Positions 1-64,000 of a DNA stretch of 64,000 bases are shown here, one piece after another. The number at the start of each line of letters is the position of its first letter. Position 1 is the stretch's first letter. Under the pieces are notes generated by a model that was not told the origin of the DNA, made no database searches, and saw nothing but the letters and a program-made list of their open reading frames with translations. The stretch lies in assembly GCA_013388855.1 (NCBI GenBank), contig JACAEM010000034.1, positions 1 to 64,000 on the forward strand, read 5' to 3'. The position numbers were made by a program, and so were the translations under genes. Origin of the DNA: Chloroflexota bacterium. GTDB taxonomy: Bacteria > Chloroflexota > Anaerolineae > Anaerolineales > Villigracilaceae.

Positions 1-8830: not shown

Positions 8831-11053
8831 TCAGCCAGTCTGTGATCCCGGTTTCGCAAGCAGGGTTGCGATGCTTTTCAATTCCAGCCACCACTGTTCC
8901 TTGGGGCGCTGGTGTTCGGCATCGATCATGCGGTCGAAGTCACGCATGTCGTGGAAGTGGATCTGTCCCTTCTCCATGCCGATGAAAGCGCTGTTGTATT
9001 CCTTCTTGTTGCATTGCTCGATCAGGTATTCCAGGCACATGCGCGCCAGCCGCGTTGCCTGCACACGGTCGAACGGCGACGGGTCGCCGCCCTGCTGCAA
9101 ATGCCCAAGGATGGCGGGACGCACATCGAACACATCCCTGCCTTCCTCTTCAAAAAGGGCGCACATGAATTCGGTGGTGTACACGGGGTTGGCATACTCA
9201 TTGCGGATCATCAACCCCAGCCGCTTGCCGGACTGGAATCCGCTCAGAAGTTTTTCCACATCCACTTGCAGGTCGCGCAGTTTGACGCCCTCCTCGTGCA
9301 GATAGACGCGTTCCGCGCCGGTTGCCATCCCGCCCATCAACGCCAGATAGCCGCAGTAATGTCCCATCACCTCCACGACGAAACAGCGCCGCGTCGCCAC
9401 CGCCGATTGTTTGATCTTGTCCACCGCATCCACGATGCTGTTCAACGCCGTATCCGCGCCGATGCTGAACTCGGAACCGGGCAGGTTATTGTTGATGGAG
9501 GCAGGCAGGCAGATCATGGGGATGTTGAAACTCGGGAAGTTCGGGCGCTCCTTCAACATGCCGTAGGCCGCTTCATAGGCGGTCCAGCCGCCGATGATCA
9601 GCAGCGCGTCGATGCGATGGTCTTCGATGGCGCGCGCAATGGCATACAGGTCACGCCCTTTGGGGACGTGGCGCGTCGTTCCCAGCATCGAGCCGCCGCG
9701 TGACGCCCAGCCGCTGACGCTCATCCAGTTCATCTCCTCCATATCCCCGTCGATCAAACCCTCGAACCCGTTGCGGACTCCCAGCATGATGTGCCCCATG
9801 TCGAGCCCCAGGCGGATCGCGGCGCGCCCGGCGGTGTTCATACCCGGGGCAGGCGCCCCCGCGTTCAACACTGCGATGCGGAAACGCTTCTTCGCTGGGT
9901 CAATCGGATGCGGCAGGGCGCGCACCATCGTTTTAAAGGTATTGAAGGCATCCCTGAACGAGGAGCTACGCAGAGACATGGCGCGCTCGTAATCTTTGGC
10001 GTTGATCGCCTCCGCCACCGCCTGCGTCTTGCGCACGCTTTCCATCAGCGGCAGGCGTGTCATGCGGTTGTTGCGGATGCCGATGACCACCGGTTCATCC
10101 TCCGGTTTGGCAGAGAGGATGGTGTTGACCGCCTCATACCCCATCAATGTGCTCAAATTGCGGTCGAAGGCACTGGGGCGTCCGCCGCGCTGGACATGCC
10201 CCAACACGGTCACGCGGACCTCCTCTTCGAGTTTTTCTTCGAGCAGGCGCTGGACATCGCTGGAGCCGATGTAGTTGCCGTTCCGGTCGCGCGCGCCCTC
10301 AGCAAGGATCACGATGCTATCGCGGCGGCCAGCCTTCCGTCCGGCGCGGAGGCGTTCGACCAGCACATCCTGCCAGTTCTCCACATCCGGCGGCGCTTCG
10401 GGGATGAGCACCCAATCCGCGCCGCACGCCAGCGCGCCCATCAGGGCAAGATAGCCGCAGTTGCGTCCCATCACCTTGACGACGAACGTTCGCTGGTGAC
10501 TCGCTGCAGTACTGGTGATGGCGTCCACGGCTTCGGTGATGCGGTGAAGCGCCGAGTCGGTGCCGATGGTCATGTCGGTGCCGGAGAAGTCGTTGTCGAT
10601 CGAGCCGACCAATCCCACAATGGAAAAGTTCGGGTATTTGGCGGCTTCCTCCGCGCTGATTTCGCCCCTTTCCACGAGTTCGGAGATCAGCCCGGGCCAC
10701 TCCTGCCGGAAGATGTTCGCGCCGGTCAGCGAGCCGTCGCCGCCGATGACGATGAGACCGTCGATTCCCGCCTTGACCAGATTTTTCGCCGCCTGCCTGC
10801 GACCATCGCGCGTGCGGAATGCTTCGCATCTCGCCGACCCGATGATGGTCCCGCCCAATTGAAGGATGCCCCCCACCGAATCCCAATCCATCTTGCGGAT
10901 GTAGTCGCCGTCATCCACCAATCCCTGGTAGCCTTCGTAGATCGCGTACACTTCCGCTCCCCTGTCCAACGCCGTGCGGACCACTGCCCGCACCGCGGCA
11001 TTCATGCCCTGTGCGTCGCCGCCACTGGTAAGTATTCCAATTCGTCTTGTCAT
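8831..11053 (-). CDS. Double-domain (fused) 6-phosphofructokinase
   Basis: Two PFK halves in one 740-aa ORF: GILTSGGDAQGMNAAVRAVVR...GGDGSLTGA...GSIDNDFSGTDMTIGTDSAL and AVLNAGAPAPGMNTAGRAAIR...GGWTAYEA...ASINNNLPGSEFSIGADTALN. Confidence 0.93.
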   Translation of the reverse strand: MTRRIGILTSGGDAQGMNAAVRAVVRTALDRGAEVYAIYEGYQGLVDDGDYIRKMDWDSVGGILQLGGTIIGSARCEAFRTRDGRRQAAKNLVKAGIDGLIVIGGDGSLTGANIFRQEWPGLISELVERGEISAEEAAKYPNFSIVGLVGSIDNDFSGTDMTIGTDSALHRITEAVDAITSTAASHQRTFVVKVMGRNCGYLALMGALACGADWVLIPEAPPDVENWQDVLVERLRAGRKAGRRDSIVILAEGARDRNGNYIGSSDVQRLLEEKLEEEVRVTVLGHVQRGGRPSAFDRNLSTLMGYEAVNTILSAKPEDEPVVIGIRNNRMTRLPLMESVRKTQAVAEAINAKDYERAMSLRSSSFRDAFNTFKTMVRALPHPIDPAKKRFRIAVLNAGAPAPGMNTAGRAAIRLGLDMGHIMLGVRNGFEGLIDGDMEEMNWMSVSGWASRGGSMLGTTRHVPKGRDLYAIARAIEDHRIDALLIIGGWTAYEAAYGMLKERPNFPSFNIPMICLPASINNNLPGSEFSIGADTALNSIVDAVDKIKQSAVATRRCFVVEVMGHYCGYLALMGGMATGAERVYLHEEGVKLRDLQVDVEKLLSGFQSGKRLGLMIRNEYANPVYTTEFMCALFEEEGRDVFDVRPAILGHLQQGGDPSPFDRVQATRLARMCLEYLIEQCNKKEYNSAFIGMEKGQIHFHDMRDFDRMIDAEHQRPKEQWWLELKSIATLLAKPGSQTG

Positions 11054-11324
11054 GGTGTCCTGCCGTATCGATATAGTTCAATCTTTTAATTCTACTGCAA
11101 ATAAGTTTGACTTTAACAATAAAACGCGACTGCCAAATGTCACGTTTTGCTGAACGCAGGAGCAGAAACGGTTAGCGGCAGGCGGGATGAGACTTACCGT
11201 CAAGACGGAGAAAACTTCAAGCCACGAAAAAACTCGAAAATGCGAAACTTGCCGAAACGCTGATTCCGAAATGCTATTGATGGATGAAACTCACTGAAAG
11301 ACCGAATTGTAAAATTCTTTCCCG

Positions 11325-11630
11325 TTATTCCCACGATGTATGTTTGAACATATAGAGAAGTAATAGATAAACCTGGATTAGGTAGCCGAATGCCCCAAAT
11401 AGGGCGCCACCGAAATAAACAAGTGATGAATTCACTTTGACAGGGATCAGCCTTGACAAGAGATCAGCCAGAAACCCTATCCCACATCCTACCAGTAAGC
11501 TCAGAAGATACCAGGCGACTAGCCCAGACCACCCGAATAGATCAAATTTAAACATTTGCGAGTGAAATAAAGAGATAATCAAACCGGTAATCGCCCCGGC
11601 AAGAAGACCTTTCCTCGTTACAGGTCGCAT
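11325..11630 (-). CDS. Small hypothetical membrane protein
   Basis: 101 aa with hydrophobic segments; no recognised family. Confidence 0.5.
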   Translation of the reverse strand: MRPVTRKGLLAGAITGLIISLFHSQMFKFDLFGWSGLVAWYLLSLLVGCGIGFLADLLSRLIPVKVNSSLVYFGGALFGAFGYLIQVYLLLLYMFKHTSWE

Positions 11631-11745
11631 GATCTCAACCTCACAAACTATGTATCCTGGATAGATTCCTCATCCTAAACGCTCAACTAGAAATAGATGA
11701 TCAAAAGTGCGAACTCAATTTCCCTGACCACTTTACACCCAAAAA

Positions 11746-12756
11746 TCATTCGCACGCCGCGGACTGACGTTCCACGGGCAAGCCGAAGGCTTCATACACT
11801 GGCACACCGTCCCATTCGGCGGGGATGGGCAGACCCAGCGCGAAGGCGGCGGTGGCGGCAGTATCCATCGTATGGACCGGGATCGTGAGCTGCCTTGGCT
11901 GGATACCCGCGCCCGCCGCGATCCACGGGATGGTCATATCTTCGGGCAGGCTGGAACCGTGGGTGGTCCCATGCCCGCCGTGGTCGGCGGTGACGATGAT
12001 CAGCGTTTCTTCGCGCAAGCCTCGGGCGGATAACTCGGCAAGAATATTTCCCAGTGCCTCATCCGCCCGGAAAATGACGCTCAATTGCTGAGACGAAAGC
12101 CAGCCATATTCATGTCCCATCCAATCGGGGGTGGGAAAATGGACGAAGAGCAGGCGAAAGTCCTGCGGAAAGTTCGCGATCAATTCCCCGGCGATAACCA
12201 GGTCGCGGTCGTTGATGAAAACAAACTGGTCCGTGCTGGCGGGTTCGGTGATCTGACGCAGTTTTTCCTTGCCCACGTACATCACCGTCTGCATCCCGGC
12301 GGCATGGGCGAGATCGAACAGGTCGGTGCCGCGGGCATATCCCAGCAGAGGCAGATAATCGTTCCAATTCACACCATGCTTCGACGGACATATGCCGGTC
12401 AACATGGAGGAGTGGGCAGGCAGGGTGGCGCTGGGATGAATCGTCTGTGCGGCAAGCGTGTATGCCGAACCCGCCATGAGCGCCTGCAAGTTTGGCATGG
12501 GCGCCAGCGCGATGGCGTCGGGGCGGAGTCCATCCATGGACAGGATCAGTACGCGGCGTGCGAACGGAAGCGGTGCCGGTGTGATGGTGGGAACGAAAGT
12601 CGGAGCCCCGGTCGCAGTGGCGGTCGGAGGAAAAGTCGCAGTGAATGGAAATGTCGTAGCCGGAGGAGCGGGCGGCGGCGCGGCAAACTCCGGCACCTTA
12701 CACGCCAGCAATAGAAGTACAAGACCGATTAGGAAGCGGTTTTGACGCGTTCTCAT
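11746..12756 (-). CDS. Lipoprotein alkaline phosphatase superfamily / type I phosphodiesterase-nucleotide pyrophosphatase
   Basis: MRTRQNRFLIGLVLLLLACK lipobox; VLILSMDGLRPDAI, ATLPAHSSMLTGICPSKHGVNWN, IIVTADHGGHGTTHG metal-site motifs. Start reassigned to 12756. Confidence 0.87.
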   Translation of the reverse strand: MRTRQNRFLIGLVLLLLACKVPEFAAPPPAPPATTFPFTATFPPTATATGAPTFVPTITPAPLPFARRVLILSMDGLRPDAIALAPMPNLQALMAGSAYTLAAQTIHPSATLPAHSSMLTGICPSKHGVNWNDYLPLLGYARGTDLFDLAHAAGMQTVMYVGKEKLRQITEPASTDQFVFINDRDLVIAGELIANFPQDFRLLFVHFPTPDWMGHEYGWLSSQQLSVIFRADEALGNILAELSARGLREETLIIVTADHGGHGTTHGSSLPEDMTIPWIAAGAGIQPRQLTIPVHTMDTAATAAFALGLPIPAEWDGVPVYEAFGLPVERQSAACE

Positions 12757-13205
12757 GCATCCCCCACTTCGACCTCGTCGGAATCGACCACCACATCGAG
12801 TTCGTCGCCGTACTGTATGCCGGGAATTTCCATCGCGATGACTTCGATCAGGGAGGGGTTTTGAAAATTTCGCTTTTTCGTTTCGGGGTGCGGGTAATAC
12901 ACCCAGCCTTCGTATTCGGCGCCTTTGTAGATTACCTTGCAGTGCGAGAAGGAAAATGTCTCCGGCGGATGCAGGTCGGTCCATTCCACGTGTGGAAACG
13001 TGTAGCGCGGCTTGACCATCTTGAAGGTGTGCGGGGAAATATCCACGTTCAGCGAGCCGTTGAAATAACCGCTCAGGTCAAGTCCGCGTGCAGCGAAGAG
13101 TGGTAGCTGGCGGCTAAGCGCTCCGTAGGGGTAATCCGCCGAGGGTCCGGAGGCGACGCGGTAGCCTCGGGCGAGTCGTCCGTGAAGAAGAGTCCATTTT
13201 GTCAT
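12753..13205 (-). CDS. RibK (DUF120)-like protein, possible CTP-dependent riboflavin kinase fold
   Basis: LLHGRLARGYRVASG...GYFNGSLNVDIS...EGWVYYPHPETKKRNFQNPSLIEVIAMEIPGIQYGDELDVVV follows the archaeal RibK pattern (G-V-SG, GTLN, P-x-T, EIIAP..LR..dGD.v). Confidence 0.45.
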   Translation of the reverse strand: MTKWTLLHGRLARGYRVASGPSADYPYGALSRQLPLFAARGLDLSGYFNGSLNVDISPHTFKMVKPRYTFPHVEWTDLHPPETFSFSHCKVIYKGAEYEGWVYYPHPETKKRNFQNPSLIEVIAMEIPGIQYGDELDVVVDSDEVEVGDA

Positions 13206-13429
13206 GGTGAAATTGTACTGTACGTCCTCCGGCCTTGCGAGCCGGAACGCAAACTAATCCCACGACACGAAGTATGAAATTGCTTTGTCGTGGCGCAAAG
13301 CACCCCCCTCGCAATGACATAATAGAGGGTGATTTGTGATGCTCTCTGCAAGGATGAAACACACTTATCCCCGCTCCCCCTCCGTGCTATGGTTGGATTG
13401 AATTTACCCATTCCCTTACGGAGAAGTCC

Positions 13430-14854
13430 ATGTTTGAACATTTCGATCAGGCAAAAAAATATATCGTTGACAAGGGGGTTGAAGTCATCGATTTGAAGTT
13501 CTGCGACCTGTGGGGACGCTGGCATCACCTGACCATTCCCTCCAGCCAGTTCGAGCCGAAGTTGATGGAGGAGGGCATCGGTTTCGACGGCTCCTCGGTA
13601 GGACTCAAATCGGTCAAAGCCGGGGATATGGTGCTGGTGCCCGACCTCGCCACCGGTTTCCTCGATCCATTCTGGGAGACGGTCACGCTCAGTTTCATCT
13701 GCCGCACCCTCGAAGCGGATACGCACGAGATTTTCGCCAACGACCCGCGCAACATCGCCGTCCGTGCCGAGGCGTACATGAAGTCTACAGGCATTGCCGA
13801 CGAAAGCCGCTGGGGACCGGAGTTTGAGTTCTACCTCTTCGACAGCATCAGCTACGAGAATGGCGTCAACCGCTCAGGGTATGCCATCGAAAGCGGCGAA
13901 GCGGACTGGAACAGCAACGCCGGCGGCGGGCACGGGCATTACATCCCATTGCATGGCGGCTATCATGCCATCCCACCCAAGGACGCGTTGTACAAAATTC
14001 GCACGCGCATGATGAGTCACTTGGAAAGGATGGGCGTGCCGGTCAAATATCACCATCACGAGGTCGGCGGACCCGGTCAATGCGAGATCGAAACGCCCAT
14101 GATGGGACTGGTCCAGGCGGGCGATGCCACCATGATTATCAAGTACGTCACCAAGATGACCGCCCACGAAAACGGACAGACCGTCACCTTCATGCCCAAG
14201 CCGTTGTTCGGCGAAGCGGGGAGTGGTATGCACTTCCATCAACACCTATTCAAGAATCACAGGAATGTTTTTTATGATGCCGAGGGTTACGGCTGTTTGA
14301 GCAGAGAAGCGCTCTACTATATCGGCGGTCTGCTCAAACATGGTGCGGCATTGCTTGCAATCACCAACCCATCCACGAATTCCTATCGTCGCCTTGTGCC
14401 GGGCTACGAAGCGCCGGTCAATGCGTTCTTCTCGCTCGGCAATCGCAGCGCCGCCGTGCGCATCCCGAAATATGCCACCCAGCCCGACACCGCCCGTATG
14501 GAGTTCCGCCCGCCCGATGCGACGGGCAATGTCTATCTCATGCTCGCCGCGCAGTTGATGGCGGGACTCGACGGGATCCAGAATCAGATCGATCCAACGG
14601 AAGCAGGCTTCGGTCCGTTCGATGCGAATATCTTCTCCTGGAGCGACGAACAGCGTTCGAAGATCAAGCCATTACCGTCATCCCTCAATATGGCGTTGTC
14701 CGCGCTGGAGGAGGATCACGACTTCCTCACCGCAGGTGGAGTCTTCAGCGAAGAGATGCTCACGCAATGGGTCGAGCATAAACGCCAGTCGGAATATTTC
14801 GCGGTGCGCAATCGACCGCATCCGTATGAAATGAGCTTGTATTTTGATGTGTAG
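13430..14854 (+). CDS. glnA: Glutamine synthetase, type I
   Basis: DLKFCDLWGRWHHLTIP, GFDGSSVGLKSVKAGDMVLVPD, GPEFEFYLFD, GSGMHFHQHLFK, NPSTNSYRRLVPGYEAPVN. Confidence 0.96.
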   Translation: MFEHFDQAKKYIVDKGVEVIDLKFCDLWGRWHHLTIPSSQFEPKLMEEGIGFDGSSVGLKSVKAGDMVLVPDLATGFLDPFWETVTLSFICRTLEADTHEIFANDPRNIAVRAEAYMKSTGIADESRWGPEFEFYLFDSISYENGVNRSGYAIESGEADWNSNAGGGHGHYIPLHGGYHAIPPKDALYKIRTRMMSHLERMGVPVKYHHHEVGGPGQCEIETPMMGLVQAGDATMIIKYVTKMTAHENGQTVTFMPKPLFGEAGSGMHFHQHLFKNHRNVFYDAEGYGCLSREALYYIGGLLKHGAALLAITNPSTNSYRRLVPGYEAPVNAFFSLGNRSAAVRIPKYATQPDTARMEFRPPDATGNVYLMLAAQLMAGLDGIQNQIDPTEAGFGPFDANIFSWSDEQRSKIKPLPSSLNMALSALEEDHDFLTAGGVFSEEMLTQWVEHKRQSEYFAVRNRPHPYEMSLYFDV

Positions 14855-14859
14855 AAATA

Positions 14860-14899
14860 AAGAACTCCGGTTTCAGCCGGAGTTCTTCTTTCATTTTTA
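14860..14899 (+). terminator. Rho-independent terminator after glnA
   Basis: agaactccgg tttcag ccggagttct followed by tctttcattttt. Confidence 0.75.
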
Positions 14900-15913
14900 C
14901 TTTATCACCGGGTACGGCGATTTGGCTCTAACATTGAGCAACTGTATGAGGTTTTTGATGACCTCAACCGATGTGGCGATCACAACGATCACGATGATGA
15001 TGGTCGGCACAACGCTGAATAGTCGAGCCAGTGTATCGGCGGCTTCCGTGATTCCCAGAGCCCGGAGCGATTCAGACGAGATGGCGAAGACACCGGGAGT
15101 CCGCAGGATGATGATTGCCAGTACCATTCCAGCGAGATCAATCATGATATCAAGGATGCGTGTGATGGGTTTCCAATCCCGCTGCCCCAGCAGAAAGACA
15201 TTGAAAGCGATCTGGATCAGACCCATTACGTTGATCCACGGCAGGAAGCGGAAGAACACATCGGTCAAGATGGGGATGGTGGACCAGTTACCGTCGTTCG
15301 AAAAACCGATCACGAACAGGTTCGGATACAGGTTGAGCACGACCAATCCCAGCACCGTGAAAATGATGGTGGCAATGGCATCAGCTCGCTTGATCTGGTC
15401 CGGGTCGGGTTCCGCTTGCAATTCTTTCGGGTCCCAATCCTTGATCTCCTTTTCGAACTCATCAACGACCTTTGTCCGTTCGAGGATCGCAAAGACCAGC
15501 ACGATATTTCCGAATGCCGCGATCAACCCGCCTAGCAGACCAGTGAACCACTCACCCACAGTAGACGCAAACTCCGGACCGGACAGCCCTACTTTGCTCA
15601 AGTTCACGCCAAGCCCAATGAAGGAAGCTCCGATCACTACAGCGAACACGATGCGCAGGATCATCTCGAACATCGGGAACATGCGTGGACCGATCAGATA
15701 CGGATGAGGTTTGTACGTGGCAGCGACTTCACGCGGCGCGCCGTATTCCTTCAACAACGCCATTACTGTCGCTTCATCTGCCGGACCCTTGCCTTGAGTC
15801 CGCTCCTCGAGCATATCTTCCAGCGTCGAGCGGATCTCGGCTTCGATATCGGCACGGTTCTTGCGCGGCAGGTGCTTGCCGACTTCAGCGATATATTTAT
15901 CAATCAGGTTCAT
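14897..15913 (-). CDS. HAAS-domain integral membrane protein
   Basis: MNLIDKYIAEVGKHLPRKNRADIEAEIRSTLEDMLEER plus TM segments; paralogous to the neighbour upstream. Confidence 0.75.
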   Translation of the reverse strand: MNLIDKYIAEVGKHLPRKNRADIEAEIRSTLEDMLEERTQGKGPADEATVMALLKEYGAPREVAATYKPHPYLIGPRMFPMFEMILRIVFAVVIGASFIGLGVNLSKVGLSGPEFASTVGEWFTGLLGGLIAAFGNIVLVFAILERTKVVDEFEKEIKDWDPKELQAEPDPDQIKRADAIATIIFTVLGLVVLNLYPNLFVIGFSNDGNWSTIPILTDVFFRFLPWINVMGLIQIAFNVFLLGQRDWKPITRILDIMIDLAGMVLAIIILRTPGVFAISSESLRALGITEAADTLARLFSVVPTIIIVIVVIATSVEVIKNLIQLLNVRAKSPYPVIK

Positions 15914-15928
15914 TTCATCCTCCTTACA

Positions 15929-16939
15929 TTACGAAACATTCTTATTAGCGACAACCAATTCTGGTTGTTCATTGAGTTTTCTTGCCATCCGAATGGAGTT
16001 GACCATATCCCATATCAGGATGCCCACGATGATGGCGGCAGTGATGTTCACTGACCACACAGACCACGTTGACACATCTCTCAATCTTGCGATCTGTTCA
16101 GGGTCGAGTGTCCTCAGAAATTCAGGGTTAATCACCTGCTGCGTGGTCACCAGTGCCACGATGTAAATGATCGAACCCAGGCACAGGATCACATTCGTGG
16201 CGGTGAGCGCGGGAGTCCATTTACCGATCTTCAACTTGAATACATCATGGATCAGATTCAGCACCATCAACACAAGGAAGACGGGCAGCCACACATTCCA
16301 CAATTCGGGGTTGATGAACAGCACGTTATCGAGATCACCTTGCAGCCAGCTCTGAACGACAGGCATGACGACCCACAACAGTACGAAGAGATCCATGATG
16401 ATATCTGTCATCGCCTCGCCAACGCTGATCTGACGCTTTCCGGCAAATTCGGGTAACTGGGCAACAGTCCATTTCTGGGGATGGCGTTCGATCGCTTCGC
16501 CGGGGACTTCATCCGAGCGTTCCAGCAGAATGAAAACGACCGTGATCCAGAAAAATATCTGCAAGCCAACTTCGAACGCGCCTCCGAAGGCATTGCCAAG
16601 CGCATCGACAAAATCCAGCGGTTCCTTTGCCAGCGTAAGAATAAACGTCACCGCGGCGAAGATCGGGAGCACGATGTACAGCACGCGTTGAAGCGTCTGG
16701 AGGTAGACCTCATACCAACCCGGACCGATCAAGTACCGCTTGGGAGGCGCATATTTGGCAGCGAGCGATTTCGGGTCACCAAGTTCTTCGAGCGTTTCCA
16801 CGATCACTTTTTCATCGTGCCCGCCGCGCTCCTCAAGCATATCCTCCACCATCGAGCGGATCTCGGCCTCAATATCCGTCCGGTTCTTCTCCGGCAGGTG
16901 CCTGCCGACTTCTGCAATATATCTATCGATAAGATTCAT
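15929..16939 (-). CDS. HAAS-domain integral membrane protein (tandem paralog)
   Basis: MNLIDRYIAEVGRHLPEKNRTDIEAEIRSMVEDMLEER; same layout as 14897..15913. Confidence 0.75.
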   Translation of the reverse strand: MNLIDRYIAEVGRHLPEKNRTDIEAEIRSMVEDMLEERGGHDEKVIVETLEELGDPKSLAAKYAPPKRYLIGPGWYEVYLQTLQRVLYIVLPIFAAVTFILTLAKEPLDFVDALGNAFGGAFEVGLQIFFWITVVFILLERSDEVPGEAIERHPQKWTVAQLPEFAGKRQISVGEAMTDIIMDLFVLLWVVMPVVQSWLQGDLDNVLFINPELWNVWLPVFLVLMVLNLIHDVFKLKIGKWTPALTATNVILCLGSIIYIVALVTTQQVINPEFLRTLDPEQIARLRDVSTWSVWSVNITAAIIVGILIWDMVNSIRMARKLNEQPELVVANKNVS

Positions 16940-16954
16940 CTCTCACTCCTTGCA

Positions 16955-17287
16955 CTATGACAACATCTCGGACATGGTCTCCGCCATCGTGGACCATTCC
17001 TTTTTCAACTTTGCCAGCACCGCCTTGCCCTGCGGGCTGATGACGTAATACCGGCGCGGACGGGCTTCGTCCACGATGCGCCAGTCGGACTGTAACAGTC
17101 CCTGCGACTCGAGCCGGCGGAGCAGGGGATAGAGCGTGCTTTGATCAATCTCCATGCCCTGCTCGGAGAGCGCCTTGAGCAGGGAGTAGCCATACTGCTC
17201 CTCACTCAACTGGCTCAGCACCGCCAGAGACAAAACGCCGCGCCGCAGTTCCAACAACATGTTTTGCAGGATTTCATCATTTTCCAT
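16955..17287 (-). CDS. PadR family transcriptional regulator
   Basis: LRRGVLSLAVLSQLSEEQYGYSLLKALSEQGMEIDQSTLYPLLRRLESQGLLQSDWRIVDEARPRRYYVISPQGKAVL. Confidence 0.92.
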   Translation of the reverse strand: MENDEILQNMLLELRRGVLSLAVLSQLSEEQYGYSLLKALSEQGMEIDQSTLYPLLRRLESQGLLQSDWRIVDEARPRRYYVISPQGKAVLAKLKKEWSTMAETMSEMLS

Positions 17288-17308
17288 GGGTCACCTTACG
17301 GCTCACAT

Positions 17309-17329
17309 AATACTATATATCATACAGTA
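17309..17329. promoter_or_regulatory. Candidate PadR operator
   Basis: Imperfect palindrome atactatatatcatacagtat immediately upstream of padR. Confidence 0.4.
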
Positions 17330-17358
17330 TGTCAAGGGTAAAAGTATAGGATGACAAA

Positions 17359-17389
17359 ACGTCCCGAAGGCTCAAAACCTTCGGGACGT
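17359..17389. terminator. Hairpin terminator
   Basis: acgtcccgaagg ctcaaaa ccttcgggacgt, perfect 12-bp stem. Confidence 0.65.
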
Positions 17390-17399
17390 GATAGCAAGT

Positions 17400-17585
17400 T
17401 TACCTTTTCCTCCGCTCGCGCGCTTTTTCCAGCCTGCGCAAAAACCGGTAGACGGGCGGTCCGAGCAACAAGACGATGAGCAGGAAAATCAACGCCGCTT
17501 CCCGCCAGCCGATTGCCAACACAGGCTGGCAGGCAAGCAAACCCATGGTCAATGCAGACGCCCCCGCCCAAAGTTCCCTTTTCAT
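17400..17585 (-). CDS. Small hypothetical membrane protein
   Basis: 61 aa, two hydrophobic stretches, directly downstream of hutU on the same strand. Confidence 0.4.
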   Translation of the reverse strand: MKRELWAGASALTMGLLACQPVLAIGWREAALIFLLIVLLLGPPVYRFLRRLEKARERRKR

Positions 17586-17589
17586 CGGA

Positions 17590-19242
17590 TTACTTCAACA
17601 TCGGCATCTTGATGCCGTGACGCTTCGCCGCCGCGATGGCGATCTCGTAGCCCGCGTCGGCGTGTCGGACGACGCCCAAGCCTGGGTCGGTGGTCAGAAC
17701 CCGCTCCAACCTCCGAGCCGCTTCGGGAGTCCCATCCGCCACGATGACCTGCCCGGCGTGCTGGCTGTATCCCATCCCCACCCCGCCGCCGTGATGGAAC
17801 GACACCCACGTCGCGCCGCCCACAGCGTTAATGAGCGCGTTGAGGATTGCCCAGTCGGAGATGGCATCCGAACCGTCCTTCATCGCTTCGGTCTCGCGGT
17901 TGGGCGAAGCGACCGAACCCGAATCCAGATGATCGCGCCCGATGACGATCGGCGCTTTGACCTTTCCGCTGGCAACCAGCTCGTTGAACTTGAGTCCTGC
18001 TTTGACGCGTTCGCCGTATCCCAGCCAGCAGATGCGGGCGGGCAATCCCTGAAATGGCACTTTCTCGCGCGCCATCGTCAGCCAGCGCCGCAGATGTTCG
18101 TCTTCGGGGAACAATTCCATGATTGCCTGGTCAGTGGTGTAAATGTCCTCTTTATCGCCCGAAAGCGCCACCCAGCGGAAGGGTCCCTTGCCCTCGCAAA
18201 ACAATGGACGGATGTAGGCAGGCACGAAGCCGGGGAACTCGAAGGCGTCCGTCACACCGTTGTTATATGCCTGCTGGCGGATGTTGTTGCCGTAGTCGAA
18301 CACCTCCGCCCCGGCGCGTTGAAACTTCAGCATGGCGCGCACGTGCTGAGCCATCGAGTCCATTGCCATCTTTTTGTATTTCTCTGGGTCGGTTTTTCGC
18401 AACTCATTCGCCGCTGTGACAGACAAACCGGACGGCACATACATCAACGCCTCATGCGCCGAGGTCTGGTCAGTTACCACATCCGGGACGACGCCCCGTT
18501 CTGCCAGTTCGTGATAGACATCCGCCGCATTGCCGATCAGCCCGATGGATTTGGGCACCTGCTTGTCCTTGAATTCCTCGACGAGCGTCATCGCTTCTTC
18601 GAGATTGTCCACCACCATGTCCACGTAGCCAATGGCGCGGCGGCGCTCGGCGCGTTCGGGGTCCACCTCCACGATGAGACCCACGCCTTCGTTCATGGTG
18701 ATTGCCAGCGGCTGGGCGCCACCCATTCCGCCGAGCCCGGCGGTGAGGACGAACTTTCCCTTGAGCGAGCCCCAGCCTTTGAGTTTGGCAAGCGCGCCAA
18801 AGGTTTCGTAGGTGCCTTGCAGAATGCCCTGGGTGCCGATGTAAATCCACGAGCCGGCAGTCATTTGCCCGTACATGATGAGTCCCTTTTTGGCGAGTTC
18901 GTCGAAGTGTTCCCACGTCGCCCAATGCGGGACGAGGTTGGAATTGGCAATCAGCACGCGGGGCGCGTCTTTGTGCGTTTTGAAGATGACCACCGGTTTG
19001 CCCGATTGGACGAGGAGCGTTTCGTCCTCCTCCAAATTTTTGAGCGATTCCAGGATCGCGTCGAACGATTCCCAATCGCGCGCGGCTTTGCCTCTCCCGC
19101 CATAGACGACGAGTTCCTCGGGCTTTTCCGCCACTTCCGGGTCGAGGTTATTTTGGATCATGCGGTAGGCGGCTTCGCTGAGCCAGTTCCTGCAGGTGAG
19201 TGTGGTGCCCCTCGGGGCGCGGACAGTTCTGGGTCCAGACAT
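17590..19242 (-). CDS. hutU: Urocanate hydratase
   Basis: [89 protein letters not shown]. Confidence 0.96.
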
Positions 19243-19267
19243 GATGCGTCTCCTTGTCAGATGAAAA

Positions 19268-19299
19268 ATCCCTCCCGGCTATTATACGCCGGGAGGGAT
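19268..19299. terminator. Hairpin terminator
   Basis: atccctcccggc tattatac gccgggagggat, perfect 12-bp stem. Confidence 0.6.
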
Positions 19300-19316
19300 G
19301 CTTGTTAAATCGGTCA

Positions 19317-19724
19317 TTACGCGTTCTGCTTGAGCAGGTCGGCGAAGTTGGTGCCTTTGAGCCGCCGTACCAGCTCCTCCTGAGCATCGCACCAGACAGG
19401 CTTGATCGGGCAGTTTTCGTCAAAAGCGCAGGAGCCGTTATTGCCGACGCATTCATTCAACTGGATGGGACCGTCAATCGCTTCGATCACTTCCAACAAG
19501 GTGATATCTTTGGGGTCCCGTGCGAGTGTTACTCCACCTCTGGCTCCCCGGGAAGTATGAAGCAGACCAGCAATCGAGAGTTGTGAGATGATCTTTGCCA
19601 AAAATGACGGGGGAATGTTTTGTTCTTTTGCAACTGCACTGGTTGCGGAGCGTTCGCTATTCCCCACACGCGCCAAGTGCAACACCGCGCGCACCGCATA
19701 ATCAGCCTGACGAGTAATCTGCAT
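19317..19724 (-). CDS. Rrf2 family transcriptional regulator, probably Fe-S binding
   Basis: MQITRQADYAVRAVLHLAR...IPPSFLAKIISQLSIAGLLHTSRGARGGVTLARDPKDITLLEVIEAIDGPI with C-terminal Cys cluster. Confidence 0.9.
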   Translation of the reverse strand: MQITRQADYAVRAVLHLARVGNSERSATSAVAKEQNIPPSFLAKIISQLSIAGLLHTSRGARGGVTLARDPKDITLLEVIEAIDGPIQLNECVGNNGSCAFDENCPIKPVWCDAQEELVRRLKGTNFADLLKQNA

Positions 19725-19736
19725 ATATGCCTTCCT

Positions 19737-19751
19737 TCTCTAAAATAGAGA
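19737..19751. promoter_or_regulatory. Candidate Rrf2 autoregulatory site
   Basis: Palindrome tctctaaaatagaga just upstream of the Rrf2 gene; a second ctctaaa half-site follows. Confidence 0.35.
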
Positions 19752-19984
19752 ATCCTTGTCTCTAAACACGATTTTAGTGTTCCCGTGTGTCTTCATCAAG
19801 TGATAGAGGTCACAGATGAATTATGACCTTTTACTCCTAATATAACCCGGTTAGTAGGCGTTGGTAAGGCTGTTTACGAAAATTCAATTTGTTGTTTTTC
19901 CGAATGATTATAAAAAGGAATCAAGTGGATATGGGAAAATCCCTTCAAAAAAGTATATCTACCTTCCGAAACTGGTTGCGCCGT

Positions 19985-20800
19985 TGATGTTAGTAGTGGC
20001 AATATATCTGACCTTTTCCCCTACCCAAATGTGGATCACCGGACTGAACCTGCTCAGGAAACCCTTCCTGCACTTGCCTACGCACTTCAACCGGGCGGAG
20101 AGAAATACGCATCACTCACCGAAGTAGGCTTCGCGCCTTCCTTGTCACAGGCGGCTTTAAGGCATTCACAGCCACATTCGAAGATTTGCATGGACTGGCG
20201 CAATTGCCCGGTCTGGCAGTTCAGCAGTTGATGCGTAACGGGTACAGCTTTGGCGCAGAAGGTGACTGGAAGACCTCCGCCCTTGTACGCGCCATGAAGT
20301 CATGAGTGCCGGATTGAAAGGCGGTGCCTCGTTCATAGAGAATTACACCTACCATTTCAGCGTCAACGGTGATAAAGTTCTTGGCGCGCACATGCTTGAA
20401 ATCTGCGAATCGATTGCATCGACCAAACCAAAACTGGAAAGCCTTCCGCTCTCTATCGGCGGGAAGGCCGATCCCGTCCGATTGACATTCGACGCCCATA
20501 TGAGACCTGCTGTTGGAGCATCCATCATGGATATAGGGCAACGATTCCTTATCGTCGCCAATGTGGTGGATGTGGTTCCGACCGATGCGTCTCTTCCCAA
20601 ACTCCCGGTCCCGGGTGCGCTATGGATACCACGCCCCGAACTGAAAGTTGCCGCCTGGCTCTACGCGGGCGCACCGCATCGGCTTCAGCTATGCTGTTAC
20701 TCCCGGACACTTGAAAGATTTCGCCGAGACGGTGAATATCGAATTCATATTGATCAACAAAAACACTTATGTAGAGGAGTTCAAGGAAAGACTGCGCTGA
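19985..20800 (+). pseudogene. araA: Decayed L-arabinose isomerase pseudogene
   Basis: AraA-like fragments in different frames: [78 protein letters not shown] then stop; [19 protein letters not shown]...LPLSIGGKADPVRLTFDA...; final frame HRIGFSYAVTPGHLKDFAETVNIEFILINKNTYVEEFKERLR*. Confidence 0.85.
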
Positions 20801-20896
20801 AATGATCTCTATTACCATATGAACAGTGAACTATAGCATTCACATCTTGCAGATGCCAAGATACATCTTGTTGATTACAAGAAGGTATTTTGCAAA

Positions 20897-21763
20897 ATGA
20901 CAGAGGCAATCATGGATAAGAAAATCTTGAAGAACGATTTCCTGCACGTCGAATATCTCACCGATTCACTACGCATCATGCGACTGTCCCTCGCTGGTAA
21001 AGCCAATATGCTGGCTGATATTAGCAATATTCCTCCAACCCCCACACCTTATGGGGACTTCCATTTTCTCGGAGGGCATCGTTTATGGCATGCGCCCGAG
21101 TCCATGCCGCGTACTTACATTCCCGATGCGTCTGTCACGGTCACTGCGCTTTCCGATGGCGTTATTCTGGAAGCACAAACCGAAACGGGCACAGGCATTC
21201 GTAAAAAGATCGAAATCCGCCTCGCCCCGGATAAACCATCCCTGACGCTGACCCACACGCTCACGAATAACGGATTGTGGGCCGTGGAACTGTCCCCCTG
21301 GGCAATCACACAATTCCGCTTGGGTGGAACGGCGATTTTGCCAATGCCCGTCGGAAATGCTGATCCGGCGGGGCTACTGCACAATCGCCAGTTCTCGCTT
21401 TGGCCCTATGCGCGCATCAACGATCCGCGCGTGAACTGGGGAGATGATTTCATTTTGTTCAAGGCAGATGCGATTCTGCCGCCGTTCAAGATTGGTTACT
21501 TCAATCCACACGGCTGGCTGGCCTATTGGCTAGATGGCGTGCTTTTCCGTAAATCATTCGATGTACAAATCGGATTGCCCCATCCTGATAACAATTGCAA
21601 TGCCGAAATGTACTGTAATAACCTGTTTGTGGAATTGGAAAGCATCGCTCCACTTGTGAAACTCTCCCCTGGAGCGTCGGTGCATCATATCGAAACGTGG
21701 GATCTTTTTGACAAAGCTGATTCCCTGCCGGAGGAAATACAGGCGGTTCTTTCCACGAACTGA
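20897..21763 (+). CDS. Aldose epimerase-like / DUF4380-like sugar-binding fold protein
   Basis: GGHRLWHAPESMPRTYIPD, GIRKKIEIRLAPDKPSLTLTHTLTNNGLWAVELSPWAITQF, ELESIAPLVKLSPGASVHHIETW. Confidence 0.6.
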   Translation: MTEAIMDKKILKNDFLHVEYLTDSLRIMRLSLAGKANMLADISNIPPTPTPYGDFHFLGGHRLWHAPESMPRTYIPDASVTVTALSDGVILEAQTETGTGIRKKIEIRLAPDKPSLTLTHTLTNNGLWAVELSPWAITQFRLGGTAILPMPVGNADPAGLLHNRQFSLWPYARINDPRVNWGDDFILFKADAILPPFKIGYFNPHGWLAYWLDGVLFRKSFDVQIGLPHPDNNCNAEMYCNNLFVELESIAPLVKLSPGASVHHIETWDLFDKADSLPEEIQAVLSTN

Positions 21764-21907
21764 TCGAAGCTTTTACAAAGCAGCGACATTGTGCAGGTTG
21801 ATCGTGGCGAAACAATCAAACGGGCAAGACCCGCGTAGTCATTGCGACAGGGCCGTCACAGCAGAACAGGTGAATTATCTGCCGCAATTTCTGCTCACAC
21901 ACATCGT

Positions 21908-22828
21908 CTACTCTGCCCTCTTGACCTGAAACGTATCGAAATCCCGCGCTACGGAGGTATTGGGGAAAATCTCCTGTGCCTCCTTCAACACGTCCTTTTC
22001 GCGGTAACGGCGGGAAATATGGGTGAGAATCAATTTCTTAACGCCCGCCTTCAACGCCAATTCCGCGCCCTGACGCGCCGTCAAGTGTGAAAACTCACCC
22101 GCCATTTCGGCTTCTTCATCCAGATACGTAGATTCGATCACGAGCGCGTCCGCGTCGCGGCAAACCTCGAGCAGGTTATCTGTTCTACCGGTATCCCCCA
22201 CCACGACCAGTTTCACGCCCCGTTGCAGCGGGCCCAGCACATCATCCGGCTTGATCCGCCGTCCGTCGGGCAGGGTGATCTCGTTGCCCGCGACCAACTC
22301 CTTGCGTTCCGGTCCGAACGGGACGCCCAGTTCCGTCGCCTTCTCATTCAGGAACGGACGCCGCGCATTGCCTTCAAAAACATATCCCAGGCAATCCGGT
22401 CCGCGGTGACTGACCGGGAACGCGCTCACAGTGAAATCATCGGCTTCAAAAAAAGTGCCGGGTTTGATCTCGTTCAACCGCAGCGGCATCGGAGGCGTGT
22501 TGCCGCGTAAAACCACGCCATACAATAGGTCGTGGACACGGTCGAGCGTGAAACGCCCGCCGAAAATTTCGAGTTCCTCGATGGCTTCCCAACGCAGGAA
22601 GGTACTGAGCAGACCGCCCAGCCCGAGAATGTGATCGAGATGTCCATGCGTCAGCAGGATGCGTGAGAGATTCTTAAAGCCCGTGCCTGATTGCAGGATC
22701 TGTCGCTGTGTGCCCTCGCCGCAATCGACCAGAAAACGATATTCGTCGTGTTTGACGATCTGCGCGGACAATCCGCGCTTTGCCGAGGGCGCCGAGGCGG
22801 ATGTACCAAGAAAGAGTATTTCAAACAA
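21908..22828 (-). CDS. rnz: Ribonuclease Z / MBL-fold tRNA 3' endonuclease
   Basis: FEILFLGTSASAPSAKRGLSAQIV, RFLVDCGEGTQRQ, LLTHGHLDHILGLGGLL, VVVGDTGRTDNL, LILTHISRRY. TTG start at 22828 inferred. Confidence 0.92.
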   Translation of the reverse strand: MFEILFLGTSASAPSAKRGLSAQIVKHDEYRFLVDCGEGTQRQILQSGTGFKNLSRILLTHGHLDHILGLGGLLSTFLRWEAIEELEIFGGRFTLDRVHDLLYGVVLRGNTPPMPLRLNEIKPGTFFEADDFTVSAFPVSHRGPDCLGYVFEGNARRPFLNEKATELGVPFGPERKELVAGNEITLPDGRRIKPDDVLGPLQRGVKLVVVGDTGRTDNLLEVCRDADALVIESTYLDEEAEMAGEFSHLTARQGAELALKAGVKKLILTHISRRYREKDVLKEAQEIFPNTSVARDFDTFQVKRAE

Positions 22829-22957
22829 AATGGAATCCTTAAATGTGACGTTGTTTCGTAATTTTACCCTACCAGGCGCCGCGTTCATGACAAAACCAAG
22901 TCCAGCGCATGAATGGGCGCAAAAGAAAAACAGACCATTTGTGCTATACTTCAAAAC

Positions 22958-25264
22958 ATGCCACTCAAGACTCCGCCATCAAAATCGGAAGGGAAATCCA
23001 AAGGTACGACTCCTCCGCGCGGCAAAGGGGATGGAAAGTCCGCTTCGAGACGGAAAGCGCATCACCCTGAGCCGGAGGTTGTTTCCGTTTCCTGGTGGGA
23101 TTCCCTCTCCGCTGAGCGCAAACTCGACGTGGTCGGCGCGGTCATGGCGGTGGTGGGACTGCTCACCTCGCTCATCCTGTTCTCCGCCCAACGCAGCGCA
23201 GTGACCGGGAGCATGGTGCGCGTGTTAAGTCAGGTCTTCGGTTGGGGAATTTATGTTTTGCCCGTCGGCTTGATCGTGATGGGCTTGTGGCTTGTCCTGC
23301 GCCGCATCGAAAAACTCCCGCCGCTTTCGCTCGAACGCGCCACCGGCATCATTCTTTTCTTCGTGTGGCTTCTGGCGGCAATGCACTCGTCCATCGCCGC
23401 GCCCGAAATGGCGGAACAAGCCGCTCTGGACGGCGCAGGCGGCGGGTACATCGGCAGCTTGATTCAGCGGTTCCTGTTCAACAACCTCGGAACAGCGGGC
23501 GCCTGGATCATCCTGCTGGCATGGCTGGTCATCACCATGACGATGATCTTCGACATTTCGGTCGAGGACCTGTTCCGGTGGGTCAGCCCGATTTTCGCGA
23601 AGGCTCGTGAGATGCTTGCCAGACAACAAACACAAACCACCCAGTCCTTATCGCCAGAGGGAGCCGAAGTCGCATCCAATGGGTACACGCCCTTAAACCG
23701 ACCGGAGCCTGTCGTGACACCCGTCGCGCCTGGCACGCCGGTGACCACCACCAAGCCAATGAGTCCGGTCATTAACTGGCAATTGCCGAACGTCAAGGAT
23801 ATTCTCGATTCCGGCGCCGCTCCCTCGGTCAATGAAGAGTTCATCCAACAGCGCGCCCGCTTGATTCAGGAAACGCTGGCATCCTTTGGCGCTCCCGTTC
23901 AAGTGGTGGAGATCAACCGGGGGCCGACGATCACGCAATTCGGCGTGGAGCCACTCTTCGTCGAGACTCGAGCCGGGCGGACGAAGGTCCGCGTCAACAA
24001 AATTGCCTCGCTGGCGGATGATCTTGCCCTCGCCCTCGCCGCGCCGCGCATCCGCATCCAGGCGCCCGTACCGGGACACAGTTACGTTGGCATCGAAGTC
24101 CCCAACGAAGAGATGACGCTGGTCGCCTTGCGTGACCTGCTCGAAAGCGAAGCCTTCCAACGAAACAAGAATCCGCTGCGGTTCGCGCTGGGCAAGGATG
24201 TGACCGGACATCCCATCAACACGACCCTCGAGAATATGCCGCATCTGCTCATCGCCGGGACGACCGGTTCCGGTAAGTCGGTATGTGTCAACGCGATATT
24301 GACCTGCTTCCTGATGTACAACACACCCGACGACCTGCGCATGATTCTGGTGGACCCCAAGCGTGTGGAGTTGACCGGCTACAACGGCGTGCCGCATCTG
24401 CTCTCGCCGGTGGTCGTGGAGATCGACCGCGTGATCGGCGCGCTGCAATGGATGACGCGCGAAATGGACAAGCGGTATCACATGTTCGCGCAGGTTGGCT
24501 CGCGCAATATCGCCGACTACAATGCCAAGATGAAATTGCAAGGCGGGAAGAAACTGCCGTTCCTCGTCATTGTCATCGACGAGTTGGCCGACCTAATGAT
24601 GATCGCGCCCGGCGAAACCGAACAGACCATCACGCGTCTCGCACAGCTGGCGCGTGCCACCGGCATCCACATGATTCTCGCCACCCAGCGCCCTTCCGTG
24701 GATGTGGTGACCGGGCTTATCAAGGCGAACTTCCCGGCGCGCATCGCCTTTGCGGTGGCATCCAACACCGACAGCCGCGTCATTCTCGACCAGCCCGGCG
24801 CGGAGCGCCTGCTCGGACGCGGCGACATGCTTTTCCAGGCGCCTGACGCGCCCGCGCCTGCGCGTCTGCAGGGTGTGTTCGTCTCCGATCATGAAATCCA
24901 GAATCTGGTGGAGTTCTGGCGCAAACAGGCAGGCGGAATGAGTCCCTACGGCGCGCTGGGCACACCCGTGGACATTCCCGCCTCCGACATCCCGCTAAAA
25001 CAGACCGAAATGTTCGAGGACATGTCCCCTGCGGAGAAGAACGTCGACCCCTTACTCGCCGAAGCCATCGACTTCGTCCGCCGCGAAGGACGCGCCTCCG
25101 TGTCCATGCTCCAGCGCCGAATGCGCATCGGCTACACCCGCGCCGCCCGCATCGTAGATATGATGGAAGACAGGGGCATCGTTGGTCCACCCGAGGGAAC
25201 GTCACAGGTGAGAAAGATTCTGGATTACGGTCCCACCGCGCCGCCAAAAGATGATGGAGCGTAA
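22958..25264 (+). CDS. ftsK: DNA translocase FtsK/SpoIIIE
   Basis: N-terminal TM segments, Walker A LLIAGTTGSGKSVCVNAIL, MILVDPKRVELTGYNGVPHLLSPVV, C-terminal gamma domain. ATG 22958 is preferred; a -10-like tatact lies just upstream. Confidence 0.95.
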   Translation: MPLKTPPSKSEGKSKGTTPPRGKGDGKSASRRKAHHPEPEVVSVSWWDSLSAERKLDVVGAVMAVVGLLTSLILFSAQRSAVTGSMVRVLSQVFGWGIYVLPVGLIVMGLWLVLRRIEKLPPLSLERATGIILFFVWLLAAMHSSIAAPEMAEQAALDGAGGGYIGSLIQRFLFNNLGTAGAWIILLAWLVITMTMIFDISVEDLFRWVSPIFAKAREMLARQQTQTTQSLSPEGAEVASNGYTPLNRPEPVVTPVAPGTPVTTTKPMSPVINWQLPNVKDILDSGAAPSVNEEFIQQRARLIQETLASFGAPVQVVEINRGPTITQFGVEPLFVETRAGRTKVRVNKIASLADDLALALAAPRIRIQAPVPGHSYVGIEVPNEEMTLVALRDLLESEAFQRNKNPLRFALGKDVTGHPINTTLENMPHLLIAGTTGSGKSVCVNAILTCFLMYNTPDDLRMILVDPKRVELTGYNGVPHLLSPVVVEIDRVIGALQWMTREMDKRYHMFAQVGSRNIADYNAKMKLQGGKKLPFLVIVIDELADLMMIAPGETEQTITRLAQLARATGIHMILATQRPSVDVVTGLIKANFPARIAFAVASNTDSRVILDQPGAERLLGRGDMLFQAPDAPAPARLQGVFVSDHEIQNLVEFWRKQAGGMSPYGALGTPVDIPASDIPLKQTEMFEDMSPAEKNVDPLLAEAIDFVRREGRASVSMLQRRMRIGYTRAARIVDMMEDRGIVGPPEGTSQVRKILDYGPTAPPKDDGA

Positions 25265-25285
25265 ATTTGATATAATTCTTTCCAT

Positions 25286-25357
25286 GCCCTGATAGTTCAA
25301 TGGACAGAACAAGGCACTCCTAAGGCTTAGATGTAGGTTCGATTCCTACTCAGGGCA
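25286..25357 (+). tRNA. tRNA-Arg (anticodon CCT)
   Basis: gccctga...tcagggc acceptor stem, anticodon loop cactCCTaagg, TpsiC arm taggttcgattccta; tataat box at 25271-25276. Confidence 0.88.
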
Positions 25358-25395
25358 CACATGTGTGCATCAGGTAAAATTTTTCTTACAGAATT

Positions 25396-25427
25396 CTTAT
25401 GTAACAACTCTTGATTTGTTACATAAG
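25396..25427. repeat. Perfect 12-bp inverted repeat
   Basis: cttatgtaacaa ctcttgat ttgttacataag. Confidence 0.7.
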
Positions 25428-25446
25428 CTGTAGTAATATAAAAAGC

Positions 25447-25490
25447 GATGAACGCTAGGGTGCCCCCCTCACCCTGGCGTTCATCATTTT
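25447..25490 (+). terminator. Strong hairpin terminator
   Basis: gatgaacgctagggtg ... caccctggcgttcatc followed by attttaat. Confidence 0.7.
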
Positions 25491-25557
25491 AATCTGGCCA
25501 AAAGTTTTCAATCCCTCTCACAAGGCCAGGTCTTGCAAGAAGGACTTTGTAACGCCA

Positions 25558-26817
25558 TTATTTCACAACCTTCTCCAACGCTTCTCCAAATCTTTCCAAT
25601 TCATCCAGTGTGTTGTAATGCACCGGTCCAATACGAACCATACCGCCCGCGTCCAACAACCCCATCCGTTCCACGATTGCCAGGGCGTAATTGTGCCCAT
25701 TCCAGACATAAAAGCCCAGTCTGCCCAGTTCATCGGCGATTCGCTCCGGGTCTTTTCCGTCCACGGTAAACGAGACTGTGGGCACGCGCTCATCGAGGTG
25801 ATCCAGGTCCGTTACACCGTGGATGCGCGTCCCCGAAATTGATTGAACAATTCCAATTAATTTTCTGGACAATTCCTTCTCATATGCCTGCATGGCAGAC
25901 ATGCCCACCTTGAGTTCCAGCCGGCGACCGGAGAAACCCGCCTCCCTCCAAGCCTGAACCTGACCCGCCCCGAACTGCATTCCCAGCCACTGGAGATATT
26001 CCAGCGCGCCTAACACACCTGCGATTCCTTCATGGTTTTGCGTGCCGGTCTCGAATTTATATGGCAATTCATTCGAAGCCGGGCGGACTTTGTACGCCTT
26101 CAACTCACTGAGCCGGTCATACTTTCCATACAACGCGCCTGCATGTGGCCCGAAAAATTTATAGCTGCTGCAAACAAGGAAATCACAACCGATGTCCTGC
26201 ACGTCAATCGGTCCATGCGGCGCGTATTGCACCGCGTCGATATACACCAGCGCGCCCGCGTCATGCGCCATCTTTGTCAGCATCTTGACCGGGTTCACCG
26301 TCCCCAGCAAATTCGACGCGTACCCGAACGCCGCAATCTTCGGCTTCCTGTCCAACGCACGGGCAAAATCATCGAGGTCGAGTTTTCCCTGCTCCACATC
26401 GATATCCACCCACAGCAAATTACATCCTTTATCCTCCGCCACCAGCATCCACGGTGAAATGTTGGCGTCATGATCGAGCCGCGTTACAAGAATATTATCG
26501 CCCGGCTGCAAATTCCGCGCCAGCGTGCGGGACATGTGCAGGGTAAGCGTGGTCATGTTGTTGCCGAAGATGATTTCCTCCGGGCGCGAGGCGTTCAGAA
26601 AATCCGCCATTGCCGCGTGCGCCTCGTACAATACCTCGTCCGACCGGCGGCTGGTCTCAAACCGTCCCTCGTGGTTGGCATTACATTCGAGTAAATATCG
26701 GTTGATTCGGTCGAGGCTGGGCTTCGCGATCTGCGTCCCGGCTGGGTTGTCCAAAAAAACGGCGGGGCGATCTAGGGATGGGAATTGCTGGCGAACCAGG
26801 TTTACATCGTAGGTCAT
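25558..26817 (-). CDS. Cysteine desulfurase-like aminotransferase class V
   Basis: VRQQFPSLDRPAVFLDNPAGTQ, FGNNMTTLTLHMSRTLA, VYIDAVQYAPHGPIDVQDIGCDFLVCSSYKFFGPHAGALYGK. Confidence 0.9.
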   Translation of the reverse strand: MTYDVNLVRQQFPSLDRPAVFLDNPAGTQIAKPSLDRINRYLLECNANHEGRFETSRRSDEVLYEAHAAMADFLNASRPEEIIFGNNMTTLTLHMSRTLARNLQPGDNILVTRLDHDANISPWMLVAEDKGCNLLWVDIDVEQGKLDLDDFARALDRKPKIAAFGYASNLLGTVNPVKMLTKMAHDAGALVYIDAVQYAPHGPIDVQDIGCDFLVCSSYKFFGPHAGALYGKYDRLSELKAYKVRPASNELPYKFETGTQNHEGIAGVLGALEYLQWLGMQFGAGQVQAWREAGFSGRRLELKVGMSAMQAYEKELSRKLIGIVQSISGTRIHGVTDLDHLDERVPTVSFTVDGKDPERIADELGRLGFYVWNGHNYALAIVERMGLLDAGGMVRIGPVHYNTLDELERFGEALEKVVK

Positions 26818-26834
26818 GTTTTCATCTTTAGTGG

Positions 26835-27428
26835 TTATGATATTGCCAGTTCTTCGGCTTTGGCGAACTCTTCGGGCGTGTTCACATTCCAAAACGCCAG
26901 CCCGGACGGGTCATATTTCCTCACATCCTCGGACGTAAGCGTGTGGACTTTCACTTGTGGGAACCACGCGATGACCTTCCATTGACCGGCATCGATGGCG
27001 GCTTCAATGGCGGGAAGACAAGTCGCGCGGCGGTAGACGGCATGGAACGGCTCGTAACCTTCATCGCTTTTTGCGATGACGGCATCCGCTTCTTTCTCGA
27101 CGAGAAGCCTGCTCATCGCCTCGAGAAGCGCCGCACTGGCAAAAGGCATGTCGCACGCCGCCACTGCGACAATGGGTTGTGCGGCGGAGGCAATCGCAGT
27201 GTAGAGTCCGCCCAGGGCACCGCGATCAGGCTTGAGGTCCGAAAAGAGGCGCAGTCCTAAAAATCGATACTCGTCCGGGCGGTTTGTCGTCACGATCAAT
27301 TCGTCTGCGATGGGGGTCAGTCGCTCGACCACGCGTTGAATGAGGGGGCGTCCCAGAAAGGGTTTGAGCGCTTTGTCCTCGCCCATACGGGAGGACGCGC
27401 CACCAGCCTGTACACAAACAGTCAGCAT
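26835..27428 (-). CDS. mobA: Molybdenum cofactor guanylyltransferase
   Basis: MLTVCVQAGGASSRMGEDKALKPFLGRPLIQRVVERL, PDRGALGGLYTAIASA, VAACDMPFAS. Start reassigned to 27428. Confidence 0.9.
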   Translation of the reverse strand: MLTVCVQAGGASSRMGEDKALKPFLGRPLIQRVVERLTPIADELIVTTNRPDEYRFLGLRLFSDLKPDRGALGGLYTAIASAAQPIVAVAACDMPFASAALLEAMSRLLVEKEADAVIAKSDEGYEPFHAVYRRATCLPAIEAAIDAGQWKVIAWFPQVKVHTLTSEDVRKYDPSGLAFWNVNTPEEFAKAEELAIS

Positions 27429-27456
27429 GGGTGTATTATAAAGGGGAGAGGTTCGT

Positions 27457-28572
27457 ATGGCGAAGTCCATCGGTGAGTTGCTGGATCGATTAACGGTGAC
27501 CGGGGAACTGTACGAAAAGCTGGAGGGCGGCGCGGTGCGGTGTTTTGCGTGCGGGCATCGCTGCGTGATCCGCGAGGGCAGGCGCGGTGTCTGCCAGGTG
27601 CGCTTCAATGAGGGAGGGGAGTTGCGTGTGCCGCATGGATATGTTGCCGCGCTGCAAAGCGACCCCATCGAGAAGAAACCCTTCTTTCACGTGCTGCCCG
27701 GCGCGAACGCCCTGACGTTTGGGATGCTCGGCTGTGACTATCACTGCGGGTACTGTCAGAACTGGCTGACATCTCAAGCCATGCGCGACCCGGCTGCGGA
27801 TGTGTCGGTGAATTACATTCGGGAGATTTCCCCGAAAGGAATGGTGGAGTACGCACGCCGCACAAAGGCGTCCGTCGTTGTTTCCTCCTATAACGAGCCG
27901 TTGATCACCAGCGAGTGGGCGGCGGCGATCTTCAAGGAGGCGAAAGCAGCCGGTTTGATGTGCGCCTACGTCTCGAATGGGAACAACACGCCGGAGGTGA
28001 TGAAATATCTCGCTCCGTATCTCTCTGCCTACAAGGTGGATTTGAAGTGCATGCAGGACAGGAATTATCGCAAATTGGGCGGCGTGTTGCAGAATACTCT
28101 GGACGGAATCAAGCGCGCACATGAGATGGGATTGTGGGTCGAGATCGTGACCCTGACGATCCCTGGGTTTAACGATTCGAATGAGGAGTTGTGGGATGCG
28201 GCGCGTTTCATCGCCGGTGTCTCGCGTGACATTCCGTGGCATGTGACCGCGTTTCACAAGGATTACAAGATGACCGATCCCGACAACACCGACGCGAAGA
28301 CGCTTCTGCGCGCCGCCGAGATCGGGAAGGAGGCAGGGCTGAGATACGTCTATGCGGGGAATTTGCCGGGACGGGTCGGGGAGTACGAAGATACCTTCTG
28401 CGCGGGATGCAACTTCCGGCTGATTCGCAGAACCGGGTATGTCATCCATGAGTATCACGTGACCGGCGAGGGAGCTTGTCCGAAGTGCCATATGAAGGTG
28501 CCGGGTTTATGGCACGCAGACCCCTCCAGAGTAGTATTAAATGGGCTGGGAATTCCTTTGCCCATTCATTAA
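27457..28572 (+). CDS. amrS: AmmeMemoRadiSam-type radical SAM protein (AmrS-like)
   Basis: VRCFACGHRCVIREGRRGVCQVRFNEGGEL, MLGCDYHCGYCQNWLTSQ, VSSYNEPLITSEWA. Confidence 0.92.
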   Translation: MAKSIGELLDRLTVTGELYEKLEGGAVRCFACGHRCVIREGRRGVCQVRFNEGGELRVPHGYVAALQSDPIEKKPFFHVLPGANALTFGMLGCDYHCGYCQNWLTSQAMRDPAADVSVNYIREISPKGMVEYARRTKASVVVSSYNEPLITSEWAAAIFKEAKAAGLMCAYVSNGNNTPEVMKYLAPYLSAYKVDLKCMQDRNYRKLGGVLQNTLDGIKRAHEMGLWVEIVTLTIPGFNDSNEELWDAARFIAGVSRDIPWHVTAFHKDYKMTDPDNTDAKTLLRAAEIGKEAGLRYVYAGNLPGRVGEYEDTFCAGCNFRLIRRTGYVIHEYHVTGEGACPKCHMKVPGLWHADPSRVVLNGLGIPLPIH

Positions 28573-28703
28573 ATATCTTTTTGCTGTATAATCTGCTCAC
28601 TCACTTGGAAGGAGGTGCTTCGCCGCATAGTTATTCCCCCTTTTCCCCGTACTACATACAACAGTAAGTAATCCCAACCCTAATTTCTCTCAGGAGGAGA
28701 AAC

Positions 28704-30434
28704 GTGAAACGAAACCTTTTTGCTTTACTGTCGCTGTTGGTGCTCGCCAGCATGGTTCTGGCGGCCTGCGGCGGCGGTGCGGCGACTGAAGCGCCTGCTA
28801 CCGAAGAACCAGCGCCTCCCCCCACGGAAGCGCCTGCCACCGAGGCCCCCACTGAAGCCCCAGCCATGCCTGAATTCGAGGGTAAATCCTTGATGGCGGC
28901 TGACTGCGATTCGACCGGCATCATCAAGGGCGTGGAGGCCACCGGTCAATATGAAGTGACCTTCACCCTGTGCCAGCCCGATCCCGCCTTCCTCTCGAAG
29001 ATTGCCTTCAGCGTGTATGGCATCTATCCCGAGGAATGGCTTGAAGCCACTGCCGGCGCGGAAGGCCGCACCAGCGAAGGTCTTGAGAAACCCATCGGCA
29101 CCGGTCCCTACATGGTCAGCGAGTGGAACCGCGGCGAAAGTATCACCTTCACCGCCAATCCCAACTACTGGGGCGATGCGCCCGCGGCAGAGACGCTGGT
29201 CTTCCGCTGGTCGACCGAGTCCGCCGCCCGCCTGCTTGAGTTACAGTCCGGCACAGTGGATGCCATCGACAATGTCGGTCCCGAAGATTTCGAGACCGTC
29301 AGCAATGACGCGAACCTCAAACTGATGGAACGCCCGGCATTGAACACCTTCTATATTGCGATGACCAACACATTTGCGCCGTTCGATAATCAGGCTGTTC
29401 GTCAGGCGATTGCCAAGGGTATTGACCGTCAGCGCATCGTGGACACCTTCTATCCTCCCGGATCCGAGGTCGCTTCCCACTTCACTCCCTGCGCCATCCC
29501 CAACGCCTGTGTTGGAGATCCCTGGTATGAATTCGATCCGGAGGCCGCCCGCGCTGAATTGGCTGCCGCCGGTTTCCCCGATGGTTTCAAGACCAAGCTG
29601 TACTATCGTGACGTGGTTCGCGGCTATCTGCCGCAGGTCAGCAATGTGGCTCAGGACATCCAGGCTCAGTTGAAGGAAAACCTCAACATCGATGCTGAGA
29701 TCGTCGTCATGGAATCCGGCGCCTTCATCGAAGAGTCCTCAGCCGGACGCCTCGATGGCTTCTACCTGCTCGGTTGGGGCGCAGATTTCCCGCATGTGAC
29801 CAACTTCTTGGATTACCACTTTGGCGCCGCCAACCCGCAATTTGGCAACCAGTCGCCAACCTACACCGAAATTTTGGCGCAAGCCGCCCAGATCGCGGAC
29901 GTAGCCGAAGCTGCTCCCCTGTACGAACAGGCGAACAACGCCATCCGCGAATATGTTCCGATGATCCCTGTGGCTCATGGTGGGTCCGGAACCGCCTGGC
30001 GCGCTGATGTGACCAACCCGCAAGCCAGCCCGCTCAGCAATGAGGTCTTCTATGTTTCCGATCCCGGTGGGCGCGATGTCTTCGTCTGGATGCAAAACGC
30101 TGAACCGATCAGCCTGTTCTGCGCTGACGAGACCGACGGCGAATCTCTGCGTGCCTGCGAACAGGTTGTGGAAGCTCTCTACAGCTACGAGATCAACGGC
30201 ACTGCAGTCGAGCCTGCCCTGGCTGAGTCTTGTGAACCGAATGACACGCTGGACGTTTGGGTCTGCACCCTGCGCCAGGGCGTGACCTTCCACGATGGCA
30301 CGACCTTCGACGCGAACGATGTGGTGGCAACCTTCACCATGGGTCTCGATGCTTCGTCACCGCTCCACAAGGGCAATACGAATGTGTTCGAGTACTACGA
30401 CTATCTCTGGGGCTTGATGAACAAGCCCCAATAG
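28704..30434 (+). CDS. Family-5 peptide/nickel-type ABC transporter solute-binding lipoprotein, circularly permuted order
   Basis: GTG start; lipobox VLAACGGG; GVEATGQYEVTFTLCQPDPAFLSKIA...GTGPYMVSEWNRGESITFTANPNYWGD at the N-terminus, while EPISLFCADETDGESLRACEQVVEALYSYEINGTAVEPALAESCEP...GVTFHDGTTFDANDVVATF is at the C-terminus. Confidence 0.9.
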   Translation: MKRNLFALLSLLVLASMVLAACGGGAATEAPATEEPAPPPTEAPATEAPTEAPAMPEFEGKSLMAADCDSTGIIKGVEATGQYEVTFTLCQPDPAFLSKIAFSVYGIYPEEWLEATAGAEGRTSEGLEKPIGTGPYMVSEWNRGESITFTANPNYWGDAPAAETLVFRWSTESAARLLELQSGTVDAIDNVGPEDFETVSNDANLKLMERPALNTFYIAMTNTFAPFDNQAVRQAIAKGIDRQRIVDTFYPPGSEVASHFTPCAIPNACVGDPWYEFDPEAARAELAAAGFPDGFKTKLYYRDVVRGYLPQVSNVAQDIQAQLKENLNIDAEIVVMESGAFIEESSAGRLDGFYLLGWGADFPHVTNFLDYHFGAANPQFGNQSPTYTEILAQAAQIADVAEAAPLYEQANNAIREYVPMIPVAHGGSGTAWRADVTNPQASPLSNEVFYVSDPGGRDVFVWMQNAEPISLFCADETDGESLRACEQVVEALYSYEINGTAVEPALAESCEPNDTLDVWVCTLRQGVTFHDGTTFDANDVVATFTMGLDASSPLHKGNTNVFEYYDYLWGLMNKPQ

Positions 30435-30508
30435 TCGGGAGAAACCTTGCAAGACATACGGGATGGCAGAATATTGCCATCCCGTATTCGCAAAGGAGAG
30501 CTGGTTAA

Positions 30509-31588
30509 ATGGTTCAATACCTGTTACGGCGTGTCATAGCATCCATCCCGGTATTATTTGGAATTTTGATCGTTACATTCATTATCGCGCGTGTGATTCC
30601 CGGCGATCCCTGCCGCGCCATTCTCGGAGAAAAAGCCACGGCGGAGATTTGCGAACGTTTTATCGAACTGCATGGACTGGACAGACCCATCCATGAACAA
30701 CTCTTCATTTACATGGGTGAGGTTCTGCGCGGTGATTTTGGAGAGTCCATTCGCTTCAGCATGCCTGTTACACGTCTGCTGATCGAACGCCTCCCTACGA
30801 CCGTCGAATTGAGCATCTCGGCCCTTTTGGTAAGCCTTGTTATTGGCATTCCTCTTGGTATTATTTCTGCGGTAAAACATAATTCCTACATCGATGTAAT
30901 TACAATGGTATGGGCAAATATAGGAGTCTCAGTGCCCGTGTTCCTGCTCGGACTGATGCTGGCATATGTATTTTCCCTCCTATTGAAGGATACCCCGTTC
31001 TGGCTCCCCCCATCCGGGCGCGTCAGCCCGGGAGTCCCCGACGACCCCTTTTACGAAGTCTGGAAATTGACGGTACCCGAATCCGGGTTTTTGCCGGCAT
31101 TCTACCAGTTCATCAGCAGGCTCAACATCCTGAACGCCTTGTTGACATCCAACTGGGAACTTCTCAAAGACTCGATCAAACATCTCATCCTGCCGTCGTT
31201 AGCACTCGGCACAATCCCCATGGCATTGATTGCCCGCATGGCACGCTCCGCCATGCTCGACGTGCTTGGGCAGGATTACATCCGCACTGCGCGCGCCAAA
31301 GGATTACGGCAACGCGTGGTTGTAATGAAACATGCCTTTCGGAACGCGCTGCTCCCGCTCGTGACAATCATCGGGCTTTCATTGGGAAGCCTGCTCGGCG
31401 GTGCAGTCCTGACCGAAACGATCTTCGGACTCTCCGGCGTGGGACGCACCTTGTTCGAAGCAATCACCGCACGCGACTACGGTATCGTCCAGGCATTTAC
31501 AGTTGTGATCGCCGTCTTCTTTGTAATCATTAACCTGCTCGTAGACCTCTCCTACAGCTACCTCGATCCCCGTATCCGGCTTGAATAG
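30509..31588 (+). CDS. ABC transporter permease (DppB type)
   Basis: MVQYLLRRVIASIPVLFGILIVTFIIARVIPGDPCRAILGE...LGQDYIRTARAKGLRQRVVVMKHAFRNALLPLVTIIGLSLG EAA loop. Confidence 0.94.
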   Translation: MVQYLLRRVIASIPVLFGILIVTFIIARVIPGDPCRAILGEKATAEICERFIELHGLDRPIHEQLFIYMGEVLRGDFGESIRFSMPVTRLLIERLPTTVELSISALLVSLVIGIPLGIISAVKHNSYIDVITMVWANIGVSVPVFLLGLMLAYVFSLLLKDTPFWLPPSGRVSPGVPDDPFYEVWKLTVPESGFLPAFYQFISRLNILNALLTSNWELLKDSIKHLILPSLALGTIPMALIARMARSAMLDVLGQDYIRTARAKGLRQRVVVMKHAFRNALLPLVTIIGLSLGSLLGGAVLTETIFGLSGVGRTLFEAITARDYGIVQAFTVVIAVFFVIINLLVDLSYSYLDPRIRLE

Positions 31589-31596
31589 GTCGATCC

Positions 31597-32553
31597 ATGA
31601 CAAACGCTGAAAACAAAATCGCAACGCTAGACGCAGAAGGCATTTCCCTCAAGTCGGTTAGTTTATGGCAAATTACATGGCGGAGGTTATTTCGCCGCCT
31701 ATCTGCCGTTGTCGGGATGATAGTACTGGGCGTCTTGATCGTGATCGCGCTCACTGCACAATGGCTGGCACCATATGACCCGATCGTCCCCATGATGGAC
31801 CTGACTCCTCCGGAGCCTGTCAAGGCGCGTCAGGATCCGTGCATTCATCTTTTTGGCTGTCCCAGGGATCAACCTCAACATATCGCAGGCATCGATGGCA
31901 ACGTTCGCGACCAGTTCAGCCGGCTGTTGTACGGCGCCCGCCTGAGCCTGATGATCGGCTTCTCCACCGTGGGGTTTGCCATCATCATCGGAACGATACT
32001 CGGCGCGGTTGCCGGTTATCTTGGCGGCTGGGCGGATAATGTCATCATGCGCTTCATGGACGTGTTACTGGCATTTCCATCCCTGCTCCTGGCGATTGCC
32101 ATCGTCACGGTTCTAGGTCCAGGACTGATTAATGCTCTGCTTGCCATCGGCATTGTCTCCATCCCGGCATACGCACGCGTCGTACGCGCCAGCGTACTAT
32201 CAGTGCGTGAGATGGAATACGTCTCCGCAACGCGCGCCCTGGGTGGGTCGAACATCCAAATCCTGTTCCGCCGCATCCTGCCCAACGCCCTGACACCGCT
32301 GATCGTGCAAGGAACGCTCGGCATCGCCACCGCCATTCTGGATTCCGCCGCGCTCTCCTTCCTCGGTCTCGGCGCACAACCGCCCACCCCGGAATGGGGA
32401 GCCATGCTGGGCGCGGAACGCAATCAAGTCTTCACCGCCCCTCACTTGGTCTTCCTCCCCGGCATCGCCATTGCCCTAACCGTGCTCTCCTTCAACCTTC
32501 TGGGAGATGGACTGCGCGACGCCCTAGACCCGAGATTGGCGCACGTCAGTTGA
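31597..32553 (+). CDS. ABC transporter permease (DppC type)
   Basis: YVSATRALGGSNIQILFRRILPNALTPLIVQGTLGIATAILDSAALSFLGLGAQPPTPEWGAML. Confidence 0.94.
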   Translation: MTNAENKIATLDAEGISLKSVSLWQITWRRLFRRLSAVVGMIVLGVLIVIALTAQWLAPYDPIVPMMDLTPPEPVKARQDPCIHLFGCPRDQPQHIAGIDGNVRDQFSRLLYGARLSLMIGFSTVGFAIIIGTILGAVAGYLGGWADNVIMRFMDVLLAFPSLLLAIAIVTVLGPGLINALLAIGIVSIPAYARVVRASVLSVREMEYVSATRALGGSNIQILFRRILPNALTPLIVQGTLGIATAILDSAALSFLGLGAQPPTPEWGAMLGAERNQVFTAPHLVFLPGIAIALTVLSFNLLGDGLRDALDPRLAHVS

Positions 32554-32572
32554 GACACGTAAAACATCTTAT

Positions 32573-32608
32573 AAAAAGAGCGACGGCTTATCACCGTCGC
32601 TCTTTTTG
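32573..32608. terminator. Bidirectional hairpin terminator
   Basis: aaaaagagcgacgg cttat caccgtcgctcttttt. Confidence 0.75.
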
Positions 32609-32611
32609 GAT

Positions 32612-33301
32612 CTACGAAACGCCTCTCCGTTGGACCCGGAGGCTGGCCGCCATTTCCTTGATTTTCTCGGCCCCGATAAGGACTCCCGCGCCGCCCAATA
32701 TCAGCAGTGGCCCAACGAACGTCATCGCCGCGTTGAACGCGTCCGCGTAGTTGATCCCGTTCCACGTGTGCGTTCCCGCCATCGTATACTGAATGGTCAG
32801 CGTCATGATACCGAGGAGACTTGTCGCCGCGCCGCCTGCCATCCGGTTGTCGTGTCTGTCACTTTTTTCAAAGTCCACACCGCTCCAAATGAACGGGATA
32901 CGAAAAAGCAGGAAGACCACGAGTGTCAACACAGTCGTGTACACGACCGCATCCACCGGCATGGAATTGCCGCGCAACATGCGCGACATATAAATATGGA
33001 AGAAACCGACCACCGCTCCAACGGTCAATGCTTGCAGACACATTGTGTATGCATCAGACGCGCCCTTTACAAGTTTGACCGTTGCCCAAATACCCCAAAC
33101 GCCAATCGCGACCCCTGCGATCACGAACAGGATATATAACCATTGGAAGGACGCGAGCGCTGTCATGCTTCCAAATTTTGTCGGGAAGAGGGCAGCGCAG
33201 GTCGTTCCGACCCCGCCCAGCAGAGTAAAACCGCCTGTCAATGCCATTAGCACGATTCCGATGAAGCGCAGGGTCTTAGCAAAGAAACTATTATGGGACA
33301 T
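32612..33301 (-). CDS. Integral membrane protein, unknown function
   Basis: 229 aa, multiple hydrophobic segments. Confidence 0.6.
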   Translation of the reverse strand: MSHNSFFAKTLRFIGIVLMALTGGFTLLGGVGTTCAALFPTKFGSMTALASFQWLYILFVIAGVAIGVWGIWATVKLVKGASDAYTMCLQALTVGAVVGFFHIYMSRMLRGNSMPVDAVVYTTVLTLVVFLLFRIPFIWSGVDFEKSDRHDNRMAGGAATSLLGIMTLTIQYTMAGTHTWNGINYADAFNAAMTFVGPLLILGGAGVLIGAEKIKEMAASLRVQRRGVS

Positions 33302-33320
33302 TGTGTATTCCTTTTGTATA

Positions 33321-33354
33321 AAAAAAGCAGGTCACGCTTGAAGCGTGACCTGCA
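33321..33354 (-). terminator. Hairpin terminator on minus strand
   Basis: gcaggtcacgctt/aagcgtgacctgc with a-tract on the left (U-tract in minus transcript). Confidence 0.75.
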
Positions 33355-33356
33355 CG

Positions 33357-33962
33357 TTATCCGAATTTGAAGCCCGCTACAAAACAGGCAGTCATGAGCA
33401 TCAACAGCCCCGGCAATATTTTCAATATTGTTTCCCTCGGGACAATGGGTTTGCCTGCCTTGAGGAACGATAGCAGCAATCCACCCAGACCGATCATCGC
33501 GCCGCCCAAGCCAACCAGCGCAAAAAGCGGATTCATCGTCCCGTTTGCGGCGAGGATGCTCGGCAGGAGGAAGATGGTCATGCCCGCCACGCCGTGGACA
33601 ATGGCGATGATGATCGTCGGCAATTTGTTCTTGATGGGGAGCGAGCGGGTGAAACTTACAGCCGCGAATCCGATGAGGGTAAAGAGCAAGTAGGAGGTCC
33701 GGTATGAAGCGAGGTGCTCCCAGACAAGTCCCAATGAGATGCTCAACGGGATGATGGTCGAGACAATGACTACGATGGGCGAATCCAACACTTCGAAACC
33801 AAGGATGACCATGAGCAATCCCGCCACGAGCAGGACACCGAATCCGATGGTGTAGGCGGTGATGGGAACCGTCCCCAGACCGTCAATGCCCACCGCGACC
33901 TGATAGCCAGCCAACAGGCCCATGAGAAGCAATAGGAGGCGGTCAATGGAGGTCATTTTCAT
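33357..33962 (-). CDS. Integral membrane protein, paralog of 37406..38005
   Basis: IVHGVAGMTIFLLP...LFALVGLGGAMIGLGGLLLSFLKAG shared with IKKIAVPLFHGVAGLVIFIGP...WWVGIGGALIGLGGVALAFITMG in the second protein. Confidence 0.65.
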   Translation of the reverse strand: MKMTSIDRLLLLLMGLLAGYQVAVGIDGLGTVPITAYTIGFGVLLVAGLLMVILGFEVLDSPIVVIVSTIIPLSISLGLVWEHLASYRTSYLLFTLIGFAAVSFTRSLPIKNKLPTIIIAIVHGVAGMTIFLLPSILAANGTMNPLFALVGLGGAMIGLGGLLLSFLKAGKPIVPRETILKILPGLLMLMTACFVAGFKFG

Positions 33963-34005
33963 GATAGGATCCCTCCTCTCTTTGCGAGAGAGGGGTGGGT
34001 TAGGG

Positions 34006-34881
34006 CTAGACCGAAAGCAGGATCATCGAGATGAGCATATACAACGATGCATACTTGAACAAACTGAAGTTGACACGCTCTGACGGGCGGAACACGGTGG
34101 CAAAGGATAGTAACAATAAACCGGAGGAAAGCACCACCAGCAATCGCATAACGCCCGCCTGCACGCCGATCATCACGCCCGCGACGCCGATGCTTGCCGC
34201 GGCAATAATGGATGATAACGCAATAACCGCGCGCGTGGTGTCGAGTCCATACGTGGATGGGAAGGTTGGTACGCCTGCCGCATTGTAATCGTCCGCGAAC
34301 TTGATGCTGAAGGTTAGTGTGTGCGTGGGAATCCAGAACAATACCGCCGCGGCAAGCAGCAAGCCGATGATCTCGATCTCACCCACCGCCAGAACGCGTC
34401 CTGCCAGAATGGGCATGGCACCGGAGATGCCGCCCCACAGGATGCTCCAGCAGGTACGGCGTTTGAGCCACAACGTGTACACAACCACATCGAAAAACCA
34501 GCCCGCGAACACAACTACCCCATACAGAGGATCAATTGCCACCGCCCAACCCACGCCAAGAGTTGTGATCGCCATACCGACAGTGAACACTTCCGCACGG
34601 GTGAGTTCACCTGAGGCGGCGGGACGTTTCTTCGTGCGCTTCATCTTCGCGTCGATGTCGTGGTCGTGCCACATGTTCATGATGGTAGAGCCGCTGATGG
34701 AGAGGAATAGGCTGGCAGACATGACCAGCAGGAGCGCGAGGTCCACCGTTCCGTGCGCGCTCATGTAGCCAGCCACACCGGTGGCTAAGAGCAATCCGGT
34801 TTGAAGCGGTTTGATCAACGTCCAGAATTGGGCAAACTTCACTGAGAATGGCATACTGGATGGTTTTGCAGTGGTGGTCAT
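34006..34881 (-). CDS. ctaB: Protoheme IX farnesyltransferase (heme O synthase)
   Basis: NMWHDHDIDAKMKRTKKRPAASGELTRAEV, GGISGAMPILAGR, FWIPTHTLTFSIKFADDYNAAGVPTFPSTYG. Confidence 0.93.
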   Translation of the reverse strand: MTTTAKPSSMPFSVKFAQFWTLIKPLQTGLLLATGVAGYMSAHGTVDLALLLVMSASLFLSISGSTIMNMWHDHDIDAKMKRTKKRPAASGELTRAEVFTVGMAITTLGVGWAVAIDPLYGVVVFAGWFFDVVVYTLWLKRRTCWSILWGGISGAMPILAGRVLAVGEIEIIGLLLAAAVLFWIPTHTLTFSIKFADDYNAAGVPTFPSTYGLDTTRAVIALSSIIAAASIGVAGVMIGVQAGVMRLLVVLSSGLLLLSFATVFRPSERVNFSLFKYASLYMLISMILLSV

Positions 34882-34954
34882 GGATTCTCCTGAAATACAA
34901 ATAAATGCAAACAGGCAAAAGTATACTTGTCTATGTGTATCCCTGTCCACTTTC

Positions 34955-35851
34955 TTACTTGTCTCTCACACACCGGAACCCGACGCCAGGACTGTAATAG
35001 GTAGGTGTGGCATTATTACGCACCCATAGGCGCAGGTCCATATCGTAGGTGTCCTTCGAGCCGCCGCGCATGAAGCGGTAATGCATCCCTTCGTAAACAT
35101 CTCCCATCCATTGCCAGACGTTGCCCGCCATATCGTAGAGTCCGTATGGAGAGGCAGAATTAAGCGTTTGGTAGTCGCCGTATTTCTTTCCATTGTAAAA
35201 GCCGACGGGACTTGTGCGTGAGCCGAAGGAGTTCATATCTTCGAACGGGTCGCGGCTGGAATAGAAGTTGGCGTTTTCGCGCGCGATCTCGTCACCCCAT
35301 GGGAAAGGACGCGCATCGATGCCACGCCCGGCTTTTTCCCATTCCATTTCTGTAGGAAGACGCCAGTCATAATATTCGCAATAACCCCACGCACCAAACC
35401 AGGTGACCATCGTCATCGGATGATTCTCGTATCCAGGCTGGATCGTGAATCTGCCACCGTCAAATTTGACCCTCTGCGCCGGGTCATTCAGCGGGATGAA
35501 GAGCCAGTCGCCCGCATCGATTCTTTCCTCATGCTTGACTCCGTGAAACTCATCGCCGGGGTAAAAACCGACAATTTGTTCGCCATCGAGTTTGACGTAC
35601 CCGTCGTCAAGCGCCGCGTTGAGGAAATTCACGTACTGGGCAGTGGTCACATCGGTGATCATAATTTCATAAGCGTCGGTCGTTTCAACATCTTCGTGTT
35701 GACCGAAGTAGAATTCTCCCGCGGGGATTTGCGCCCAGGTGTTGGGGTCAATGCCCGTATCGAACGCCGGTATCGGAGCGTTCAGGTCAACAGGGACGCA
35801 TGAGGCGATTAACGCGGCAAACAGGATGAGGCTTGGAAAGAGGCGTTTCAT
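34955..35851 (-). CDS. Formylglycine-generating-enzyme/SUMF1-like lipoprotein
   Basis: LFAALIASC lipobox; IPAGEFYFGQ, DWRLPTEMEWEKAGRGIDARPFPWGDEI, YDMAGNVWQWMGDVYEG, MRGGSKDTYDMDLRLWVRN, GFRCVRD. Confidence 0.88.
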   Translation of the reverse strand: MKRLFPSLILFAALIASCVPVDLNAPIPAFDTGIDPNTWAQIPAGEFYFGQHEDVETTDAYEIMITDVTTAQYVNFLNAALDDGYVKLDGEQIVGFYPGDEFHGVKHEERIDAGDWLFIPLNDPAQRVKFDGGRFTIQPGYENHPMTMVTWFGAWGYCEYYDWRLPTEMEWEKAGRGIDARPFPWGDEIARENANFYSSRDPFEDMNSFGSRTSPVGFYNGKKYGDYQTLNSASPYGLYDMAGNVWQWMGDVYEGMHYRFMRGGSKDTYDMDLRLWVRNNATPTYYSPGVGFRCVRDK

Positions 35852-37377
35852 TGGTTCACCTCCTGCGCAAGTTCGTGAGTCTGCTCTTCTGTCCAGCGTC
35901 CTTTGTTCTTGAACAGGTCGATCAACCTCCAGGCCATTACAACGGCAAGAATCACAAGCAGCGTGCCGAGACCGAAGTCAATCAGATACATCAACAGATT
36001 GACCAGCGGTTGCTGCTCGGCTTCAGTGATGAAGAGCCGTTTCATTTCGAAGACCGTGACTGCGCCGAAGGCAATATCCGAAAGGACGATGATCAGCCAG
36101 CCGTACCATTGCCGAACCCGGCCCTTCAGCCCGATCATGTCACCGTAGTACATGAGGATGATAGTGGCGACGATGGCGGAGAGTACGTGCCAGTGACCGG
36201 TCAGTTCGATGCGCTCCTCACGGGCGGGCCAGACGCGGAATATCTCGTCGAGTTTGACCGCCATGAAAATGCCAATGCCGCTGGTGGTAAAGTTCATGAA
36301 GAGCATCTGCCAGGTGGGGCCAAAGCGGAGTGGGTCGCGCAAGAGTGCGCGCAGTTTCTGCCCGAAGGTCGGTTTGGCGATGCCTGTCGTCCCCTCGCGG
36401 ATGAGTTTTCCCCAACTCCAGATGAGCAGGAAAAGCGCCGCCAGCATGGACGGTGTCGCGCCAACGTAGATGATCATGTGCGCGATGGGTTCCAGCGGTG
36501 TGACCACACCCCATACACCCAGATTAAGCACAATCGTGCCGAGAATCATGAGCGGCATGGCGGCTTTGTGCCATCCGCCCTTGAAGTTGAGCCAGCGCCC
36601 GATGATAAGTGTGATCATAATACAGATCAATGCCAGCATGATGTGCAGGTGCCCGATGACCGAATATTCCATCGTCGTTTTTTCGGGATAACGAATGATG
36701 TTCTCGGCGAGGAAGACCTCAAATCCATTGCCGAAGAACGAACCGGGCACTGCGCCGAACAACGCCGAAATGACGGTGGTCACGGCGGTGGCGAAGAAGG
36801 CGGTGCGCTCGAGGTCAAGTCCGCTTTTGGTGTGGGCATAGGCTTTATCGGTGACGTAGTATTCCGGGTTCCAGGGATAGAGCGCAATACACAACATCAC
36901 ACCAGCAAAGAAGACCAACGACAAGCCAAAGATGTACAATCCGTGGAAGGCCCAATTGTGGCCAAAGTAGGCAAACCCCATGCCGAAAACCATGGTCACG
37001 ATGTAGCCAACCGTGATGATGGCATTGATGGCGGTCTTGAAAAACGGTTTTATCTTCAACAAGCCCGTGATCATATAGGTCTCGATGGCGACAATTGCCA
37101 TGGCAATGGAGTGATACAGGATGATGATGCGTCCCTCACGTTCCGATTGCACGATCTTCATGCCGAGGGCTTTAATGACCACGTCGCGCACGCCCAACTC
37201 CGCCATCGGCCCCGACAACATGCCCCACACGGCAGTGACGACAGCGACCATGGCAATGGCAACCAGGATTAGACCCTTGGTGGAATTAAAAAGATAGTTG
37301 AAGCGGGTTTTGATAAATTGCATTTGGACTTCCTTTTGGTAATTGGCAATTGAACGGGCGCAAACGCCTTGCTTCAA
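35848..37377 (-). CDS. Polytopic His-rich membrane protein, possible distant heme-copper oxidase/NOR-like subunit
   Basis: Many TM segments; ILYHSIAMAIVAIETYM, EYSVIGHLHIMLALICIMITLIIGRW, LTGHWHVLSAIVATIILMYYGDM; beside ctaB. Probable internal start MQFIKTRFNYL. Confidence 0.5.
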   Translation of the reverse strand: MKQGVCARSIANYQKEVQMQFIKTRFNYLFNSTKGLILVAIAMVAVVTAVWGMLSGPMAELGVRDVVIKALGMKIVQSEREGRIIILYHSIAMAIVAIETYMITGLLKIKPFFKTAINAIITVGYIVTMVFGMGFAYFGHNWAFHGLYIFGLSLVFFAGVMLCIALYPWNPEYYVTDKAYAHTKSGLDLERTAFFATAVTTVISALFGAVPGSFFGNGFEVFLAENIIRYPEKTTMEYSVIGHLHIMLALICIMITLIIGRWLNFKGGWHKAAMPLMILGTIVLNLGVWGVVTPLEPIAHMIIYVGATPSMLAALFLLIWSWGKLIREGTTGIAKPTFGQKLRALLRDPLRFGPTWQMLFMNFTTSGIGIFMAVKLDEIFRVWPAREERIELTGHWHVLSAIVATIILMYYGDMIGLKGRVRQWYGWLIIVLSDIAFGAVTVFEMKRLFITEAEQQPLVNLLMYLIDFGLGTLLVILAVVMAWRLIDLFKNKGRWTEEQTHELAQEVNQ

Positions 37378-37405
37378 TTACCAACTACCAATCCCTACCT
37401 GCCAA

Positions 37406-38005
37406 TCATCCCCTCTTCGCAAACCCCAACGCGTACGCGCTGCTCATCAGGAAAAGCAGGGGAGTTAGAATGGTCATGACCAGTTCAGGGCTGAAGAACA
37501 ATAACTGACTTCCCATCGTGATGAATGCCAGCGCGACACCTCCCAGCCCGATCAACGCGCCGCCGATGCCGACCCACCAGAATCCCTTGGGCGCACCCTT
37601 TGCCACGAACGGACCGATGAAAATCACAAGCCCCGCCACACCATGGAAGAGCGGCACAGCGATCTTCTTGAGCGCATCCATCCCGCCGATGCTGGTGATC
37701 GCAATGGCAAGGAAGCCGATTACGGCGAACCACTTGAAATACTTCTTCCAGGAGGGGAAATACTCCTCGGCAAGCCCCATCGAGATTCCCAGCGGAATCA
37801 GGCTCGCAACTGTCAGCACATAGGGTGAAGACAGAATTCCCAACCCCAGGAAGATGAGCAAAAGCCCCGAAACCAAAAGCACCGCAAAGCCCATCAGATA
37901 GTACAGGTTATGCAGTGCCTTGTTCAGGTTGTACCGCTGCCAGAAATACCAGCACAGGTACGCGGCGATCAAGCCGGTGAGCAGAAGGAAGACTTTGTCT
38001 AACAT
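37406..38005 (-). CDS. Integral membrane protein, paralog of 33357..33962
   Basis: MLDKVFLLLTGLIAAYLCWYF...; see paralog; start reassigned to 38005. Confidence 0.65.
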   Translation of the reverse strand: MLDKVFLLLTGLIAAYLCWYFWQRYNLNKALHNLYYLMGFAVLLVSGLLLIFLGLGILSSPYVLTVASLIPLGISMGLAEEYFPSWKKYFKWFAVIGFLAIAITSIGGMDALKKIAVPLFHGVAGLVIFIGPFVAKGAPKGFWWVGIGGALIGLGGVALAFITMGSQLLFFSPELVMTILTPLLFLMSSAYALGFAKRG

Positions 38006-38097
38006 CGCATTCTCCTCGTATGAAATTATCTTTCTTTGTGAATTATTACACAAATACAAAATAAAAACTGTGACTTAGGTCACAATTTCAAGGAGAA

Positions 38098-39396
38098 TTA
38101 TATTTTCGTATCGCGTTTCAACAAATCATCTGTAGTTTCCCTGCGAACGATCAATTTCGCTTTCCCCGCTTCCAGCATCAGCACTGCCGGACGCCGTGCG
38201 CCATTGTAATTGGACGACATACTCAAATGATATGCCCCCGCCACCGGGATGGCGATCAGGTCGCCTTCCTGGATTTTTGGCATCGGCAGATCTTCGATGA
38301 TGATATCTCCGGACTCGCAATACGGACCCGCCACAGACACACGTTCGCTTCTTTCGCGACCGACGCCTGATACCGGCAAACAGGAATATCTCGCCCCATA
38401 CAGCGCGAACCGCGGATTATCCGCCATGCCGCCGTCGGCGAGCAGCCAGGTCTTGTCGCCGCGCTTCTTCACCGCGCCAACCCGATAGATGGCAACACCC
38501 GCCCGCGCCACCAAACTTCTTCCCGGTTCCAAATGCAAGTGTGGAAGTTCTAGCCCGCGACGCCGGCAACCTTCGATCACCGCCTCTGCGACCCCGCGCA
38601 CATAACTATCAATGGACGGATTCGGCAATTCATCTTCGTGATAGGCGATGCCCCATCCACCGCCGGGACAGAAATGCCACTCGCCTTTGAATCCGATTTC
38701 TTTTGCAAGATCGAGCGCCAGTTCAATTGCCGGAATCAACGGCTCCGGGTCGCGGAAGTTGGAACCTTGGTGGAAATGGATTCCCGTGAGGGGCAGGTTA
38801 TTTTCATTGCAGAATATTGCCGCAACGAGAATTTCCTCGCGCGTCATGCCAAACTTGCTGTCGTGTTGACCAGTCTGTGTATGGGCATGATGTGTGGAAA
38901 CGGCAATGCCGGGCAGAAGACGCAGCCAGAAATTCGGGAATGGGGGTTGATGATTGATAATTAATAAATGGATTCGTTCCAATTCAGTGATGTTGTCAAC
39001 AACAACCGTTCCTGCATGTTCAATCGCCGCCTTCAAATCGTCAATTGATTTATTCACCCCATGCACAAGGATGTACTCACGCGGAACGCCAGCCGCAACT
39101 GCAATCTTAATTTCTCCCTCGCCCGTGCAATCGATAAAGAAATCATGCTCTTGCGTCCATTGGGCGATGGCTTTGCACAGAAAGGCTTTGCCTGCATAGG
39201 TGATATGAGCGGAGGCAGGATAATGCGCGGTTAACGCGTCCGTGTAGGATTGGGCAGAGGCATCCAAGGTGGCGCGGTCGTATATATATAACGGAGTCCC
39301 ATGTTCGGCTGAGAGGGAGGCGAGGTCATGTCCCGCGATGGTCAACGAATCCCTTTCGACCCTTGTCGAAATGGGGAAGAGCAAGAGACGGTCCAT
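38098..39396 (-). CDS. lysA: Diaminopimelate decarboxylase
   Basis: HGTPLYIYDRATLDASAQSYTDAL, ITYAGKAFLCKAIAQW, LTGIHFHQGSNFRDPEP, CPGGGWGIAYHED, HLEPGRSLVARAG. Confidence 0.93.
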   Translation of the reverse strand: MDRLLLFPISTRVERDSLTIAGHDLASLSAEHGTPLYIYDRATLDASAQSYTDALTAHYPASAHITYAGKAFLCKAIAQWTQEHDFFIDCTGEGEIKIAVAAGVPREYILVHGVNKSIDDLKAAIEHAGTVVVDNITELERIHLLIINHQPPFPNFWLRLLPGIAVSTHHAHTQTGQHDSKFGMTREEILVAAIFCNENNLPLTGIHFHQGSNFRDPEPLIPAIELALDLAKEIGFKGEWHFCPGGGWGIAYHEDELPNPSIDSYVRGVAEAVIEGCRRRGLELPHLHLEPGRSLVARAGVAIYRVGAVKKRGDKTWLLADGGMADNPRFALYGARYSCLPVSGVGRERSERVSVAGPYCESGDIIIEDLPMPKIQEGDLIAIPVAGAYHLSMSSNYNGARRPAVLMLEAGKAKLIVRRETTDDLLKRDTKI

Positions 39397-39410
39397 ATAT
39401 CACGATGAAG

Positions 39411-39788
39411 TTATTCGCCGAAAAAGAGATCCCACCATACTTCCCACTTTTGCATCGGGGTGGGGACAGGCACCGGGGTGACCGAAAGGATGGGTGCGGA
39501 ACCCGGCTCTCCCACAGGAACGACAGGAAGGTCGCCATCCTGAATGTAATGCCCATCGGTGCGCGCCCACTCCTCCACAGCGGCGGTCGAGTTGGCGTAG
39601 GCGACAGCCGTCTCCAGGGCATATTGGGTCTGCACCGCCTGGGTCGCCTGCGTGCGCGCCAGTTCGTTTTGTTGATGCAACATGTTGAGCTCTTCCAACC
39701 GGCGGTTGAACTCCAGCACGATGAAGACCAGCACAAAAATGCCGATGATGACTGCCACGCGCCGCACATTGACGGGAAGGTTGATCAT
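39411..39788 (-). CDS. Single-TM coiled-coil protein, FtsB/DivIC-like
   Basis: MINLPVNVRRVAVIIGIFVLVFIVLEFNRRLEELNMLHQQNELARTQATQAVQTQYALETAVAYANS. Confidence 0.5.
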   Translation of the reverse strand: MINLPVNVRRVAVIIGIFVLVFIVLEFNRRLEELNMLHQQNELARTQATQAVQTQYALETAVAYANSTAAVEEWARTDGHYIQDGDLPVVPVGEPGSAPILSVTPVPVPTPMQKWEVWWDLFFGE

Positions 39789-39901
39789 GACATTAATCTT
39801 AATCGTTATCGTAATCCCTGACAAGCGACTATAATCTGTGCTGGCACTTCGCAGGTAACCGACACTTGCGAAGCGACTGTCACCTTATCATGGAGTTGTT
39901 C

Positions 39902-40306
39902 ATGCCGAAAGTAAAACAGATCAATCATGTTGCCGTTGTTGTGGAGGATATGGAAAAGGCGCTTTCCTTCTGGAGGGACGCGTTGGGGATGGAATTGCAC
40001 GAGCTGCGCGACGTGCCCGCCGAACAATCGCAGGTTGCCTTCCTGCCGCTTCCCGGCTCGGAGGTGGAACTGGTTCAGCCTACGACGGATGATTCGGGCA
40101 TTGCGAAATATCTCGCCAAACGCGGTCCCGGAATGCACCACGTTTGCCTCGAAGTGGACGATATTATTGGGATGATGACGCAATTGAAATCCAGAGGCGT
40201 GCGTCTCATCAATGAAGAGCCGCGCATCGCCGCCGATGGAAAACGTTATGCCTTCATCCACCCTGAAAGCACCTCCGGTGTGCTGGTGGAGTTGTATCAG
40301 ATCTAA
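39902..40306 (+). CDS. mce: Methylmalonyl-CoA epimerase / VOC family protein
   Basis: MPKVKQINHVAVVVEDMEKALSFWRDALGMELHE...GPGMHHVCLEVDDI...RIAADGKRYAFIHPESTSGVLVELYQ. Confidence 0.88.
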   Translation: MPKVKQINHVAVVVEDMEKALSFWRDALGMELHELRDVPAEQSQVAFLPLPGSEVELVQPTTDDSGIAKYLAKRGPGMHHVCLEVDDIIGMMTQLKSRGVRLINEEPRIAADGKRYAFIHPESTSGVLVELYQI

Positions 40307-40415
40307 GCCTGCAAGCCTGAGAGGTCTTCCAAGACTTGTCAGGTTTATCACTTTGTAACTTTTCCCTCCCTTAATCCAGAAAACATTCGCTGATTTCTGT
40401 GTTGTAATTACTGTC

Positions 40416-41846
40416 ATGCTCGATACTATCGAAACCACCCTTCGCGAACAATGCGGACTCGTCAAAGACCGTCCCATCGTAGCGGGCGTTTCCGGCGGAC
40501 CGGACAGTCTGTGCCTGATGAGCGTCCTGCGCAAAACCGGGTATCGGATCATCGTTGCGCATTTCAACCACAAATTGCGCGCCGACTCGGACGCCGACGC
40601 CAACGTGGTCGAGCAGACCGCTGCCCGCCTCAACATCGCGTCGGTCATCGAAAGCGGCAATGTGCGCGAATTCGCAGAAACAGAAAATTTGTCCATCGAG
40701 GAAGCCGCGCGCACGCTGCGGTATCGTTTCCTCATGGAACAGGCACGGCGGTTCCGGGCACAGGCCGTGGCGGTCGGTCACACCGCGGACGACCAGGTCG
40801 AAACCGTGCTCATGCACTTCCTGCGCGGCGCGGGGCTTTCCGGACTCAAGGGCATGACCCACCGCACGATCATCAAGACTTTCGACCCTGAAATCCCCAT
40901 CGTGCGCCCGCTGCTGGACATCTGGCGCGAGGAAACGGTCGTCTACTGCGCGGCAAACGGCTTCCGCCCGCGGCACGACCCGAGCAACGCCTCACTTGAT
41001 TTCTTCCGCAACCGCCTGCGCCACCTGCTCATCCCGGCGCTCGAGTCATACAATCCGCGTTTTCGCGAGGTGGTCTGGCGCACATCGCGTTCATTGGCAG
41101 GCGACCATGAGATCGTTGCACAAGCACTTGCAGAGGCGTGGAAGACTTGCGTGGTGCAGGAAAGCGCGGATTTCGTCGCCTTCGACTCTTCCGCTCTGGG
41201 CAAGCGCCCGGTCGGACTCCAACGGAACCTGATCCGCCATGCAATCGAACTCATCCGCCCCGACGAGCTGGATATCGGTTTCACCGCGTTGGACCGCGCC
41301 GCACAATTCATCAACGACCCAAAACAAAGCATCCGCATGGACATATCCGGCGAGTTGCATCTGCTCCGTGAAGGCTTGTTGATCTACGTGGTGGCGGGGG
41401 ATGCGACTCTTCCCGTGGAGCGCTGGCCTCAAATGCCCGATGAAGCCAGCACGATCCCGTTGAAAATCCCCGGCTCGGTCCCCCTTTCCGGCGGCTGGAA
41501 GTTGAACTGTGAACGCTGGAATATTGCGTCGCTGGCAATGGAACAAGCCAGGGCGAACGATGACCCATTTCAAGTGTGGCTGGATGCAAACGGGATTTCC
41601 GATGCGCTGGAATTACGCGTCCGGCAGGATGGCGACCGCTTCCAGCCGCTCGGCATGGACGGACATGAAATGAAGATCTCGGATTTCTTCATCAATGTTA
41701 AACTGGCAAAGCGCGCACGTGACCGTTGGCCTCTGCTGTGCATGGGTGAAAAGGTGGTCTGGGTTCCTGGCTATCGTCCGGCGCATCCTTTCCGGCTGAC
41801 CGAGTCCACGAAACAGGCGTTATATTTCTCGCTTACCCGAGGTTAA
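40416..41846 (+). CDS. tilS: tRNA(Ile)-lysidine synthase
   Basis: PIVAGVSGGPDSLCLMSVL PP-loop; AVAVGHTADDQVETVLMHFLRGAGLSGLKGM. Confidence 0.95.
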   Translation: MLDTIETTLREQCGLVKDRPIVAGVSGGPDSLCLMSVLRKTGYRIIVAHFNHKLRADSDADANVVEQTAARLNIASVIESGNVREFAETENLSIEEAARTLRYRFLMEQARRFRAQAVAVGHTADDQVETVLMHFLRGAGLSGLKGMTHRTIIKTFDPEIPIVRPLLDIWREETVVYCAANGFRPRHDPSNASLDFFRNRLRHLLIPALESYNPRFREVVWRTSRSLAGDHEIVAQALAEAWKTCVVQESADFVAFDSSALGKRPVGLQRNLIRHAIELIRPDELDIGFTALDRAAQFINDPKQSIRMDISGELHLLREGLLIYVVAGDATLPVERWPQMPDEASTIPLKIPGSVPLSGGWKLNCERWNIASLAMEQARANDDPFQVWLDANGISDALELRVRQDGDRFQPLGMDGHEMKISDFFINVKLAKRARDRWPLLCMGEKVVWVPGYRPAHPFRLTESTKQALYFSLTRG

Positions 41847-41887
41847 AAAAACGACAGTCACTTTGGTAGTGACTGTCGTTTTTTTAT
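41845..41887. terminator. Bidirectional hairpin terminator
   Basis: aaaaaaacgacagtcac tttggta gtgactgtcgttttttt. Confidence 0.85.
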
Positions 41888-42804
41888 TCCCTGCTTCCCG
41901 CCAATTGCTTCAACTTGATGAACAACTCACGCCACTGAATCTTCGATACGCCCAACTTCTGGCGGATCTGGTCCGGTTCGGTTCCTGCATGGAAATCGTT
42001 CAGCGCACAAGTCCAGCGGCACATATCGAAGGAAAGGTGCTTCGTCAACCCGGCTTCGTTGCCAATGTCCTCAAGCAAATATTCCAGCCGCCGCGGCGAC
42101 CACGGGAAGAGTTTTTCCTCGGACTGGTCTATAGGGCTGCTTCGCTTGTACTGGGCAATGTATTCCTCGTAGGCGGGAATCCAATCATCGGGCAGAGGCA
42201 GTTTCCGCTCTTTGTAGCGATTCGCCGGGGTCGCATACTTGATGAAGATGCGCGGTCCATCCGGCGAATCCAGTTCGAGGTGCTCGAGAGTAATACCCAG
42301 TGTTTCACTCTTTTTGATGCCGGTCGTCAGAAGAAGATAGACAAGCACATATGGACGCGCATCCGGCTTGGTCCCGCGGCGGTGACGATCCGCGGCAAGC
42401 AGGACATCCTCGTATTCCTTGGGCGTGAGCACGGTCGGAAGCGGACTAATGGCAGAGCGCTGCGCCACTTTTTCGGCAGGATCGACCATCAGCACGCCGT
42501 ACTGATGCAGCCAGCGGAAAAGGGACTTGGTTGCGGTAATGCGGCGCGCCAGCGTCTTGGGGCTGCAAGGCACGTCGCGCTCCTTTTCCATCCACTCGAA
42601 ATATCGGTTGAGGTCCTTGGTGGTGACCTTGCCCAGCGTAGTGTCCTCCGGGAGGAAGCTGGTCAGCAGGCGCACGTCGGAGAGGAAGGCTTTGATGGTG
42701 TTCGGCGACCGTCCCTGATCGGCAAGATACGATTCCCACGAGTGGATGGCACTCGTGAGCGTTGAATTCTGGTTCAAATGGGAGGTAAGCTTGTTCTCAG
42801 GCAT
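41884..42804 (-). CDS. Tyrosine-recombinase-like protein with degenerate catalytic motifs
   Basis: N-terminal SAM-like core-binding region HSWESYLADQGRSPNTIKAFLSDVRLLTSFLP; VYLLLTTGIKKSETLGITLEHLEL; FDMCRWTCALNDFHAGTEPDQIRQKLGVSKIQWRELFIKL. Confidence 0.8.
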   Translation of the reverse strand: MPENKLTSHLNQNSTLTSAIHSWESYLADQGRSPNTIKAFLSDVRLLTSFLPEDTTLGKVTTKDLNRYFEWMEKERDVPCSPKTLARRITATKSLFRWLHQYGVLMVDPAEKVAQRSAISPLPTVLTPKEYEDVLLAADRHRRGTKPDARPYVLVYLLLTTGIKKSETLGITLEHLELDSPDGPRIFIKYATPANRYKERKLPLPDDWIPAYEEYIAQYKRSSPIDQSEEKLFPWSPRRLEYLLEDIGNEAGLTKHLSFDMCRWTCALNDFHAGTEPDQIRQKLGVSKIQWRELFIKLKQLAGSRE

Positions 42805-43085
42805 GACATCTCCTGTTGCTGTCTCTTTCGTATAGTTTAGCGAAAAAGGGAGAGGATGTCAACAGGAGATTTTTCATCATTCTACACTTTGCTTTCAAGA
42901 GAAAGAAGCGTCAGTGATGTAACTTTAATAGTACAAAAAATGCTTGAATTCACATAATAAAACAGCCATAATATTTTATTGAATTTTCTGTCGGGGTAGT
43001 CTTGGTCAATCAAGTCAGTTGTCAGTATATCGGTCGATTTTATCTTTTGTATCAATTTATCAAGCAATAGCCTTTGGAGGATACC

Positions 43086-45842
43086 GTGACTGCTTTTATC
43101 CCTTTGATCAAATCGATTTGGCATTCGTTATTCTTGCGAGCGCTTCGTGAGAGAGTTGCCAGAGTACTCACCCTCCTTGTTCTTCTCTTCTCAGTGACTG
43201 GGTCGCCCACAACTGTTGCGACAGCAGCGACAGAAATCACCTTTTCAGGGTCAGAACATCTCGGAAACCCGACAGGCACATCCATCACTATCAATGTAGT
43301 CCCGGATGCAGATGTCAATATTTTTTATGAATATGGCACGATTTCGGGGATATATACCGGTCAGACGCCCTCCGGACTTGCCACAGCTGGTGAGTCATAT
43401 GAAATCGTCATCGATGGGCTTCAGCCGAATACCCGCTACTACTATCGTATGCAATACCAAGTGCCCGGCGATACCGGCTGGGTTGTACGCGATGAGCACA
43501 CCTTCCATACTCAGCGGGCAAGGGGCAGTTCCTTTACCTTCACCGTGGCGGCCGATTCACATGTCAACATTATCTTGGGGAACCTCGATGAATGGAAACA
43601 GGCACTAGACCGAATGGCCACCGACCAGCCCGATTTTTTCATCGACCTTGGTGATACCTTTGCCATGGATGGAGTATCCACGGCGGCCCAGGCGGATGCC
43701 AATTATCTTTTTCAACGCTCACCTGACTTGATGGGACGTCTGAGCCATTCTTCCCCCATCTTTCTGGCAATCGGAAATCATGAGAATGAGGAAGGCTGGA
43801 ATTTCGATGATACAAATCCTCAGCCCGTCTTTAGTATGAACGCCCGAAAACGCTACTTTCCTCTTCCCACACCGGGCACATTCTATTCCGGGAACACGGA
43901 TAACTCTGAAACACGGATCATCGGCCAGACTCCGGACGATCACCTGCGCGAGGATTACTACGCCTGGGAATGGGGGGATGCGTTATTTATCGTATTCGAC
44001 CCATTTCAGTATACGATGCAGAATCCCTATGGCGCCCAAGCCGGGGAGGGCAATGACGACCCGGCGACTGGCGATCGGTGGAATTGGACCTTGGGGCTGC
44101 AACAATACAACTGGCTCAAGGAGACCCTCGAGGGCAGCGATGCCAAGTACAAATTCATGTTTGCTCATCATATGCTTGGAGGCACGCAAAATTATGTTCG
44201 TGGCGGTGCAGAGGCGGCCGGCTGGTTCGAGTGGGGTGGATACAATGTCAACGCAAGCAACCAAAACCCCGTCTGGCAATTCGATACAAGACGACCCGGC
44301 TGGCCCGAGCCGATTCATCAATTGATGGTTGACAATCAAGTCAGCGCCTTCTTTCATGGGCACGACCATCATTTTGTTCATGAAGAACGCGATGGTATTG
44401 TCTACCAGTTGGTCCCCTCGCCAAGTCAGGGAAACAGCTTTGGATTCAATAACTACACCAACAGCCCCTATGTGATGCCGAACGGCATCTTATCCAATTC
44501 GGGCTACCTGCGTGTGACCATTTCCCCGAACAATGCGTTAGTCGAATATGTAAGCACATTTAACGGACAGGTCAGATACACATACATGATCGAACCCAAC
44601 GGCGAACCCACGCCGGCCCCGACATCCATACCAACTGCCTCACCGACAGTCGGTTCCTCCCCCACGCTGACCAATACTCCTCCAGCTACGCAAACGCCAA
44701 CCGCTTCGAGCACGATTCAAATTGGTGAGACGAATATCCTGGGTATGAATTATTCCGGCATGGCGAATCAACTGGCGGCGCAACAAGTCACACTTCCACA
44801 AAGCGCGACAATCCAAAGCTTGAGTTACTATGTCGCCGCGGCAGGTGGTCAATTGCGTTTGGGAATCTACAACAACGCGGGAGCCGGTCCTGGAACTTTG
44901 CTGGCACAAACAGCAGCTTTCACTCCGATTATCGGCTGGAATACACAGAATGTCACTATTCCAACGCTTTTACCCGCAGGAACATATTGGCTGGCATTCC
45001 TGCCACAGAATAATGCATTGACCGGACGGCTTGCATTCTCTGGCTCGCTCCGATATTACACGTCTGCCTTTGGCACTCTGCCAGCCACATATTCGAACTC
45101 ACCACAAAGCGCAACAGCCCATTTCTCGATGTACGCCACTTTATCAACCGGACCACTGCCAACAAATACGTCGACCCACACCCCAAGCAACACACCTGTT
45201 GCTACTGTTTCACCGACCAGGACAATAACACCTTCTCAGACCCAAACCAACACTGCTACCGCGACCAATGTTTTTACCAGCACCCCCACTTCGACATTTA
45301 CCCCGCCAGCAACATGGACCAATACATCTATGCCGACTGCCACACAGACATCCGCTACCGGGAACATAATCCAGATCGGGGAGACCAATATCCTGAGCCT
45401 GAATTATTCGAATATGGGGAATTATCTGGTCGCACAGCAGGTCACACTTCCGCAAAATGCGACGATCCAAAGCCTGAGTTACTATGTAGCTACGGCAGGT
45501 GGACAATTACGCCTGGGCATCTATAACAATGCAGGAAACGCCCCTGGGTCCTTGCAGGCACAAACCGCAGCATTCACACCTGTTGCCGGCTGGAATACAC
45601 AAAATGTTACATCTCCCACCATGCTGCCGGCAGGAACATACTGGCTGGCGTTCCTCCCACAGAACAACAATCTGACCGGTCGAATGGCATTCACTGGGAC
45701 AGGAAGATATTATGGTTACACATTTAGCGCATTACCGACCACATACTCGAATTCATCGACAAGCGGCACTTTCCATTTCTCGATGTATGCAACTTTATTG
45801 ACCGGGACTCCGACAAGCCCGCCGCCTGCAATTACCCCATAG
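43086..45842 (+). CDS. Secreted metallophosphoesterase (PAP-like) with N-terminal Fn3-like domain and duplicated C-terminal domain
   Basis: FTVAADSHVNI, DFFIDLGDTFAMDG, FLAIGNHENEEG, FMFAHHMLGG, AFFHGHDHHFVH; two ~140-aa repeats IQIGETNIL... separated by T/P-rich linkers. GTG start at 43086 preceded by tttggagg. Confidence 0.88.
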   Translation: MTAFIPLIKSIWHSLFLRALRERVARVLTLLVLLFSVTGSPTTVATAATEITFSGSEHLGNPTGTSITINVVPDADVNIFYEYGTISGIYTGQTPSGLATAGESYEIVIDGLQPNTRYYYRMQYQVPGDTGWVVRDEHTFHTQRARGSSFTFTVAADSHVNIILGNLDEWKQALDRMATDQPDFFIDLGDTFAMDGVSTAAQADANYLFQRSPDLMGRLSHSSPIFLAIGNHENEEGWNFDDTNPQPVFSMNARKRYFPLPTPGTFYSGNTDNSETRIIGQTPDDHLREDYYAWEWGDALFIVFDPFQYTMQNPYGAQAGEGNDDPATGDRWNWTLGLQQYNWLKETLEGSDAKYKFMFAHHMLGGTQNYVRGGAEAAGWFEWGGYNVNASNQNPVWQFDTRRPGWPEPIHQLMVDNQVSAFFHGHDHHFVHEERDGIVYQLVPSPSQGNSFGFNNYTNSPYVMPNGILSNSGYLRVTISPNNALVEYVSTFNGQVRYTYMIEPNGEPTPAPTSIPTASPTVGSSPTLTNTPPATQTPTASSTIQIGETNILGMNYSGMANQLAAQQVTLPQSATIQSLSYYVAAAGGQLRLGIYNNAGAGPGTLLAQTAAFTPIIGWNTQNVTIPTLLPAGTYWLAFLPQNNALTGRLAFSGSLRYYTSAFGTLPATYSNSPQSATAHFSMYATLSTGPLPTNTSTHTPSNTPVATVSPTRTITPSQTQTNTATATNVFTSTPTSTFTPPATWTNTSMPTATQTSATGNIIQIGETNILSLNYSNMGNYLVAQQVTLPQNATIQSLSYYVATAGGQLRLGIYNNAGNAPGSLQAQTAAFTPVAGWNTQNVTSPTMLPAGTYWLAFLPQNNNLTGRMAFTGTGRYYGYTFSALPTTYSNSSTSGTFHFSMYATLLTGTPTSPPPAITP
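44715..45150 (+). repeat. C-terminal domain repeat copy 1
   Basis: IQIGETNILGMNYSGMANQLAAQQVTLPQSATIQSLSYYVAAAGGQLRLGIYNNAG... Confidence 0.8.
45366..45806 (+). repeat. C-terminal domain repeat copy 2
   Basis: IIQIGETNILSLNYSNMGNYLVAQQVTLPQNATIQSLSYYVATAGGQLRLGIYNNAG... Confidence 0.8.
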
Positions 45843-45856
45843 GGTGTAAATTTCTC

Positions 45857-45890
45857 AAAGAGCGTCGCTAGTATAAGCGGCGCTCTTTTG
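45857..45890 (+). terminator. Hairpin terminator
   Basis: aaagagcgtcgct agtata agcggcgctctttt. Confidence 0.7.
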
Positions 45891-45925
45891 ATGAATTCTT
45901 TCCGCGTTGGTATCCTTCCAACAAT

Positions 45926-47350
45926 TTACTCCTCCAGCGTCAACGTCCCAATATCAACCTGTTCGCCAGCTTCAATCAACGTCCGTTCGGAGGAAATGCC
46001 AAATTCGTCGGTGAGCTGCGCCCAACTGCCGTCACCGGTTTCGGCGACGATGACGTAGTAGCCTGCCGGGACATTTTCGATGAGGAAGGTTCCATCCGCG
46101 CCTGTTTTGGCGGTGAGGAAAAAGGGTTGATCGGAGCAGGGAGTATCGCCGGAGAAGGTGGAGGCGAGTGTTTCGACGCAGATTTCCACGGTGGCATCCA
46201 CCAGCGGAGTTCCATCTGCCTTTTCCAGTTTGCCAATCAGGGAGCCTTTTGCTTTTTCCTCGAGGGCAGGCAGTACAGGTCCATCGTTGGAGACCAGTAC
46301 AAAATTGACATCGTTATCACCCAACCCGGAGTTGCTCATCAGTAGAGTCTGCCAGTTCACGCCATCGAACATCGTCAGACCATATGAGGTGCCCAGCCAG
46401 ACGCGTCCACCACTGTCGCCCGCGATGGAGGTGACATAATCGCTCAGGAGCCGCTCCGATGCGCGGTCATGATGCACCCAAGCGGTACCGTCGAACTGGT
46501 ACACGCCGCTGGTGATTGTCCCGAACCAGACCCCTCCCTTTGCATCCACGCCGAGGCTTTGGGGGGAGTTGTAGTCGCTTTTCTCGATGAGTCTCCATGC
46601 ACTATTCTCGAAAACATCCACCCCGCTTCCATGCGCCGCCCATGGGCGTCCGTTCGCATCCACGGCCAGTGCATTGAAGAAACGGCTGCCATTAAAACCC
46701 TGCCCCTCCTGGTAAACAGTCCATGTCTCGTTTTCGAACATCGCCACACTGCGGGAGGTGACGACCCATACCTTCCCATCGGGGGCAACTGCGACATCGT
46801 ACACCAGTTCATTGGCAGATTCGCCATTCGCCAATTGATCGGACCCGTAGGTTGTCCATTGACCGTCGGCATATCGACTCACACCCTGGAAATGCGCCAC
46901 CCAGATTCCGCCATTCGAGTCACAGGCGATCCCTTCGGGAGAGGTGTACGCGTTCGTTTCAGGAATCTGCCTGAAGGTTGCACCATCGAACAGAACGACC
47001 CCGTTGATATGCGCGATGGCAAATTGACCGTCCGGGCAGACCGCGCCTGCATACAGATATGGATTCGGCAGGTCGGAATTCTCGTCTGTGTAGATCTGCC
47101 AGCCATTCTCATTCAAACAACTCAGCCCGGTTGTGCCTCCCACACAGAGGATGCCCGCGCCTTTCGATTCGATAATTGCAGGTTCCACCTCCGGCTGGGG
47201 TGGGACTTCGGTGGGCGCCGGTTCCTGCAGTACAGGCTGTTGTGGCTCCGTTGTCGGAGCAGGCTCCGTGCCTGCTAATGCCCGGCACGCAAGACTGGCG
47301 ATTATCAGCGCCACAAGCACCAATAAAAATTGATGATGGTTTCGCTTCAT
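45926..47350 (-). CDS. Lipoprotein with two-component-regulator-propeller-like repeats
   Basis: ALIIASLACRA lipobox; repeated GIACDSNGGIWVAHFQGVSRY, VAVAPDGKVWVVTSRSVAMF, LGVDAKGGVWFGTITSGVYQF, GRVWLGTSYGLTMFDG. Confidence 0.82.
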   Translation of the reverse strand: MKRNHHQFLLVLVALIIASLACRALAGTEPAPTTEPQQPVLQEPAPTEVPPQPEVEPAIIESKGAGILCVGGTTGLSCLNENGWQIYTDENSDLPNPYLYAGAVCPDGQFAIAHINGVVLFDGATFRQIPETNAYTSPEGIACDSNGGIWVAHFQGVSRYADGQWTTYGSDQLANGESANELVYDVAVAPDGKVWVVTSRSVAMFENETWTVYQEGQGFNGSRFFNALAVDANGRPWAAHGSGVDVFENSAWRLIEKSDYNSPQSLGVDAKGGVWFGTITSGVYQFDGTAWVHHDRASERLLSDYVTSIAGDSGGRVWLGTSYGLTMFDGVNWQTLLMSNSGLGDNDVNFVLVSNDGPVLPALEEKAKGSLIGKLEKADGTPLVDATVEICVETLASTFSGDTPCSDQPFFLTAKTGADGTFLIENVPAGYYVIVAETGDGSWAQLTDEFGISSERTLIEAGEQVDIGTLTLEE

Positions 47351-47606
47351 GGTTGCTCCTCCAATAAATGATGAAAGTCACAGATGCACGGCTTAAGGGA
47401 TGGCATCTGCGAAGGTCAGGCGTTTATTGTATTCGAGTTATCCTTTCCTTGTCACCCACAAAACTCCTATCAAGTCAATCAGGGCAACCAATATTCCATT
47501 TCCAAACAAATCGCCCGGTTTCCTAACCGAAAGCGAAGTGCTGCAAACCGCTTCGCGCGGCAGCGGTCGTTGTGGCAGCACAGAGAGAGGTGTTGGGAAA
47601 GTAAAT

Positions 47607-49067
47607 TTACTGGCTCAGACTTTCCGGTTTGAAACACGGTTGGTAGTCGTAACCCAGGATCAGGAGGTAATTCGCGCTGCCATTCGGATCTGAGACGGGA
47701 ATGAGGCTGCCCGTCTGCATTCCCATTACATTGAGAATATTGTTGCTCACGGCGCGATCCTGTGCGGCGGTCTTGTCAATGAGCACGGAATAAGCATAAT
47801 CCTGCCGGTCGGAGGGAACAATTCGCGTTTCATAACCGGCATAGTTGAGGCGGGAGGCTGCCAGCACTTCATAGCCCATAATGGATGTGCCGTTCATCAC
47901 GTCGATGGTGATTGCCTGCCGTTCCACTGTACGCGTCGAGGGTGAGAGCGCCTCGGTCAGCATTTGCTGGAGCAGTTCCTGATTGGGCGAGAGGACATAC
48001 GCCCCTCCGCTGGTAATCCATGAATTGACAATGGGCGGGCGGATGTAATAACTGCGGATGTCGGCATTCGTCATTTTGGGCGCGTAAAGCGAGAGTTGCA
48101 GAATGTCAGCCAACCCGAGGTCGGTCTCAACGGAACTTTTGAGGTCGTCATACAATTGAGGGATACGCGTCAACGTTCCAGCCTGGAGGGCTTGTGTAAA
48201 CAACGCGCGCAGAACCTCCTGCTGGCGACGCCCGCGGTCAAAGTCGCTGGATTTCTGCCGCGAACGCGCGTACCAAAGCGCCAGGTCACCATCCATGTGA
48301 ACCAGCCCAGGACCGACGGTATATAATTCCCAGTTGGCTTCGAGCTCCGGGTTGTAACTGGGGTCAATCAGACGCCAGTCGGTGTAAGCGCAGGCGATGG
48401 GGACATCCACGCCGCCAAGGGTATCCACGATTTTGCGAAAACCGTCGAACTCAACCATGGCGGTATGGTCTATGCGAATGCCGAGATTGTACTGAATTGT
48501 ATCCTTGAGCAAACCCGGCCCTCCGCCTGGATAGCCGGTGGAAATGCCACGCTGGTAGGCGGTGTTGATGCGGTTATTTTCCCCGCCTGGGATGGAGACC
48601 CACAGGTCGCGTGGGATGGAAATCAATGAGACTTGTCCCTCATTAGGACGAAGGATCGCGATGACCATTGTATCGGTGCGGAAGGTGCCGCCCGGTCGTT
48701 TGTCGGAGCCAATCAGCAGAAAGTTGACGGTGTCCTGCCCATTGTTGAGCACCTGGCTCCCGGAGGTGTCGATTGTCGGGAGGGGGGCAACGGTATTGAT
48801 GAGGAAATTCGGGTCGATGGTTGGGATCTCAGTCTGGGTCGGCGCGGGGAGGGTTTCGGTGGCGAAAACGGAATCGGAAACCGGTTGGGATGGAAGCGTA
48901 CCTGTCGGTGTCCAGGGGATTGGCTGGAAGGGAGTCGGGGTCGGGGAGGCATTCGGCGCAACCGTCACCAGTGGGAACGGCAATGCCGGCGGCTCGCTGG
49001 CAGGCGCGGCTGTCCCACATCCGGCAAGCAGAAGGGTCGCGATGATGATCCAGCGGATGAATTTCAT
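47607..49067 (-). CDS. LytR-CpsA-Psr family lipoprotein
   Basis: MKFIRWIIIATLLLAGCGTA; NFLLIGSDKRPGGTFRTDTMVIAILRPNEGQVSLISIPRDLWVSIPG, RINTAYQRG, LALWYARSRQKSSDFDRGRRQQEVL; C-terminal LytR_C-like. Confidence 0.93.
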   Translation of the reverse strand: MKFIRWIIIATLLLAGCGTAAPASEPPALPFPLVTVAPNASPTPTPFQPIPWTPTGTLPSQPVSDSVFATETLPAPTQTEIPTIDPNFLINTVAPLPTIDTSGSQVLNNGQDTVNFLLIGSDKRPGGTFRTDTMVIAILRPNEGQVSLISIPRDLWVSIPGGENNRINTAYQRGISTGYPGGGPGLLKDTIQYNLGIRIDHTAMVEFDGFRKIVDTLGGVDVPIACAYTDWRLIDPSYNPELEANWELYTVGPGLVHMDGDLALWYARSRQKSSDFDRGRRQQEVLRALFTQALQAGTLTRIPQLYDDLKSSVETDLGLADILQLSLYAPKMTNADIRSYYIRPPIVNSWITSGGAYVLSPNQELLQQMLTEALSPSTRTVERQAITIDVMNGTSIMGYEVLAASRLNYAGYETRIVPSDRQDYAYSVLIDKTAAQDRAVSNNILNVMGMQTGSLIPVSDPNGSANYLLILGYDYQPCFKPESLSQ

Positions 49068-49888
49068 GGTGAGGTGGTTTGCGATGGGAAAGGTGTGATC
49101 GATGCCGTCGCGGTGGCGGGCGGCGCGGTGAAGGAGGGAGTGAGTGTGGATGTTGCCTGAGGCGGCTGTGTCGCGGTCGGCGGCATGGGCGTGAGCGAGG
49201 CAGTTGGCGAGGGCGTATTCGTCGGGAAATCGGGGACAAGGGTCACGCCGGGGACGGGCGTGAGTGTGGGTACGTTTGGCACCCATAATCTCTGCCCAAC
49301 GTAGATCAACACGGAGTTGCCCATGCAATTGGCGGCTTGCAATTGGGGATAGGTAATACCATACGAAAGCGCGATGCGGTACAGGTTTTCGCCGGGTTGG
49401 ACAACATGAGCTTTGACCCAGCCAGCGGGAGGTCCACAGGGAACGGCGGTCGCGGTTGAAATAACCGGCGGAACATACAACAAGGTGCCGGGGGACAGAT
49501 TGATGGATTTGAGACAATTCCCGATGCTGAGATTCTCAGGCGTGGTACGGTAGCGCTGCGCCAGGCTGTAGATGGTGTCGTTTGAGGTGGTGGTGATGAC
49601 AATCCACCCGTTTGGATAAATGCAGGAGACGGACGGCAGGGAGGTCGCGGTTGGTGAGGGGCTCGCGGTTTCAGTGGGGGTTTCAGTTTGCAGGGTGGGG
49701 AATGCGAGCGTGGAAGTGAATGTGGCCGTGGGGATGTTCAACGGCAGCGTGGGCGGAGCCTGGGTCGGTGTGGTGGATGGCGGCAGGGTTTCAGCGATGG
49801 CGAGGGAAATTCCACCAAGCACCAAGATGACGGAGACAATTGCAATAATGACTCCACTGCCAAGTTGACGCAGGGCTTGCATGGTCAT
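49064..49888 (-). CDS. Membrane-anchored LysM protein
   Basis: GWIVITTTSNDTIYSLAQRYRTTPENLSIGNCLKSINLSPGTLLYVP and AHVVQPGENLYRIALSYGITYPQLQAANCMGNSVLIYVGQRLWVP. Confidence 0.9.
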   Translation of the reverse strand: MTMQALRQLGSGVIIAIVSVILVLGGISLAIAETLPPSTTPTQAPPTLPLNIPTATFTSTLAFPTLQTETPTETASPSPTATSLPSVSCIYPNGWIVITTTSNDTIYSLAQRYRTTPENLSIGNCLKSINLSPGTLLYVPPVISTATAVPCGPPAGWVKAHVVQPGENLYRIALSYGITYPQLQAANCMGNSVLIYVGQRLWVPNVPTLTPVPGVTLVPDFPTNTPSPTASLTPMPPTATQPPQATSTLTPSFTAPPATATASITPFPSQTTSP

Positions 49889-52254
49889 CTCTCTGCAACT
49901 TTGGGGGCCGGTGACCTGGCAATCGGCAGGAGAACGCTAAACGTGGAGCCGACACCCGGTTCGCTCTCAACCCAGATGCGTCCTTTTTGCGCCTCGGTGA
50001 GCGTTTTCGCGATGGAGAGTCCTACACCGGTATCGCCGACGCCCTGGATGAGGACATTATCCGCACGATACAAACGAGTGAAGACGCGTGCCATGTCCTC
50101 TGCCGGGATGCCTCCGCCGGTGTCGCTGACTTGGATCAGGACATATTCCTTGTCATCTTCGATCCGCGTCTGAACCCGCAAATGCACGGTTCCCTCCACC
50201 GGGGAGGCGGCTCCCGCGTTCTGGAGGAGGTGGATCAAGATTTGTTGCAGGGCTTCGCGGTCGGCGTAGATGGTCGACACGTGCTTCGGCAGGTCTAGAT
50301 GCATCGAGATATTTTTTTCGCGCACCTGACTGCTGGTGTACGACATGGCATTGTCGATGATGAGATTCAGGTCAACGGGTTCGGGCTTGAGTTCGTTGAG
50401 CCCCGTTTCGAGGGTGGTGACCTGGATCAGGTCGTCGATCAGGCTGCCGATGCGCTCCGTGGATGCCTTGATACGCTCGACGAATTTCCGCTGTAATGCA
50501 CCGAGAATGCCAACCGATTCGCCGAGTAGCAGGTCGGTGTAGCCCACGATGGAGGACATTGGCTGGCGTAATTCCTGTGAAATGGAGGCGACTACTTCCG
50601 CCTGCTCCATCGATTGCGCGGAGGCGGAGCTCCTTTCCGCTTCCATCAATTTCATGTTGGCTTCCGCTAACTGGTTTTGCAGGCGCGCCACTTCTTCCAA
50701 GGTGAGACGCAGTTCGGCCTCCACCTGGTTCGCGGCGGAGGTGGGAATACCTTTTACGGCTTTGATGCCCTTTCCGGCGCGCAGGTCTTCATTCTCCTGT
50801 TTGAGCCGCTCAATCACCTTCTGCGCCTCTTCCTGCATGCGGGTAAGCTCGGCGAGATTTTCCGCCTGTGCCAGTCCCTCCTGAGCGTCCGCTTTTACGG
50901 CTTCCATTTGCTTGAGCAAGTCGTTGTTTTGCCGTTCCAAATCTGCGATACGCGCCTGCGCCGCGTCCAGCGCCAGTTTGGTCTGTTCGCCCTTCTGCTC
51001 GAGCGATGTCATCCGTTGCCCGCGCTGGATGACGGGGACCAGTGAAATGGCGATGTTCGCAAGGAACGCCTGATCCTCCGCGCTCCACAGGCGGTTCGAA
51101 TAGGGCGAGAGCATCAGGATGCCGCCAATGGGGTCTTTTTCGGGCGTCACAATGGGAACACTCATCAGATGACCCGGGCTGGCAAGCCCGAGCAGGTCGC
51201 TCAAACCCTTGATGTCGGCGGAGGTGCTGCTCGAAGGCAATCGCAACGGACGTCCGCGTTGCATGGCGTTCGTGAGCATAGGGATCAGGTTTTTGTTCAG
51301 GCTCCCGCCTTCGAGATTCTCCTCCCGAATCAGGTCGTATCCGCTGGCGATCTGCATCTGGTTTTTGTTATCGGTGAGGTAGATGAGGAAACACAAGTCA
51401 GCCAGCATGGTTTGCGCGATGGCGCGTGTGATCGCCTGGCTCAATTTATCCGCGCTGGATTCCCCAGCCAGCGCGAGCAACGCATGAAAGGTCTTCGGGT
51501 CCGTGCTGTAGCGGCGGCGTTCCCCGGTGGCGGTGTTCGAGAGATCCTGTTTGATGGCGCTCGTCGTCCCGCTGGAAGTAGTCGGGAAACGCAAGGGCAG
51601 GGTGATCAAAACGGGAAATGCCGCCATGTAGGCGAGGCGCACCAATCCCGGATAGTCCCCATCAGTACGGCCGATCATCATGTACAGCAAATGTCCTGCA
51701 GAGGTGATGAGGAAAACAGCCAGTCCATTCCCCCAGCCATTGGGACGGCGCACCAGTAAAAGGAACAGGGCATACACCGAATAGCCGATACTTCCCAGTT
51801 GCCAGAGACCGTCTTCAACGGTCAGGTTGAAATGGGTCAGGAAAGCAGGCTGGGTCGCGAACGAAACCAGACTCAACCCGAACGCGGCTGCAACAAGCAG
51901 ACTCAACAACCAGGTCGCCGCGTCCGCCGGGCGGCTGGGTTCGGGAAATGCCCACAACCACGACAACCAAACCAGGGCAAAGAGGGCAAGCGCGCGCTCC
52001 AGCGGCGGCAGGATCAGGCGGAGGTCAAAAAAACCGGCTCCGAACAGACTTAAAATGAAAAGCCCAATCTGCACGACAAAGAGCACGCCGAGCCCGAACA
52101 TGGTGCGGCGGGCTTGCGGGAACCCGCTTGAGCGCCATTGAAGAAACGCCAGCGTCCATGCCATGATGATGGAAAACACCAACCAGAGATGAAAAAACAT
52201 ACTGCCGTTGGTGTGCGTAAGAAGCGTAAATACCTGACCGAGAAACTCGCCCAT
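49885..52254 (-). CDS. Membrane sensor histidine kinase with GAF-like domain and coiled coil
   Basis: VVASISQELRQPMSSIVGYTDLLLGESVG; HATPase motifs LIHLLQNAGAASP, VSDTGGGIPAEDMARVF, GVGLSIAKTLTEAQKGRIWVESEPGVGSTFSVLLP. H-box shows SQELRQP rather than SHELRTP. Confidence 0.85.
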   Translation of the reverse strand: MGEFLGQVFTLLTHTNGSMFFHLWLVFSIIMAWTLAFLQWRSSGFPQARRTMFGLGVLFVVQIGLFILSLFGAGFFDLRLILPPLERALALFALVWLSWLWAFPEPSRPADAATWLLSLLVAAAFGLSLVSFATQPAFLTHFNLTVEDGLWQLGSIGYSVYALFLLLVRRPNGWGNGLAVFLITSAGHLLYMMIGRTDGDYPGLVRLAYMAAFPVLITLPLRFPTTSSGTTSAIKQDLSNTATGERRRYSTDPKTFHALLALAGESSADKLSQAITRAIAQTMLADLCFLIYLTDNKNQMQIASGYDLIREENLEGGSLNKNLIPMLTNAMQRGRPLRLPSSSTSADIKGLSDLLGLASPGHLMSVPIVTPEKDPIGGILMLSPYSNRLWSAEDQAFLANIAISLVPVIQRGQRMTSLEQKGEQTKLALDAAQARIADLERQNNDLLKQMEAVKADAQEGLAQAENLAELTRMQEEAQKVIERLKQENEDLRAGKGIKAVKGIPTSAANQVEAELRLTLEEVARLQNQLAEANMKLMEAERSSASAQSMEQAEVVASISQELRQPMSSIVGYTDLLLGESVGILGALQRKFVERIKASTERIGSLIDDLIQVTTLETGLNELKPEPVDLNLIIDNAMSYTSSQVREKNISMHLDLPKHVSTIYADREALQQILIHLLQNAGAASPVEGTVHLRVQTRIEDDKEYVLIQVSDTGGGIPAEDMARVFTRLYRADNVLIQGVGDTGVGLSIAKTLTEAQKGRIWVESEPGVGSTFSVLLPIARSPAPKVAER

Positions 52255-52381
52255 GTCATCCGTGATTATATTCCACTTGTCAAAATCTGTCTTAAAAATG
52301 CCTCCCGGATAAATTACAAGAGCATAAACAATTGGCTAAATCACAAAAATCGAGGCGGAGGGCAGCCTGTATAATAAGGAC

Positions 52382-53767
52382 ATGTCACGCAACGGACTCC
52401 GGGCAGCGCTTGTGATCCTGTTCCTTGCACTGGCTGCCTTCGTCCCTATCATTGTTTCCGGCTATTCTGAATTGAAGCAGGCGGACTCGGCCGGCTCATA
52501 CTCTGAGATCGCAAGCCATTATCTGAGCGCGGCAAAACGCATCCCCTGGCGACCGGACCTCTACGAACTGGCGGGAACGGCGTACTATCACGCGCAGGAC
52601 TATCCAAACGCAGAGGCAGCCTACCAAAAGGCCTTCCTACGCGGTTCCCTCTCGCCGGAAGGCTGGGTGGCGTGGGGCGATGTGGTCTATCTGGGCAATG
52701 ACCCGGAGCGCGCGCTCGACATCTGGCAAGACGGGCTTGCGGTACCCAATCCATCGATACAGGTATATTCCCGGCTTGCAAAAGTCACGCAGGAACGCGG
52801 CGAATATTCCGCCGCCGCAGAATACCTGGAAAAATATGTTTCGTCACAACCCAATGACGCGTCCGCGCATTATCGTCTGGGGTTGCTGTTGAGCCTCTCC
52901 GACCCTGCTGAAGCCATTCCGGAACTGCTCGCCGCCTCGCGACTGGACCCGCAATTTGATCCCGCTGTGCAGACCCTTCGCACCGCCCTGAACCTGGCGT
53001 CAATCAACGATTCCCCCGCTGAGCAGCTTGTCATCACAGGGCGTGGACTTGGGCTGGTCAACGAATGGGGGCTGGCGCGTGCCGCGTTCGAAAAGGCTGT
53101 TGAGGCGGATGAAGAAGACGCCGAGGCTTGGGCATGGCTGGGAGAGGCGGACCAGCAAACGGCTGGGGATGAGGCGCTCTCCCTTCTTGACCGCGCGCTG
53201 AGCCTGAATCCCGACTCCCCGACCGTGCGCGGCTTGCGCGGGCTGTATTTCCAGCGTGTGGGCAACGATCGCGACGCGTTGACCGAATTCCAAGCCGCCG
53301 CACGGCTTGATAGCGAGAATCCCGCCTGGTTCGCATCGCTCGGCGATTCGTACGCGAAGACTGGCGATCTGATCCGCGCGCTGGAAGCCTATCAGTACGC
53401 GGTTACACTCGTGCCTGATAACGCCGAATACTGGTTGCTGCTTGCCACGTTTTGTGCGGAGAATAATGTCAACATCCCCGATGCGGGAATCCCTGCCGCG
53501 CAGAAGGCAGTCCTTCTTTCTAATGAGGATCCCGCCGCGCTGGATGTGCTGGGTTGGGCGCTGTTATTGAACGGCCGCTACCCCGAAGCAAAGCAGATCC
53601 TCCTGCGGGCGCTCGAAGCAGCCCCGCGACACGCGTCGGCGCTGTTTCATCTGGGAGTGGTGTACCTGCAAACGGGTGACCGCGCCGCGGCGTTCGACCA
53701 CCTGGTCCGCGCGCGCGATCTGGGGAGCGTCGAAGCCGAAGCCGCGTTGAAGCAGTATTTTCCGTGA
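52382..53767 (+). CDS. Tetratricopeptide repeat protein
   Basis: Multiple TPR units; N-terminal TM. Confidence 0.88.
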   Translation: MSRNGLRAALVILFLALAAFVPIIVSGYSELKQADSAGSYSEIASHYLSAAKRIPWRPDLYELAGTAYYHAQDYPNAEAAYQKAFLRGSLSPEGWVAWGDVVYLGNDPERALDIWQDGLAVPNPSIQVYSRLAKVTQERGEYSAAAEYLEKYVSSQPNDASAHYRLGLLLSLSDPAEAIPELLAASRLDPQFDPAVQTLRTALNLASINDSPAEQLVITGRGLGLVNEWGLARAAFEKAVEADEEDAEAWAWLGEADQQTAGDEALSLLDRALSLNPDSPTVRGLRGLYFQRVGNDRDALTEFQAAARLDSENPAWFASLGDSYAKTGDLIRALEAYQYAVTLVPDNAEYWLLLATFCAENNVNIPDAGIPAAQKAVLLSNEDPAALDVLGWALLLNGRYPEAKQILLRALEAAPRHASALFHLGVVYLQTGDRAAAFDHLVRARDLGSVEAEAALKQYFP

Positions 53768-53789
53768 CCGTGCGTGATAAAATCTCGCA

Positions 53790-54440
53790 ATGAAAAACAA
53801 TCGTCTTCTTCCTTTCATTTTCTTCCTGACCGTTTTGCTTTCCTCCTGCCTGCCCGCACAATGGCCGGCTCCCACTCCTGTAACCGGCAGCCCGGGCGAA
53901 GTCCTCTTTCAGGATAAGTTCGAGAGCAATACTTCCGGCTGGGATCGTTTCGCCAACGATGGCGGCATCATGGATTATGACAGCGGCGGTTTCCGTATTC
54001 TGGTTCGGCAGCCGCTGCTCAATTACTGGTCCACACCCGACAGAAATTTCGGCGACGTGCGCGTCGAAGTGGACGTAACGCGTTTGAACGGTCCCGAACA
54101 GAATCGCGCCGGGTTGATCTGTCGTTATCAGCGCGGGGATTACTATTTCTTCATCATCTCCAGCGACGGGTTCTATGCCATCGGTAAATTCATCGGCGGT
54201 CAAACCCTGTTGCTCGGTCAGACCGAAATGAAGCCCAGCGAGGCGGTACAACCGGACGCGGTGAATCATCTGCGCGCGGATTGCATCGGAGACTCACTGA
54301 CTTTTTACGTTAATTTCAATGAAGTCGCTTTCGTGCAGGACTCCGATTTTGCGAACGGCGATATCGGCGTGCTGGCCGGGTCGTTCTCCGAACCCGGCGT
54401 GGATGTATTATTTCAGAATTTTGTAGTGATCCAACCATAG
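53790..54440 (+). CDS. Lipoprotein with LamG/DUF1080-like jelly-roll domain
   Basis: LTVLLSSCLPAQ lipobox; FQDKFESNTSGWDRFANDGGIMDY...ENRAGLICRYQRGDYYFFIISSDGFYAIGK-type pattern. Confidence 0.6.
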   Translation: MKNNRLLPFIFFLTVLLSSCLPAQWPAPTPVTGSPGEVLFQDKFESNTSGWDRFANDGGIMDYDSGGFRILVRQPLLNYWSTPDRNFGDVRVEVDVTRLNGPEQNRAGLICRYQRGDYYFFIISSDGFYAIGKFIGGQTLLLGQTEMKPSEAVQPDAVNHLRADCIGDSLTFYVNFNEVAFVQDSDFANGDIGVLAGSFSEPGVDVLFQNFVVIQP

Positions 54441-54497
54441 ATGATTTCGATACGGGTTGAGAAAATCCATCAACCCTGCCCAACCACCGAAGCAGTT

Positions 54498-55775
54498 ATG
54501 AAGATCTACCTCGATACCATTGGCTGCCGCCTCAACCAAAGCGAAATCGAAATGATGGCGCGGCAATTTCGCGCGGCAGGGCATGAGATCGTCGCTTCCG
54601 CCGATGCCGCCGACATGGCGGTCGTCAACACCTGCGCTGTGACAAACGAAGCCGCATCCGATTCGCGCGGGCGCATCCGCCAGATTGCGCGGGCGGGCGT
54701 GCACGAAATCGTTGCCACCGGCTGCTGGACAACGCTGTACCCGAAACAAGCCGCAGACCTTCCACATGTTTTACATGTGGTGCCCAACGCCGAAAAAGAT
54801 AACCTGGTTGCAAGCGTCCTCCATCTCCCGTCTTCTACCTTCGACCTTGAACCGATCTCCCGCCAACCGCTCCCCGGTCTGCATCGCCGTACGCGCGCGT
54901 TCATCAAAGTGCAGGATGGCTGCGACAACCAATGTACATTCTGTATTACAACCGTGGCGCGCGGCGAGGGGCGCAGCCGCCCCGTGGCGGATGTCATCCT
55001 CGATGTCCAGTCCGCGCTCGCAGGCGGCACCAAAGAAATTGTGTTGACCGGCGTCCACCTCGGTTCGTGGGGATACGACTTCAACCTGCATCTCAAAGAC
55101 CTCATCCAAGCCATCCTGCGCGAGACGGACGTGCCGCGTCTGCGCCTCTCCTCGCTCGAACCATGGGACCTGGACTCGGACTTTTTCTCGCTGTGGAGCG
55201 ACTCCCGCCTCATGCCGCACCTGCACCTTCCTCTGCAATCAGGGAGCGAATCCACACTGAAGCGGATGGCGCGCAAGACCACGCCACGGTCCTTCCGCGC
55301 GCTGGTCGCCGCGGCGCGAGAGGCGATCCCCGATGTCTCCATCACGACGGATATCATCGCAGGCTTCCCCGGCGAAACAGAAAAGGAATTCGCCGAAACT
55401 CTGGACTTCGTCCGTGAGATGGAGTTTGCGGGCGGGCATGTCTTCACGTATTCGCCGCGTCCCGGTACAGGGGCGGCGCGGATGAGGGGGCAGGTCAGCC
55501 CCGAGCTTGGAAAGAAGCGGAACCACATCCTGCACGATGCCCTGGAGGAATCCGGGAGGTTGTATCGGGGGAAATTCATCGGACGGAATTTATCCGTGTT
55601 GTGGGAATCCACTTCGGAGGTGGGCGAGTGGGGCTGGCAGATGGAAGGTCTCACAGGGAATTACCTGCGCGTGCAGGCATTCGCTCCCTCGCCGCGCTGG
55701 AACGAGACCGATACGGTGTTGGTAAATGAGTGCAACAGTAACAGGATGAAAGGCGTAATCGTCAACTTGGGATAA
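54498..55775 (+). CDS. mtaB: tRNA t6A37 methylthiotransferase, MtaB-type
   Basis: MKIYLDTIGCRLNQSEIEMMARQF, VVNTCAVTNEAASDSR, FIKVQDGCDNQCTFCITTVARGEGRSR, VLTGVHLGSWGYD, HLHLPLQSGSESTLKRM. Confidence 0.93.
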   Translation: MKIYLDTIGCRLNQSEIEMMARQFRAAGHEIVASADAADMAVVNTCAVTNEAASDSRGRIRQIARAGVHEIVATGCWTTLYPKQAADLPHVLHVVPNAEKDNLVASVLHLPSSTFDLEPISRQPLPGLHRRTRAFIKVQDGCDNQCTFCITTVARGEGRSRPVADVILDVQSALAGGTKEIVLTGVHLGSWGYDFNLHLKDLIQAILRETDVPRLRLSSLEPWDLDSDFFSLWSDSRLMPHLHLPLQSGSESTLKRMARKTTPRSFRALVAAAREAIPDVSITTDIIAGFPGETEKEFAETLDFVREMEFAGGHVFTYSPRPGTGAARMRGQVSPELGKKRNHILHDALEESGRLYRGKFIGRNLSVLWESTSEVGEWGWQMEGLTGNYLRVQAFAPSPRWNETDTVLVNECNSNRMKGVIVNLG

Positions 55776-55838
55776 GTGTCACTTTATCGCGGTTGTAGCG
55801 GGTTGTACAATGGGATTATCTCGAAAAGGAGCATATAC

Positions 55839-56750
55839 ATGACTGCCCAGATCATCGATGGAACTGCTATTGCGCAAAAAGTACGTGATGGGGTCAAGGA
55901 AAAGGTCGCGAAGAGGCTCGCCGAGGGGAAATCCCAGCCGGGGCTGGCTACCGTGCTGGTAGGTGACCGCATCGATTCGGCGACATATGTAAGTATGAAG
56001 CAGAAGGCTTGCGCCGAACTGGGAATGACCTCTTATCATCACCCAGTCCCCGCGGATGTTACCCAGGAAGACCTGGAAAAACTCATCAAGGAATTGAACG
56101 CCGATCCCAAAGTGCACGGGATTCTCGTGCAATTGCCCCTGCCTGCGCACCTCGACGAGGAACGCGTCCTGCAACTCATCAGCATCGAGAAGGACGTGGA
56201 CGGGTTTTCGCCCATCAACCTGGGGCGTCTCGCCCAGAAGGGGCGTGAGCCATTGTTCGTGCCGTGCACGCCGTATGGCTGTATTTACCTGCTCAAAGAG
56301 GCGGGCGTGACAATCAAGGGCGCCAATGCGGTGGTCTTGGGCAGGTCGAATATCGTCGGCATGCCCGCGGCGTTGTTGCTCATCAAAGAGGATGCCACAG
56401 TGACGGTTTGTCACTCACGCACGAAAGACCTGCCCGGTGTGGTGCATCAGGCGGATATTCTGATCGCGGCGATTGGTCGGGCGGAAATGGTGCGCGGCGA
56501 CTGGATCAAGCCAGGCGCGGCGGTCATCGATGTGGGCATCAACGGCATCCCGATGCTCAACCCCGACGGTTCCCCGGTCATCAGCCAGAAGACGGGCAAG
56601 CCGCGCCAGAAGCTGGTCGGCGATGTAAACTTTGAAGAGGCGAAGGAAGTGGCGGGATTCATTACCCCGGTGCCCGGCGGCGTGGGTCCGATGACCATCG
56701 CCATGCTGATGGCAAATACTCTCAGAGCGGCTGAGATACAGGGTAAATAA
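55839..56750 (+). CDS. folD: Bifunctional methylenetetrahydrofolate dehydrogenase/cyclohydrolase
   Basis: VLVGDRIDSATYVSMKQKACAELGM, VHGILVQLPLPAHLDEERVLQLISIEKDVDGFSPINLGRL, VVLGRSNIVGMPAALLL. Confidence 0.96.
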   Translation: MTAQIIDGTAIAQKVRDGVKEKVAKRLAEGKSQPGLATVLVGDRIDSATYVSMKQKACAELGMTSYHHPVPADVTQEDLEKLIKELNADPKVHGILVQLPLPAHLDEERVLQLISIEKDVDGFSPINLGRLAQKGREPLFVPCTPYGCIYLLKEAGVTIKGANAVVLGRSNIVGMPAALLLIKEDATVTVCHSRTKDLPGVVHQADILIAAIGRAEMVRGDWIKPGAAVIDVGINGIPMLNPDGSPVISQKTGKPRQKLVGDVNFEEAKEVAGFITPVPGGVGPMTIAMLMANTLRAAEIQGK

Positions 56751-56760
56751 GCGGAAGATG

Positions 56761-64000: not shown

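Follow-up and report, generated by a model that had tools for sequence, protein, structure and literature searches.

The gene at 28704-30434 (+) of the analysed window (the whole 64,000-nucleotide stretch at the start of contig JACAEM010000034.1 of a Chloroflexota genome) very probably encodes a working DppA-type peptide-binding lipoprotein that was permuted once, long ago. We propose that this protein, referred to as CP1, is a peptide-binding protein of DppA/OppA type, anchored to the membrane and of Venus-flytrap form (solute-binding protein (SBP) family 5, cluster C), with a circularly permuted chain: the initial ~110 residues of the mature canonical form now stand behind its last. The likely functional effect would be that the lipid tether and the N-terminus leave the N-lobe at another point. 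The original prediction, made from the sequence alone, was of a circular permutation of a family-5 SBP, and it was borne out by the swapped PF00496 matches, the homologs, the AlphaFold model and the constant junction.

Segment order and predicted fold

The open reading frame has a GTG start and a TAG stop and encodes 576 amino acids, and a ribosome binding site (aggaggag, 28692..28699, +) could be read directly in front of it. PF00496, homologs and a local profile identified the product as a permuted family-5 solute-binding lipoprotein of the CP1 type. On the basis of the sequence and the CP1 alignment, the first 22 codons (28704..28769) encode a lipoprotein signal peptide with the lipobox LAAC, whose Cys22 is invariant in the 56 aligned CP1 proteins. 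A disordered tether rich in Ala, Glu, Thr and Pro follows (28770..28874); over most of its length the model pLDDT is below 50. The remainder consists of segment B (residues 62-450, 28887..30053), which is the canonical second part and now comes first, and segment A (residues 455-572, 30066..30419), the canonical N-terminal part and now the C-terminal one. The junction between the old C-terminus and the old N-terminus, located by the profile ends and 123 proteins, lies at 30048..30071; all of these features are on the plus strand. The original prediction had placed the moved segment at about 30065-30431, which was right within a few residues.

Searched against the genome itself, PF00496 gave split matches in swapped order, as had been anticipated for this alignment. 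Profile positions 61-365 were found at 28896-29834 (215.2 bits) and positions 2-52 at 30207-30359 (45.1 bits), the second stretch lying in the same open frame as the first. Together they represent the whole profile once, and the complete protein scored 261.2 bits (cut-off 32.4), which places it in SBP_bac_5 by score. The segment order, however, is swapped relative to the aligned solved members; a colinear order is usual in SBP_bac_5 and lies outside the curated PF00496 definition. Since the order is swapped, CP1 was filed as a permuted variant and not as an ordinary SBP_bac_5 member. Two further comparisons gave the same order. In phmmer searches against DppA and HbpA chains in the PDB, residues 72-428 matched residues 129-486 of HbpA2 and residues 468-568 matched residues 18-125. 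On a local profile of 503 positions, built from canonical Chloroflexota SBPs, residues 69-445 corresponded to positions 114-498 and residues 458-573 to positions 2-112, and segments A and B covered this profile once without overlap.

The new ends were opened in an N-lobe loop, between FEYYDYLWG and IKGVEATGQYEVTFTL. In all 123 CP1 sequences measured, a set that includes near-identical loci, the old C- and N-termini are linked by 4-6 residues, and the C-terminal tail beyond segment A is 2-10 residues long.

An AlphaFold2 model of the protein, run with 56 CP1 sequences, showed one confident globule (pLDDT 91.4, pTM 0.86), with pLDDT values of 91-98 across nearly all of segment A. Model residues 70-457 superposed on residues 148-537 of DppA (5f1q) with a Z score of 30.7 and an rmsd of 2.1 Å over 385 residues, and a three-domain bilobed fold of the cluster C (DppA/OppA) kind is predicted for the chain. 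Because sequential aligners cannot place a permuted segment, the docking of segment A in the canonical N-lobe position was inferred from the model confidence and its complementarity with segment B; the structure searches were sequential, and a failure to align segment A was not taken as absent similarity. Cys68 and Cys90 (28905..28973, +) are invariant in the CP1 alignment, and Cys473 and Cys485 are present in 54 of 56 CP1 proteins. A Cys68-Cys90 disulfide may staple the new N-terminus, and disulfides of this kind may staple the new ends.

Distribution and descent of the permuted family

Colinear full-length relatives of CP1, with 40-93% identity, were found in 62 of 101 relative genomes, including the single-contig assemblies G011 and G025. 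A scan of named genomes with the CP1 protein returned 62 loci, 60 of which are CP1 relatives and the last two ordinary distant SBPs. The named CP1 loci are mostly from Anaerolineae, with others from Ardenticatenia and Acidimicrobiia, and they include those of the cultured isolates Bellilinea caldifistulae GOMI-1 and Thermanaerothrix daxensis GNS-1 (L078 and L082). The same colinear order in independent assemblies and isolates puts the read continuity, which the original prediction had wanted confirmed, beyond doubt. One CP1 copy in the metagenome-assembled genome G001 (L040:4205-5921 (+), also L103) is frame-broken, either by an assembly error or as a pseudogene; it was treated as a local fault and excluded.

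The window belongs to a draft genome of 46 contigs, in which an assembly artefact or a local misjoin could mimic a permutation. The recurrence of the order in the relative genomes and the cultured isolates rules this explanation out, and the low dN/dS on either side of the junction also stands against it, so that its probability is negligible. Against four relatives, dN/dS was 0.06-0.13 in segment B and 0.03-0.14 in segment A by simple Nei-Gojobori counts, with dS partly near saturation. Both halves of CP1 are under strong purifying selection.

The permuted form is also found beyond the close relatives. In a sample of 301 genomes of the phylum, it was present at 47% identity or more in about 37 genomes, other classes included, and the nearest colinear canonical proteins showed only about 30-40% identity. 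When 13 genomes of the class were surveyed with PF00496, six had a CP1-type match, called from a profile start at 61-64 alone, and nearly all other listed matches began at profile positions 1-20. CP1 is thus an old conserved family and no singleton, which goes beyond the original prediction.

For the trees, the CP1 proteins were re-rotated into canonical order. The 49 CP1 rows then grouped as a single clade within the canonical family-5 proteins (SH-aLRT 100; its stem has a length of 1.02), and the homologs with the same order, which had been sought, are thus numerous and of one clade. The CP1 proteins of Acidimicrobiia (Actinomycetota; L089-L099, L108 and L112) were placed inside the Chloroflexota clade, which suggests, as far as sequence comparison goes, that Acidimicrobiia acquired the permuted gene horizontally, together with its operon. 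The nearest non-permuted relatives were the Chloroflexota SBPs L133, L135, L138 and L144 and L035 and L036, which have the canonical order, unlike CP1, and share about 30-35% identity with it in segment B and 31-42% in segment A.

Segment A was closest to the group of L035 and CP2 (a second permuted form, described below; ~41%), and segment B was slightly closer to the L133 group (~35%). This small difference hints at a mosaic of two paralogs, and it would fit a fusion of two truncated SBPs that do not make one fold, with segment B from one gene and an N-terminal piece from an adjacent paralog. In AU tests, however, neither of the two groups was rejected as sister of segment A or of segment B (p 0.31 and 0.087), so that a shared sister is compatible with the data and the hint is without significance. 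CP1 also stayed together when either segment was used by itself to build the tree. A pair of adjacent truncated SBPs, which the original prediction had named as its refuting case, is ruled out by the single complementary coverage of the profile, with each segment occurring once, and by the constant junction; the single confident globule argues in the same direction. Hence, we regard a fusion without one fold as improbable. A mosaic origin from two paralogs that still gave one permuted fold is possible, and the function would be unchanged by it. The reading we prefer is that the chain was permuted a single time, in an ancestor of the family within Chloroflexota, with tandem duplication, fusion and loss of the ends as the probable route, and that the permuted family was passed on to Acidimicrobiia. 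A tandem-duplicated or fused intermediate was not seen in an unsystematic look.

Ligand residues and operon context

In E. coli DppA, R383 and D436 bind the carboxyl and amino groups of the dipeptide (PMC12136057). Their counterparts in CP1, taken from the phmmer pairwise alignment with the PDB chain, are R306 (codon 29619-29621, +) and D361 (codon 29784-29786, +), both in segment B; the former is present in 55 and the latter in all of 56 CP1 proteins. Since these two residues are kept, short peptides are the likely ligand on sequence grounds, and di- or short peptides would be bound in the cleft. The best NCBIfam SBP model was the DppA equivalog NF043070, which scored 167.4 bits against a cut-off of 1005, and no NCBIfam equivalog was reached. 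Because this score is far below equivalog level, the CP1 protein was not called DppA.

Like E. coli DppA (1dpp, 8z1z; SBP family 5, cluster C, PF00496), to which it is homologous over the whole chain, CP1 has a segment B that superposes at ~2 Å, the Arg and Asp that hold the two ends of the dipeptide, and permeases of the DppB/DppC type. Unlike DppA, it has the order B-A instead of A-B, termini in an N-lobe loop with the lipoprotein tether attached there, and extra conserved cysteines (68/90 and 473/485).

A DppB/OppB-type permease gene (30509..31588, +) begins 75 bases downstream of the CP1 gene and is followed by a DppC/OppC-type permease gene (31597..32553, +). Flanks of 4.5 kb or more were available for 51 loci; DppB and DppC are encoded directly behind the CP1 gene in 48 of them, and in 19 of these 48 DppD and DppF follow as well. 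In the window only DppB and DppC stand beside the CP1 gene and the DppD/DppF ATPase genes are not adjacent; genes of this ATPase type are present elsewhere in the same genome (L117). Since the permeases in the window lack adjoining DppD and DppF, they would have to share the ATPases of another system, e.g. that of L117. The ligand would be handed to the DppBC permease of the downstream genes, working with ATPases from other loci of the genome.

The missing neighbouring ATPase genes could also mean that the permuted protein is no longer a transport SBP but, for example, a receptor or sensor, with the permutation reflecting relaxed constraint. A few CP1 loci are without permeases and fusions of CP1 to other SBPs exist, both of which would agree with this. 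On the other hand, the permeases directly behind the gene in nearly all loci and the full DppBCDF sets in 19, the invariant or nearly invariant ligand-anchoring residues and the strong purifying selection argue against it, and we consider a loss of the transport role very unlikely.

The fusions carry a second binding domain at the new N-terminus of CP1. This domain is SBP_bac_1 in L037:5159-8032 (-), Peripla_BP_6 in L080:6732-9590 (+), L081:4-2331 (+) and L181:1117-3441 (-), and SBP_bac_3 in L193:1105-3549 (-). In L037, L080 and L193 one lipobox serves both domains. A separate odd architecture was observed on another contig of the window's genome (G000:C2), where a family-5 SBP domain (residues ~961-1285) lies in a 2175-residue open reading frame with repeat-like extracellular parts (L118:50-6577 (+)).

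Precedent and further permutations

In a literature search with most subscription journals outside its range, we found no report of a permuted family-5/cluster C SBP, only TpMglB-2 and engineered sensors. TpMglB-2 (Tp0684) of Treponema pallidum, termed 'Type Ic/Cluster Bc', is a natural, conserved circular permutant among the ABC lipoprotein SBPs and has kept its binding, and its authors suggest a link of the permutation with membrane tethering (PMC4990184). It is a glucose-binding member of cluster B, an SBP family unrelated to the PF00496/cluster C family of CP1; its moved portion is made up of strands 1-3 of the N-lobe sheet, and the hinge is crossed a fourth time. The passages on it describe no family-5 member (PMC4990184). 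CP1 does not fall into the cluster B glucose/galactose-binding fold of Type Ic/Cluster Bc, its matches being to PF00496 and cluster C. TpMglB-2 is the closest precedent found for CP1, which is an SBP_bac_5 homolog throughout with a changed segment order.

The SBP family was also found permuted at two other points. In CP2 the segments run B2-A-B1 and the chain is broken between PDGLSEVTI and KIPLTLYYMPVTRFY; this form occurs in five genomes of the order sample (L033:4227-6221 (-), L034:4200-6002 (-), L214, L215 and L216); a CP2 query of the 301-genome phylum sample returned no CP2. Its canonical orthologs (L217-L226) share up to 75% identity with it (~70-75%), and CP2 and these orthologs head the same SBP-DppB-DppC-DppD(-DppF) operon. 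An extra loop is present exactly at the CP2 break in the canonical L035 and L036. Since CP2 lies within the L035/L036 clade and apart from CP1 in the tree, it represents an independent permutation event; its monophyly was supported at 77/99 in a small tree.

CP3, an 880-residue protein with an Ig-like tail, is encoded in the same genome outside the window (G000:C19:87113-89755, equal to L116:7113-9755, -), with a DppB-C-D-F set behind it, and has homologs in 50 of 101 relative genomes. In CP3, PF00496 positions 148-349 precede positions 25-150, the second stretch alone being under the cut-off. Its model was of moderate confidence (pLDDT 75.6), and in structure searches residues 61-403 matched OppA proteins in their C-terminal halves, the best match being to residues 334-755 of 7fi3 (Z 26.0, rmsd 4.3 over 333 residues). 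CP3 is likely a permutation, less firmly shown than CP1 and CP2.

It is conceivable, if doubtful, that the family-5 SBPs of Chloroflexota are a permutation hot spot, with at least three independent events (CP1, CP2 and CP3) at three break points, which might have been fixed because a re-sited lipid-tethered N-terminus changes anchoring or docking, or admits a second binding domain as in the CP1 fusions.

Circular permutation is rare among natural large two-lobed proteins, and DppA/OppA proteins are a very widespread family of peptide SBPs; here one permuted form has become fixed across a phylum, and two more appear to have arisen nearby. Annotation that expects the N-terminal part first would call such permuted SBPs truncated or fused. 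For the design of biosensors, the break points offer ready insertion sites. CP2 and its canonical orthologs, at ~70-75% identity, are rare natural before-and-after pairs, and since they stand in the same operon, the cost or benefit of a permutation could be measured on natural proteins.
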